45,776 bases of DNA, from positions 1 to 45,776 of the IMG/VR virus record IMGVR_UViG_3300031379_000005; one strand, written 5' to 3'. How positions within the stretch are numbered: position 1 is the first letter of the stretch; each line of letters opens with the position of its first letter. Below the pieces are notes generated by a model. That model was given only the letters and a program-made list of their open reading frames with translations, searched no databases and had not been told where the DNA came from. Position numbers and translations under genes: made by a program. Of this stretch, positions 1 through 45,776 are shown piece after piece. This DNA comes from a virus.

Positions 1-831
1 TTAACCTCTTCTAAGGTCTCTGGAAGGACTATAGGCTCTTTCTTCTCAGTCCTAGCACTAATTCCCATAGGTAACTGTAGACTGAATGGAGCAGCATTTA
101 ATCCCTCTGCACCTAGAGAGATAATCATTTGATATACTCCCCTATCATAGAATCTCTGGATACGTGTTACAATTCCCGTTACAGTATTCCCTCTAGCGTC
201 AATGGCTTCAACCCTCTCCCCTAGCTGTTGGAAACATATCCCCAACATCTCTATCCTACCACTATTAGCCATCTCCTGTACCTTATTAAGTTTCAGTGTG
301 GATAAGCTCTTAGCAAAGGTAACGATGTCAGCTATATCTGCCCACTCTTTTCCAGAACGTGCAGCTATATCAGGGATAAGGGAAGGCTCTATCTGTAAGT
401 AGGAATCTACTTCCCTACCAGAAGCGTTAATACTATCAGTATCCTCTGCTGTGCATTCTGTAGGAGTAGCTTGACGTGGAGCTACTACTGCATCCTCATC
501 ACGATAACCGTAGTAACCTTCGTATTCTTCATAATCATCGTGGTCTTCAGGTAAGTCTCTTCTATTTCCCACCAGCTTACTATCCACTACCGTAGTTGTA
601 ATGCGATTAGGAAAGGCTGCTTCCTTACTTCTGATGGTTACGTTCACTCCATGTCCACATTGATATGTAACAACTACATCATGGTAAGAAGGAACTATAT
701 ATCTAATTTGACTACTTCCTCCTGTATTTCTCTGCAGCAGGTATCCACTACCAAACTCTAACAAACTCATTATAGCATCTCTCTTGGTATTCCTAATCTC
801 TATGTAGGGCTTAACCTGATTGAGCATATTC
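1..831 (+). repeat. Left copy of a diverged direct repeat at the window ends
   Basis: Bases 1-831 align in the same orientation with 44916-45776. Long identical runs (about 114-263 and about 636-756) alternate with diverged patches and in-frame length differences. Both copies stay open on the minus strand and encode the C-terminal part of the large tail protein. The likely cause is the overlap of a circular or circularly permuted genome assembled from two strain variants. A real paralogous duplication is the alternative. Confidence 0.85.
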
Positions 832-2942
832 TCTTCTATCATATCTCCAGCATTGTACCATGTCCACCAATCAGCACCTATAAGATGTATCAATATCTGC
901 CATACACTCTGGTCATAATAGTCCTGCCACGCTACCAATCCCATCATGTCAGGATGGTTGAAGACTTCTACTCCTAATGTGGGAGTCATGTTATCTAATA
1001 TATCCCAGAAGTCCACACAGGTAAGGTTGAGGAGTTGTTTCCCTGGTTGAGACACGTAACTCTGAGATTTAACCCATAGTGGTGAGGGTATTCCCCCTCC
1101 AGGGTCAGTGGTAATGGTAATCTCCTTACCTTCAAAGTTCTTACCGTAGAGAGAACCCGAACTATCATCTAAGCTTATGTTAAATACACTACCAAATAGC
1201 CTCTCATCAGTCTCTAATCTAACTACAGCAGCATCGGTAAGGTTGGTGTCTATAATTGGAACGACTGAGGAGAGAGCTTCACATTCTCTAGGCTCATCTG
1301 GTTCAGGCTGAGTGCAGGTAGTACGGAATGTTACGTTTTCTCCCTGATACCACGTTCCTATCTCCAAGGAATGTTGTGCAATAGCTCTGTAGTGGTATCT
1401 CTGACAGGTAGTTAATCCTTTTAACATTTTACTACAAACTATCTTATCACTGTCACTTGTGGAGCATTCACTACTTGATACAGGAATAAACCAAGAATGC
1501 GTATAATCTTCATAACTATCATGTTCCTCCGTATCCCAAACAAAACCAAATAGACTTATCTCATCTCCCTCAGCAGGGTCGGGGAGTTCTGCCCACATAT
1601 TTAGATTAGCTCCATGCCAGTCAATGTTACTAGCAGGGAGAGTGTAAACCATCAGGTCTTGTTCGGTTGGTGTAAAGCTACATACAGTGCTATACCCTAA
1701 CCAAGTAACTCCGTACATATCCAATGCTACTGCTGCTGCTTGGAAATAATATGTAGCATTAGGCGTAAGACCTGTTATCTCATGTTCAAACTCCTTCTGT
1801 GCAACGCTCTCTCCAGATATATCCTCCCAATAGCTTTCCTGTTGTTCCCCTTCTTTCCACCAATAGAAACCTACATCGGTTATCTGTAAGTCTTCTCCTC
1901 CATCATCACAACTCCTCCCATCTGCATATCCCCCAAGAGTAGCAGAGGTAGAAGTTATATCTTCATCATCTATAAGACATTGCACGTAGAATTTATGGGT
2001 GGTGAACTCCTTAGTATCATTCCAGCAATGAACGTTAGCGGAGTTGGTAGCACCTGCTTGGAACTCATAGGTAGTCCCTGGTTGTATTGCACTATTGTAG
2101 GGAGTTATTTGATATTCAAAAGCTATGAGAGGAACTTGCTCACCTACGACAAGATTCTTCTCGTATGTCCCTTCCCAACTACTCTCTCCCTTCTTTCTCC
2201 ACCTGAATGACCATGCTATTATATTACCGCTATCACCATAATGTATCTTTGCTGCACCATGCAACGTGGCTGCTATGGAAGTAATATCAGTAGCATCTTC
2301 AGTAACCACTGCAAAGGGACATTCTTCTTCCTCTACTAAATCCCCCATTAGCATCAAGAACCAAGAATATGTTGTATTATGAACTACGCCATCATAGATG
2401 TAATCCATCTTACATCTGAGGCTTTCAATAGAACCAAGAATTTCTCCGTCTTCACGTGTAACCCAACAACGAACTCCTTGTGTTTTATGCCATGTTGGAG
2501 CACCATTCCCACTATAGTAATAGGCTTCTACAGTAGGAAGTAAAGGTTCAAGAGGAACTCTAGCCCAATACCAGTGTTGCTTCTCTGGATGTGCTCTCCA
2601 ATCAATATAATCATCAGCATAATCACTAATCAGAGTAGCACCACTCAAATCAACATGACGTGCTTCAGCAATATCATAGTTCTCATGTCCTCCCTTATAA
2701 GAACCATATGCTCTTACTCTAACACGGACATCATGTAAACCATCCTTTGTAGCTTGGGTATGAACTGCAATAGGAAAGACTACTTCAGTAACATTATATC
2801 CAGCAGTAAGTTGATAGTATGTTTTATCTAACAGTGTTGGGTCAGGAGCTTGGTCGTAACCTATACCACAATTACTAGCATTTGCATCACTACCAGAGTG
2901 GATACCTAATCCTACTGTGGTATGAAAAAACAGGTCAGCCAT
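1..2942 (-). CDS. Large tail/fibre protein with fibronectin-III-like modules, partial (C-terminus off the window)
   Basis: The frame is open from an ATG at 2942 to the window edge, about 980 codons with no stop. The N-terminal ~200 residues are beta-rich and Trp/Tyr-rich. Three modules follow at roughly residues 215-300, 330-410 and 434-530. Each has the pattern of a threonine/serine-rich strand (TSTSATLGG-like) ending in Y-[YE]-F-Q-A-[AG]-A, typical of fibronectin type III folds in phage tails. The last ~270 residues are the segment repeated at the right end of the window. Joining position 831 to 45776 would give a complete protein of about 1034 residues ending at 44783. It follows the HNH gene by one base and is probably a tail tip or receptor-interaction protein. 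The role is inferred from position and fold pattern. Confidence 0.75.
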   Translation of the reverse strand, partial: MADLFFHTTVGLGIHSGSDANASNCGIGYDQAPDPTLLDKTYYQLTAGYNVTEVVFPIAVHTQATKDGLHDVRVRVRAYGSYKGGHENYDIAEARHVDLSGATLISDYADDYIDWRAHPEKQHWYWARVPLEPLLPTVEAYYYSGNGAPTWHKTQGVRCWVTREDGEILGSIESLRCKMDYIYDGVVHNTTYSWFLMLMGDLVEEEECPFAVVTEDATDITSIAATLHGAAKIHYGDSGNIIAWSFRWRKKGESSWEGTYEKNLVVGEQVPLIAFEYQITPYNSAIQPGTTYEFQAGATNSANVHCWNDTKEFTTHKFYVQCLIDDEDITSTSATLGGYADGRSCDDGGEDLQITDVGFYWWKEGEQQESYWEDISGESVAQKEFEHEITGLTPNATYYFQAAAVALDMYGVTWLGYSTVCSFTPTEQDLMVYTLPASNIDWHGANLNMWAELPDPAEGDEISLFGFVWDTEEHDSYEDYTHSWFIPVSSSECSTSDSDKIVCSKMLKGLTTCQRYHYRAIAQHSLEIGTWYQGENVTFRTTCTQPEPDEPRECEALSSVVPIIDTNLTDAAVVRLETDERLFGSVFNISLDDSSGSLYGKNFEGKEITITTDPGGGIPSPLWVKSQSYVSQPGKQLLNLTCVDFWDILDNMTPTLGVEVFNHPDMMGLVAWQDYYDQSVWQILIHLIGADWWTWYNAGDMIEENMLNQVKPYIEIRNTKRDAIMSLLEFGSGYLLQRNTGGSSQIRYIVPSYHDVVVTYQCGHGVNVTIRSKEAAFPNRITTTVVDSKLVGNRRDLPEDHDDYEEYEGYYGYRDEDAVVAPRQATPTECTAEDTDSINASGREVDSYLQIEPSLIPDIAARSGKEWADIADIVTFAKSLSTLKLNKVQEMANSGRIEMLGICFQQLGERVEAIDARGNTVTGIVTRIQRFYDRGVYQMIISLGAEGLNAAPFSLQLPMGISARTEKKEPIVLPETLEEV

Positions 2943-2943
2943 A

Positions 2944-3480
2944 TTATTCCTTCACTTCAAAACCAGAGGGCTTAGTCCCTCCGTCTTCGTGATTCTCTTT
3001 CCTTTTTACCCATTGACAGTTCATACATAAGGTCTGATACCCCTCTGGATAACCTAAGTTCTTCAACCTACGATATAAGGCAACTCCCGTAAGCTCTCCT
3101 AAATCCCTAAGAGCCTTACCATCCCCCTTGATATGGTCTATTGATAGTGCTCTTATATCATTATAACCGCAGCGAACACAAGCTAGTTCTCCCTTGCCAT
3201 AGTATGTTAGGGTCTCAATTCTCACTTGTTGGTTCATTTGATTTTGATGTTCCCTATTCTTTTCCCTGCTTCGCTTGCAGTATTCAAGTATTTTTTCCCT
3301 GTTTTTTATTCTATAAGCAATAAATTTATCTTTGTTCTTATGATAGTACTCTTGCCTTTTCCTATTGGCTTCCTCTTTATGCTCTTGATGGTATAGTTGT
3401 CTTCTTCTGTTAATTTCATCTCTATTTCTCTGACGATATTGACGAGCAGATTCTCTATTGGCTTCTTTGGTTGTCATCAA
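2944..3480 (-). CDS. HNH homing-type endonuclease
   Basis: 178 residues. The N-terminal ~90 residues are Arg/Lys/Glu-rich and helical, a likely DNA-binding region. The C-terminal half holds an HNH/zinc-finger core: C-V-R-C, then the H-bearing strand LSIDHIKGDG, then LCMNC close to the end. This is the beta-beta-alpha-metal nuclease fold of free-standing phage homing endonucleases. It is related to the HNH protein at 21500-21985 in both halves. It sits inside the late tail cassette between two structural genes and overlaps the upstream gene by 4 bases, so it is probably an intruding mobile gene that is not needed for virion assembly. Confidence 0.88.
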   Translation of the reverse strand: MMTTKEANRESARQYRQRNRDEINRRRQLYHQEHKEEANRKRQEYYHKNKDKFIAYRIKNREKILEYCKRSREKNREHQNQMNQQVRIETLTYYGKGELACVRCGYNDIRALSIDHIKGDGKALRDLGELTGVALYRRLKNLGYPEGYQTLCMNCQWVKRKENHEDGGTKPSGFEVKE

Positions 3481-3788
3481 GACTTGACCTCGAATCCATC
3501 AAAGCAAATACATACATCGTTCTCAGCTACATACTTCACTCTCCACCAACCAGCAGTACCATCACTAGGGATGGAATATGTTTGCTTGTATACCCCTGTG
3601 GATACATTATCCATAGATGTAGCTTCCTGTTCCTCTTCACCATCAGGGTCGTATATGGTAGCTTTGGGATAGTTGTCAGTTAGGTCTGTTAAGTCCCACT
3701 CCTTAGTAGTGAAGTTCCACTCATAACAGTCACACTCTAACTGAATGCTCTCTCCTTTCTCAAAACGTCTAGTCTTTAATTGCGTCAT
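3477..3788 (-). CDS. Small beta-rich tail/baseplate-associated protein
   Basis: 103 residues, acidic and beta-rich, with the pattern of an Ig-like or BppU-like domain: a start such as RFEKGESI, a central ATIYDPDG turn, and a later W-W-R-V-K-Y-V strand. It is translated with its neighbours (2 bases from 3790, 4-base overlap with the HNH gene). Tail assignment rests on position and fold appearance. No motif fixes a function. Confidence 0.6.
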   Translation of the reverse strand: MTQLKTRRFEKGESIQLECDCYEWNFTTKEWDLTDLTDNYPKATIYDPDGEEEQEATSMDNVSTGVYKQTYSIPSDGTAGWWRVKYVAENDVCICFDGFEVKS

Positions 3789-3789
3789 G

Positions 3790-4140
3790 TTAGCCTCCTC
3801 TCATACTGGTATGAAATTCATATAGTCCCCTTACCACAGGGGACATCTCATATAATCCTCTTATAACACTATTCATAACATATAAGGGTCTTACTGTGCT
3901 AGTTATTTTACAAGACTGTTCCTTCTTTACAGTAACAGTATCAACACCTTCTCCAGTGTCAGATACATCCCCTAATGTGGAGTCAGTTGAGATGTCCTCT
4001 GCAACCCCTATCATCTCTCTCAGTAGGGTATCAATTAGTAAGTTCAATGCTTCAGAGCCTCCTCCTACATCAGATATTTCAGTCCCTTTGATAAGAGCTT
4101 CTACTCCTGCACCTGTATCTGTAACAGTCTCATCTGCCAT
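3790..4140 (-). CDS. Short tail protein, duplicate of the C-terminus of the next gene upstream
   Basis: 116 residues that match the last ~110 residues of the 4142-5257 product. Both have an S-E-A/D-E-V-L-L-I-D-T/V-LLREMIGV segment, a DT-V-TV-K/E-K linker, and a tail of short repeats built on V/I-R-x-L-Y. It is separated from its parent gene by one base, so it looks like a tandem partial duplication. Repeated R-x-LY units suggest a repetitive surface or fibre tip. Function unknown. Confidence 0.6.
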   Translation of the reverse strand: MADETVTDTGAGVEALIKGTEISDVGGGSEALNLLIDTLLREMIGVAEDISTDSTLGDVSDTGEGVDTVTVKKEQSCKITSTVRPLYVMNSVIRGLYEMSPVVRGLYEFHTSMRGG

Positions 4141-4141
4141 G

Positions 4142-5257
4142 TTATCCTTCCCTCACATGAGTCTTCATCTTATATAGTTCCCTTATAATAGAACTTACCT
4201 TATACCTTTCTCTTATAATAGATATTATATTATATAATGGTCTTACATCACTAACCATTCTATACACTTGTGACTTCTCTACTGTAACGCTATCAGTGCC
4301 AATACCAGATTCACTCACAGCTTCAGGAGTCTCATCTATTGTTATTCCCTCTAACACTCCTATCATCTCCCGTAGTAGCACATCAATGAGTAGGGAGACT
4401 TCATCAGAACCAACTCCAGTGTCAGAGGTAGTAAGTAACAGCCAAGCTATTAACGGTTCATCACTTAACTCAATACCATCGGTTCTCAATACTGAAGCAA
4501 GCATCTCAGCCAAGGATGTGTCATCAAGTGCGATACCATCAGTCCTTAACAGATTAGATAACATAGTAACCAGCGAAGCATCGCTTAACTTCACTCCGTC
4601 AGTTCTTAGAGCAGTCATTGTCCCTAACTCAGAAGGGGAATCTCCTGATACTAAGCCATCTGTTCTGGAGACAGGGGCAAGCATTGAAACTCCGCCTGTT
4701 GGGATTGCTGCGTAAGTATATTTGTAAGGTAAATCTTCATTTGTATGGTCATGCCAACTACCGCTATAGTAATCTTGATGATATTCATCACCCTTTACAT
4801 CTGATTGCTGAAGGGCTACCTTTGGCACTCCCCAAGTGCAAACAATAGCATCACCTTCACAACTAAGCCTGACTTCTTCATTGATATTTACAGGGTTATC
4901 AAATATTACTTCTAACCATGCGGCTGTAATAGCAGGAAGATCTCCAGCATTACCCCAATCCTTTTCAACAATGACGCTATCATTTGATGTCCGCCTGATT
5001 TTGAAACTTATTGTTCCACTAGGTGAACTTACACGATAAAGCGGAAAGCTTAACTTAGTAACTATACGATTTGGGATGGTCAGCTTTTGGGCATACCGCT
5101 GAACGGTATTAGAACACATACTGCCCCAATAATCATAAGCCGTTTGTTCTTCAGTTCCTCCTGCCTCACTATCCCCAAGTTTGATGCCATCAGTGAGGGA
5201 GAGGTAAAGGTCTGTTTGAAAAGCATCATTCTGGAAAGCATCAACCTTGAAAGCCAT
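4142..5257 (-). CDS. Tail/fibre protein with internal TDGI repeats
   Basis: 371 residues. It starts MAFKVDAFQNDAFQTD, a beginning common in phage tail proteins. A beta-sandwich-like domain (about 60-180, with Trp-rich strands) is followed by four roughly 20-residue repeats of R-T-D-G-[IV]-x-L-S-D-x-S-L-x-x-M-L (about 195-280). The C-terminal region of V/I-R-x-L-Y repeats is copied as the separate downstream gene 3790-4140. It probably forms an elongated fibre or a host-contact surface. Role inferred from composition and position. Confidence 0.65.
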   Translation of the reverse strand: MAFKVDAFQNDAFQTDLYLSLTDGIKLGDSEAGGTEEQTAYDYWGSMCSNTVQRYAQKLTIPNRIVTKLSFPLYRVSSPSGTISFKIRRTSNDSVIVEKDWGNAGDLPAITAAWLEVIFDNPVNINEEVRLSCEGDAIVCTWGVPKVALQQSDVKGDEYHQDYYSGSWHDHTNEDLPYKYTYAAIPTGGVSMLAPVSRTDGLVSGDSPSELGTMTALRTDGVKLSDASLVTMLSNLLRTDGIALDDTSLAEMLASVLRTDGIELSDEPLIAWLLLTTSDTGVGSDEVSLLIDVLLREMIGVLEGITIDETPEAVSESGIGTDSVTVEKSQVYRMVSDVRPLYNIISIIRERYKVSSIIRELYKMKTHVREG

Positions 5258-5300
5258 TTAACCTCTCTGTGCTAAACAGTGTGCTCATTTCATTCACTAC

Positions 5301-5870
5301 TTATCCCAATTTGAAGATTGCCAGGAAGTTCTGTGAGGGATATTGGGACAAATTCTTTGAACTGCCAGAATCTTGACGGACTCTCGCTGTAAAGTGGCTA
5401 CCTGCTGCAGCGTATGTTATTGCTGCCCCTGTGGCTATTAAGTTTGTGGCTTTGGAAGCCAGAATCCTACCATCACCGATAGCGTTACCATCAAGCTGTA
5501 TTTCAATTATGACTTCAGTACCGTCGGGGACTGAATAGATTGAAGCACCACTCAGTACAAGGTATGTGCCAGATGCCTTGATAGTTATTCTGTTATTCGC
5601 TAAATCGGATTCATCCTGAATATCATAAGCATCGCTATTGAATTGGACGACAGTCCAAGTGGCATTTGCGACAGCCTGCTCTACATCTGATTCTATCCTG
5701 CAAGATGACTGCTTTGCCAGGGTAAGAATACCGTCAGCATCAAGCACGAAATTACCAGTAATTTCAATAGGTAACTCTAACGTGTGATTTGCGTTCCAAT
5801 TACTAGGACGGACAAGAGTGGCATCCTCTCCATCTTCTTTTTCGCTTTCAAAAGTATGTTTAATAGGCAT
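5301..5870 (-). CDS. Tail fibre protein with C1q/jelly-roll-like C-terminal domain
   Basis: 189 residues. The N-terminus (TFESEKEDGEDATLVRPSNW, then a short NANH) matches a conserved attachment motif of phage tail fibres. After about residue 60 the sequence has the strand pattern of a C1q/TNF-like jelly roll: a WTVVQF strand, an IKASGTYLV strand and a C-terminal NFLAIFKLG strand. Such domains trimerise at receptor-binding tips. It is the best candidate for a host-recognition fibre in this window. Recognition specificity cannot be read. Confidence 0.7.
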   Translation of the reverse strand: MPIKHTFESEKEDGEDATLVRPSNWNANHTLELPIEITGNFVLDADGILTLAKQSSCRIESDVEQAVANATWTVVQFNSDAYDIQDESDLANNRITIKASGTYLVLSGASIYSVPDGTEVIIEIQLDGNAIGDGRILASKATNLIATGAAITYAAAGSHFTARVRQDSGSSKNLSQYPSQNFLAIFKLG

Positions 5871-5873
5871 TTA

Positions 5874-6398
5874 TCACCCCGCATCTGCACTGGTTAAAGT
5901 GTAAGTTAAGTTGACTACATTGCCGTCAATTACAGGCTGAGCAGTAGCAAACTTGCCAGCACATAACAGAGTTCCGCCACCTGCGGTATTGCTCTTGACT
6001 GTGGGATCACTTCCACCGCCTACTAAAGCAGCACCATAGAATGTCTTTGTGGCACTTGCGGTAAATACTGCCTTGTTTGCTGAGTTGGTGATAGATTGAG
6101 AACTTGCAGCAGCTTCTTCATATTCAGGTCTGGTAGCCTCATCATAGGCTTCTGTCTCTGTATATTCTGGAACTGCGTATGTCTCGTCTCCGTCTGGCGT
6201 GAAGTTATCTTCAAATATCACGCAATACCATGTCGTAATTTGAGTAGCTGCATGTAAATAGACATTTAGGACTGAATCCAAGCCTTGGTCAGTGATAATG
6301 TTCTCGCACCGACTCCTGGAGATTACTTTGCCTCCCTTCTTGTCTAATACTTCAATCTCCCAGACACCCCTGAATTTAGCTCCTGATTTTGTTTCCAT
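5874..6398 (-). CDS. Tail-associated structural protein
   Basis: 174 residues. The N-terminal half has the pattern C-x-N-x-I-T-D-Q-G-L-D-x-V-L, found at the start of many phage tail or appendage proteins. The C-terminal half is beta-rich and Ala/Thr-rich, ending in a NLTYTLTSADAG strand. A related N-I-x-x-G-L/I-D core occurs in the neighbour 6422-7102, so the two may share a fold. No enzymatic motif is visible. Confidence 0.6.
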   Translation of the reverse strand: METKSGAKFRGVWEIEVLDKKGGKVISRSRCENIITDQGLDSVLNVYLHAATQITTWYCVIFEDNFTPDGDETYAVPEYTETEAYDEATRPEYEEAAASSQSITNSANKAVFTASATKTFYGAALVGGGSDPTVKSNTAGGGTLLCAGKFATAQPVIDGNVVNLTYTLTSADAG

Positions 6399-6421
6399 TA
6401 TTACCCCTTATATAATAAGTA

Positions 6422-7102
6422 TTAACTTAGTGTTATTTCGAGGGTTATTGTCCAGACTTGACCTGATGCCTTAGTCCCCTGAGCAGATACCTTCCTGTTC
6501 ATGTGGGTATCAGTATATACTTGGTCAGCTAGGGTATCACCATTAACTACAGCGAACTCTCCCCAAGCATAGTTACCCTCCCCACTAGCAAAACTAGATT
6601 TGAAGGACATCTTCTGGGAAGTGTGAGTAGGGTATCCATCCTCCATTCCCTTCACTAGCTGGTTAGCACCATTGCAATGTGTCTGTGCAGCAGCAGCAGC
6701 TTGAGTATGGGTAGTCCAGGTTACTGTGTTATCCTCAGTGGTATCTCCCTCATCGGTATTCCATGTAGGTTCAGTAGAGTCAGAAGTACCAGCAATGGTA
6801 CATTCATATATGTTACTATCTGTCTCAGGAGTATCCTTGACTCTATCCCCCTTGGAGTATGCAGTATCCTTTACCCAAATGTCTGCTTCGTTATCACCTA
6901 CGCATATATAAGCATTGGAGTTATCCCAACCCTGTCCACCAGCAGCACATATCAGGTCTTCCATGAGGTCAATGCCAGCATTAAGTAGACAGTTATCAAA
7001 GAAAGTAGTTGTTAAGAATGAGGGTTTACCTAATAGTTGGTCTTCTTTACTAAGCCATCTTTCTACTATCCATTTAACGTTCCAGTTAGCTTTTTCTAAC
7101 AT
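6422..7102 (-). CDS. Tail-associated protein with carbohydrate-binding-like insert
   Basis: 226 residues. The central part (about 75-130) has the pattern W-x-x-D-T-x-Y-x-x-G-D-x-V then Y-E-C and E-P-T-W, as in carbohydrate-binding modules of the CBM5/12 type inserted in phage tail proteins. The flanks match the neighbouring 174-residue protein in pattern. It probably helps bind host surface sugars. It overlaps the small membrane-protein gene by one base. Confidence 0.6.
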   Translation of the reverse strand: MLEKANWNVKWIVERWLSKEDQLLGKPSFLTTTFFDNCLLNAGIDLMEDLICAAGGQGWDNSNAYICVGDNEADIWVKDTAYSKGDRVKDTPETDSNIYECTIAGTSDSTEPTWNTDEGDTTEDNTVTWTTHTQAAAAAQTHCNGANQLVKGMEDGYPTHTSQKMSFKSSFASGEGNYAWGEFAVVNGDTLADQVYTDTHMNRKVSAQGTKASGQVWTITLEITLS

Positions 7103-7293
7103 TAGTTCCCTCCAGACTCTTTCTCAACTTTCTTAGCTTTAATTCTGTACCCAGCGTATCCACTTACCAGCCCTGTCATAGCTGCTATACTCCCTGCTAG
7201 AATCTTTCCATCCATTCCAAGGTACATAGCATACCACTCAAGAACACCTATAATACATACTGTAACTATGATAGCTTTTACAATACCTTCCAT
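7102..7293 (-). CDS. Small two-helix membrane protein, holin candidate
   Basis: 63 residues with two hydrophobic segments (about 5-22 and 31-48) and a basic tail ending KAKKVEKESGGN. Size and topology fit a small phage holin. It lies among late genes together with another one-helix membrane protein (7278-7490), overlapping it by 16 bases. No endolysin is recognisable nearby, so the lysis role is a guess from topology only. Confidence 0.5.
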   Translation of the reverse strand: MEGIVKAIIVTVCIIGVLEWYAMYLGMDGKILAGSIAAMTGLVSGYAGYRIKAKKVEKESGGN

Positions 7294-7490
7294 AGTATCA
7301 ATCCTCCTATTACTAATAGTCCTATGAAGCTACCTCTTCCTAGTCCATAGTACCAGAAATCTTCCATCACCATGTTCTTGAGGTCTTCATTCTTTTGCCA
7401 TATCTTCTGTCCAGTGAGCCAAGACCAGAACCCTACTAAGAAGGTGTGTACCTCCTCTGGAGTGTTCAGGAACTCTTCAAGATTAAACAT
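7278..7490 (-). CDS. Small membrane protein of the late region
   Basis: 70 residues: an amphipathic, Trp-rich N-terminal half and one C-terminal transmembrane segment (about 50-69, SFIGLLVIGGLILWKVL). It overlaps both neighbours, which suggests coupled translation. It could be a lysis accessory protein or a virion membrane-contact protein. Function not recognised. Confidence 0.5.
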   Translation of the reverse strand: MFNLEEFLNTPEEVHTFLVGFWSWLTGQKIWQKNEDLKNMVMEDFWYYGLGRGSFIGLLVIGGLILWKVL

Positions 7491-7651
7491 CCTTCTACTA
7501 CTTGTATAGCTCCTCTCTCAACAGTGCTACTCTCTTCAAGAGAATACGGTTGTTTGCTACCAGTTGATTCATAGTCTGGACTAACTCCAGATACTTCTTC
7601 TTGGGTAATATTTTTAGGGGAAATGACAACCGTATCGTGTGAGTCTATCAT
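7466..7651 (-). CDS. Short hypothetical late protein
   Basis: 61 residues, polar, with many Ser and Glu. The ATG at 7651 follows a good AAGGAGAG site and an AT-rich promoter-like element (7655-7700). It overlaps the next gene by 25 bases. No recognisable domain. Confidence 0.5.
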   Translation of the reverse strand: MIDSHDTVVISPKNITQEEVSGVSPDYESTGSKQPYSLEESSTVERGAIQVVEGCLILKSS

Positions 7652-7654
7652 AAT

Positions 7655-7700
7655 ACTCTCCTTATATTATATATTATATAATATATGTTATAAGCTAATC
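7655..7700 (-). promoter_or_regulatory. AT-rich promoter-like element, second copy at 39107-39145
   Basis: On the minus strand this reads TTAGCTTATAACATATA, then a long TA-repeat, then ATAAGGAGAG just before the ATG at 7651. Almost the same sequence precedes tRNA-Tyr on the plus strand at 39107-39145. A related one carries the promoter at 44757-44786. It contains TATAAT-like hexamers but no strong TTGACA (TTGTGA at best). It may be a promoter with a regulator half-site. Confidence 0.45.
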
Positions 7701-8021
7701 ACAACCTACTACTTCAATAGTTGCCTCAGCACCTACTCCAGCATTGGCAGTAACCTTCACATATCTTATCCCACCGATGTTAAGAACAAAAGCCTTACTC
7801 TCCGTAAGAACTATATCAGCAGTAGTTCCATCATCTTGAACTATCTGTAAAGTTGCAAATGTGACGTTATCAAAAGAAACCTGAACTGTAACGCTAACAG
7901 CAGTTGTCATATCAGGGACTCTCACTACTAAGTTCTTATAGGGAGCACCTAAGTCTGCAACTGCACTGACAGTCTCACCATTAGCTATAACTGCATCTGT
8001 AATTGGACTACATAAATTCAT
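7695..8021 (-). CDS. Small beta-rich structural protein
   Basis: 108 residues with a regular beta pattern (VQVSFDNVTFATLQIV, GIRYVKVTANAGVGAEATIEV), as in phage decoration or tail-completion proteins. Ser/Thr/Val-rich with no catalytic residues. It lies between the capsid and tail sections and is probably a virion component. Confidence 0.55.
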   Translation of the reverse strand: MNLCSPITDAVIANGETVSAVADLGAPYKNLVVRVPDMTTAVSVTVQVSFDNVTFATLQIVQDDGTTADIVLTESKAFVLNIGGIRYVKVTANAGVGAEATIEVVGCD

Positions 8022-8023
8022 TC

Positions 8024-8224
8024 CTATTTACCTCCAAAAGCTTCATTCAAACCTAAGTTCATATTAGATTTCTTAGTCTTATCTCTTACATAATTATATA
8101 CTATAGCCTTACACTCGTCTGGTTCTTTACCCTCTCTAATACATTGAGCAATGGACTCACTCCTCTTTGCCTTAATATCTTCAGGTGAGCTATCAGGTGT
8201 TAAGCTTTCAACTGACAGTGGCAT
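8024..8224 (-). CDS. Small hypothetical late protein
   Basis: 66 residues. The centre resembles a short helical unit found in small phage proteins (E-x-I-A-Q-C-I-R-E-G-K-E-P-D-E-C-K-A-I). Two cysteines sit 11 residues apart. The N-terminus overlaps the LicD-like gene by 17 bases. Function not recognised. Confidence 0.5.
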   Translation of the reverse strand: MPLSVESLTPDSSPEDIKAKRSESIAQCIREGKEPDECKAIVYNYVRDKTKKSNMNLGLNEAFGGK

Positions 8225-8843
8225 TTCTTTCCTCCTTTAGCATTTCTGTTAGCTCCTCAAGACTTTTGGAACAGTGAGGATTGTGGAAGTAGTCCCAACT
8301 TGCATCTGTCAATTCCTTTGCATTCTCCCCAGTCTTGAACTCCTCCCAAGATTCCCCATAGTGATAAATTAAATATTCTTTGACTGGTGAAGGAGCAGGA
8401 TATTTCCTCCCATCAAATTCAACCTCCGCTGATTTCTCAAAGAATCTCAGAGGGAATACATGAACTCTCCAATCATTGTCCTCCTGTGGAGGAGATTCTA
8501 CAGCGTACCATAAAAACTTTCTGCTACATTGAGTAAATTTCAAGTCAAGTAAAGTTGCCCTATCACTACAAAGCAACTGTTGCGGTATCCCTGGATTCTG
8601 TTGAATAAGGGTGTAACCAATCTCCCATAATCCCTTTACCAGATTTGGTATCTGTGTATCAGGAGCTTCATTAGGGAGGATTCTAATATCTATATCATGG
8701 TCTGTAGGGATTAAAGCTTTATCTCTTATAATACCTAGCAGAGTTCCACTATCAACGTAGTAGTTAATATCAAGCCTATTTAGCAGACTCGTTGTTTTTT
8801 CCAGCATCCTTTGGCTTGCTCTTACGTCCTTCATCCAAATCAA
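8208..8843 (-). CDS. LicD/fukutin-like nucleotidyltransferase
   Basis: Up to 211 residues. The N-terminal part has the LicD hallmark: I-N-Y-Y-V-D-S-G-T-L-L-G followed by P-T-D-H-D-I-D-I, the metal-binding acidic pair of the nucleotidyltransferase fold. Later it has HVFPLRFF and KYPAP-x-P-V-K-E-YL, also typical of LicD proteins that move phosphocholine or similar groups onto sugars. An internal ATG at about 8834 is an alternative start; the listed start is TTG. It overlaps the glycosyltransferase gene, so the two probably act in sequence, perhaps on virion proteins. The substrate is inferred, not seen. Confidence 0.75.
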   Translation of the reverse strand: MIWMKDVRASQRMLEKTTSLLNRLDINYYVDSGTLLGIIRDKALIPTDHDIDIRILPNEAPDTQIPNLVKGLWEIGYTLIQQNPGIPQQLLCSDRATLLDLKFTQCSRKFLWYAVESPPQEDNDWRVHVFPLRFFEKSAEVEFDGRKYPAPSPVKEYLIYHYGESWEEFKTGENAKELTDASWDYFHNPHCSKSLEELTEMLKEERNATVS

Positions 8844-9492
8844 TTCCTATCTTCTTTATAGTATCACAGGCATAATAAACAACATTCTTTATATGCCCAA
8901 GCTGAATCCCTGTGTGTGCCCACACCTTTGCTCCTACTTCCCTAGCTTTATCACAGAAATCCCAATCCTCAGAGATGTAAAGAGGAGGTTTAGCATAATC
9001 TTCAAAGAAAGGATAACACTCCAAGTCACTCCCTTTTTGAAGTAGAGGCATCTTCAGCTTGTCTCTCATCTCCTCCAGCAAATTCCTTTGTATTCCCATA
9101 AAACCTGTAGAAACATACTGAACCTCTACTAAGTCTCCAGTAATCCGAAGACCTCCTGGTAGTCCAGAATGTTGGGCAAGTTTAGCTCCACCAGCTACAG
9201 GATACAGCCCCCCAATCACTCTATATTTCTTTCTTGTTAAAGCATTATAAACATCCTCTATATCAGAGGACTTAAAAACTATGTCACTATCAATGAAGAG
9301 TAAAATGGAAGCTTGGTAATCCCGTAGGAACTTGGAGGCAGCAATAGACCTACTCCTTCCTAGGATACCTTCTCCGTACTCAAACACCCACTGGTAATCT
9401 ATAGAGGTAGTTTTTCTAAACTCCTCCATGCAAGACACCGTTCCAGCAGAGACCAGCCCTGCTGTGTTGGTGCAAATTACCAAGTCTCCCAT
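8776..9492 (-). CDS. GT-A fold glycosyltransferase
   Basis: 238 residues. The region around residues 50-75 shows G-R-S-R-S-I-A followed by the strand LLFIDSDIVF. Its D-S-D is the metal/nucleotide-sugar binding motif of GT-A glycosyltransferases. A later S-E-D-W-D-F-C-D-K-A segment matches the catalytic acidic region of family 2-like enzymes. It lies between candidate decoration-protein and LicD-like genes inside the structural cassette, overlapping the latter by 68 bases. This suggests glycosylation of capsid or fibre proteins, although host-surface modification is also possible. Confidence 0.8.
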   Translation of the reverse strand: MGDLVICTNTAGLVSAGTVSCMEEFRKTTSIDYQWVFEYGEGILGRSRSIAASKFLRDYQASILLFIDSDIVFKSSDIEDVYNALTRKKYRVIGGLYPVAGGAKLAQHSGLPGGLRITGDLVEVQYVSTGFMGIQRNLLEEMRDKLKMPLLQKGSDLECYPFFEDYAKPPLYISEDWDFCDKAREVGAKVWAHTGIQLGHIKNVVYYACDTIKKIGIDLDEGRKSKPKDAGKNNESAK

Positions 9493-9521
9493 TTATCCAG
9501 CTACTCTTTATTTTTTATTGC

Positions 9522-9965
9522 TTAGTCCTTCACAAGGTAGTGAATGTAAACTTTTCCTGCCAAGGTTGAAGCATTCGCATTTGCATTTGAAGTCTTAAAC
9601 TTCCCCCCAACATAACTGTTTTGGGGAACATTCGCAGCCATGTCTCCAGCAGCTTCTACACAATACACACCAACAGCAGTATTGGTAGCAACACCATCCA
9701 GGAACTCATCTCCTATGTTACCTGCATCATCTATGTTACTTGACACCCCAACATCAAGAGTTGAGGTATCTGTTCCACCTGATGTAGTGATTTCCATAAT
9801 GACTTTGTCCACCATAATGTCTGCTGCTTCTGGGTTTAACCAGCTAAATACTTTACAGTTGGCATGGGTATTAGCTGTTGCAATGTTTGCATTACCACTC
9901 AGAGTTGCGACTGCCCATCTATCTTTAATGTCAGACTCTTTTCCAGCACCATATTTCCTAGTCAT
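9522..9965 (-). CDS. Candidate capsid decoration/head fibre protein
   Basis: 147 residues, rich in Ala, Asn, Thr and Gly, beta-type, with no Cys clusters or catalytic motifs. It lies directly downstream of the major capsid gene (11-base gap), where head decoration proteins are usual. It ends in the strand KVYIHYLVKD. Assignment from position and composition. Confidence 0.6.
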   Translation of the reverse strand: MTRKYGAGKESDIKDRWAVATLSGNANIATANTHANCKVFSWLNPEAADIMVDKVIMEITTSGGTDTSTLDVGVSSNIDDAGNIGDEFLDGVATNTAVGVYCVEAAGDMAANVPQNSYVGGKFKTSNANANASTLAGKVYIHYLVKD

Positions 9966-9976
9966 CTCAATCCTCC

Positions 9977-10999
9977 TTATGCGGTAATTGCAGCAGTGTC
10001 GTCAATGTTGAATATCCTAGCTGCACCTTTGGTTGAACCAAGAGCGAAGTCAAAGTATCCAACAACACGAATACCTTCAGCATTGTAGTCTTCCAGTTTG
10101 TCAAAAGTGTCTACGGACATAATCCTACCGATTTCTCCACCCTGACCACCTGTTACTAGAGAGAGACCACCTTCCATAATTTGTCCAAAACGGACAGCAT
10201 ATACGCTAGTCAAAGAGGCACTAGCATCATAAGTTCCCGTTGCGGATTCTGTTACGGTTAAGAAGTCACTCCTAACAATAGGTATGCCATCAAAGTACGT
10301 AACACGTTGTCCCAACTCATTTAGAGTCGTAGTCATACGACTACCAAAGATTTGGTCTTTGTTAGCAGCACTCTCAAGTGGAGCTTCCTGCACGAAAGCA
10401 TCAAACTTACGAGCAAAGTTCCTGTTCATTACAAGAACATCGGGTTTAGGTCTTACAGCATCAACTAAGCAACGCAACTGAGTAATACTCAGAGCACCAC
10501 CACTAGCATTAGCAGTTCCACCTACAGCAGTCATTGAAGCGTCAGCTTCACCAGATGCACCTAGCATATAAGCTAGACCATCACAGTGATTAGTTGCTCC
10601 AGTGCCATAAAAGAGTTCAGCTTCTAACCAATGGGTTAGACCCTTAGTTATCTCTTTCATAACCTGTGCTCGGTAGTCATTAGGGTTCTTGTAGGTATCC
10701 CGTATGAACTTATCTATACGCCTTTGTCCACCAACAATCGCTAAGGCAACAGTTTTCTTGCTACCATAAGCAGTGTCAGCATCCCAAGACATCTGTCCAC
10801 CAGGAGCGTAATAGTTGGGTGAGGGTAGTGTACTCTCTCGGTAGTAGATTAGTTCTTTGGCATCAATTTGCATTACTGGAAGTCGGGAAAGCATTTCCCC
10901 TTCTTTTATAATCTCTTCAACCACACCAGCCAGTAACAACTCATGCTGTACTAGCTTTTGAGCCTCAGTGAGACTATTCCAGTGTCCTATAATTGCCAT
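9977..10999 (-). CDS. Major capsid protein
   Basis: 340 residues. An N-terminal helix (LTEAQKLVQHELLLAGVVEE) is followed by segments typical of HK97-fold capsids: P-S-P-N-Y-Y-A-P-G-G near 75, G-G-Q-R-R-I-D-K-F near 108, a long helix with T-H-W-L-E-A-E-L-F-Y-G near 145, and VVGYFDFALGS near the end. It lies between the scaffold (17 bases upstream) and the decoration candidate, the usual head order. Start ATG at 10999 has a GGAG site. Confidence 0.85.
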   Translation of the reverse strand: MAIIGHWNSLTEAQKLVQHELLLAGVVEEIIKEGEMLSRLPVMQIDAKELIYYRESTLPSPNYYAPGGQMSWDADTAYGSKKTVALAIVGGQRRIDKFIRDTYKNPNDYRAQVMKEITKGLTHWLEAELFYGTGATNHCDGLAYMLGASGEADASMTAVGGTANASGGALSITQLRCLVDAVRPKPDVLVMNRNFARKFDAFVQEAPLESAANKDQIFGSRMTTTLNELGQRVTYFDGIPIVRSDFLTVTESATGTYDASASLTSVYAVRFGQIMEGGLSLVTGGQGGEIGRIMSVDTFDKLEDYNAEGIRVVGYFDFALGSTKGAARIFNIDDTAAITA

Positions 11000-11016
11000 G
11001 TTAGTTTCTCCTTATT

Positions 11017-11586
11017 TTATTTTTTGTCGAATTTATCTGCTAACCCTTGAGATAGTTTCTCAAGAGTTGAGAGATTATCAACTGAGCCAGTTCCACCCTT
11101 ACCTCCATCGGGTAAAGATTTCTTAGCTCCTGCACCAATAGCTTTAACAGCTTTTTCGTATATGGTAAGCTGCTCTTCGGTCAGGTCTTTTACTTCCTCT
11201 TCAGGTGCTCCAGCATCAGTCAGAGCTTTTCTACGATTATCAAGGATACCTTTTTCCAGAGTAGCAATCTTATCCACCAACTCTTGGTGCTTTTCGGGGT
11301 CAACTAATGACTTCTTTGATTCTTCAAGGGACTTTAATTCTGCCTCTAACGCTTTAACACGCTTGTCTGAAGATTCTAATGCTTCCTGAACGTTAGCAAG
11401 TTCATGCCTTGTTTCAGCAGTAGCTTTCTCTGCCTCAGCAGTTTTACCTTCTGCTTTACGAAGCATCTCCTTCACTCCAATGTGTTCGTGTAGTGGCACA
11501 GTCTGTGGTTGTTTAACCTCAGATTCCTTGTTCCCTTCAACAACGGTGGTTTTAGTCCCATCCGTTCCATCTGTGTCTTCTGCCAT
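11017..11586 (-). CDS. Capsid scaffold protein
   Basis: 189 residues, highly charged, with a predicted coiled coil over about 35-110 (repeats of Glu/Lys/Ala/Leu) and a Gly-rich linker near the C-terminus (DGGKGGTG) before a short basic end. This is the classic composition of scaffolding proteins encoded just before the capsid gene. Expression is driven by the strong promoter at 11610-11639, with AGGAGG 8 bases before the ATG. Confidence 0.75.
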   Translation of the reverse strand: MAEDTDGTDGTKTTVVEGNKESEVKQPQTVPLHEHIGVKEMLRKAEGKTAEAEKATAETRHELANVQEALESSDKRVKALEAELKSLEESKKSLVDPEKHQELVDKIATLEKGILDNRRKALTDAGAPEEEVKDLTEEQLTIYEKAVKAIGAGAKKSLPDGGKGGTGSVDNLSTLEKLSQGLADKFDKK

Positions 11587-11609
11587 TACAATACCTCCTA
11601 TACACTTAT

Positions 11610-11639
11610 ATTATAACATAGAACATTAGTTCTTGTCAA
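11610..11639 (-). promoter_or_regulatory. Late promoter with dyad in the spacer (scaffold/capsid)
   Basis: On the minus strand: TTGACA (11634-11639), an 18-base spacer, then TATAAT (11610-11615). The spacer holds the perfect dyad AGAAC-N4-GTTCT (11620-11633). The sequence following the -10 box, TATAAGTGTATA, is the same as at the terminase promoter 21391-21420. It probably boosts scaffold and capsid expression, with a dimeric regulator blocking or tuning it. Confidence 0.85.
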
Positions 11640-11648
11640 GTGTTTTCA

Positions 11649-14600
11649 TTAAATAACCAAAGGTTTTGGTAAAAGTTCTTCTTCCAGCTTACTTCTCCAG
11701 TATTCTTCCTCAGCCTCAGCTAAGGTTGGTAATGCTGTTCTGGGGATATTCATGTAATTACATATAGTAACCACATCCGCTTGAGCCTGTGAACTTCTAA
11801 CCTCTGTGATACCATTATGTTTGAACATATACATAGTAGCATCTACAAAGCTATGAGACTCTCTGTACTCCCTCTTCTCAGCAGCAGTACCCAGAGCATC
11901 ATACTCTGTCCACTCATCCTTGCAATCTAAGTAGAATATAACCAGAGGACTAAAGTTATAATCCCATGTTATTATGTCATCTGGAATCCCTTGTGCTTTC
12001 ATTATACGGTTCACGTCTGTAGCAAACCTATCAAGAGTGTAGAGTGCTCCTTCCTCATCTCTCTGTCCAATGAGTTGTTCCTTTTCCCATATTTCTCCCC
12101 TTGCACTGTCAACACTGTACTCATCTACAGTTTCAGTGTTAAAGAAGATGTGTTGCATTCTCTCTGCAAGGTCTCTCTCAGCAGCATCTCTCTCCTCTAC
12201 AGTAAACTCACTGTCCAACTTATGTACTATAGTACGTAAGAAGTCCCTATCCATGTAGCTCTTATCTGTGGCAGCTTCCAGAGAACCTATAGCTACAGTG
12301 TAGAAAGGTAGGGTTGTAGAAGCTATTCTAGGGATAGACTTAGTTACTCTTGACTGTGCTGACTTGTCTCCAGATACCGCTAGAATTAAATCATACATCG
12401 CTGCTGTTACCTCAATAGGGAATCCTATAGCGAGACCACCGAACTGCCAACTCATAATGTCCAGAGGATTATAGGCTTTCCTCTTTGACCCTGTAGTTTT
12501 AGAGATAAACTCACTAACTACAATTCCCCAGAACATCATAGCTACCACTCCCCTAAGTGCTGCTACTCTATCCTTCATTGGTAGAGTAACATCCCTTATA
12601 AGATTAAGCTGCATTCCAACTCTTTGCCAGTAACTTCTGGTGAAGATAAGTAGGTTGAATAAAGCTCTACCTACCATTCCATGTTCCAACTCAGGTCTTA
12701 AAGCTCTAACATAACGGAAGTGAACTAGGTCAGCTATCTGTTCCCCTAAGTAGCAAGACGAAGCTTCTAACCCAGATAAGTCACGTAGTCCAGGACTACC
12801 CATATCTACCTTATCTCTTAACAATAACTGTATATACATATCACGTTCAGTCTTAGTCAGATGTCTAGCTTCTGAGTCTCTTATGAGAGTTTCTATATCC
12901 TTTGAAGTTTTAGCAGAGGCTAAGAACTTCTTACCTGCCTCATAAGCTTTATCCGAAGCTGAGTTGAAAGTAATCCTTCTGGGGATATTATCTGAGTGTC
13001 CATAGAGATTCAACTTCTGTGATAATCTGTTCAGTGGAGTGAGAGGATTACGTCTCACAGATAGCTCTGCTCCAAGTAGATACTGTCTTATACCACCCAT
13101 TTGTGATACTATACTATCATAATACACTCTCTTCCAAGCTGGCAGAGGTTTGAATCCCCTTGTAAGTAGCCCCACTCTATCAAAAGCAAAGGCTATAGGT
13201 TGGAAGATATTTCTGAATGGAAGGTAGGGAAGTGTACCAAAGACAGTAGTATATACCTGAGCCTGAAGAGCTAATATCCCTCTCATTACTATATTATGAC
13301 TTTCAGGTATATTCTCCAGTTCAACCATTGTACTCTTGAATATCTTCTCTATCTCCTGTGGGTTATCAAATATGTCCCAAGACCTTGTTATATCTGCATC
13401 CAAGGCTCTTACATCTGTAGAGGTTCTGTAGCGAATAAGCATTCTTCTACCATAACTGTTCAACCTCTGAACTACATTTCCTTCATTTATACCAGGAACA
13501 GCATACCTAGACTGTAGATGTCTATAGCCCTCCATAGGTAATCCTCTACTATAACGTTCAAATAAGGAACGGGGATATGCAGTCATAATAGGGTCGTAAC
13601 CTGTTCCAATAACACCCCAAGCCTTAGTAGCCAGGAAGTCATAGAGTGCATCTTCTCCCTCTGCTTCCAGCACTCCTACAGCCATATCCACATCCTCCAA
13701 TGGAGCATGAACAGCCTTAGCTATAGCATCCACATCTCCCTTTGTACGGGAGTAGACTTCAATAAATCTCTGATAACGTATAATAGGTTCAAAGGTTCTA
13801 TATATATCTTCTATCTCACCCTGTAAAGCTCTCTCCACTTCACTCATACCCGATGGAGCTAGTTCCCCTTCACGTCTAGCTCTAATGGAAGCTTCTATCC
13901 TAGCCATAGCATCCTTATCTCTCAGTACCTTTTCATATCTAGGGTTCTGTGCAATCCTCCTATTGAAGAACTCTGTCCACTCTTTGTTAGTACCTCTGAA
14001 TAAGGTATATATCCTACGGAATCTACGATAGAAGGGTAGTCCTGATTGCTTCTCTAATACCTCAGCAAGGATAGGAACATCAGCTAATCTAGGAAGTTTA
14101 CCTACATGGAGACTCTTAGGAGCAGTCTCCGCTATCACATTAGGGTCAGGTAGAGGAGTTAGATACTCCTTCACTTTGGGGAAGTCTAAGAGTTTATCCT
14201 CCATTATCCTCCACTCATCTTCTAACTTAGGAGCACGTGCTATGAGGGAGTACCCTTCTGGAAGTTCACGTTCAAACTCAGGTTGGATGAATCCTGTTAC
14301 ACCTACACGTGCTTCTCCTGTAGGGAATACCTTAGCAGCTTCCAGATTCTTGATTATACTGTTCTCCCCAAAGCTTTGATGGAGAGTGGGAATAAGCTTC
14401 CTGCATAATCTCATCATATCTTTGGAGTGTATACCATATTCTGGAGCATGGTCTATTGCCCACTTCCAAGCTATAGTTTCTACTTTTACTCCATGTCCAA
14501 ATCCTCCAGCAGCTATCCCGTGTCCTTGCTCATGTAGTAATATAGCTTGTATGAACAGTCTTTCGTTATCAGGAGTTACAGCTATACCCAAACTTCGTAA

Positions 14601-17453
14601 AGTTTCTGCAACACCTTTCGTCCCATAAGTTATATCCTGATTTCCTGGTATAGTAGGTAAGATATTAGACCATTTCCAATGTGCTTCAGGGTTAGCAAGA
14701 ACAGCAAGTAATTTTGGATTAGAAGCTCTTAGTTGAGCTATAAACTTTGGATAGCCAAGGCTAGTAGCTTTGCCTACAATATAATCTATCTCTTTACCTG
14801 CTATATCAAAGCTAAACTTAATATGTTCTCCTTCCCAAGTGAGATGGGTATAGAACTTATTACTAGGGCTATTATATTTAGTGTTACCCCAACGTATAGG
14901 GTTGAGTGTTATCTTAGTAGAAGATATATTATTTAATAGACCGTTGGGGGTGATAATAGCTTCCTGTTCAAATTTACGCATCAAAGCAATAGCATCTTCT
15001 TCTGGGATATTCTTGATGAGGTATCCCTTCTCTTCTGCTGTTCCCATAGCACCCACCCAAGTAGTCTCTTCTATATCATATCCAGCCTTACGTAGCTCCT
15101 GTCCTAACTTATTATGTAAAGATATATTCTCTGAGTCCCTCTGTGCTGGAGTAAGTCTAGCCCATCGTGTACTTTTAGCAGGGTTCTGAGCAGAAATGGT
15201 AGCCCAATCCTTCTCAACCAGTAGTTCTCTGAAAGCATTAACTTTCTTAGTAATAACTCCTATATTGAATCTTTCTGGAGCTTCTGCTGAGAGAACCGCA
15301 GCCCATCGTTGGGAGGAAGTTAAACGTTCAACTGTTCTGTCTGAACCTGTAACTTGACCTAAAACCCTTGCAGCAAGACTTCTTGCACCTAGAGGTTGCT
15401 TGGTTTCTGAAACAATTACAGGGAGAGATTTATCAGCTTCCACCATCCACTTCTCAATGAACTCAGCAGTTATATCTTCTGGAAGCATCTTTTCTGTTAT
15501 TATCTTATTTATAAGCTGTGCAAGATTTCCACGTTCTGTCTCTGTCCCTATTGTTGCTCCCTTAGCAGCAAGATTTCTAAGGGATTCACCACTAACATTA
15601 GCCTTTATCTCAGTCTCAAACCCGCTTACCAGAGCCTTAGCCATATTCACAGTAGCTTGTCTAGCTCTAGCAGGGTCTAATCCCACCTTAACAAGATTAT
15701 CATAAGTATATTTCAACCAAGCTCTATACAATATCTTAGGAGAAGTACCCTTAGCCATAGATGCCACCACGATTTCTAATGCGTCTTGAGCATTGAGGAA
15801 GGCATTAAACATAGCCTTAGCTTCTCTCTCAGGTAAGCCCATCTTAGTGAACTCTACCTCCATACCCTTTGCTACACTAGAGAGGACTCTTCTTGACATG
15901 ACCCAATTCCAACCTCTCCCTATAGTCCACTTAGGAACTAACTCCAAAGTACGAAGAGGAGCTACAAGGTCTATAGTAGCAGCTATACCCAAACGAGAGG
16001 CTGCTAACTTTGCACCTGTAACACCACCACGCTGTAAGGACATTCTTATAGCAGGTATCACACCCTTAGCTAATCCTGTTCTAGTCCCAATAGCTAACCC
16101 TGCTTTCGGTGCTAACCAGTTCCCTAGTGAGGTAAGACTTCCAGCCATGCCTACTTCAATAAGAGCCATCATGGTAGGGGCAGTTCCAGATAGAGCTATA
16201 TCCATCTTAGTAGATGTAGCAGCATAGTAAGCTTCTTTCATTTCAGGAGTGATAGTAAATTGATTTGGTCTAGCTTCATCTGCATAGATTCCCACGAAGC
16301 TTAGAGGATTTCTGGTTGTTATAGGATAGAGAGAAGCAAGCCACATAGAAAAAGCAGAGGGTGGGTGTTCCCCATAAACTCTAACGAACTCTTTCTGATA
16401 TGCAAGAGCATAGTTCTGCTCTTCCAGAGTTAGCTCTTCCCCATTATCCCAAGCTCTCCATATCTGACCATTCCTCTCTGCCATCTTTGTAGGAAGGTCT
16501 ATGTAATCAAGGCTCTCCACCGCAGCACCTAGACCAGTTAAGACGCTAACAAGAGTCTTCCTAAATGCTGAAGGTTCTTCATACAAGTCAGGATATTGTT
16601 CAGAAGGATAGTTCTCTTCTATATATTCAAATATCTCCTCTTCATCTGCATTCTCAGCTATCTCCTCAAACTTCACTCTCTTAGAGAAGTTCTCTTCAAA
16701 GGATAGCTCACCACTCCAGAATCCCCAACTCTTTAACTGGTTTATAATTGTTTCTCTGTGTTCTGGTGCTACATCAGCCAGTTCAGGAGGACGGTGCATA
16801 GCTCTTAGAGCATTGGTCACTTCACCTATATCTGTAGACCATGCTACTGAGGAAGCTATAAAGTCTGGATTTAATCCTAACTTTCTATATGTGGTCTCTA
16901 CGTCCTCTGCTGTTACAGGAGGAGCAGTGGGAACTACACCCTCTCTACCCTCTGCCACAGCAGCCATATAGTCTATAAGCCACTCTCTATCCTCTGCTGT
17001 CCAAGGTTCTCTGGAGATACGAGGGAAGATAGTCTCTAACTCTGCTACAGATGTAACAGGAATGCCTTCTTCAGCGAGAGCCTGGAGTTGTGAGGTTATC
17101 TCCTGAGTGTCTTCACTGATAGTCTTCCTATCCATTAGCTCCTGTTGTCTCAGAGCTAACTGATAAGTTATAGCTTCAGTCTCTTCGGGAGTGATACCAT
17201 ATTCAAACCCTGGTCTGGGAAGTGCTCTACCCATAGTCTCAGGATGAAACCATGCAGCAAACTCACGTAGACCCTTCTCCCATGTAGGTCTCTTCTCCCA
17301 ATCCCACGTCTCCATCCTACCTCTAGCCCCTTCAAGTTGAGAGGTAACATCGGTTAGTTCCCTTTCTTCCTCTACACTAAAGAAGGATGGAAGGGTTCTA
17401 AACTCTTTGGGAGTAGGATATTTTATTCTAGGAGTTTCATTACCGTTAGGCAT
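11649..17453 (-). CDS. Giant polyvalent/ejection protein with metalloprotease-like and DUF3293-like domains
   Basis: 1934 residues, the largest gene here. It lies between portal and scaffold and starts TAATG-fashion at the portal stop. Visible parts: an acidic N-terminal third; a hydrophobic Gly/Ala-rich stretch near 425-460; a segment near 745-830 resembling DUF3293 (TISAQNP ... N-x-x-L-x-x-E-L-x-x-A-G-Y ... E-x-G-Y-L-I-K-N); an H-E-Q-G-H zinc-protease motif near 974; and a second hydrophobic stretch near 1640. Large polyvalent proteins of this kind are packed in the capsid and injected with the DNA. Here it could replace the tape measure and internal core proteins. The protease activity is inferred from the HExxH motif alone. 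Confidence 0.75.
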   Translation of the reverse strand: MPNGNETPRIKYPTPKEFRTLPSFFSVEEERELTDVTSQLEGARGRMETWDWEKRPTWEKGLREFAAWFHPETMGRALPRPGFEYGITPEETEAITYQLALRQQELMDRKTISEDTQEITSQLQALAEEGIPVTSVAELETIFPRISREPWTAEDREWLIDYMAAVAEGREGVVPTAPPVTAEDVETTYRKLGLNPDFIASSVAWSTDIGEVTNALRAMHRPPELADVAPEHRETIINQLKSWGFWSGELSFEENFSKRVKFEEIAENADEEEIFEYIEENYPSEQYPDLYEEPSAFRKTLVSVLTGLGAAVESLDYIDLPTKMAERNGQIWRAWDNGEELTLEEQNYALAYQKEFVRVYGEHPPSAFSMWLASLYPITTRNPLSFVGIYADEARPNQFTITPEMKEAYYAATSTKMDIALSGTAPTMMALIEVGMAGSLTSLGNWLAPKAGLAIGTRTGLAKGVIPAIRMSLQRGGVTGAKLAASRLGIAATIDLVAPLRTLELVPKWTIGRGWNWVMSRRVLSSVAKGMEVEFTKMGLPEREAKAMFNAFLNAQDALEIVVASMAKGTSPKILYRAWLKYTYDNLVKVGLDPARARQATVNMAKALVSGFETEIKANVSGESLRNLAAKGATIGTETERGNLAQLINKIITEKMLPEDITAEFIEKWMVEADKSLPVIVSETKQPLGARSLAARVLGQVTGSDRTVERLTSSQRWAAVLSAEAPERFNIGVITKKVNAFRELLVEKDWATISAQNPAKSTRWARLTPAQRDSENISLHNKLGQELRKAGYDIEETTWVGAMGTAEEKGYLIKNIPEEDAIALMRKFEQEAIITPNGLLNNISSTKITLNPIRWGNTKYNSPSNKFYTHLTWEGEHIKFSFDIAGKEIDYIVGKATSLGYPKFIAQLRASNPKLLAVLANPEAHWKWSNILPTIPGNQDITYGTKGVAETLRSLGIAVTPDNERLFIQAILLHEQGHGIAAGGFGHGVKVETIAWKWAIDHAPEYGIHSKDMMRLCRKLIPTLHQSFGENSIIKNLEAAKVFPTGEARVGVTGFIQPEFERELPEGYSLIARAPKLEDEWRIMEDKLLDFPKVKEYLTPLPDPNVIAETAPKSLHVGKLPRLADVPILAEVLEKQSGLPFYRRFRRIYTLFRGTNKEWTEFFNRRIAQNPRYEKVLRDKDAMARIEASIRARREGELAPSGMSEVERALQGEIEDIYRTFEPIIRYQRFIEVYSRTKGDVDAIAKAVHAPLEDVDMAVGVLEAEGEDALYDFLATKAWGVIGTGYDPIMTAYPRSLFERYSRGLPMEGYRHLQSRYAVPGINEGNVVQRLNSYGRRMLIRYRTSTDVRALDADITRSWDIFDNPQEIEKIFKSTMVELENIPESHNIVMRGILALQAQVYTTVFGTLPYLPFRNIFQPIAFAFDRVGLLTRGFKPLPAWKRVYYDSIVSQMGGIRQYLLGAELSVRRNPLTPLNRLSQKLNLYGHSDNIPRRITFNSASDKAYEAGKKFLASAKTSKDIETLIRDSEARHLTKTERDMYIQLLLRDKVDMGSPGLRDLSGLEASSCYLGEQIADLVHFRYVRALRPELEHGMVGRALFNLLIFTRSYWQRVGMQLNLIRDVTLPMKDRVAALRGVVAMMFWGIVVSEFISKTTGSKRKAYNPLDIMSWQFGGLAIGFPIEVTAAMYDLILAVSGDKSAQSRVTKSIPRIASTTLPFYTVAIGSLEAATDKSYMDRDFLRTIVHKLDSEFTVEERDAAERDLAERMQHIFFNTETVDEYSVDSARGEIWEKEQLIGQRDEEGALYTLDRFATDVNRIMKAQGIPDDIITWDYNFSPLVIFYLDCKDEWTEYDALGTAAEKREYRESHSFVDATMYMFKHNGITEVRSSQAQADVVTICNYMNIPRTALPTLAEAEEEYWRSKLEEELLPKPLVI

Positions 17454-19180
17454 TACACTCTTCCAACTTCTGCTTGTTCAGCAGGAGTGAAACCTTGAGA
17501 CTCTTCTGGGGGGAGTACCTGTGATGGAACAGACACCTTAGCTCCAGGAGCACCTGCTTTCCTCTGAGCTTCTACCCTACCAGCATCGGTAGGTTTAGCT
17601 TGACCAGGAGCAGGTAATCCAAACTGTGCTTCCATAGCGTCTGCTGCTCTACGGAATAACTGTGCTGTTCTCTTACTCTCTGGTGTACCCTGGAACTCCA
17701 GATAATCAGCATGATTTCTCCATGCAGCTATTAACTCTATGTTAAGAGTCATAGGATGCTTGGTAGCTGCATCTGTTTTCTTACGTCTCAGTATAGCCTG
17801 AGTGTCAGGGAAGTTGAGGACTTCTGACAGTAATGTAGTCTCATCTACCATCTCCTTGAGGTAGTTAGCTATAGTGGACTTCTCTAACCAATCCTTCGGT
17901 GTAGCAAGTTCACTCTCTACTGTTATATATATATCTTCTGGTATATCTTCAGGTTTAAGCTCCTCCATAGTCTTACCTCTAATCTTAAAGGTCTTACCAC
18001 CCTTCTTTACATTCTCTAAGAAGAATTTATCTATCTCCTCTATAACGAAGTTCTTACTCTGGTCATAAGGGTCAAGAACCCTGTTAGCAGTAGCAGATAC
18101 CTGAGAGTAGGCATAACCAGACATTCCCTTCTCTACTATACCATATAGAGCATCAGAGAATCCTGACTTTTGTTCCTCATCATGTAGCTCTTCTAAGATA
18201 GCTGCTATCTCTCCAGGAACAGCCTGTCTCTGTACCTCAGATAGCCCTTCTCCAGGAGCAAAGTGAAACAGTGCATTCCTTCTAGTGAGGTCTTCATCCT
18301 TAACTTTGGGTTCTCCTGTGGACTGTTCTTGATACATAGGATTTACAGTGTCATGGAGTCTCTGCATTAGGAAGGTCATCCATCTGTTTCTCTCCTTACC
18401 AGAGTGTAGACCAGGTTCTAATATACTCTGTCCTACTCTAGCAGCCCACTCTAAGTCTTTCTCTCCAAGTATAGCTCCCTCATCTGGGAATCCTGCTACG
18501 GGAGCTACATAGAGCTTACCATCCAGCGTCATTTCATCTGATGCTTTTTTATTATCAATGAGAACGATGTTTTTCATCTCCTCACCTTCACGGTAGAAGT
18601 AGTTATCTAACGTTACCTTACCAGTTTTGAGCATAGTAGACCACTTCCAATTATTCTCTGCCACCTTCTTCAAAGCATCCTCTACAGAAATAGTGTACTC
18701 ATGGACACACTTCACCAGTTCCTCATCGTCATACTTGGGGAACACTTCAGCAGGAGACCAGAGGATAGGTTTGGGTAACATACTCTTCTCATCATAGTAT
18801 AATACAAAGCTGTACCACCCCAAAGCAAGTATCTGGAATACAAGCTCACTGAGGAAGGAAGGTTTACCTCCCTGCATTCTCTTCCTGTCTATGCTCCTCC
18901 ACATATAACGACAAGCTCTTTCACATAGAGCCTGATTGTCTAGTTCAGTGGGAGTCTCATTCTCAATAGGAATAGAGTGATATACCTCTCCAGCAGTTAG
19001 CAGGTAGTGTGAGAGTTTGTAGAAGTTCATAGGTTTGGAGCTACAAGCACTCTCCAATCCCTTCTTCTTGAGCTTATCCACAAGGTTCAGGGTCTCATAC
19101 CATTCCCTAAACTTTACTTGCCTTCTTGTCCAAATCTTCTTTATGTTGGCTATCTCTGTAACAATTTCCTTATCTTCCAT
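17453..19180 (-). CDS. Portal protein
   Basis: About 575 residues from the ATG at 19180, which has a GGGAGG site 8 bases before it. An upstream in-frame start at 19219 is possible but overlaps the terminase and lacks such a site. The protein has a helical stem/wing pattern with long Glu/Lys-rich helices, a WS-P-A-E-V-F-P-K-Y segment near 160, and a Pro/Gly/Gln-rich C-terminal tail. Position right after the large terminase and size near 580 fit the portal, the ring through which DNA enters the head. Confidence 0.8.
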   Translation of the reverse strand: MEDKEIVTEIANIKKIWTRRQVKFREWYETLNLVDKLKKKGLESACSSKPMNFYKLSHYLLTAGEVYHSIPIENETPTELDNQALCERACRYMWRSIDRKRMQGGKPSFLSELVFQILALGWYSFVLYYDEKSMLPKPILWSPAEVFPKYDDEELVKCVHEYTISVEDALKKVAENNWKWSTMLKTGKVTLDNYFYREGEEMKNIVLIDNKKASDEMTLDGKLYVAPVAGFPDEGAILGEKDLEWAARVGQSILEPGLHSGKERNRWMTFLMQRLHDTVNPMYQEQSTGEPKVKDEDLTRRNALFHFAPGEGLSEVQRQAVPGEIAAILEELHDEEQKSGFSDALYGIVEKGMSGYAYSQVSATANRVLDPYDQSKNFVIEEIDKFFLENVKKGGKTFKIRGKTMEELKPEDIPEDIYITVESELATPKDWLEKSTIANYLKEMVDETTLLSEVLNFPDTQAILRRKKTDAATKHPMTLNIELIAAWRNHADYLEFQGTPESKRTAQLFRRAADAMEAQFGLPAPGQAKPTDAGRVEAQRKAGAPGAKVSVPSQVLPPEESQGFTPAEQAEVGRV

Positions 19181-19181
19181 T

Positions 19182-20723
19182 TTAATCCTCCCAGGTTTGA
19201 TAAGAACCCATATAACCATAAGTACCTTGTATTCCTTCTCTCGTTACCATAGCTATTGCAAAGCTATCATGGTAATCATCAGCACCTACAGATACAAAAC
19301 GGTCTCCATCCTGACGTATATTCCTCATTTGACTTACTATATCTATATCATGTAAATCTACTTTATCTAAATTCCTAGCTACTTCTGTTATCATATAAGG
19401 TTTAGTACGTGGAGTGGTCAGCCATCCTATCTCTTTTCCCACTCTACCACTTATAAAATCTCTTCTCAAATACTTGTTAGGGTAATCCTTGAGTAGTGCT
19501 ATTACAGCCAATCCATGTGAGTTAGCTTCTGGAGCAATCTTAGCGTTATTGTAATAGCGTCCTATCTCTTTAAGCTTCATAGCGGTAGCTTCTGGAGCAT
19601 AGAGTCCTCCCCAAGTAGCACAGTGAGTGAACTTCTCATCAGTGAAATGCCACGCAGAAGCCACTGTCTCTGATACCTTCCCCAACCCAGGGTCTACAGC
19701 AATTAAGTATCTTGCATCCTCTTCAGGTTTATGCCATACCTTCATTCCCATATAAGAATCTGGAGCAGGGTAACATCCCTCTGCTAACTTATTCACCTGC
19801 ATAGGGTCGTAAGCCATGTCACCAGCAGCCAAGAAACAGCTTACATCATCTTCTGGGTACTCCTGGTTGAAGAGTAGCCCCAACTCCCCTGAACGTCTAA
19901 GACTGTTCATCTCTACTATCTTATATCTTCTCCACCTTATCTGGTCGTGGGTTAGGTTATGTAACCTTACCAACTCTCTCTCCTCAGCTATCAAATCCAG
20001 TTTGGGAGTCCTATCCGCAGGTAAAGCAAAAGGACTATCATAGGGCATTGTGTACTCTGGATGTGCAAACCAAGGATAGAAATGAGGAGTGAAGATAGAA
20101 CGTCCTAGCTTCTTACCTTCCTTAGCTCCCATATAAACCTCAAAGAAGTCGTTACCCTCACCGTTAGCAGTAGAGCCTATAGCGATTCTACCCTCTAAGG
20201 GTACACGCTGTATAGCAGGAGTTAAGATTCTTCTAGCAGCGTCTTGTTCCCAGAAAGCATACTCGTCAATAAGTAGGTCATGTATTGTCTCCCCCCTACC
20301 AAATACGTAGGACTGAGCAGAGCCTATATAGAAACTGCTATTCATACCAGGGAAAGTCTTTTCAAAGGATGATTTATGGTACATCTCAGGTATAGCTGGA
20401 ATCCTTTCACGGAGAGCATCATAAGCTGCTTGAGCCTTCCTCAGTAATCTCTGAGTTATGAATGCCTCATGCGATATAATCACTGCTACTGTTCCCTCTA
20501 TAGTCAAACAGTCAATCAAATAATCTATAATCTTAATAGTAGAGAACCCTACCTGTGCAGGTTTCACAAAGACATCTCTTCCCGTCTCTGTTAATATCAC
20601 ATCCCTCTGAATGGGGTTGAGGATAAGAGGAACTGTATCACGTGCTTTGTTCTCTATTGTTATTAAACTTTCTATAAGAGAAATTCTATCTACAAACAGT
20701 TCTGCTATCTCTTCGGTATTCAA
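19182..20723 (-). CDS. terL: Terminase large subunit
   Basis: 513 residues. The ATPase part has a modified Walker A (K-P-A-Q-V-G-F-S-T, residues ~52-60) and Walker B LLIDEYAFWE (near 148), followed by an I-G-S-T-A-N-G coupling motif. The C-terminal nuclease domain begins with the strand YLIAVDPGLG, whose Asp is the first metal ligand of the RNase H-like fold. It packages the genome into the prohead. The start is TTG at 20723 after an AAGGGG site, coupled to the small basic gene. The portal start is 2 bases downstream of its stop. Confidence 0.93.
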   Translation of the reverse strand: MNTEEIAELFVDRISLIESLITIENKARDTVPLILNPIQRDVILTETGRDVFVKPAQVGFSTIKIIDYLIDCLTIEGTVAVIISHEAFITQRLLRKAQAAYDALRERIPAIPEMYHKSSFEKTFPGMNSSFYIGSAQSYVFGRGETIHDLLIDEYAFWEQDAARRILTPAIQRVPLEGRIAIGSTANGEGNDFFEVYMGAKEGKKLGRSIFTPHFYPWFAHPEYTMPYDSPFALPADRTPKLDLIAEERELVRLHNLTHDQIRWRRYKIVEMNSLRRSGELGLLFNQEYPEDDVSCFLAAGDMAYDPMQVNKLAEGCYPAPDSYMGMKVWHKPEEDARYLIAVDPGLGKVSETVASAWHFTDEKFTHCATWGGLYAPEATAMKLKEIGRYYNNAKIAPEANSHGLAVIALLKDYPNKYLRRDFISGRVGKEIGWLTTPRTKPYMITEVARNLDKVDLHDIDIVSQMRNIRQDGDRFVSVGADDYHDSFAIAMVTREGIQGTYGYMGSYQTWED

Positions 20724-20725
20724 GG

Positions 20726-20878
20726 TTATCCCCTTCGTCTACCTCTAGCTGCCATTCTCTGAAAGCTTGGCTTACCGTACTTCTTGCGTCCTATCCAAGC
20801 TGCTAAACCTTTAGGGCTTCTAGCTCCTCTTGCTCTTAACCTTCTAGTTAATCTTGCAAATCTAGTTCTCCTCTGCAT
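20726..20878 (-). CDS. Small, very basic protein between the terminase genes
   Basis: 50 residues, start ATG at 20878 with GAGGAGG upstream, stop 2 bases before the large terminase start. About a third of residues are Arg or Lys. The C-terminal half contains L-A-A-W-I-G-R-K-K-Y-G-K and then F-Q-R-M-A-A-R-G, a pattern I recognise from small basic proteins of other phages. It probably binds DNA or RNA. Function unknown. Confidence 0.7.
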   Translation of the reverse strand: MQRRTRFARLTRRLRARGARSPKGLAAWIGRKKYGKPSFQRMAARGRRRG

Positions 20879-21380
20879 TGATTACCTCCTCTGCTGTAAT
20901 TTCCTTGAAAGGAGCTTCCTCTATCTGTTTATGTTCTGGAGTTTTAACCTGTCTTATCTTCCTAGCAGCTATAAGAACCTCTTCCCAGACACTTCCTCCC
21001 TCTTCCTGCTTAGGAGCTTCTATCTCCCCAGATACTAACCGTCCATATACTTCCCTTCCAAGGTTAGTCTTCACTAACTCATATTCACCAGATTCTATCT
21101 CTAATCCCATCTTGATGATTACTGCCTTCTCAAACAGGATAGCTAGTAGCTGGTTATCTTTTCTAAGTAATTGGAATGCTTCTATTCGGTGTTCATCTGC
21201 TAGTGCTTCAACTTTGTGATACAGACTTCTGAATAGCAGGTCTTTCCTAATCCAATCCTCTCTAGTATTTTTCTTTATATTGAGTAGGTCTTGGGCTGCA
21301 TCAATGCTAAGACCTGCTATTCTACATAACAAAAACTTCTTCTTATCACCGATAACTCCCTGTAACTCATCCTTTAACAT
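20862..21380 (-). CDS. Candidate terminase small subunit, apparently leaderless
   Basis: 172 residues from ATG 21380 (a GTG at 21386 is the other option). An N-terminal helix-turn-helix-like stretch (AGLSIDAAQDLLNIKKNT) is followed by helices and an acidic C-terminus, as in small terminase subunits that recognise the packaging site. It is the first gene of the late block and precedes the large terminase. The -10 box of its promoter (21391-21396) ends only about 11 bases before the ATG, so the mRNA would have almost no leader and no ribosome site. Confidence 0.6.
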   Translation of the reverse strand: MLKDELQGVIGDKKKFLLCRIAGLSIDAAQDLLNIKKNTREDWIRKDLLFRSLYHKVEALADEHRIEAFQLLRKDNQLLAILFEKAVIIKMGLEIESGEYELVKTNLGREVYGRLVSGEIEAPKQEEGGSVWEEVLIAARKIRQVKTPEHKQIEEAPFKEITAEEVINAEEN

Positions 21381-21390
21381 ATACACTTAT

Positions 21391-21420
21391 ATTATAACAG
21401 AACTGATGTTCTCTTGTCAA
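21391..21420 (-). promoter_or_regulatory. Late promoter with dyad in the spacer (terminase)
   Basis: Minus strand: TTGACA (21415-21420), 18 bases, TATAAT (21391-21396). The spacer contains AGAAC-N4-GTTCT (21399-21412), the same dyad type as at 11620-11633 but shifted by two bases relative to the -35 box. It faces away from the plus-strand promoter at 21452-21481, so this short region is the divergent switch between the two gene blocks. Confidence 0.88.
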
Positions 21421-21451
21421 GCCCCCTCCTTAAATTAGAACATTTGTAGTA

Positions 21452-21481
21452 TTGACTTTCCAGTGCTATTTATGGTATAAT
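21452..21481 (+). promoter_or_regulatory. Rightward promoter at the divergent switch
   Basis: TTGACT (21452-21457), 18-base spacer, TATAAT (21476-21481), then AAGTATAGG. It drives the HNH gene at 21500 and the folded RNA after it. It lies about 30 bases from the leftward terminase promoter. No perfect dyad is visible in its spacer. Confidence 0.85.
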
Positions 21482-21499
21482 TAAGTATAGGAAAAGTTA

Positions 21500-21985
21500 A
21501 TGACCAATTCTAAGGAATACCAAAGAAGATATAGAAAAGAACATAGAGAAGAGTTCAAGGAGTATCAACGTAACTATAGAAAGAGACATCCAGAGGAAGT
21601 CAAGAGGTCTGAAAAGAAACAAAGAGAAAAGCATAAGAAAAACAATCAAAGATATATGAAGCTCTATTATCAAGAACATAAAGAAAGACTCTTGAGACTT
21701 AGGAAAGATTGGAGAAGGAAGCTTAAAGAAGAAGTCCTGACCCATTACGGAGGAGGGAAGCTAGCTTGTGTTCTTTGTAGTGAAAACGATGTTGACTGCC
21801 TAACCATTGACCATATCAAAGGTGGAGGCAATAAACAGAGAAGAGCACTTAAACTTAGTAATACTACTACATTCTATCATTGGTTGGAAGATACAAATTT
21901 TCCCAAAGGTTACAGGACGTTATGTATGAATTGTCAGTTCAAAGAGAAGGAAAGGATGAAAAGGCTTACTGGTGGCGGAAGATAA
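21500..21985 (+). CDS. HNH homing-type endonuclease
   Basis: 161 residues. The N-terminal 85 residues are extremely basic with repeated Y-x-K/R-x-H-x-E units, likely DNA-contacting helices. The HNH core follows: C-V-L-C, LTIDHIKGGG and LCMNC near the C-terminus. It is clearly related to the HNH gene at 2944-3480. It is the first rightward gene. Its last 22 bases form one strand of the 9-base outer stem of the RNA structure 21964-22094, which ties the gene and the RNA together. Confidence 0.88.
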   Translation: MTNSKEYQRRYRKEHREEFKEYQRNYRKRHPEEVKRSEKKQREKHKKNNQRYMKLYYQEHKERLLRLRKDWRRKLKEEVLTHYGGGKLACVLCSENDVDCLTIDHIKGGGNKQRRALKLSNTTTFYHWLEDTNFPKGYRTLCMNCQFKEKERMKRLTGGGR

Positions 21986-22094
21986 GACGCTATCGTGCCG
22001 AAAGGTAGGAGTACTGTGAGTGAACACGGTAACAAACTCGCTAGGTGGGGAGCTTGACCACCGTCTCAGGGTGGAAGTCCTTGAGCCAGTAAGC
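21964..22094 (+). ncRNA. Compact folded RNA at the 3' end of the HNH gene
   Basis: About 131 bases closed by a perfect 9-base pair stem: GCTTACTGG (21964-21972) with CCAGTAAGC (22086-22094). Inside are a stem-loop with a CC-GAAA-GG tetraloop; a hairpin ACTGTG/CACGGT whose loop GAGT can pair with a downstream ACTC (a possible H-type pseudoknot); GGTGG/CCACC; and CTCAGGG paired with CCTTGAG through one G-T wobble. The outer stem begins inside the HNH coding sequence. It matches no RNA class I can name and could be a processing element, a regulator of the next genes or a ribozyme. Confidence 0.6.
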
Positions 22095-22100
22095 TTAGTA

Positions 22101-22157
22101 ATTTACGCAGTCTATGTTATATAGTAACTACGTTACATACATAAGATAAAGTGCGAA
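22101..22157 (+). repeat. 57-base element, copy A (inverted copy at 32638-32694)
   Basis: An 18-base end ATTTACGCAGTCTATGTT (22101-22118) and a 10-base end AAAGTGCGAA (22148-22157) are both identical, on the opposite strand, to those at 32638-32694. Both copies have exactly 29 bases between the ends. The middle differs in sequence but keeps a 5-base dyad with a 3-base centre at the same offset: here GTAAC-TAC-GTTAC (22124-22136). It sits just upstream of the ribosome site of the gene at 22174. Confidence 0.8.
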
Positions 22158-22173
22158 GTATTAAGGAGGTTAA

Positions 22174-22443
22174 ATGAAAGCAGTATTATGTCCAGTGTGT
22201 AATGGAACAGGGAAGATAGGGAAGAATGAGGGAATAGAAGTTCCCAATGGACACTTCGCTATACTAGAATGGATAAGGAATGAGATAACCTGTCATGGTT
22301 GTGGGGGTAAAGGATGGGTAGAGGTATTTGAGGAATTTAATTGGTATTACCCTCCATGTGAGTACCCATACACATATCCTTATTATATGACATCGGGGGG
22401 AAACTTCACTTGGGTAGGAGATAGATTTCACGGTGTTAGCTAA
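22174..22443 (+). CDS. DnaJ-type zinc-finger protein
   Basis: 89 residues. Two zinc-knuckle half sites match the DnaJ central domain: C-P-V-C-N-G-T-G-K (near 7) and C-H-G-C-G-G-K-G-W (near 42). The C-terminal part is rich in Tyr/Pro/Trp. ATG follows AAGGAGG. It resembles small phage zinc-ribbon proteins of unknown use and overlaps the next gene by 11 bases. Confidence 0.65.
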   Translation: MKAVLCPVCNGTGKIGKNEGIEVPNGHFAILEWIRNEITCHGCGGKGWVEVFEEFNWYYPPCEYPYTYPYYMTSGGNFTWVGDRFHGVS

Positions 22444-22831
22444 ACCTTTTAGACCTAAGAGACAGATAAAGAAGCTCTGTCCTCTATGCCATCAGCCTAT
22501 ATTTGCTGGTGATGCAGCAGTAAGAAGATACTTCAAAGGTAAGTTCTACTGGCATTATAGTACGTATCATTGGGCTTGTTGGATAAAGGTAGAGAAGGAC
22601 TTACTGGATAGGAAGATAGTAGATATGGGAGTATACTTTGAAAGTAATCCCTACAGACCTAAGCAGATGGTATCACTTAGGAGTTCTAGTATAGGGTATC
22701 AACAGGTACGGAGATTGAAAGCTAGAAGAAGGTATTACGTTAGAACGGGGAATGAGGAGAAGGTTAAAGAGCTTAGTCGGATGATAGATAAGTTGACAAG
22801 TGCATCATTCCCCACAGTATATGTACCATAG
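22433..22831 (+). CDS. Basic zinc-binding protein
   Basis: 132 residues, GTG start inside the preceding gene. An N-terminal C-P-L-C-H-Q pair (near 17) and a later H-W-A-C (near 46) form a probable zinc site. The C-terminal half is Arg/Lys-rich and helical. It probably binds nucleic acid. No named family recognised. Confidence 0.6.
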   Translation: MLAKPFRPKRQIKKLCPLCHQPIFAGDAAVRRYFKGKFYWHYSTYHWACWIKVEKDLLDRKIVDMGVYFESNPYRPKQMVSLRSSSIGYQQVRRLKARRRYYVRTGNEEKVKELSRMIDKLTSASFPTVYVP

Positions 22832-22851
22832 GGTATATAATATACAATTAA

Positions 22852-23052
22852 ATGAAATCTATCAGAGACCTTTTAAGTTACTCAGCATTGTTGGGATTGG
22901 CAGGTATATCAGCCTGGACATTCTGGAACATTCTACTTTATGGTGAGTTCCTCTGGTATGACCCTGATAAGGGAATGGTTATTTGGGAGTTGATAGTATC
23001 TATCAGTCTTATGGGATTGGCAGTAGAGAGGCTTGTAAAATTACTACGTTGA
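22852..23052 (+). CDS. Small two-segment membrane protein
   Basis: 66 residues with two hydrophobic segments (about 8-27 and 44-61) joined by a short acidic loop. No ribosome site is visible. A palindromic TATAAT-containing sequence (22833-22845) lies just upstream of the ATG, so the gene may have its own, possibly leaderless, promoter. Function unknown. A membrane-directed early protein, for example in host takeover or superinfection control, is one possibility. Confidence 0.5.
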   Translation: MKSIRDLLSYSALLGLAGISAWTFWNILLYGEFLWYDPDKGMVIWELIVSISLMGLAVERLVKLLR

Positions 23053-23194
23053 TGTTTTGTGCGATGAATGTCACCTTTAAGGGAAGTTCGATAGCATAAA
23101 ACATAAGTGTTGCTTCTGCACTAAACACCCCCCAACCAATAAACATCTTGACTTTGACCCTTTTGAAGTATTTTTCTGAGAGGGTATAAATCAC
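23009..23194 (-). CDS. Possible minus-strand membrane protein in the control region
   Basis: 61 residues from a GTG at 23194 preceded by a clear AGGAGGG site 8 bases upstream. The sequence is hydrophobic in two stretches (about 17-37 and 40-58). It converges with the membrane-protein gene 22852-23052 and overlaps it by 44 bases. It would be the only leftward gene in this block. The ribosome site supports it, but the overlap makes it uncertain. Confidence 0.35.
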   Translation of the reverse strand: MIYTLSEKYFKRVKVKMFIGWGVFSAEATLMFYAIELPLKVTFIAQNINVVILQASLLPIP

Positions 23195-23289
23195 ATATTC
23201 TCCCTCCTGTCTTTGGCATGGTATGGGGGATACCCCCCTTATGTTATTATGTAAAGTTAAGTAGGGTGGAGTTCAGTCAACTCTACTTT

Positions 23290-23640
23290 ATTATAACATC
23301 CGTGCTATGTTACACTATAAGTGTAGCAGTCACCACCACACTAGCGGTACTACACTTGGAATGTTACAGTTCCGTGCCTAGTTTACACGGTAACGGGTAA
23401 TGCCAGTTATAGGGTAAAAAACGTTGCTGGTGACACTTTGCTTATTTTACCTATTATACAGCCTATAAGCCATTATAAGGCAGATAACGATTTCAACTTG
23501 ACAATCCCCAAAGCTACACTTGACATAACCTCCGTGCCTAGAGTAGACATAATACCAGGTAATTGTCTACCTAACTTGACAATATCCACGCCTACGCTTT
23601 ACATAACACTGATAGTTATTGTGCCTGTGTAGATACACTA
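23290..23640 (+). promoter_or_regulatory. Array of repeated promoter/operator units
   Basis: Five similar units share the core [TC]CGTGCCTA or a near variant, followed by a TTACAC/TAGACA-type hexamer: 23299-23315, 23371-23388, 23531-23550, 23585-23604 and 23619-23638. Two are preceded by perfect TTGACA boxes (23520-23525 and 23576-23581) with 18 bases to the hexamer. Another TTGACA lies at 23498. Two weaker GTGTGCTA copies follow at 23732 and 23779. A perfect 8-base inverted repeat AAGTGTAG/CTACACTT lies at 23319-23357. Apart from the doubtful minus ORF, 23053-23882 holds no gene. It looks like a multi-operator early control region or an iteron-type origin. Confidence 0.6.
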
Positions 23641-23797
23641 TAAGAGGTAAAACTATATCATACAATTCATACTAATCATACTTCTCATATTTAGCTTTGA
23701 AGCTGTAGCTATGAGATACGATGTAGAGATGGTGTGCTAGTGATGTAGTAATGATGCGTCACCTTATCATTAGAACAAGTGTGCTAATTTATACTTA

Positions 23798-23851
23798 ACT
23801 ACATCGTATAACTATGTAGTACTTGACAAGCTAAACAGGATGTGATATGCT
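23798..23851 (+). promoter_or_regulatory. Early promoter with upstream dyad operator
   Basis: TTGACA (23823-23828), 17 bases, TATGCT (23846-23851). Two bases upstream of the -35 box is a perfect 7-base dyad ACTACAT-N9-ATGTAGT (23798-23820). An ATACGATGTA segment near 23714 repeats part of it in inverted orientation. It drives the small gene at 23883, which has an AGGAGG site. Confidence 0.7.
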
Positions 23852-23882
23852 TTGAGCAGAATGAAAACAGGAGGTACAGAGG

Positions 23883-24047
23883 ATGAAAGGCAAAGACTGG
23901 AACGACTACTTCAAATCCCTTCCTCAATCAAAGCGTAACAGCTTGCTACGTGCCTTAGAGACACTCGCAAAGGATGAGATGTTCAACAAGACGTTTGGTA
24001 ACTCGTTCCTTGAACTAGCATCTATACTCAAGCATCCGTTAAGCTGA
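23883..24047 (+). CDS. Small early protein
   Basis: 54 residues, helical, start ATG 23883 after GGAGG. The sequence contains SLPQSKRNSLLRALETLAKD. It is the first gene after the operator-controlled promoter at 23823-23851, so probably among the earliest expressed. Small immediate-early proteins often inactivate host functions, but nothing specific is visible here. Confidence 0.6.
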   Translation: MKGKDWNDYFKSLPQSKRNSLLRALETLAKDEMFNKTFGNSFLELASILKHPLS

Positions 24048-24166
24048 GGTTAGATACACTTTGAGTAGTACATTAACAACGCTACGAGAACACAGGATGA
24101 GAGACTGTGCGTAGCTACATAAGAGTTTGAGTGTCCCTTTCTAGTCCGAAGCGGAGGAGATTAAAA

Positions 24167-24556
24167 GTGTTGATAAGTGATGTATCACAGGTAGATTTGG
24201 TGTTAGCTTTAGCAGAAACTAACAAGGAGTTTGAAGGTAACGTTATCTTCAATCGGTTGGAGTGTCAAAATGCTAAACAAACCAGATACAGAGTAACGTT
24301 ACGTGTACGAAGTAGCAGAGGGAAGGGTGCTAGATTAGGATTCCCAGACTACCGAACAGGGAAGCAAAGACATCTAGTCAATGCCTGTTGGCACGTTCAC
24401 GGAACGTTCTTTGAGAAGCTACTGGACATTGAACCCGAAGCTATCATCCGTACCAATGGCAGAGTGATTGACCGATATGGTGGTAATTGGGAAGATTGGA
24501 ATATCGGTAGTATCATGTATCCGATGTGGTACTCCGAAGCTTGCGAGTGTGAATAG
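24167..24556 (+). CDS. Conserved-looking early protein, Trp/His-rich C-terminus
   Basis: 129 residues from a GTG at 24167, chosen because GCGGAGGAG lies 8 bases upstream. An in-frame start at 24131 lacks one. The N-terminal half mixes helices with basic strands (RVTLRVRSSRGKGAR). The C-terminal half has HLVNACWHVHGTFFEKL and YGGNWEDWN. It resembles small phage proteins of unknown function. No catalytic signature recognised. Confidence 0.6.
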   Translation: MLISDVSQVDLVLALAETNKEFEGNVIFNRLECQNAKQTRYRVTLRVRSSRGKGARLGFPDYRTGKQRHLVNACWHVHGTFFEKLLDIEPEAIIRTNGRVIDRYGGNWEDWNIGSIMYPMWYSEACECE

Positions 24557-24561
24557 GTAAA

Positions 24562-24672
24562 ATGGAACGTTTACGAGAGTTAATACATTGGTACATGAAG
24601 CAGTATGGCTACACTCGTAAAGAAGCCATAGCGTCTATTAAAGCAGATTTAAAAGATTTGCAGAAGCAGTAA
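24562..24672 (+). CDS. Very small helical early protein
   Basis: 36 residues, start ATG 24562 after a weak AGGT site, 6 bases behind the previous stop. Basic and helical (YMKQYGYTRKEAIASIKADL). Too short for assignment. Confidence 0.4.
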   Translation: MERLRELIHWYMKQYGYTRKEAIASIKADLKDLQKQ

Positions 24673-24732
24673 AATAAAAGTAGCTTCGGATTAGACATAG
24701 ACACTCAAAGTAAATAAAATAAGGAGGTAGCT

Positions 24733-24897
24733 ATGAAGCATTATAACAGTAAGGTTACAGTTTACCATGATGGTAAAGTAGTCGGCTACCAACACTCCAA
24801 CGGGGAGTGGATTGACAAGAAGCCTAATCAAGAGGATTATAATTGTCCAGTCTTTCAGATTCCATTGCTTCTGGGTGAGTGTTGGGTAAAGGTATAA
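24733..24897 (+). CDS. Small early protein
   Basis: 54 residues, start ATG 24733 with AAGGAGG upstream. The first half contains a beta-hairpin-like VTVYHDGKVVGYQHSNG. The end is hydrophobic. The stop overlaps the ribosome site of the next small frame. No family recognised. Confidence 0.55.
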   Translation: MKHYNSKVTVYHDGKVVGYQHSNGEWIDKKPNQEDYNCPVFQIPLLLGECWVKV

Positions 24898-24907
24898 GGA
24901 GGAAAAC

Positions 24908-25015
24908 ACGAGGAAATGTAGATTATGTGGAGGACAGTTGGTGAAGCTAGGGAAGCTAGGCAGACTTACACACTACCGATGTACAGCTTGTGGTATGGAA
25001 TATCATAAGAGGTAA
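24908..25015 (+). CDS. Zinc-ribbon microprotein with apparent ACG start
   Basis: 35 residues when read from the ACG at 24908, which is placed correctly behind AAGGAGG. Two cysteine pairs, C-R-L-C-G-G and C-T-A-C-G, frame a short linker and make a typical zinc ribbon, so the frame looks real. No ATG, GTG or TTG lies between the ribosome site and the first cysteine pair. Either a rare start codon is used or a base is wrong. Confidence 0.45.
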   Translation, partial: TRKCRLCGGQLVKLGKLGRLTHYRCTACGMEYHKR

Positions 25016-25018
25016 CTT

Positions 25019-25309
25019 ATGGCATACGTCTATCTGCTTCACTTTGATAAGCCATACTGGACTAAGTGTCAACACTACATAGGTTATACCACCTTGACTG
25101 TTGAGGAACGTATAGCCAAGCATCATAGTGGTAGAGGTAGCAAGTTGGTAGCTTATGCCTTGAAGAAGGGATGTGAGTTTGAATTGGTGAGGACATGGGA
25201 ATATCCCACTAAATGGGAAGCTAGACAAGCAGAGTTGAGGTTCAAGAAGAACGGACATCTAGCAAAGCTATGTCCTGTATGTGGAGACAAGAACAACTGT
25301 TCTGCTTGA
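25019..25309 (+). CDS. GIY-YIG nuclease-like protein
   Basis: 96 residues. The N-terminus has the two-strand signature of the GIY-YIG fold: V-Y-L-L-H-F followed about 12 residues later by H-Y-I-G-Y-T-T. The conserved helix region K-H-H-S-G-R-G-S-K-L and E-A-R-x-A-E-L follow. The C-terminus adds a C-P-V-C-G-D zinc pair. Such single-domain proteins are related to UvrC and to homing nucleases. Here it may be a free-standing nuclease or a DNA-repair/anti-host factor. Confidence 0.8.
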   Translation: MAYVYLLHFDKPYWTKCQHYIGYTTLTVEERIAKHHSGRGSKLVAYALKKGCEFELVRTWEYPTKWEARQAELRFKKNGHLAKLCPVCGDKNNCSA

Positions 25310-25367
25310 CAAAGTTTTCAAGGTATGATAGGATATAGATATGAGTAAGAAATGGAGGTAAGGTAAC

Positions 25368-25574
25368 ATGAAAGAAAGAATAAAGATAATTAGAGGGGCA
25401 GGACTTACATCTATTCAAGTATGGACAGAGGAGTTGCCACCTTATAGGTACTTTCCTGCTTATGCTGTCCTTGTAGATGTAACAGATGATGGCTCTATCC
25501 TTTGGGATACTCATGAAGCTAAAGAGTTTAGAGCCAATCTAATGAGGCAGATATTAAAGGAGGATTATGACTAA
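25368..25574 (+). CDS. Small hypothetical early protein
   Basis: 68 residues, ATG 25368 after GGAGG. Alternating strands (YAVLVDVTDDGSILWDTHEA), ending in an acidic helix. A TTGACA upstream near 25309 hints at a local promoter, but no good -10 box is in register. The next gene starts inside its last codons. Confidence 0.55.
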   Translation: MKERIKIIRGAGLTSIQVWTEELPPYRYFPAYAVLVDVTDDGSILWDTHEAKEFRANLMRQILKEDYD

Positions 25575-25746
25575 ACACAAGCAAGACAAAGCACGGAAGA
25601 GACACAAGAACCTAGTCAAAGCTAGGAACATAGAGAGGAACACTCCTGTTGGTGTGGTACGTACCTCATCTGAACCTGTACCTATTGAAGCTACACCAGA
25701 GGAGATACAGGCACAGAAGGAAGAATTGGAGAAAGGAGGTTATTGA
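25567..25746 (+). CDS. Small basic/acidic early protein
   Basis: 59 residues, ATG 25567 overlapping the previous stop. The N-terminal half is very basic (MTKHKQDKARKRHKNLVKAR). The C-terminal half is Pro/Glu-rich. The basic part resembles the 30-residue product at 25996-26088, suggesting a shared nucleic-acid-binding unit. Confidence 0.55.
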   Translation: MTKHKQDKARKRHKNLVKARNIERNTPVGVVRTSSEPVPIEATPEEIQAQKEELEKGGY

Positions 25747-25747
25747 T

Positions 25748-25996
25748 ATGTCAAGATTCTATGGTAGTATAGAAGGTAACAGGGGTATGGCTACTAGGCA
25801 GGGTACAGCTAGTAGTGGTATGTATGGACACATTAGAGGCTGGCACATAGGAGCTAGTGTGGTATGTTATGAGAACGAGAAGGGAGAGGATTGTGTCCGT
25901 GTCCAGTTGACAGGAGGAAGTATGAATCCTTCCCCTTTAATAACTTTAGGGGCATGGAAGTTAGAGGGAGGAGTACTAACAAAGGAGGAGGACTAA
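25748..25996 (+). CDS. Small hypothetical early protein
   Basis: 82 residues from ATG 25748, behind AAAGGAGG. Gly- and Met-rich start (YGSIEGNRGMATRQGTAS), then strands containing ASVVCYENEKGEDCVRVQL, as in small beta-barrel proteins. Function not recognised. Confidence 0.55.
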   Translation: MSRFYGSIEGNRGMATRQGTASSGMYGHIRGWHIGASVVCYENEKGEDCVRVQLTGGSMNPSPLITLGAWKLEGGVLTKEED

Positions 25997-26088
25997 TTAG
26001 TAAGAAGCATAACGTACCATTGGGAATGAGGCATAACAAGAGGGATAAGGCACGTACATCTAAGAATAGGTATAAGAGGAGTAAATAG
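25996..26088 (+). CDS. Basic microprotein with apparent ATT start
   Basis: 30 residues if read from the ATT that overlaps the previous stop (TAATT), 5 bases behind AGGAGGA. Sequence almost entirely Lys/Arg/His/Asn (KKHNVPLGMRHNKRDKAR). The frame could not start at ATG/GTG/TTG without losing its first third. Real expression is plausible because of the ribosome site and tight coupling. Confidence 0.4.
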   Translation: MSKKHNVPLGMRHNKRDKARTSKNRYKRSK

Positions 26089-26099
26089 AAGGAGGTAGC

Positions 26100-26276
26100 A
26101 TGACACAGAAGGAATTGGTAATATTACAGGACATAGTAGGATTTATCAAGTGGTCGGTAGCTAATCAGAAGGAGTTTGGCTGGATACTGTCTAACTTAGA
26201 ACATGACATCAACGGAATACTACTTAAAGAGCCAGCCTTCCTCCCTCGTACCACGGGCTACTGTAAGGAGGCATGA
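26100..26276 (+). CDS. Small helical early protein
   Basis: 58 residues, ATG 26100 after GGAGG. Mostly helical (LVILQDIVGFIKWSVANQKE). It ends with a region that overlaps the next ribosome site. No family recognised. Confidence 0.5.
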   Translation: MTQKELVILQDIVGFIKWSVANQKEFGWILSNLEHDINGILLKEPAFLPRTTGYCKEA

Positions 26277-26277
26277 C

Positions 26278-26451
26278 ATGACTGACCTAGAGTTTATTAT
26301 GGAATATGAAGGTGGAGAGAGGGAGATGAGTGAAGAGCAACTCATAGCAGGATTCCAACAGTTGATTGATAGTGGATTGGTGTGGCAGTTGCAGGGACAC
26401 TATGGTAGGACTGCTAAGGAGTTAATTGAGGAAGGAGTATGCCATAAGTAA
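26278..26451 (+). CDS. Small acidic early protein
   Basis: 57 residues from ATG 26278 (AAGGAGG 8 bases upstream), preferred over an in-frame upstream start inside the previous gene. Helical, Glu-rich, with SEEQLIAGFQQLIDSGLVWQ followed by a short LQGHYGRTAKEL segment. It resembles small phage proteins that predict outcomes of a helical pair. Function unknown. Confidence 0.55.
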   Translation: MTDLEFIMEYEGGEREMSEEQLIAGFQQLIDSGLVWQLQGHYGRTAKELIEEGVCHK

Positions 26452-26457
26452 GGGGTA

Positions 26458-26486
26458 TTGACAAAGTATCTTATGTATGTTATAGT
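26458..26486 (+). promoter_or_regulatory. Internal early promoter
   Basis: TTGACA (26458-26463), 17 bases, TATAGT (26481-26486), directly followed by AATAGGAAGGAGG and the GTG start at 26508. The leader is therefore about 15 bases. Confidence 0.75.
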
Positions 26487-26507
26487 ATAATAGGAAGGAG
26501 GTTAGCA

Positions 26508-26705
26508 GTGAAGGTAGTTAAGAGAGAGTGCAAAGGACACTATCCTACTTATGACCTGGAAGGACTAACATTGGGAAAGTTGTTAGCTATCTATCAAGGA
26601 CTTGTTGAACACGATACCCTACTTGCTAGGGAAATGGTAGAGTATCTCCGTATGTATTGTCCCGAAGAAGTAGAGCTAGTAACACATAATGAGGGTTATG
26701 GATAA
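26508..26705 (+). CDS. Small early protein
   Basis: 65 residues from GTG 26508, with GGAGG 7 bases upstream and its own promoter at 26458-26486. N-terminal basic strand, then two helices (LGKLLAIYQGLVEHDTLLAR). No domain recognised. Confidence 0.55.
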   Translation: MKVVKRECKGHYPTYDLEGLTLGKLLAIYQGLVEHDTLLAREMVEYLRMYCPEEVELVTHNEGYG

Positions 26706-26880
26706 GAGAAGGTTTGACCCACGTGAGAAGGGAGGGAGGATAGATAACATACCACGTACAGGTACACTAACAGGTATGTATGAGATAGACCTGTATGGAT
26801 GTTGGTGGGAAGTAGAAGAGGACATAACAGGTAAGAAGTTCTGGATGATAGGAGAATATCCAGAGGAGGTAACAGAATGA
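26689..26880 (+). CDS. Small early protein
   Basis: 63 residues from ATG 26689 inside the preceding gene. An ATG at 26698 is equally possible. Basic start, then a compact beta stretch with Trp pairs (YEIDLYGCWWEVEED and FWMIGEYPEEV). It overlaps the next gene by an ATGA. Unknown function. Confidence 0.5.
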   Translation: MRVMDKRRFDPREKGGRIDNIPRTGTLTGMYEIDLYGCWWEVEEDITGKKFWMIGEYPEEVTE

Positions 26881-27086
26881 AGATGTTATACAGGATAAGA
26901 GTTATTGGAGGGAATGATATATACGAAAACAGAGCGTATACAGTCTACATTGGTTATGACGTGCAGGTTGAGTGGGTGGACTATAGAGGTAAGGAGGATG
27001 GAATGGCTGCCCGTGTAACTATCACCTTAAAGGAGAAACCTAGAGAGCTATACATGGACAGGGAAGGGGATTTATGGATAAAGTGA
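26877..27086 (+). CDS. Small beta-rich early protein
   Basis: 69 residues, ATG 26877 in the ATGA overlap with its upstream neighbour. Alternating strands (YTVYIGYDVQVEWVDYRGK and ARVTITLKEKPRELYMD) suggest a small beta barrel. Unknown function. Confidence 0.5.
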   Translation: MKMLYRIRVIGGNDIYENRAYTVYIGYDVQVEWVDYRGKEDGMAARVTITLKEKPRELYMDREGDLWIK

Positions 27087-27217
27087 TAGAGAAGGAGGTA
27101 GAGCTAACAGATAAGGACTTGTTGGATTACCTTGAAGCTGTAGAGTTAGATAGACAAGAAGCAGAACAGATTATATTGGAGAAGATAGTACAGGAGTGGA
27201 TGGAAGATGATGTATAA
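27074..27217 (+). CDS. Small acidic helical protein
   Basis: 47 residues, ATG 27074 just behind GAAGGGG, overlapping the previous gene by 13 bases. Glu/Asp-rich with a heptad-like Leu/Ile pattern (LLDYLEAVELDRQEAEQIIL). It may form a coiled-coil partner. Confidence 0.45.
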   Translation: MDKVIEKEVELTDKDLLDYLEAVELDRQEAEQIILEKIVQEWMEDDV

Positions 27218-27302
27218 AGAAGTAGCTTTGGGTGTATGTATCATAATCATCTTCATCCTTTTCTGCTTAGTGATAGGATTAATGAATATGGTAGGAGGTT
27301 AG
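27207..27302 (+). CDS. Single-span membrane microprotein
   Basis: 31 residues starting at ATG 27207 (a second ATG follows directly). One transmembrane helix (about 8-26, with GVCIIIIFILFCLVIGL). It overlaps the previous gene by 11 bases, and the next ATG is 2 bases after its stop. Confidence 0.45.
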   Translation: MMYKEVALGVCIIIIFILFCLVIGLMNMVGG

Positions 27303-27303
27303 C

Positions 27304-27507
27304 ATGGAAGTATATAAAGAGAAATTCTTTAATACTTTGATAGAGAATATCAAAGGACTTGAAGGGAAGTTGACAACAAACAAGGAACACAGTCTCACTA
27401 GGACATTAAAGAACACTTGCCTCTTTGCTCAAGATGAAAGAACTTCCAGAAGCAGGGGCTTAGGAGAAAGAGGAGAGAACAGCAGTGAAAACTATCAAAC
27501 CTTTTGA
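27304..27507 (+). CDS. Small hypothetical protein
   Basis: 67 residues, ATG 27304 with GGAGG 6 bases upstream. Polar, basic middle, Arg/Ser/Gly-rich end. The last 23 bases overlap the methyltransferase gene, so translation is probably coupled. No domain. Confidence 0.45.
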   Translation: MEVYKEKFFNTLIENIKGLEGKLTTNKEHSLTRTLKNTCLFAQDERTSRSRGLGERGENSSENYQTF

Positions 27508-28084
27508 GGAACACGCAGAGCAATATGATAAGTGGTTTGAGGACAATGCTCAAGTCTATGAGCAAGAGGTTCAAGCGGTAGCAGAGATGCTTCCCTATCT
27601 TGATGCTTATCCCAGGAGATTAGAAGTGGGTATAGGTACTGGTAGATTTGCTTCACCACTAGGCTTTGAGATGGGGATAGACCCTGCTGTAGAGATGCTA
27701 AACATAGCTAAACAGAGGGGATTGACTGTATTCAGAGGAGTGGGAGAGTATCTCCCCTTTACTCCTAAGAGCTTTGATATAGTATTGATGGTTACTACCC
27801 TATGCTTCCTACAAGATGTGAACAAGGCTCTCAATGAGATACGGAGAATACTCAGACTACGTGGTAAGCTAGTGATAGGGTATATAGATGGGGATAGCGT
27901 CTTGGGAGAGAGCTATGAGAAACGGAGGGGTAAGTCTACATTCTATGAGGGTGCTACATTCTATACCACAAATGAAGTTAAACAAGTCTTAGCTAAAGCA
28001 GGATTCCTATGGCTTGAGTTTGGAGGATATGGAGGCTTTGTTGTGGTACAAGCTACCAAGGCTTACACTGACGAGCCTATGTAG
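27485..28084 (+). CDS. SAM-dependent class I methyltransferase
   Basis: 199 residues from GTG 27485. Motif I LEVGIGTGRFA (about 46-56), then an acidic strand end (GIDPAVEML), motif III-like FDIVLMVTTLCFL, and a post-motif helix with LNEIRRILRLRGKLVI, as in the Methyltransf_11/UbiE group. These methylate small molecules or lipids more often than DNA. It sits within small early genes and looks like a cellular gene acquired by the phage. Substrate unknown. Confidence 0.85.
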   Translation: MKTIKPFEEHAEQYDKWFEDNAQVYEQEVQAVAEMLPYLDAYPRRLEVGIGTGRFASPLGFEMGIDPAVEMLNIAKQRGLTVFRGVGEYLPFTPKSFDIVLMVTTLCFLQDVNKALNEIRRILRLRGKLVIGYIDGDSVLGESYEKRRGKSTFYEGATFYTTNEVKQVLAKAGFLWLEFGGYGGFVVVQATKAYTDEPM

Positions 28085-28203
28085 GGGGTATTGACTTTTC
28101 TTTCTATGCTTTCTTCCCATCATACCACATCAGATTCATAGAGGGGTTGTAACATACTGTGAGTTGTGTGCTACTGACAATGGTATAAGCAATGTGGTAA
28201 GAT

Positions 28204-28377
28204 ATGAATAATCCTTATCGCAAGATGCTTAATGAAGTTATAAGTTCTGGACAGCTAGGACACACTGCAAGGGGTATCCTGGAACTACGAGCAGATGCTT
28301 GGGATGAGGGTTATAAGGAGAGAGATGAAGAAGATAAAAGAAGAGTTGAAGAAATTCCTTACGTGTTACCTGGATGA
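28204..28377 (+). CDS. Small early protein
   Basis: 57 residues from ATG 28204, without a clear ribosome site. The 119-base gap before it has a TTGACT (28091) and a CTGACA-N18-TAAGAT arrangement ending right at the ATG, so a local start is possible but weak. Helical, acidic end (ADAWDEGYKERDEEDKRR). Confidence 0.45.
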   Translation: MNNPYRKMLNEVISSGQLGHTARGILELRADAWDEGYKERDEEDKRRVEEIPYVLPG

Positions 28378-28594
28378 TTGGTTGGGGGAAGGAGAGTATG
28401 ATAGAGCTAACACTGAGGATATAGTGGATGATATACTCAACCCTAATGTATTCTATAATATAGCAGTGGTGGATAGAGTAGGAGATTTACCCTTCCCTCC
28501 CCACTATATATTAGTGGATGAGAGATTACATTCAATTTGGATGGAGGCAAGGGAAGCTATGTTAGTAGAGGGATGGGTAAAGGAGATAAAGTAA
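28325..28594 (+). CDS. Small hypothetical protein
   Basis: 89 residues from ATG 28325 (AAGGAGAG upstream), overlapping the previous frame. Helical start (MKKIKEELKKFLTCYLDDWL), then a strand region ending with WMEAREAML. It contains no catalytic motif. Its stop overlaps the RNA ligase start by one base. Confidence 0.5.
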   Translation: MKKIKEELKKFLTCYLDDWLGEGEYDRANTEDIVDDILNPNVFYNIAVVDRVGDLPFPPHYILVDERLHSIWMEAREAMLVEGWVKEIK

Positions 28595-29463
28595 TGGCAT
28601 ATATGCACATTGATAATCTTTACAAAGCTACTGACATCCTCAGATTTAAGGAGTGCTACGCACTAGAGAAGATTCATGGAACGTCTGCTAGAATCTCCTA
28701 TAAATCTGGACGTGTAGATTTCTTTGCTGGAGGCTCTAAACATGAGGACTTCATAGCTCTATTTAATAAGGATAACCTGTTAGCTAAATTTGCTGAGATA
28801 ATACCAGACGGTAAATCATGTGCGGTATATGGTGAGACATACGGAGGGAAGCTCCAGGGAATGTCTCAAATGTATGGGACACAGCTTAAGTTTGTTTGCT
28901 TTGAGGTTAAAATAGGAGGTACCTGGCTCAATGTCCCCGATGCAGAGGATGTAGTCAAGAAGCTTGGATTGGAATTTGTTGCCTATGATGTAGTTACAAC
29001 AGATATAGAGACACTAGACCAATGTCGTGATGCTGATTCAGTTCAAGCAGTACGCAATGGTATGGGAGAAGGGCATCCAAGAGAGGGTATTGTCCTCCGT
29101 CCAATGGTTGAAGTTAAGAAGAACAATGGTAAACGTATTATAGCAAAGCATAAAGCTTCATGGTCATCTGAGACTAAAACCCCTCGTAAGGTAGGAGTAG
29201 ACCTTAAAGCAGTAGCAGAAGCAGAAGAGATTGTTCGTGAATGGGTCACCTTGGAAAGGATTAAACACGTTGTTGATGCACTTACATTGGAGAAGGATGT
29301 TGCCAGTATAGGAAAGCTTATTAAGGGCATGGTAGCAGACATAGAACGGGAAGGTAAAGGTGAAGTGGTTATGTCACAACGGGTTGGGAAAGAGATAGGA
29401 AGGGCTACAGCAGTCCTGTTTAAGGAGTACTTGAATGCAAGTCTACGAGAGGAGGGAGAATAA
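28594..29463 (+). CDS. RNA ligase, T4 Rnl2-like
   Basis: 289 residues from ATG 28594 (AAGGAGA site), preferred over an upstream in-frame start. Nucleotidyl-transferase motif I is LEKIHGTSARI with catalytic Lys26. Motif IV REGIVLRP and motif V-like IIAKHKA occur near 175-205. A helical C-terminal domain follows, as in Rnl2. It seals nicks in RNA by adenylating the 5' phosphate. With the nucleotidyltransferase at 39246 and the tRNA it could repair tRNAs cut by host defence nucleases. That link is inference. Confidence 0.88.
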   Translation: MAYMHIDNLYKATDILRFKECYALEKIHGTSARISYKSGRVDFFAGGSKHEDFIALFNKDNLLAKFAEIIPDGKSCAVYGETYGGKLQGMSQMYGTQLKFVCFEVKIGGTWLNVPDAEDVVKKLGLEFVAYDVVTTDIETLDQCRDADSVQAVRNGMGEGHPREGIVLRPMVEVKKNNGKRIIAKHKASWSSETKTPRKVGVDLKAVAEAEEIVREWVTLERIKHVVDALTLEKDVASIGKLIKGMVADIEREGKGEVVMSQRVGKEIGRATAVLFKEYLNASLREEGE

Positions 29464-29711
29464 TGATAGTGAGAACTTGGGAAGTTACGGTCTCGTTACA
29501 GAGAACCCTCTCAATACCAGTAGAGGACAATGAAGATAAGGATGAAGTGATAGCTTGGTTGAACTCTGCTTACGGTAAGAAGTATATACTCTTTCTGGTT
29601 GTAAAGAATGCAAGAGTAGGCGATTGGTCTGCCAACGCAGACTTATACATAGATGAGGTTGAACTCAAGGAAGAGATAGTTACTAAGGCTGACTGTAACC
29701 CTCTCTTATAA
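29463..29711 (+). CDS. Small beta-rich hypothetical protein
   Basis: 82 residues starting in the TAATG overlap with the RNA ligase. Strand pattern with acidic loops (VTVSLQRTLSIPVEDNEDKD). No motif recognised. Confidence 0.5.
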   Translation: MIVRTWEVTVSLQRTLSIPVEDNEDKDEVIAWLNSAYGKKYILFLVVKNARVGDWSANADLYIDEVELKEEIVTKADCNPLL

Positions 29712-29721
29712 GGAGGACTAG

Positions 29722-29847
29722 ATGGAAGGAGATTATGTATCAGAGAATTATGTGTGGGAGATGTATGAGGCAGGGTTTAGTATAGAAGAGATAAGTGAAG
29801 TGTTAGGGATAACTGTGAATGAGGTAGAGAATATACTATGGGGGTGA
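29722..29847 (+). CDS. Small helix-turn-helix protein
   Basis: 41 residues, ATG 29722 after AAGGAGGA. It contains M-Y-E-A-G-F-S-I-E-E-I-S-E-V-L-G-I-T-V-N-E-V, which fits a sigma-region-4-like helix-turn-helix. It may be a tiny DNA-binding regulator of the early block. Target unknown. Confidence 0.55.
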   Translation: MEGDYVSENYVWEMYEAGFSIEEISEVLGITVNEVENILWG

Positions 29848-29848
29848 A

Positions 29849-30067
29849 ATGAGAATACAATTTGATAATCATGGTATAACTGACCACTGCCCACGATATG
29901 GAGTAGTAGATATTAACTCATGTCGTGCTTGCTCCAGGTACGGTGGGGAGTATGCTTTTGATGTCTGGTGCAATAAGCCTTTCGATGAGCTACCACCTGA
30001 GACACAGGAGAAGCTACTTAGGTATTGGGGAGAGGAATACTTTGATAATGAGAATGATGAGATATAG
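29849..30067 (+). CDS. Small Cys-containing protein
   Basis: 72 residues starting one base behind the previous stop. Cysteines at C-P-R-Y, N-S-C-R-A-C and W-C-N suggest a metal site. Acidic C-terminus. Unknown function. Confidence 0.5.
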   Translation: MRIQFDNHGITDHCPRYGVVDINSCRACSRYGGEYAFDVWCNKPFDELPPETQEKLLRYWGEEYFDNENDEI

Positions 30068-30097
30068 TTTCACAGTACGGTGAAAGGAGGTAAAGCA

Positions 30098-30361
30098 ATG
30101 AAAGTAGAGTTACTTACAGTACATCCAGGTAAGGTTTTCCTTGTAGTGGAGAATGTAAGGGTTGTTCATTTCTCTATAGACGAGATGAAGAGGGGTAACT
30201 ACATTGCATGGGTTAGACTTGATGGAGAGGATTTATTATCTATAAGCCTATACATCCTCCCTGAACTGTTATCCCTGGAAGTAGAAGATAATACTCTCTG
30301 GATAGGAGAGACCAGTTTCCCCACTAAACCTTTATGGGTAAAGAGATACGATGAAGACTAA
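30098..30361 (+). CDS. Small beta-rich hypothetical protein
   Basis: 87 residues from ATG 30098, which has AAAGGAGG 9 bases upstream. The in-frame start at 30080 lacks a site. Strands such as KVFLVVENVRVVHFSID suggest a small barrel. It overlaps the following gene by 11 bases. Confidence 0.5.
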   Translation: MKVELLTVHPGKVFLVVENVRVVHFSIDEMKRGNYIAWVRLDGEDLLSISLYILPELLSLEVEDNTLWIGETSFPTKPLWVKRYDED

Positions 30362-30545
30362 GTCATCAGCTAGGTATCAGTCCTGCGAAGTCCCTGGTTG
30401 TGATGGTTCTGTAGTGAGGGAACAGGCTTATGGTAAGCTCTGTCCTAAACATAGTAGAGATATGCAGTTCTTGATATGGGCGTTGCAAAAGTTATCTGAG
30501 AAGCAAGAGGGGAGGACTAAATCAGGGATATATCTGCCAAAGTAA
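30351..30545 (+). CDS. Small zinc-finger-like protein
   Basis: 64 residues. C-E-V-P-G-C-D-G near 12 and L-C-P-K-H near 31 are arranged like a treble-clef zinc finger, followed by a basic helix (LIWALQKLSEKQEGR). Probably nucleic-acid or protein binding. Confidence 0.55.
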   Translation: MKTKSSARYQSCEVPGCDGSVVREQAYGKLCPKHSRDMQFLIWALQKLSEKQEGRTKSGIYLPK

Positions 30546-30727
30546 TAACCAAAGCTCAACTTCGTTTCCTCAGAGATGCTTATAGAGCAGTAGCCAAGAC
30601 GCAGGATGTTGAGGAACTAATAATAGTTCTACCCTTTGGAGGAAAGATACCAGAATCAGAGTTTAAGGTGGACGTGGTATATATTACTAGGTTGCAGGAA
30701 GAAAGGAAACGATTAAGAACCTGTTAA
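30521..30727 (+). CDS. Small protein with apparent ATC start
   Basis: 68 residues when read from ATC at 30521, 5 bases behind GGGGAGG. The open frame has no ATG/GTG/TTG in its first 48 codons. The protein looks real: basic helix (ITKAQLRFLRDAYRAVAKTQ) followed by strands (ELIIVLPFGG, KVDVVYITRLQ). It overlaps the previous gene by 25 bases. See the finding on unusual starts. Confidence 0.45.
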   Translation: MRDISAKVITKAQLRFLRDAYRAVAKTQDVEELIIVLPFGGKIPESEFKVDVVYITRLQEERKRLRTC

Positions 30728-30749
30728 GAAGAAATGAAAGGAGGGCAAT

Positions 30750-31028
30750 ATGGAAGCTAAAAACACAGTAATGGATATGAATAAATGGCTTGATAGAAAT
30801 GGAATTGACAGAGCTTATAAGAAAGATATGAAGAAAACCTATGATGCTATTAAAGGTGATTTAGAAGCCCAAGCTGAAATCTCATTCCCATTGGGTAAAC
30901 AAGTAGGGATTAAGGAAGTGGTGAATAGCTTTCTTGAAGCTGAAATACATTCAAATCCACATAGTATGTTAAAAGCCTTTAATAATGTTCTAACAGTGTG
31001 GCAAGCCTTCCTCAAGGGGGAGAAATGA
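30750..31028 (+). CDS. Small helical protein
   Basis: 92 residues, ATG 30750 after AAAGGAGG. Helical throughout, with KDMKKTYDAIKGDLEAQAEI. Base composition in this stretch is slightly different (more A, fewer GG runs) from nearby genes. Unknown function. The next start overlaps its stop. Confidence 0.5.
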   Translation: MEAKNTVMDMNKWLDRNGIDRAYKKDMKKTYDAIKGDLEAQAEISFPLGKQVGIKEVVNSFLEAEIHSNPHSMLKAFNNVLTVWQAFLKGEK

Positions 31029-31258
31029 TTAACAACATAGGGATTTTCATAATGGGTTTTGCTTGGGGAGTGGGATTAGTAATTATTATACTGTTTAGTG
31101 TGGATGCGTGGCTAAGAGGCGGTAAAAGACGGGTGAGAGAGCAGCGAGAAAAGGAACTCGCAGAGAAACAGCTTGACCTTACTGCCTATGGGTATGACCT
31201 CAAAGAATGTGAGGAGTGCCATTTACCAGGCGATTGTCCATTATGTGGGGCAGAGTAA
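31025..31258 (+). CDS. Membrane-anchored zinc-ribbon protein
   Basis: 77 residues from ATG 31025 (ATGA overlap with the previous stop). One N-terminal transmembrane helix (about 4-26) is followed by a basic, then acidic linker, and a C-terminal C-E-E-C-x5-D-C-P-L-C-G zinc site. It probably places a small metal domain on the cytoplasmic face of the membrane. Confidence 0.55.
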   Translation: MINNIGIFIMGFAWGVGLVIIILFSVDAWLRGGKRRVREQREKELAEKQLDLTAYGYDLKECEECHLPGDCPLCGAE

Positions 31259-31269
31259 AGGAGGCTTAA

Positions 31270-31584
31270 ATGAGCGAAAGGTTATTAACAGAGGAAAAGA
31301 TAGTTTCTGAGTTGAATTGCTCGAAGGGCATTGTTGATACTTATGACCCTAATATAATTCAAGCAGCAAAAGATGTAGCCATAGCCCAAGACAAAGCCAC
31401 CCTCAAGGCAGTATGGGAATGGCTGAATAAGAAAGGTATCGTCTTAGTACCCAAAGAGCAAAGTAGGTTAGACAAGGATAATAATGTTCCGATAGTTCTT
31501 GTATTGCTTGGCTTTAGGCAGGAGGTAACAGAGACTGAATTAGAAGCTTTTAAGCATGGCGAGATGCCAGAGGATGGCAAATGA
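31270..31584 (+). CDS. Small hypothetical protein
   Basis: 104 residues, ATG 31270 with AAAGGAGG upstream. Helical with an acidic C-terminus. The LKAVWEWLNKKGIVLVPKEQ segment resembles the ends of small phage regulators. No domain recognised. Confidence 0.5.
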   Translation: MSERLLTEEKIVSELNCSKGIVDTYDPNIIQAAKDVAIAQDKATLKAVWEWLNKKGIVLVPKEQSRLDKDNNVPIVLVLLGFRQEVTETELEAFKHGEMPEDGK

Positions 31585-31751
31585 CACACGATGACTTTAC
31601 AAAGACGCTACTAGAACAGCAAGCCGTTGAAAAAGAGATTGAACTTATGCAGAAGGCTGGCGGTGAAAACGTAGAGCAAGGCAGTGGTGATGATGAAGGT
31701 GATAGTTGGGCAAATGGCTACATAATGGGTTGGGATAAATATGATGAATGA
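31581..31751 (+). CDS. Small acidic protein
   Basis: 56 residues from ATG 31581, overlapping the previous stop (ATGA). Acidic, with a Gly/Asp-rich middle (GGENVEQGSGDDEGDS) and ending NGYIMGWDKYDE. Unknown. Acidic early proteins sometimes mimic DNA, but nothing proves it here. Confidence 0.45.
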   Translation: MTHDDFTKTLLEQQAVEKEIELMQKAGGENVEQGSGDDEGDSWANGYIMGWDKYDE

Positions 31752-31760
31752 GGAGGGCGA

Positions 31761-31841
31761 ATGACTTACGAGGAATTAAAGAAGCAGTTAGAAATCAGAA
31801 ACAAGATACACCTGCTCAATGTAGGACACTTGTTCTATTGA
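31761..31841 (+). CDS. Possible 26-residue leader or microprotein
   Basis: ATG 31761 behind a good AGGAGGG, encoding 26 mostly helical residues (MTYEELKKQLEIRNKIHLL). The stop overlaps the -35 box of the helicase promoter, so its translation could affect that promoter. Too short for certainty. Confidence 0.35.
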   Translation: MTYEELKKQLEIRNKIHLLNVGHLFY

Positions 31842-31867
31842 CAGGACACACCCTGGTGTGTTATACT
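31838..31867 (+). promoter_or_regulatory. Helicase promoter with perfect spacer dyad
   Basis: TTGACA (31838-31843), 18 bases, TATACT (31862-31867). The spacer is almost entirely the dyad ACACACC-CT-GGTGTGT (31846-31861). The ATG at 31878 is about 10 bases after the -10 box, so the transcript would be nearly leaderless. Confidence 0.85.
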
Positions 31868-31877
31868 TATATCACCG

Positions 31878-32636
31878 ATGGAAGCTGAGAACCTAGCCCA
31901 GGTTTTCTCCAGAAAGCTTCAACTTCCAAAACATATCGTAAGTGGTGGTGTCCTTGTTGAGAACACAAAAGCAGTCCTCTATGGAAATTTCAAATCAGGT
32001 AAGAGTACACTCCTGCAATATCTAGGACTGTGTATTGCAGGAGGCTTGCCACTCTTCAACTCGGAGAGGTTCAGTACAGCGAAGAGTAAGGTACTATATA
32101 TACAGATGGAGATGCCATATTTAACCTTCGTACATAGATTAAGAGGCTCTTCACTATCTTCCCTCTCACAAGTTCAAGAGAATTTCTACACTATTACTAG
32201 GTTTTGGTTGAAGTTAGATAGAGATGAGGGCATGAAGAAATTAGCAGGGTGGTTAGAAGAGTTAAGACCTAACGTGGTTATCATCGACCCTGCTTACAAG
32301 TGTCTTTCTGGTTCAGAGAACAGCGTTGAAGATTTGAACCTGCTCTTTGATAGGATGGATATACTTATGGAAGAATTAAAGTTCAGTCTCATATTATCCT
32401 TTCAAGGAAGAAAGACACAAACATTACCTACAGGAGAATCAAGAGACTTTGGGGATGAAGAGATGAGAGGTTCAACTGCTATAGGTGGATGGGCAGATAG
32501 TATATTAGGATTAAGGAGAATGGAAGGGACTAAGAGGAGATTATCATTCACATTGAGGCATGGAGAGGGAGAGAACTTTAGCTTCTCTGAGGTTATAGAC
32601 TATAATATACCAAAGGGAGTATATTCTTTATCTTAG
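31878..32636 (+). CDS. RepA-like hexameric replicative helicase (RecA fold)
   Basis: 252 residues. Walker A G-N-F-K-S-G-K-S-T (36-44) and Walker B N-V-V-I-I-D-P (about 132-138) are intact. Further motifs I-Q-M-E-M near 77 and L-S-F-Q-G-R near 174 fit RepA/AAA_25-type hexameric helicases. It probably unwinds DNA at the fork with the family A polymerase at 41738. Translation probably starts on a leaderless mRNA from its own promoter. Confidence 0.8.
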   Translation: MEAENLAQVFSRKLQLPKHIVSGGVLVENTKAVLYGNFKSGKSTLLQYLGLCIAGGLPLFNSERFSTAKSKVLYIQMEMPYLTFVHRLRGSSLSSLSQVQENFYTITRFWLKLDRDEGMKKLAGWLEELRPNVVIIDPAYKCLSGSENSVEDLNLLFDRMDILMEELKFSLILSFQGRKTQTLPTGESRDFGDEEMRGSTAIGGWADSILGLRRMEGTKRRLSFTLRHGEGENFSFSEVIDYNIPKGVYSLS

Positions 32637-32637
32637 T

Positions 32638-32694
32638 TTCGCACTTTAAGTTATATATAGTACATAGTACTTATACAACATAGACTGCGTAAAT
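32638..32694 (-). repeat. 57-base element, copy B (inverted relative to copy A)
   Basis: Read on the minus strand, 32694-32677 and 32647-32638 match the 18- and 10-base ends of copy A exactly, again with 29 bases between. The central dyad here is AGTAC-ATA-GTACT (32659-32671). It falls between the helicase stop and the ribosome site of the gene at 32708. Confidence 0.8.
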
Positions 32695-32707
32695 AAAAGG
32701 AGGTAAG

Positions 32708-32962
32708 ATGGAAGAATCAACACACAAGGTAGAGGTAAATATCAAACGTCATTCCCCTAGAGCAATAATACTGCGTGTAGAGATAGCTGCTGGTGAGATT
32801 GATGGAGAGAAATTTGATGTATCCTATGGAACTAATGGTTCACCTGTATGGTACTTCTCTACAGAGGGAAGGTACTATTCTATAGATATTAAGGAATTGA
32901 CTGGGAAGGTTATTGAAGTAAAGCAGAAAGTAAACAAGGAAGGAGGTATGAGTGACAAGTAA
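32708..32962 (+). CDS. Small beta-rich protein
   Basis: 84 residues, ATG 32708 after AAAGGAGG. Strands rich in Val/Ile/Tyr (AIILRVEIAAGEIDGEKFDV). First gene after copy B of the 57-base element. Function unknown. Confidence 0.5.
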   Translation: MEESTHKVEVNIKRHSPRAIILRVEIAAGEIDGEKFDVSYGTNGSPVWYFSTEGRYYSIDIKELTGKVIEVKQKVNKEGGMSDK

Positions 32963-33128
32963 GGAAATAGTCGAGATTAAAACCCTGTGTCTACAGTTAG
33001 CTATTGAAACATATAGTTACACTATTCGTGGTGCTGAGGTATTCAATGCAGAGACAGGAAAGGTAGTTGTAGATGTAGCTAAGGTATTTGAGAATTACTT
33101 CGGTATCGCTACAGCAGAAGATAAATAA
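32952..33128 (+). CDS. Small hypothetical protein
   Basis: 58 residues from GTG 32952, overlapping the previous gene by 11 bases behind AGGAGG. Helix, then short strands (EVFNAETGKVVVDVAKVFEN). No family. Confidence 0.45.
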   Translation: MTSKEIVEIKTLCLQLAIETYSYTIRGAEVFNAETGKVVVDVAKVFENYFGIATAEDK

Positions 33129-33147
33129 GAAGGAGGTTATATAAGTT

Positions 33148-33768
33148 ATGTTACAATCTAAACGGGAACAGCTAGTAAGCTACTATACTCCACTCAAGAA
33201 GTTCACTGGACACTTTGATGAGTACACTGTAGTAGCTAGGAAGGGGAAGTTTGCTAAGGAAGGACAGCAGGATGTCAATCTAAAGTACTCTAATCTATCA
33301 GACCTAGTATCTGATAGCCCTTACGAGTACAAGACTACGGTCATAGCTCTCAAGTTCAGTGATGCCTTAGCGTCTGGTTATGTTGTCTTTGAAAACAGTA
33401 TAGCTAAACTATTAGGCAAACCAGAGGGTAGTGTAGGCATTGACAACATAGTGGGTATGGACGTAACAATGGAACGTGAGGACAACTATGTATTCTTTAC
33501 TGATGACAATGGGAAGGAGAGTAAGGGGACTGTATGGAGAGTTACCAGTGGAACAGGTAAAGCTAGTGCAACAACTCCTTTAGCGAAAGCAGTAGAGCTA
33601 TTGGAAGGAAAGAGTAAAACTGAGTTCCCTGCGATAGCTATTGCTGATGACGTAATCAAGACAGATGCTACTTTGTGTAATTCCATCATTGAAGGTACAT
33701 TCTTTGATACTAAGGAAGTAACAGAGATGTATAATGAGGTAGATGGGAAGTACACGAAGAAAGCTTAG
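33148..33768 (+). CDS. Beta-rich protein of the replication block, single-strand-binding candidate
   Basis: 206 residues, ATG 33148 after AAGGAGG. Alternating strands with basic and aromatic residues (DEYTVVARKGKFAKEG, NYVFFTDDNGKESKGTVWRV) could form an OB-like barrel. The C-terminus is not the acidic tip of classical SSB. Located between helicase and nuclease genes, a single-strand-binding role is possible but speculative. Confidence 0.4.
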   Translation: MLQSKREQLVSYYTPLKKFTGHFDEYTVVARKGKFAKEGQQDVNLKYSNLSDLVSDSPYEYKTTVIALKFSDALASGYVVFENSIAKLLGKPEGSVGIDNIVGMDVTMEREDNYVFFTDDNGKESKGTVWRVTSGTGKASATTPLAKAVELLEGKSKTEFPAIAIADDVIKTDATLCNSIIEGTFFDTKEVTEMYNEVDGKYTKKA

Positions 33769-33779
33769 TGGAGATATAG

Positions 33780-34049
33780 ATGGATACACAAGTAAAAGAA
33801 AAACCACAACTAACCTTAGTAGTTACTGTCAAAGAACTTTGTAAGGTTGTTGAAACCCTCTACCAGGAGTTTCGTAGCCTATTTGGAAGCATTCCCTTCA
33901 CAGACATTGCAGAGCAAACAGAAGGAACTCCCCTAGACCATGCAATAAAGGAAATTGAGGGTGTTAATACTTCTTTATGGAGCTTCCATGATGCCCTTCG
34001 AAAGGAAATCTATCATAAAATACTACCACAAGAACCAAAGAAAGCTTAA
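33780..34049 (+). CDS. Small helical protein before the large RNA
   Basis: 89 residues, ATG 33780 behind GGAGA. Helical (VKELCKVVETLYQEFRSLFG). Last gene before the structured RNA at 34067-34455. Function unknown. Confidence 0.45.
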   Translation: MDTQVKEKPQLTLVVTVKELCKVVETLYQEFRSLFGSIPFTDIAEQTEGTPLDHAIKEIEGVNTSLWSFHDALRKEIYHKILPQEPKKA

Positions 34050-34066
34050 CAACTAAATACATATAA

Positions 34067-34455
34067 GCTGGCTACCTGAAAGGGCTGAACTGATAGGGTC
34101 AACTTAGTAGTAGAGTGATTGAGAAACGAGGCTACTAGCCAGCAAGACTACCTATTGTAGGTAAATCCTACTAGGGAGAGTTGATGGGTAATGGAGTCCC
34201 CATACTGAAAGTAGAGAGAGTAGGTAGGCATATTGAAAACAAGGCTAGTAGGTATGGGTGGTGTAGGTGTTGGAGAAGTCAACTAATTGGTAGTCAGGGA
34301 AGGTGATGGTACAACTAGGGTGTCACCAAATACTTAGTGTTCGGAGAGGTTGCACTGAGAAAAGATGGTCAGGAAGTTCTAAGGGTAGAACAGTGCTGTA
34401 TCCCTTAGAGATACTGACCCCTGTTAAGGGTGGGACTGAGTAGATTACGGTCTAC
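34067..34455 (+). ncRNA. Large folded non-coding RNA
   Basis: The 446-base stretch 34050-34495 has no gene but many well-formed stems: 34067-34074/34136-34143 (GCTGGCTA with TAGCCAGC); 34149-34154/34158-34163; 34167-34174/34245-34252 (CCTACTAG with CTAGTAGG); 34302-34306/34323-34327; 34333-34339/34353-34359; 34367-34372/34414-34419 enclosing 34378-34385/34402-34409; 34440-34444/34451-34455. A sequence like TGAGAAACGAGGCTA recurs three times (about 34119, 34233, 34356). AGTTGA at 34179 could form pseudoknots with either of two TCAACT copies. No RNA class I know fits. Size and setting recall ornate phage RNAs such as GOLLD and ROOL. Confidence 0.7.
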
Positions 34456-34495
34456 TTGGATAGGGTGGGATTTAGCAGGTTAAAGGAGATAAGAC

Positions 34496-34771
34496 ATGAG
34501 AAGTTATCCTGAAGAAGAACAAGAACACGCAGAAGAATTGGAAAGGCAGATGATAGAAGAGGAACAAGAATGGAGAGAGAACCTTTCAGCACAAGCGATA
34601 GCTGAAGCAGATACAGATACTAGGTATCCTATCTGTCCTATGAATATGTTCTTTGAAGGGGATGATATAGACTTAGATAAGTGTGATTATGACTTAGAGC
34701 TTAGAAGGTGTTCTATGAAATGTATTGAGGATAAACCAAAATTAAAGAGGTTATTTGCTAATGAAGATTGA
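34496..34771 (+). CDS. Small acidic Cys-containing protein
   Basis: 91 residues, ATG 34496 after AAAGGAG, directly downstream of the folded RNA. The N-terminal half is very acidic and coiled (EEEQEHAEELERQMIEEEQE). The second half has four cysteines (YPICPM, DKCDY, RRCSMKC) that could bind metal or iron-sulphur. It overlaps the Cas4-like nuclease gene by 11 bases, which suggests joint function. Confidence 0.5.
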   Translation: MRSYPEEEQEHAEELERQMIEEEQEWRENLSAQAIAEADTDTRYPICPMNMFFEGDDIDLDKCDYDLELRRCSMKCIEDKPKLKRLFANED

Positions 34772-35393
34772 GTTTAAGTTCCCTGACGAAGCTAACATCC
34801 TCTTGGATGAGATAAAAGAACGTTATAAGATAGCACATACACGTCCAAACCTTCATGCTACAGATGCTATCTACTGCAAACGTAAAGCTTATTGGGATAA
34901 GATAGACCCTCTACCACCAACTCCAAGAGAGTTACTATACTTCATCCAGGGATTAGGGCTACAACAGGCTATGTTGGGGGATAAGGATGCTCCCACTGGG
35001 CAGGTAGTTACCTCTAAGTTTACTCTCTTCTATTCTCCTGATAGAGTAATCAATGGACAGGTAGTAGAGTTAAAGACGGGTAGAACAGGAAGGAAGAAGT
35101 TAGAGGAAGGACTTATCCCCGAAGGATGGATTAAGCAGATAATGTTTTATTGTTATGCTATGGGGAAGAACCAAGCTCTATTGGTAGACTTCACAATAAT
35201 CAGTCCTGATATAATTCCCATTGTATTAACATTTACAGTTGAAGAGTTAGAAGCTAATGCTAAGTGGGTATTAGATAGAGCTAATAGTCTACATCAATCC
35301 CTAACCAACAAGGAAGTTCCCCCCAAAGAAGAGAGTTGGCAGTGTAAGAATTGTAGATATCAGTTAAGGTGTAGGATAGAGAATAGTGGATAA
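34761..35393 (+). CDS. Cas4-like PD-(D/E)XK nuclease with iron-sulphur cysteines
   Basis: 210 residues from ATG 34761, 10 bases behind AGAGG. A TTG at 34755 is less likely. Cys39 in A-I-Y-C-K-R-K-A-Y-W and a C-terminal trio Cys195, Cys198 and Cys204 make the four-cysteine cluster of Cas4/AddB-type nucleases. The catalytic core E-L-K-T-G (Glu103, Lys105) is followed by Q-I-x-F-Y-C-Y-A-M-G. It probably resects DNA ends during recombination or degrades host DNA. No CRISPR array accompanies it. Confidence 0.85.
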   Translation: MKIEFKFPDEANILLDEIKERYKIAHTRPNLHATDAIYCKRKAYWDKIDPLPPTPRELLYFIQGLGLQQAMLGDKDAPTGQVVTSKFTLFYSPDRVINGQVVELKTGRTGRKKLEEGLIPEGWIKQIMFYCYAMGKNQALLVDFTIISPDIIPIVLTFTVEELEANAKWVLDRANSLHQSLTNKEVPPKEESWQCKNCRYQLRCRIENSG

Positions 35394-35658
35394 GGAAAAG
35401 TTAAGGAACTGGTTATACCTCATTGGTACTCTTATCTGTCAAGTAGGAGGAGTAGCACAAATAGTTAAGATACATCAGACTCAGAGTGTGGATGACTTCT
35501 CCTTCTTTTGGTTATTAGCTCTTGTAATGACAGCTATAATGACCCTACCCAGAGCACTGAGTTCCCCCTTTTGGGTATGGAAAGTATCCAGAGGATTACA
35601 CATGATAGTTACAACTATACTATTCATATCATATATTATGTATCATATAGGAGGTTGA
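35386..35658 (+). CDS. SemiSWEET-like PQ-loop membrane protein
   Basis: 90 residues, GTG 35386, three hydrophobic segments (about 8-26, 42-61 and 69-87). The first ends in V-A-Q-I-V-K-I-H-Q-T-Q-S-V-D-D-F-S, the pattern of SemiSWEET/PQ-loop proteins with Ala in place of the Pro. The second contains A-L-V-M-T-A-I-M-T-L-P. SemiSWEETs dimerise to make a sugar channel. Its presence in an early phage operon is unusual. Transport itself is not shown. Confidence 0.65.
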   Translation: MDKEKLRNWLYLIGTLICQVGGVAQIVKIHQTQSVDDFSFFWLLALVMTAIMTLPRALSSPFWVWKVSRGLHMIVTTILFISYIMYHIGG

Positions 35659-35660
35659 GT

Positions 35661-35879
35661 ATGATAGCAATTACAGTTAAAACATTATCAGGTAACAGTG
35701 AGAAGGGAAGAATACTATTCAAGCAAGTGGATGAGTCTGCTTCATCCACTCCTGTTATCACTATAGAGATTGATGATAAGAGAGTATCAGTAGGTGCTGT
35801 AGACCTAGTTAGAGTAGTAGCAGCACTAACGGGGATTAAAGTAGAGGTATGTAGCTTCTCAGCAAGGAGGAAGGTATGA
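35661..35879 (+). CDS. Small hypothetical protein
   Basis: 72 residues from ATG 35661 with AGGAGG upstream, preferred over an earlier in-frame start inside the membrane gene. Beta pattern with basic end (SARRKV). It overlaps the next gene by 4 bases. Unknown function. Confidence 0.5.
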   Translation: MIAITVKTLSGNSEKGRILFKQVDESASSTPVITIEIDDKRVSVGAVDLVRVVAALTGIKVEVCSFSARRKV

Positions 35880-36265
35880 AAGTAGATAAGAAGGTTGTAC
35901 AAGAACTTATTACTAATCTTGAAGTGGGAGAGAAGGACTTCTTAAAGAATTACCACAGCATAATAGCTAGGATGGAAGAAGCTACCACTGTAGAAGGGTT
36001 GATGAGCCTTAAACAAGAGATGCTTTATACCTGGGTGGAATACTTTCCTTCTGGAGGAGACAAGTGCTATTTCTGCGTACAAAGAAAGGGGGCTGAGTGT
36101 AATAAATGTCCTTATGCAGCAATTCATGGTATCTGTGGATTAGGAATAAATGATTGGGGTAAGTTGGCAGAAGCTATAGAGGAATTAGATGTCGCTATAC
36201 AGGGCTATTATCAAGATGATATATACCACTCAGTTAAAACTGATATTGAAGTTAAGGAGGCATAA
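35876..36265 (+). CDS. Cys-rich probable zinc or iron-sulphur protein
   Basis: 129 residues. Helical N-terminus, then C-Y-F-C, C-N-K-C-P-Y and G-I-C-G clustered within about 30 residues (near 63-91), a likely metal-binding centre, and an acidic C-terminus. It is coupled to the protease gene by a TAATG. It resembles small phage proteins of unknown function. Confidence 0.55.
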   Translation: MKVDKKVVQELITNLEVGEKDFLKNYHSIIARMEEATTVEGLMSLKQEMLYTWVEYFPSGGDKCYFCVQRKGAECNKCPYAAIHGICGLGINDWGKLAEAIEELDVAIQGYYQDDIYHSVKTDIEVKEA

Positions 36266-37110
36266 TGGACACAAAACAATTACACGAATCAATTTTATAC
36301 CCTGTGGTAAGGGTAAGAACAGAGAAGGCTGGTGGTTCAGGTACTATCATATACTCTGAACCTAACCCAAAGAACAAAGAGGAGTATCAAACTTTCGTAA
36401 TGACCTGTGCTCATGTGGTAGAGGATGCCATAACAGTCAAGAAAGAGTGGGATAGTTATCTGAGGAAGAACATAGAGAAGGAGTTTAAGAAACTTGTACA
36501 GGTAGAAATCTTTGATTATGTCTTTATGAGCACAGTGAACAGTTCCAATGCTTATAAGGCAGAGATTGTAGCCTATGACAAAGCACAGGATATAGCTATA
36601 CTTAAACTTCAGAGTCCTAAGCAATGTTCTTATATAGCTAAGATTATCCCCAAAGAAGAGATAAAGGATGTAAAGCTATTCACTCCAGCTTATGCCTCTG
36701 GATGTAGCTTAGGACATGAACCTTTTGCTAACCTGGGACAGATAACATACTTAACTGAAGAGATAGATAATAAGTTATATTGGATGACTAACTGTAGCTC
36801 TATCTTCGGTAACAGTGGTGGTGCTATCTTCTTAGCTGAGTCTGGGCATCAGGTAGGTATAACTGCTAGAATCACAGGGTTACAACTAGGCTTTGGTCAA
36901 GACATTATCACCTGGATGGGATTCTCTGTAGCTCCTCAGAGGATATATGAGTTCTTTGAAGAGCAAGACCTAAGATTCCTCTTCGATGATAAGGACACCT
37001 ATGAGAAGTCTATGAAAAGACGTGAGAAGAAACAGAAGGAAGCTTTATTGAAGATTGGAGGAGAAGTAGCAGATAATTCTGAATCAAAGGGAGAGGTAGA
37101 GGTAGACTAA
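36265..37110 (+). CDS. Trypsin-like serine protease
   Basis: 281 residues with a readable catalytic triad: His50 in V-M-T-C-A-H-V-V, Asp109 in A-Q-D-I-A-I-L-K-L and Ser184 in F-G-N-S-G-G-A-I-F. This is the chymotrypsin/HtrA fold without a PDZ domain. There is no signal peptide, so it should act inside the cell. The C-terminus is a charged helix rich in Lys/Glu. Such a protease in an early, non-structural gene block is unusual. It may cut a host or defence protein. Confidence 0.85.
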   Translation: MDTKQLHESILYPVVRVRTEKAGGSGTIIYSEPNPKNKEEYQTFVMTCAHVVEDAITVKKEWDSYLRKNIEKEFKKLVQVEIFDYVFMSTVNSSNAYKAEIVAYDKAQDIAILKLQSPKQCSYIAKIIPKEEIKDVKLFTPAYASGCSLGHEPFANLGQITYLTEEIDNKLYWMTNCSSIFGNSGGAIFLAESGHQVGITARITGLQLGFGQDIITWMGFSVAPQRIYEFFEEQDLRFLFDDKDTYEKSMKRREKKQKEALLKIGGEVADNSESKGEVEVD

Positions 37111-37508
37111 TGAAGGGGGAGAGAATAACAGTCTATGTCATATTTAAGTACACTGCCTCTACACGGAAACAGAGGATTAAGAATGTTAAAGAGGCTATGG
37201 ACTTAGCTCTCCCTCTACTGATTCTAGGTTATGCTCCTCTTATTCCTACTCTTACTCATTACATGGATGAATACTATAAGAAAGAGGTTGGATTCGATGT
37301 GAATCATAACTCTTGGCTGGAGATAGACTTAGCTTGGATGAAGTATGCCGATGTAATTCAAGTTGGGGACTGTGAAGGTTCGAAGGGAGCAGCAATAGAG
37401 ATAGCTTTTGCTAAGAAGAATAAAATACCTATAGTGTACTCATTTGAGGAGCTAGGGGAATGGAGGACAGAACATGACGCTAAAGTTAAACTTGAAAAAG
37501 GGAGATAA
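37110..37508 (+). CDS. DUF4406/nucleoside 2-deoxyribosyltransferase-like protein
   Basis: 132 residues in TAATG overlap with the protease gene. A strand with Y-V-I-F-K-Y-T-A-S-T replaces the usual Y-V-A-G-P-Y. Then R-I-K-N-V-K-E-A-x-x-L-A, G-Y-A-P-L-I-P-T-L-T-H-Y, W-L-E-I-D-L-A-W-M and G-A-A-I-E-I-A-F-A-K-K follow in the family order. Such proteins act on nucleosides or bind nucleotide-like ligands. It could serve nucleotide scavenging or counter nucleotide-based defence. Confidence 0.65.
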   Translation: MKGERITVYVIFKYTASTRKQRIKNVKEAMDLALPLLILGYAPLIPTLTHYMDEYYKKEVGFDVNHNSWLEIDLAWMKYADVIQVGDCEGSKGAAIEIAFAKKNKIPIVYSFEELGEWRTEHDAKVKLEKGR

Positions 37509-37695
37509 GGTAAGATTAACCCACGCAGTAAGGACTGTAGCTTATACTATACCAAAGGGGACAGAAGGTACAATCCATTCTGTGGAGAAGGACGGAACTT
37601 ACCTGGTTGAGATTACTCTTAAAGATAACATTAAAGGTCTGAAGATGTGCTCTGAGCAAGATATGAAGAGAACGAATGCGGAAGACAGACTTTAG
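37474..37695 (+). CDS. Small SH3-like/DUF4314-like protein
   Basis: 73 residues from ATG 37474 (GGAGG upstream), overlapping the previous gene by 35 bases. The motif G-D-K-V-R-L-T, the turn P-K-G-T-E-G-T-I and the strand G-T-Y-L-V-E-I suggest a small barrel. Function unknown. Confidence 0.5.
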   Translation: MTLKLNLKKGDKVRLTHAVRTVAYTIPKGTEGTIHSVEKDGTYLVEITLKDNIKGLKMCSEQDMKRTNAEDRL

Positions 37696-37719
37696 ATTAA
37701 GATAAAGGAGGAATATATT

Positions 37720-38415
37720 ATGCTACGACTAGTTTCGGTTGTCGGTAGAAGGAAGACCTGTAAGAGTACCTTTGCTATGAGTGCTCCTAAACCCTTAGTT
37801 TTCTTTGACTTGGAGCTAGGAGCAGATAGAGTAGAGGATAGATACATCCCAGACAAGGACAATATAAAGTATCTTCGTTTGGTAAAGAAACAAAAACTGC
37901 AAGCTAAGGTTCAAGGCTCTGCGGAGGATGCAAAGTACTGGTTAGACTTCCAGAAGGAGTACAATGCTGCTCTTGAAGATGCTACGATTAAATCTATTGC
38001 ACTAGACCCCTTTACTCAGGTATGGCAAGCTGCTATGGCATCATACCTTTTTGACCTGAAGCAGAATGACCCTACCACAACGAGTATATACCCCACAACT
38101 CTTTATGCTACTCCTAATGCTTGGATGAAAGATGTTCTTCTACAGGCTAAGTTACATGACAAGAATCTTATCCTTGTCCACCACACTAAGGAGGGCTATA
38201 AGAAGGGAGAACCCACAGGAGAAGAAGTACCTGATGGATTCAAATACACTGCCGATATGGTAGATGTAGAGTTATGGATGACCAAGAAGGAGGGTAAACC
38301 TATAGCTACTATCACTCTTTGTGGATTATCCTCAGCAGCAGAAGGCTCAGTGAGAGATAACCCTACTTGGGATGATATAGCAAGTTGGATAGATAAGTTG
38401 AGGGCTATGAAATAA
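37720..38415 (+). CDS. Sak4-like RecA-fold ATPase with altered P-loop
   Basis: 231 residues, ATG 37720 after AAGGAGG. The fold order matches phage Sak4 (AAA_24) recombination ATPases: N-terminal P-loop, V-F-F-D-L-E-L-G-A strand, and I-A-L-D-P-F-T-Q-V-W Walker B. The P-loop reads G-R-R-K-T-C-K-S-T (9-17), with Cys14 where Gly is nearly universal. It probably aids single-strand annealing with the nearby exonuclease. The altered loop may lower ATP hydrolysis. Confidence 0.75.
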   Translation: MLRLVSVVGRRKTCKSTFAMSAPKPLVFFDLELGADRVEDRYIPDKDNIKYLRLVKKQKLQAKVQGSAEDAKYWLDFQKEYNAALEDATIKSIALDPFTQVWQAAMASYLFDLKQNDPTTTSIYPTTLYATPNAWMKDVLLQAKLHDKNLILVHHTKEGYKKGEPTGEEVPDGFKYTADMVDVELWMTKKEGKPIATITLCGLSSAAEGSVRDNPTWDDIASWIDKLRAMK

Positions 38416-39119
38416 TGAATAAAGAACAGATACCACAGACAACCAACTACAATGACCTCAAGAAGGAAGAGATATTGTGGTTGTACCAACATAGATGTAA
38501 GGCTCATAACAGGAGGTACTCTGAACATCCCTCCTGCTTCCTTAGAGAGATGCAAGGGCTAACAGAGAGGGACGAGAGAATAGGATTCCTTGACATAGAG
38601 ACTACCAACCTGGATGCAGACTTTGGTTACATCCTCTGCTGGAGTCTTAAAGAGTTGGATGGAGAGTTGATACATAGCTCTGTTACTACCAAGGAGATAA
38701 GGGAATACAAATTTGATGAACGTCTTATGAGGGATTTCCTTCAAGCTATCAAACCATATAACCGTCTGGTAGGGTACTACTCTAAGAACTTCAGGTTTGA
38801 TATACCTTTCTTACGTACCAGAGCATTGAAGTGGAACTTAGAATTCCCTCAGTATAGAGATGTATTCTTCACTGATGCCTTTGACCTTGTAAAGCCTAAG
38901 CTAAAGCTACATAGGAACAGGTTAGAGGTAGCCTGTGACCTATTGAACATACCCTCTAAGGGACATAGACTTAATCCCGAAGTGTGGCAGAGAGCACAGG
39001 CAGGTAGTAAGGAAGCATTGGACTACATACAAACTCACTGTGATGAGGATGTTCTATCCTTGGAAGCAGTGTTCAAGAGACTACAAGGGTTTGTGAAGTT
39101 ATCAAAGGTTAGCTTATAA
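38415..39119 (+). CDS. DnaQ-like 3'-5' exonuclease with N-terminal zinc motif
   Basis: 234 residues in TAATG overlap with the ATPase. Exo I is F-L-D-I-E-T-T-N (Asp60, Glu62). Exo II is the strand with R-F-D-I-P-F-L. Exo III is H-C-D-E-D-V (HxxxD type). Before Exo I, C28-x2-H31 and H38-x2-C41 look like a zinc-binding cluster. It may serve proofreading, since the polymerase at 41738 has lost an exonuclease residue, or recombination. Confidence 0.8.
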   Translation: MNKEQIPQTTNYNDLKKEEILWLYQHRCKAHNRRYSEHPSCFLREMQGLTERDERIGFLDIETTNLDADFGYILCWSLKELDGELIHSSVTTKEIREYKFDERLMRDFLQAIKPYNRLVGYYSKNFRFDIPFLRTRALKWNLEFPQYRDVFFTDAFDLVKPKLKLHRNRLEVACDLLNIPSKGHRLNPEVWQRAQAGSKEALDYIQTHCDEDVLSLEAVFKRLQGFVKLSKVSL

Positions 39120-39145
39120 CATATAATATATAATATATAATGTAT
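39107..39145 (+). promoter_or_regulatory. AT-rich element before tRNA-Tyr, copy of 7655-7700
   Basis: GTTAGCTTATAACATATA, then a long TA-repeat and GTATGGAG, almost the same as the minus-strand element before the gene at 7651. A TATAAT lies at 39136-39141, 4 bases before the mature tRNA start. No clear -35 box. Confidence 0.5.
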
Positions 39146-39232
39146 GGAGTAGCGTCAACGATGGGGAGTTGAACTGGACTGTAAATCCAGTGCGTAGCTG
39201 CTTAGAAGGTTCAAATCCTTCCTACTCCACCA
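39146..39232 (+). tRNA. tRNA-Tyr (anticodon GTA)
   Basis: 87 bases: acceptor stem GGAGTAG with CTACTCC, anticodon stem CTGGA/TCCAG with loop CTGTAAA (anticodon GTA at 39181-39183), a long class II variable arm, T stem GAAGG/CCTTC with loop TTCAAAT, and an encoded ACCA end. The long variable arm fits bacterial tRNA-Tyr. It sits just before the RNA-repair-type nucleotidyltransferase gene. Confidence 0.95.
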
Positions 39233-39245
39233 GTGAGGAGAGTCA

Positions 39246-40013
39246 ATGAAAGACATAAATAAGATAGAAGCTGTAGACTTAGTAACGAGAGAGCTAGGTG
39301 GAAGGAGACTTCTATACTTAGCTTTATCTGGGTCTCATGCTTGGGGATTGGAAAGGGAAGATAGTGATATAGACCTGCGTGGTGTGTATCAAGACCCTAC
39401 AGAGAAGATTCTTAGCCTTCATCCAGGGAAGGACACTATAGAGTTCTCTGTTAATAATTATGATGTGCAACTCTATGAGGTCAAGAAGTTCTTTAATATG
39501 CTATGTAAGCATAATGGGAATATGGTCAGGTTACTGTGGCTACCAACCCTCTATGAGGATAATAGCATTGTTCCCTGGCTTAGTTTGGGGGATGCTTTTG
39601 TAACTAAAAAGCTAAGGAACTATTTCAGAGGGTACGCAGAGGGACAGAGGAAGAGAGCTATGTCCCAACGTGGAGGTAAGGCTCTACTCTACACCTACTC
39701 AGAGATGTTCTCTGGTCTGTGGGCTATGTACTACGGTATTATGGAGCATAACTTTATAAAGCTCTGGGATATGGCTTACCTCAAGGGATGGTACAAAGGT
39801 AAACTGCTTGTAGATTACTGGATGAATCGTCAGAAGGAAATCACAGATGAAGGTTGGCATAAGTTCTACTCTGAGTGGGAACAGTTATGTGATGTCCTTA
39901 ATAGGTTAGCAGATGAGTCTCATCTCCCTGAGAGCTATGACGGATACGAACACTGTAACGAGTTACTGTTAAAATTAAGAAGACAAGGAATGAGTAAATG
40001 GCAATATCAATAA
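39246..40013 (+). CDS. RNA-repair-type nucleotidyltransferase (PF10127/RlaP-like)
   Basis: 255 residues. Nucleotidyltransferase motif G-S-H-A-W-G-L-E-R-E-D-S-D-I-D-L-R-G-V (about 29-47) with the metal-binding D-x-D. A helical C-terminal half with Y-F-R-G-Y-A-E-G-Q and W-x-M-x-Y-L-K-G follows, as in the PF10127 family linked to RNA ligases. Located 14 bases after tRNA-Tyr. With the ligase at 28594 it could mend or extend damaged tRNA ends. The pairing is inference. Confidence 0.8.
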   Translation: MKDINKIEAVDLVTRELGGRRLLYLALSGSHAWGLEREDSDIDLRGVYQDPTEKILSLHPGKDTIEFSVNNYDVQLYEVKKFFNMLCKHNGNMVRLLWLPTLYEDNSIVPWLSLGDAFVTKKLRNYFRGYAEGQRKRAMSQRGGKALLYTYSEMFSGLWAMYYGIMEHNFIKLWDMAYLKGWYKGKLLVDYWMNRQKEITDEGWHKFYSEWEQLCDVLNRLADESHLPESYDGYEHCNELLLKLRRQGMSKWQYQ

Positions 40014-40702
40014 TTACAGACACCTTTGAACCCTTTGAGATAGCAGAGGAGATGAAGAAGAGTATCCCCGTTTCTACTTCTAGGTTACAACCACTAGGAA
40101 TGTGTGACTATCTATGGTGGGGATTTGACAACCACACTATCACAGTGGAGAGGAAGACTGTCTTTGACTTAGCAGGTAGGGTAGATGCACTGGAGAGACA
40201 GTTGAAGACTGCATTGAAACACGCTGATGAAGTGATATTGTTGATAGAGGGTGTATCTGAACCTATAGGTACTAATGACACAGTGCTATACCAACAGAAG
40301 AAGGATGGTACTATCTTCTACAAGAGCAGGGTTATCAACAGGTCTTATAAGTATTTCATGGGGTTTATCTGGAGACTTGATAAGCTAGGGATAAGTACCT
40401 TCCACACCTGTACCAAGAGGGGTACTGCTGAAGCTCTGGTGGAGTTCGTACAAGCATCTAACAAGGAAGAGTATACTACATTCAAGAGATACATTAGAGA
40501 GAAGCCTTATATACCTGACTCCAATCCACAAGTACAAACCCTAGTCAACATGGGTATAGGAATAAAGACCAGTGAGTTACTTATTGCTAAGTTCAAGACT
40601 GCATGGAAGACTATGAATGCTACACCTAAACAGATATGTGCTATAAAAGGATTGGGAGATAGCACGGTAGATAAAATAAATACACTTATAGGGAGGGAAT
40701 AA
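39998..40702 (+). CDS. XPF/ERCC4-type nuclease with helix-hairpin-helix
   Basis: 234 residues, overlapping the previous gene. The active-site signature V-E-R-K-T-V-x-D-L (ERKxxxD) lies near 50-58, preceded by M-C-D-Y-L. The C-terminal ~60 residues form two helix-hairpin-helix units (I-K-G-L-G-D-S-T-V). It should cut branched or flapped DNA during replication or recombination. Confidence 0.85.
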   Translation: MAISIITDTFEPFEIAEEMKKSIPVSTSRLQPLGMCDYLWWGFDNHTITVERKTVFDLAGRVDALERQLKTALKHADEVILLIEGVSEPIGTNDTVLYQQKKDGTIFYKSRVINRSYKYFMGFIWRLDKLGISTFHTCTKRGTAEALVEFVQASNKEEYTTFKRYIREKPYIPDSNPQVQTLVNMGIGIKTSELLIAKFKTAWKTMNATPKQICAIKGLGDSTVDKINTLIGRE

Positions 40703-40911
40703 TGAAAGTATTAGCAGAAAGGGTATTAGAGTTTCCATTACCAGTGTTTCCTGACCAAAATATAACATTGATTTATGGAGGAGAAGACCTTCTCACTAAA
40801 ACAGTGGATAGGGAGATGAGCATAACAAAGCTTGTGATATTTGATGTTGAAGAATCCGATGGATTAGGTGGTACGGGAATAGGTGGAGCATTTATAGAGG
40901 AGGAAAGGTAA
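40702..40911 (+). CDS. Small hypothetical protein
   Basis: 69 residues in TAATG overlap on both sides. Hydrophobic start, acidic end (DVEESDGLGGTGIGG). Located within the replication genes. Function unknown. Confidence 0.5.
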   Translation: MKVLAERVLEFPLPVFPDQNITLIYGGEDLLTKTVDREMSITKLVIFDVEESDGLGGTGIGGAFIEEER

Positions 40912-41273
40912 TGGACTTTACAAGAGAACAGAGTGATGCACACCTAGAAGCAGCATGGAAGGAGATAATCTACCGTTCCGTAGATGTTAGATTTACTTCC
41001 TTACTACAAGAGATATTTAACTTACATGAGAAGAAGGGTAGAGACTATGGTACAGATGAAGACCCACTAGCCAATGTTAGAGCCTCTGCTAAGTTAGGGG
41101 TAGAACCTTGGAGAGGAGTTGCAATACGTAGAGCAGATAAGTGGCAGAGACAAGCACGTTACCTCAAAACTGGAACACTAGCTAATGAGAGTTTTGAGGA
41201 TTCCCTACTAGATGATGTGGTCTATGCTTTGATTGAGTTAATCCTTTGGAGGGAAACAGTTGAACCAGACTGA
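40911..41273 (+). CDS. MazG-like/DUF1599-type all-helical NTP pyrophosphatase-like protein
   Basis: 120 residues. The order K-K-G-R-D-Y-G-T, R-R-A-D-K-W-Q-R-Q, E-S-F-E-D-S-L-L-D-D-V-V-Y-A-L-I is the all-alpha NTP-PPase pattern seen in phage DUF1599 proteins. Such enzymes handle unusual nucleotides or alarmones. Substrate unknown. It precedes the HTH gene by overlap. Confidence 0.7.
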   Translation: MDFTREQSDAHLEAAWKEIIYRSVDVRFTSLLQEIFNLHEKKGRDYGTDEDPLANVRASAKLGVEPWRGVAIRRADKWQRQARYLKTGTLANESFEDSLLDDVVYALIELILWRETVEPD

Positions 41274-41643
41274 GTTAGCTAAGAAGTTTGGTATCTCTGG
41301 CACCTACCTTAGTATGATTCTCAAAGGTCAGAGGAAAGCTCCTGAACGTTTCCGTTCACAGTTACCAGATAAGTTATATTCAAACAACATCAAGAACATA
41401 GAGGAGAGTAAGGAGTTCCGTAGTGATGACCCCATAGTAGACCTTGTAGTTAATGAAGAGCATGGTATCTTCCATAGGATGATAGAGGATTGGAAGCAGG
41501 GAGGGTATAAAGAAGATATACTAAGCTTCATTAACTCTGATAGATTTGCTCTCTTCCTAGCTGTTGTGAACCCTAAGATAGATGTGGGGGATATGAGAGA
41601 GAAGCTTAAAGAGAAGCTCTTCAGTATGAAGAAGAAGGCTTAG
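41260..41643 (+). CDS. HTH transcriptional regulator
   Basis: 127 residues from TTG 41260 (GGAGGG upstream). The N-terminal helix-turn-helix N-Q-T-E-L-A-K-K-F-G-I-S-G-T-Y-L-S-M-I-L is of the Xre/lambda Cro type. The C-terminal part is a different, helical oligomerisation-like region. It is the best candidate for the protein that reads one of the dyad operators here. It need not be a lysogeny repressor. Confidence 0.75.
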   Translation: MNQTELAKKFGISGTYLSMILKGQRKAPERFRSQLPDKLYSNNIKNIEESKEFRSDDPIVDLVVNEEHGIFHRMIEDWKQGGYKEDILSFINSDRFALFLAVVNPKIDVGDMREKLKEKLFSMKKKA

Positions 41644-41645
41644 AA

Positions 41646-41741
41646 ATTTTATGTGCTAATTGTAACCATATATATGAATATGAACAAGGAAGATATAAAG
41701 TTTATCTTCCTGGGTATACTAGAGAGGGGATAAGATTATGA
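41646..41741 (+). CDS. Cys-pair microprotein with apparent ATT start
   Basis: 31 residues when read from ATT 41646, 8 bases behind AGAAGG, and ending in an ATGA overlap with the polymerase start, which supports translation. Starts with L-C-A-N-C-N-H, a single zinc knuckle like the end of an HNH domain. It may also be the tail of a lost frame: a -1 shift at the AAG AAG AAG end of the HTH gene would fuse it to that protein. Confidence 0.4.
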   Translation: MLCANCNHIYEYEQGRYKVYLPGYTREGIRL

Positions 41742-43333
41742 TAGGATACCTTGGGAGAGGGCATTATGATAGCAGAGAGACGCTTTTGACTGAACTCTTC
41801 TCCAAGGATACCCTCTACCTTGACACTGAGACGGTATCCAAGACTGATACAACCCTGTTAGTTCTAGCCTTAGCATGGTCTCCAGAGGATGCAGTGTTCA
41901 TCAGTGCAGACGATGAGAACCTTGGGATGATAGCAGATGATATACTGTGTACTCCTATAGTAACACATAACGTCCTCTTTGATGCAGAGGTTATTAAGAA
42001 TAGATTTGGTAGTTATCCCCGTCATATAGGAGACTCTATGCTCCTTGCACAAGCTCTAGGTTATCCTCCTGCGTTAAAGAACTTATCATATACATTTAAC
42101 TTTAACTATACCAGTGTCATGTCCTTGCTCTATGAGGGTGGAGTGAAAGTTAAAAAGAAGACGCTAAGGGACTGTGATGTAGGTACTATGTGTAGAATAT
42201 GTGCTGAACACGCTATAGGATGCTGTAAGGTGTGGCAGGGACTACAGGGACAGAGTGATAATAAAGCATATAAGTTAGATTATATGTTAATACCTCTACT
42301 GTTAAGGATGAGAGAGGAAGGAATCAGAGTAGATACCAACCTAGTAGAACAGTGGGGAAGGGACTTAACAAAGAGATTAGAGTTCATTACCACAAGTTGT
42401 AGGGAGACTATAGATGATAAGGATTTCAAACCTACATCCACCAAACAGGTAGGTATCAAGCTCTCTGAGCTAGGCTTATTCACAGGTATCAACATTAAGT
42501 CTGGTTGGATGAAAACAGGTGAGGAAGTCCTTACACCCTATGCTGATGACTACCCTTTCATCAAGCTCTTACTTAAACACAGGGAGCTAAGTAAGCTTAA
42601 CTCTACTTACATCAAACCTCTCAAGGGTTTAGATAGAATATATCCCACATATCATATAGTACGAACAGGCAGGTTTGCTACGGGGAGAGAAACATATCCC
42701 ATTCAGACAGTACCTCCAGCCCTTAGAAACTTGTTCATACCTGAAGAGGGTGAGGTATGGTGGGATGCAGATGCTCATCAGATAGAGCCTTGCATTATGG
42801 CATACCTTAGTGATGATAAGGAGATGATTAGGGATGTCTCCACAGGTGATGTATATACTCCAATAGCCGAACGATATAATATCTCACGTGATGAGGCTAA
42901 GGTCTGGTTCTTGGCTACCACCTATGAGTCCAGGGAGTATGCAGATGTAGCAGAGGCTATATACCGTATGTATCCTAGATTCAAGGAGTGGTGTCAGGAG
43001 AAGAGGGATGAGGTTAAAGAGAAGGGCTACATAACCACTTACTTGGGAAGAGTGAGGACTGCTGAGAGTATGATAGAAGGGGAAGAGGATGGATACAATC
43101 CTATAATGAAAGCAGTTAATAGTGTAGTGCAGGGTACAGGAGCAGATATATTGAAGCTTGCAATGCTAAGGTTAGAACGCTTTGACCAGAAGATACTAAT
43201 GCACGATGAGTTGGGATTGTCTACCAGTGAGGTACTGCCAGATAATATATTAGATAACTTAGTAGAGTTCCCCATAGTGTGGAAGATAGGTACATCAACC
43301 AAAAATTGGGGAGATGCTTCTAAGGGAAGCTAA
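41738..43333 (+). CDS. Family A DNA polymerase with impaired exonuclease motif
   Basis: 531 residues, short for the family. Exo I Y-L-D-T-E-T (Asp29, Glu31) and Exo II H-N-V-L-F-D are present. Exo III, normally YxxxD, reads I-C-A-E-H (His158), so the proofreading site has lost its last Asp. Polymerase motif A has catalytic Asp345 in W-W-D-A-D-A-H-Q-I-E. Motif B reads R-D-E-A-K-V-W-F-L-A-T-T-Y-E, missing the usual Y-G. Motif C is M-H-D-E-L (Asp490). It is the likely replicative polymerase, perhaps paired with the separate exonuclease at 38415. Confidence 0.9.
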   Translation: MIGYLGRGHYDSRETLLTELFSKDTLYLDTETVSKTDTTLLVLALAWSPEDAVFISADDENLGMIADDILCTPIVTHNVLFDAEVIKNRFGSYPRHIGDSMLLAQALGYPPALKNLSYTFNFNYTSVMSLLYEGGVKVKKKTLRDCDVGTMCRICAEHAIGCCKVWQGLQGQSDNKAYKLDYMLIPLLLRMREEGIRVDTNLVEQWGRDLTKRLEFITTSCRETIDDKDFKPTSTKQVGIKLSELGLFTGINIKSGWMKTGEEVLTPYADDYPFIKLLLKHRELSKLNSTYIKPLKGLDRIYPTYHIVRTGRFATGRETYPIQTVPPALRNLFIPEEGEVWWDADAHQIEPCIMAYLSDDKEMIRDVSTGDVYTPIAERYNISRDEAKVWFLATTYESREYADVAEAIYRMYPRFKEWCQEKRDEVKEKGYITTYLGRVRTAESMIEGEEDGYNPIMKAVNSVVQGTGADILKLAMLRLERFDQKILMHDELGLSTSEVLPDNILDNLVEFPIVWKIGTSTKNWGDASKGS

Positions 43334-43409
43334 AAGTTTACAATAAAATTCGTTGAATGCAGAGAGTTTATCAAAGTTGTGGAGTATATACTCAGTTTAA
43401 GGAGTAACG

Positions 43410-43631
43410 ATGGACAGGGATGATTTCTTAGAGGCAGTAGAAAGCCACATCAATAGATGGCAAGCAATACTAGAACTGGCTAAACATAGCCCTGATATAG
43501 AAGAAGATAAGTATTTGTTTACCTTGGTAGAGGATGCTTTTGAATATACTAGGGATTTAGCTATTGAGGTCTGTGATAAGGAAAACCCTATTCCATTCTC
43601 TTCAAAGACCAGACATCAAAGAGGGATTTAG
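43410..43631 (+). CDS. Small acidic helical protein, end of the rightward block
   Basis: 73 residues, ATG 43410 with AAGGAG upstream. Helical and acidic (LFTLVEDAFEYTRDLAIEVC), basic end. It converges with the leftward neck-like gene, one base apart, with no evident terminator between. Function unknown. Confidence 0.5.
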   Translation: MDRDDFLEAVESHINRWQAILELAKHSPDIEEDKYLFTLVEDAFEYTRDLAIEVCDKENPIPFSSKTRHQRGI

Positions 43632-43632
43632 C

Positions 43633-44739
43633 TTATCTTTCACCAGCACCCTTCCTTGAACTTGAAGTCCCATGAGTTTCTACAGGATGACCAATCATAA
43701 CATAAAATTCATTCAACTTATCACTACCTGCTCTTAGTAGAGCTTCAGCAACAGTCAAGTAATCAGGAGCATTAGTCCTTTCTTTCTCAGCACGGTTCAG
43801 GTGAGCAGTAGCAGCATTCAACCAGGTCGTAGCTTCATTAGCATATCCAGCACCTATAGATGCTTGAGCCTTAGCATACTCAGCGTACACAGACCCTACA
43901 TTATCACCAGGAGTCACAGCATTGATAAGGTCATCACCAGCAGCAAGGAGAGTTACAGCAGCTTCTAATCTAGCAGGTATTTTACCTATTGCTATCTTAG
44001 CGTTAGTTACACTGGTTGCTCCCTCATCACTCTGAGCTACTGCGGTATCTACTGCGGTAGCAGCTTTATAGATATAAGCTCTAGCCTTGTTGATTAGAGC
44101 ATTACCACAACTTCCTGCTACTATAGCAGAGTTTAGATGGGAAGGATAGTTCCCTTCTGCTTCTAGGGTAGGAGCAAGGAATCTCTTGATATACTCTATA
44201 CGTAACAGTGTATCTTCTGCTAGGTACACATCATCCTTAATCCTCATGTAATCCCCTACAATCTCATAAGCTGGTAACTCCATAGGACTTCTATCTGCTG
44301 GATACTCCACCCTCTCTATTCGGATACAGTCAGGGATGTTACTTGATATGTTGAGTATCTGTGGGTCTAATTCATAATCCACAGTGTAAGCTCCATCTGC
44401 TAGGTTACTCCCTACCTCAGTGATTACTCCTGTTAGATAGTTGATAGTGTAATCATCATTGCGAGTCTTCTCATTACCTGACCCATCAGTTATTGTTTCA
44501 GAGTCAAACTTCACTGGATAATGTTCCAGTGTTCCAGTGTTACTAGCAATAGTTAGAGCCTCATCATCTATATCAGTCTCTCCTATCTCCAACTCTACTA
44601 TACTCTTATCTGGTATCAGTCTACTCATAAGGGATAATGTGGTCTCCATAGCAGTATTAACATCATCCTCAGAGTAGGTAGCGTTATCTTCATCCTGTAG
44701 CTCTAACAGTATCTTCTCTATTATCTCTTTCAGAAACAT
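43633..44739 (-). CDS. Neck/head-tail adaptor-like protein
   Basis: 368 residues from ATG 44739. The N-terminus (I-x-E-K-I-L-L-E-L-Q-D-E-D and later N-T-A-M-E-x-T-L-S-L-M-S-R-L) has the pattern of phage adaptor proteins. A beta part has P-A-D-R-S-P-M-E-L-P. The C-terminal ~170 residues are Ala-rich helices. Probably connects portal and tail. It would be the last gene of the leftward transcript if the genome is circular and has its own promoter. Confidence 0.6.
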   Translation of the reverse strand: MFLKEIIEKILLELQDEDNATYSEDDVNTAMETTLSLMSRLIPDKSIVELEIGETDIDDEALTIASNTGTLEHYPVKFDSETITDGSGNEKTRNDDYTINYLTGVITEVGSNLADGAYTVDYELDPQILNISSNIPDCIRIERVEYPADRSPMELPAYEIVGDYMRIKDDVYLAEDTLLRIEYIKRFLAPTLEAEGNYPSHLNSAIVAGSCGNALINKARAYIYKAATAVDTAVAQSDEGATSVTNAKIAIGKIPARLEAAVTLLAAGDDLINAVTPGDNVGSVYAEYAKAQASIGAGYANEATTWLNAATAHLNRAEKERTNAPDYLTVAEALLRAGSDKLNEFYVMIGHPVETHGTSSSRKGAGER

Positions 44740-44756
44740 TTTACTCTCCTATATAT

Positions 44757-44786
44757 ATTATAACATATAATATATGTTATAGTCAA
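44757..44786 (-). promoter_or_regulatory. Promoter with 21-base perfect dyad (neck gene)
   Basis: Minus strand: TTGACT (44781-44786), 18 bases, TATAAT (44757-44762). The span 44760-44780 is the perfect dyad ATAACATATA-N-TATATGTTAT, which covers the spacer and the edge of the -10 box. The -35 box overlaps the stop codon of the tail gene. It belongs with the AT-rich elements at 7655-7700 and 39107-39145. Confidence 0.85.
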
Positions 44787-45776
44787 CTCCCACTATAAGG
44801 CATAGTGAGTCCACTTAACTCTTTCTCAGTAGCTTCACTCTTCTTTTTCAACACCCATTTAGGGTACTGGAAGAGTCCTAATCCTCCACTCTCTGTAACC
44901 CATATCATCTCTTCCTTAACCTCTTCTAAGGTCTCTGGAAGGACTATAGGCTCTTTCTTCTCAGTTCTAGCACTAATACCTTGAGGTAACTGAAGACTGA
45001 ATGGTGCAGCGTTTAATCCCTCTGCACCCAGAGAGATAATCATTTGATATACTCCCCTATCATAGAATCTCTGGATACGTGTTACAATTCCCGTTACAGT
45101 ATTCCCTCTAGCGTCAATGGCTTCAACCCTCTCCCCTAGCTGTTGGAAACATATCCCCAACATCTCTATCCTACCACTGTTACTCATCTCTTGTATCTTA
45201 TTTAATTTAAGAGTAGATAAGCTCTTAGCAAAGGTAACGATGTCTTCTATATCTGCCCATTCTCCACCAGAACGAGCAGCTACTCCAGGGATAAGAGAAG
45301 GAGGAATTATCAAATTAGCATCCACCTCTCTACCTGAAGCATTGATACTATCATCATCCTTTGCTGTGCATTCTTCCTCATCGCTTGAACGGGGAGCTAC
45401 AACAGCGTCCTCATCACGATAACCATAGTAGTGGTCATCACCATCAGCGTACTCAGTGTAGTCTGGATTATCTGAACCATCGGGTAGCTTCTCAGCTATG
45501 TCCCTTCTATTCCCTGTTAGTTTCATATCTAGTACCCTAGTAGTAACACTATTAGGGAATACAACTTCCTTGCTTCTAATAGTTACATTCACTCCATGTC
45601 CACATTGATATGTAACAACTACATCATGGTAAGAAGGAACTATATATCTAATTTGACTACTTCCTCCTGTATTTCTCTGCAGCAGGTATCCACTACCAAA
45701 GTCTAACAGTCTCATTATAGCCTCTCTCTTGGTATTCCTAATCTCTATGTAGGGCTTAACCTGATTGAGCATATTC
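44783..45776 (-). CDS. C-terminal part of the large tail protein, partial (N-terminus off the window)
   Basis: About 330 residues, frame open to the window edge. They match the last part of the left-end gene (1-2942) but with substitutions and a longer acidic Asp/Tyr-rich loop near the middle (about 10 residues net). The stop is at 44783. The C-terminal ~45 residues, missing from the left copy because of the window edge, include a Trp-rich segment ending L-T-M-P-Y-S-G-S. The internal ATG at 45772 is not a true start, because the left copy continues upstream through this point. Confidence 0.8.
   Translation of the reverse strand, partial: NMLNQVKPYIEIRNTKREAIMRLLDFGSGYLLQRNTGGSSQIRYIVPSYHDVVVTYQCGHGVNVTIRSKEVVFPNSVTTRVLDMKLTGNRRDIAEKLPDGSDNPDYTEYADGDDHYYGYRDEDAVVAPRSSDEEECTAKDDDSINASGREVDANLIIPPSLIPGVAARSGGEWADIEDIVTFAKSLSTLKLNKIQEMSNSGRIEMLGICFQQLGERVEAIDARGNTVTGIVTRIQRFYDRGVYQMIISLGAEGLNAAPFSLQLPQGISARTEKKEPIVLPETLEEVKEEMIWVTESGGLGLFQYPKWVLKKKSEATEKELSGLTMPYSGS
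44916..45776 (+). repeat. Right copy of the terminal direct repeat
   Basis: Counterpart of bases 1-831, 861 bases long. The 30-base net excess is a multiple of three and lies mainly in the acidic loop. Differences are clustered rather than even, as expected from recombining strain variants. Confidence 0.85.

Follow-up and report, generated by a model that had tools for sequence, protein, structure and literature searches.

The longest non-coding gap in the virus record IMGVR_UViG_3300031379_000005 (positions 34050–34495, 446 nt; Table 1) probably encodes an untranslated, structured RNA of a modular phage family, co-transcribed and protected by a boxA-like leader, a reading we hold with modest confidence. 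Judged by sequence comparison, this stem-bearing RNA family was previously uncatalogued and is widespread in uncultured phages. The record is a contig of 45,776 bases, all of which was analyzed and is referred to here as the window. A simple coding scan gave a coding fraction of 0.92 across it, and its next longest non-coding gap measures 250 nt. The original prediction, made from the letters of this DNA, had described a gene-free 446-base gap in a dense genome, and this description held, with 92% of the record coding and no internal ORF longer than 46 aa. The claim that the gap is rich in stems was likewise borne out. Counting perfect Watson–Crick stems within 150 nt against 100 dinucleotide shuffles, we found 21 stems of at least 6 bp (10.4 ± 3.1 in shuffles; 0/100 shuffles had as many), 7 of at least 7 bp (2.9 in shuffles; 4/100) and 4 of at least 8 bp (0.7 in shuffles; 0/100). 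The folding energy of the gap was only mildly low (z = −1.7 on the plus strand and −1.8 on the minus strand). A three-fold repeat that had also been proposed did not stand out: copies of TGAGAAACGAGGCTA lie at 34120 (0 mismatches), 34233 (4) and 34356 (4), and copies 1 and 2 have 13 of 15 bases in common in a shifted frame and both lead into an outer stem, but at least two matches at ≤5 mismatches occurred in 19% of shuffles, so that the repeat is not significant and has not been shown to exceed chance. Taken singly, neither the modest z-scores nor the repeat makes the case for an RNA in the gap. What lies behind the first repeat copy is, by its sequence, the 3′ half of a conserved domain (GGCUACUA-GCCAGC), termed domain B below.

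Table 1 Features of the gap and its flanking genes in the window
Feature	Position	Strand	Basis or remark
Upstream gene, ssDNA-binding-like (OB-fold-like)	33148–33768	+	Conserved neighbour of the RNA
89-aa ORF	33780–34049	+	TAA stop 34047–34049 inside boxA-like site
boxA-like leader TTAACAACTAAATA	34046–34059	+	Overlaps stop of 89-aa ORF; ends 6 nt before domain B
Domain B, ~80 nt	34066–34144	+	Left-out covariance model R2, covariation
Domain B closing helix, GCUGGCU/AGCCAGC	34067–34073/34137–34143	+	Covariation
Domain B hairpin, CCU-GAAA-GGG	34075–34084	+	Covariation
Domain B conserved GGCUACU	34130–34136	+	
Domain B candidate pairing, GUAG with CUAC	34107–34110 or 34110–34113 with 34132–34135	+	
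Candidate stem, GACTACC/GGTAGTC	34146–34152/34289–34295	+	Sequence only; 11-nt arms at 91%
Candidate inner stem, CCCATAC/GTATGGG	34199–34205/34252–34258	+	Holds second repeat copy; inside 34146–34295 stem
Candidate stem, GGTGA/TCACC	34302–34306/34323–34327	+	Sequence and MFE only
Candidate stem, GGTCAG/CTGACC	34367–34372/34414–34419	+	Sequence and MFE only
Candidate stem, CCTGTTAA/TTAGCAGG	34420–34427/34472–34479	+	Sequence and MFE only
Next ORF, 91 aa	34496–34771	+	AAAGGAG in front
PD-(D/E)XK nuclease gene, Cas4/RecB-like	34755–35393	+	Pfam PF12705, PHROG 1706; conserved downstream neighbour

Evidence for a conserved fold centres on domain B. A covariance model built without the window (R2) detected 34066–34144 at 45.3 bits (E = 8.9e-10), its sole match in the 45.8 kb. 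The motif recurring in relatives reads GCCAGC-UACC-CGAAAGGG ... GGCUACUA-GCUGGC, while the window version reads GCUGGC-UACC-UGAAAGGG ... GGCUACUA-GCCAGC, with two stem pairs exchanged on both sides; double compensatory changes in this helix are seen in the window and in L258. Across 22 sequences, 92% of the cells of the closing helix and the CCC-GAAA-GGG hairpin were paired, and 12 cells were changed on both sides against a shuffled mean of 2.6 (0/500 as high), as counted against shuffles and slides, without a phylogenetic test such as R-scape. Pairing scores collapsed once partners were slid, and other anchors gave 14 both-side cells against 2.3 in shuffles (maximum 9). A candidate pairing of GUAG with CUAC is conserved and near-invariant across copies; a further crossing helix within the domain, S1, was not significant when tested. 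The window thus carries the traits of the family, namely the covarying closing helix, the UACC-hairpin and GGCUACUA. Copies were gathered by two pattern scans and by an alignment-based search with the upstream gene, and further ones include other loci (L184, L188, L255–L260). Run over the fetched viral contigs and one metagenome-assembled genome (MAG) contig, R2 gave 34 matches at ~28 distinct places by our own count, after dropping near-identical records and coding-like matches. Right behind the copy in L184 lies a below-threshold match to the abiF RNA (3476–3517, minus strand; 25.7 bits, gathering 37).

A second domain, A, lies upstream of B in many relatives; its model (R3) had no match in the window up to E = 10. 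Its layout is CUUGCUGG-UGUC ... AUCGG ... GAA ... CCGA-G-CCAGCAAG, and the family was defined by GCUGGUGUC...AUCGG...CCGAGCCAGC with covarying helices P1 and P3. The pattern hit 66 viral stretches, ~45 of them real by their inner motifs, and the derived model placed the domain at ~50 distinct places, counted as for domain B. Five core pairs of the closing helix are fixed by the search pattern and so cannot vary, but pairs that covary can be added at its outer end (39, 34 and 27 of 42, against at most 35, 33 and 26 in shuffles), and UCGG/CCGA gains one covarying pair on its inner side, present in 26 of 34 (at most 24 in 5,000 shuffles). Over 39 sequences there were 36 both-side changed cells against 13.6 ± 3.3 (0/500 as high). 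Helix P2 is no more than suggestive, 22 of 37 having 4 bp (shuffle mean 14.8, maximum 22). Domains A, B and further stem domains are arranged head to tail, and B is followed by additional long stems, for example GUGGGGU/GCCCCAC or GCCUGAGCC/GGCUCAGGC, whose extensions vary in sequence. In a test of these stems, 15 of 23 loci scored above nearly all shuffles. In the related phages L138 and L139, B and the following domains are identical and the interior of domain A is wholly different behind the conserved motifs; module interiors seem, from this one comparison, to be exchanged. Four sister phages that have no boxA-like leader (L133, L145, L148, L167) show another arrangement: the place after the stop of the upstream gene begins with AAGGAGCCAG and ends with CTCCCTCTGG, an outer stem around either one hairpin or a whole A–B array.

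For the window itself, the test of the stems after domain B was not significant (6/40), and everything past 34144 is therefore candidate structure only; homologues of 34146–34495 have not been found so far. The AGTTGA of a pseudoknot that had been proposed with TCAACT falls in this stretch lacking homologues. Comparative support in the window is limited, at the level of sequence, to the boxA and domain B (34046–34144, 99 of the 446 nt). The original prediction of a structured phage RNA accordingly stands in part: the RNA is untranslated and structured and has a testable helix kept by paired substitutions, but comparative support covers 34046–34144 only. It had missed both the boxA-like leader and the build of the family from several modular domains. 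A non-functional spacer with fortuitous stems would agree with the modest z-scores and with the fact that most of the gap has no homologue; we nevertheless judge this the least credible of the explanations, chance being excluded for 34066–34144 by the E value of the left-out model (8.9e-10) and by covariation. Stems in 34146–34495 are possibly due to chance.

A DNA similarity search of 50,697 phage records gave just five chance matches of 28–36 nt. Used as a DNA query against 36 related viral records, the window RNA gave only 14–25 nt matches, and the nuclease gene as a lone query returned no viral relatives. The window terminase as query led to 51 viral loci. L002 and several other relatives likewise have a non-coding stretch between the upstream gene and the gene for the PD-(D/E)XK nuclease, of 714 nt in L002 and 332 nt in two others; some close relatives have a simple hairpin alone at the syntenic place, so that the full RNA is dispensable for the clade. 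Among genome contigs of 84,980 species, the domain B pattern had no match and the domain A pattern had 15, of which only one, in a Dehalococcoidia MAG contig, was accompanied by flanking motifs; the others read as coding sequence and were rejected. The domain A model matched that one MAG only among 393 Dehalococcoidia genomes.

Strand and position were tallied over 58 A/B elements. Co-orientation held for 52 of 56 upstream neighbours and for 49 of 54 downstream ones, and 28 of 52 elements begin no more than 32 nt past a stop codon, a combination that fits a transcribed RNA and does not fit a DNA element indifferent to strand. A replication origin or recombination site merely resembling an RNA could be expected in a replication module beside an ssDNA-binding-like gene, where the window element lies; yet the strong co-orientation with transcription, the position right after stop codons, the RNA-type boxA leader and the presence at several different sites make such a DNA-level element very improbable.

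Homologues of the upstream gene precede the RNA in 19 contigs, with a close relative in L002 (52% identity), where the nuclease gene follows downstream as in the window. The family had no sequence match in Pfam, PHROG or PDB. In an AlphaFold2 model (pLDDT 84.6) the strands follow one another as in an OB fold; the first nine Foldseek matches were SSB or SSB-like but weak (best E 0.007, TM 0.16–0.31), so the predicted assignment as an SSB is only suggestive. Neither the 89-aa nor the 91-aa ORF matched a Pfam or PHROG family. An ERF annealing protein occurs among the upstream genes of the elements (L247). The replication module of the window also holds a gene for a trypsin-like serine protease (36265–37110, plus strand; Pfam PF13365). 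This setting would also suit an intercistronic mRNA element that makes expression of the ssDNA-binding-like gene differ from that of the nuclease gene, its folds either stopping exonucleases or setting translation: the RNA sits between these two genes in many contigs, simple hairpins occupy the syntenic place in relatives, and the RNA often stops just before the next ribosome-binding site. We consider such an element unlikely, since A and B also occur beside unrelated genes at other loci, and their conserved inner motifs and covarying multi-domain folds exceed what a barrier needs.

The leader offers a lead on mechanism. TTAACAACTAAATA is the only match in the window to TTAACAAYTRAATA with fewer than 3 mismatches, and its overlap with a stop codon recurs in L063, L064, L194 and L219. 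At ≤1 mismatch, the motif lies within 60 nt of 10 of 52 arrays (19%), compared with 0.16% of random same-strand windows (~120-fold enrichment ahead of arrays); a boxA is recognisable in only 10–14 of the 52. Elsewhere in such phages the boxA-like motif follows promoter-like sequences at apparent operon starts that have neither A nor B, which suggests that boxA works separately from the RNA domains. A search for TTAACAAYTRAATAG in 119 Dehalococcoidia (Chloroflexota) genomes gave 17 matches (1 for the reversed control), mostly directly upstream of 16S, upstream of a 23S, or as the reverse complement in 16S trailers. By position and sequence, we take TTAACAAYTRAATAG to be the rRNA boxA region of Dehalococcoidia, and the window leader TTAACAACTAAATA has the same sequence as found in one of these rRNA leaders (L282). 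In two genomes (L279/L292 and L282/L293), the boxA-like 15-mer of the 16S leader returns as its reverse complement just behind that 16S gene, as expected of a putative leader–trailer helix; because the motif also pairs with the trailer, its conservation in rRNA leaders may be partly structural. One of the 17 matches immediately precedes a cobalamin riboswitch (L284, ~1500, minus strand). The sole domain A match with flanking motifs among the genomes comes from a Dehalococcoidia MAG, on a phage-like contig (L269/L276) that has the order leader, tRNA-like gene, A, B and further stems. Together with the leader motif, this contig is a lead only towards Dehalococcoidia as the putative host group.

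BoxA, located ahead of 16S and 23S in nascent rRNA, is bound by NusB/E, and Rho-dependent termination is prevented by the Nus complex, as known for the E. coli boxA (PMC5725501). By analogy, we infer that NusB–S10 would bind the phage boxA-like site. The phage motif resembles the rRNA leader boxA in that it matches Dehalococcoidia rRNA leaders and precedes an untranslated structured RNA, but the putative phage site lies inside a protein operon, overlaps a stop codon and stands before a non-ribosomal RNA. We propose that the RNA would be transcribed from the coding strand as part of the replication/recombination operon. The ribosome would leave at the upstream stop codon, and the nascent boxA would recruit the host NusB–S10 antitermination complex, as in rRNA operons. 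RNA polymerase could then escape Rho-dependent termination in the long untranslated region with its many hairpins and thereby still reach the nuclease and DNA polymerase genes, and the RNA would persist as a compact, multi-domain structured RNA.

In lambda nut sites and the HK022 put RNA, a boxA or a folded RNA within the transcript of a phage operon acts on RNA polymerase. A cis-acting processive antiterminator of this kind, in which boxA and folds together modify RNA polymerase for the downstream operon, would account for a boxA adjoining a folded, co-oriented RNA within an operon, and for the multiple copies that certain contigs carry (L257, L243, L192). Compared by description, however, the window RNA is mid-operon, has several larger domains and has no identified boxB hairpin. 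It lies ~12 kb into the rightward gene block, away from the block start, no promoter-like or terminator-like site was found in 33500–34900 and the RNA is thus not promoter-proximal, the same phages carry boxA where operons begin and neither A nor B is present, and the multi-domain length reaches 714 nt; we know of no nut or put element as long as that. We regard an antiterminator as improbable, to about the same degree as the intercistronic element.

Another reading treats the domains as tRNA-related decoys or arrays, that is, as tRNA-like substrates or baits for tRNA-acting enzymes, in view of the 7–8 bp closing stem and tandem spacing. Behind the leader of L276 lies a tRNA-like gene that has an anticodon loop of 6 nt and an acceptor, UUGCUGG/CCAGCAA, identical to the closing stem of domain A, and a tRNA-Met follows A in L212. 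ARAGORN, however, placed a tRNA close to the RNA in no more than 2 of ~55 contigs, neither ARAGORN nor the Rfam tRNA model RF00005 matched A or B, and both domains are without a T-arm, which leaves this reading with little credence. Tandem placement of tRNA-like genes, apparently with 6-nt anticodon loops, next to domain A was seen in L276 (1037–1124, minus strand), labelled 'tRNA-???' by ARAGORN, and just after A in L207.

The nearest known kind is that of ROOL and GOLLD, abundant stable RNAs that form homo-oligomeric cages. The original prediction could not match the RNA to the large phage RNAs ROOL and GOLLD, which agrees with our Rfam scans: the gap RNA had no match in the window at the gathering score, nor in 33950–34600 at E ≤ 10, and the scans of the window, the region and the relatives gave only the tRNA-Tyr of the window and chance matches. 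The ROOL and GOLLD models, which we take to be part of the library used, likewise had no match in the window (gathering score), in 33950–34600 (E ≤ 10) or in the scanned relatives. Both are phage RNAs of unknown function (PMC12286853). Like the present RNA, ROOL is large and untranslated and lies near tRNA genes in some cases, and it is pseudoknotted (PMC12286853), as the present RNA may be; the present RNA differs in its place inside operons directly after stop codons, its separable domains and, in some copies, its boxA-like leader. GOLLD is similar as a phage RNA of the 400–800 nt class with a conserved and a variable part, sometimes with tRNAs (PMC12286853), but the conserved motifs of the present family are different (GGCUACUA; UGGUGUC...AUCGG...CCGAGCCA). 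Since neither model matches, we place the RNA in a new family within that kind, and a literature search found papers on ROOL/GOLLD and on Nus, with no description of a modular A/B RNA family.

As to its role, our first but tentative preference is a phage RNA that is stable and acts in trans or much like a scaffold. A cis element setting both stability and expression between the ssDNA-binding-like gene and the downstream genes seems less likely, and any other role equally so. A wider proposal, which we put forward with considerable doubt, is that uncultured Chloroflexota phages carry interchangeable RNA module arrays behind a host rRNA-type boxA, and so borrow the rRNA antitermination machinery for abundant viral structured RNA, a functional class not described before. 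The family adds a sizeable structured RNA without a match in Rfam 15 to the few known large phage RNAs, and its covariation-supported domain models can be rebuilt by others. The boxA-like leader supplies a concrete starting point for the mechanism and a hint at the host (Dehalococcoidia, mostly uncultured), and it opens to direct testing a link between structured RNAs of phages and the machinery of rRNA antitermination.

Two further observations concern the record as a whole. Its ends (1–831 and 44916–45776) align, with gaps, over 864 columns at ~85% identity, an imperfect terminal redundancy that perhaps reflects strain variants where the ends of a complete genome meet. The ORFs at 2944–3480 (minus strand) and 21500–21985 (plus strand), read from their translations, resemble a related pair of HNH-type endonucleases with basic N-termini.
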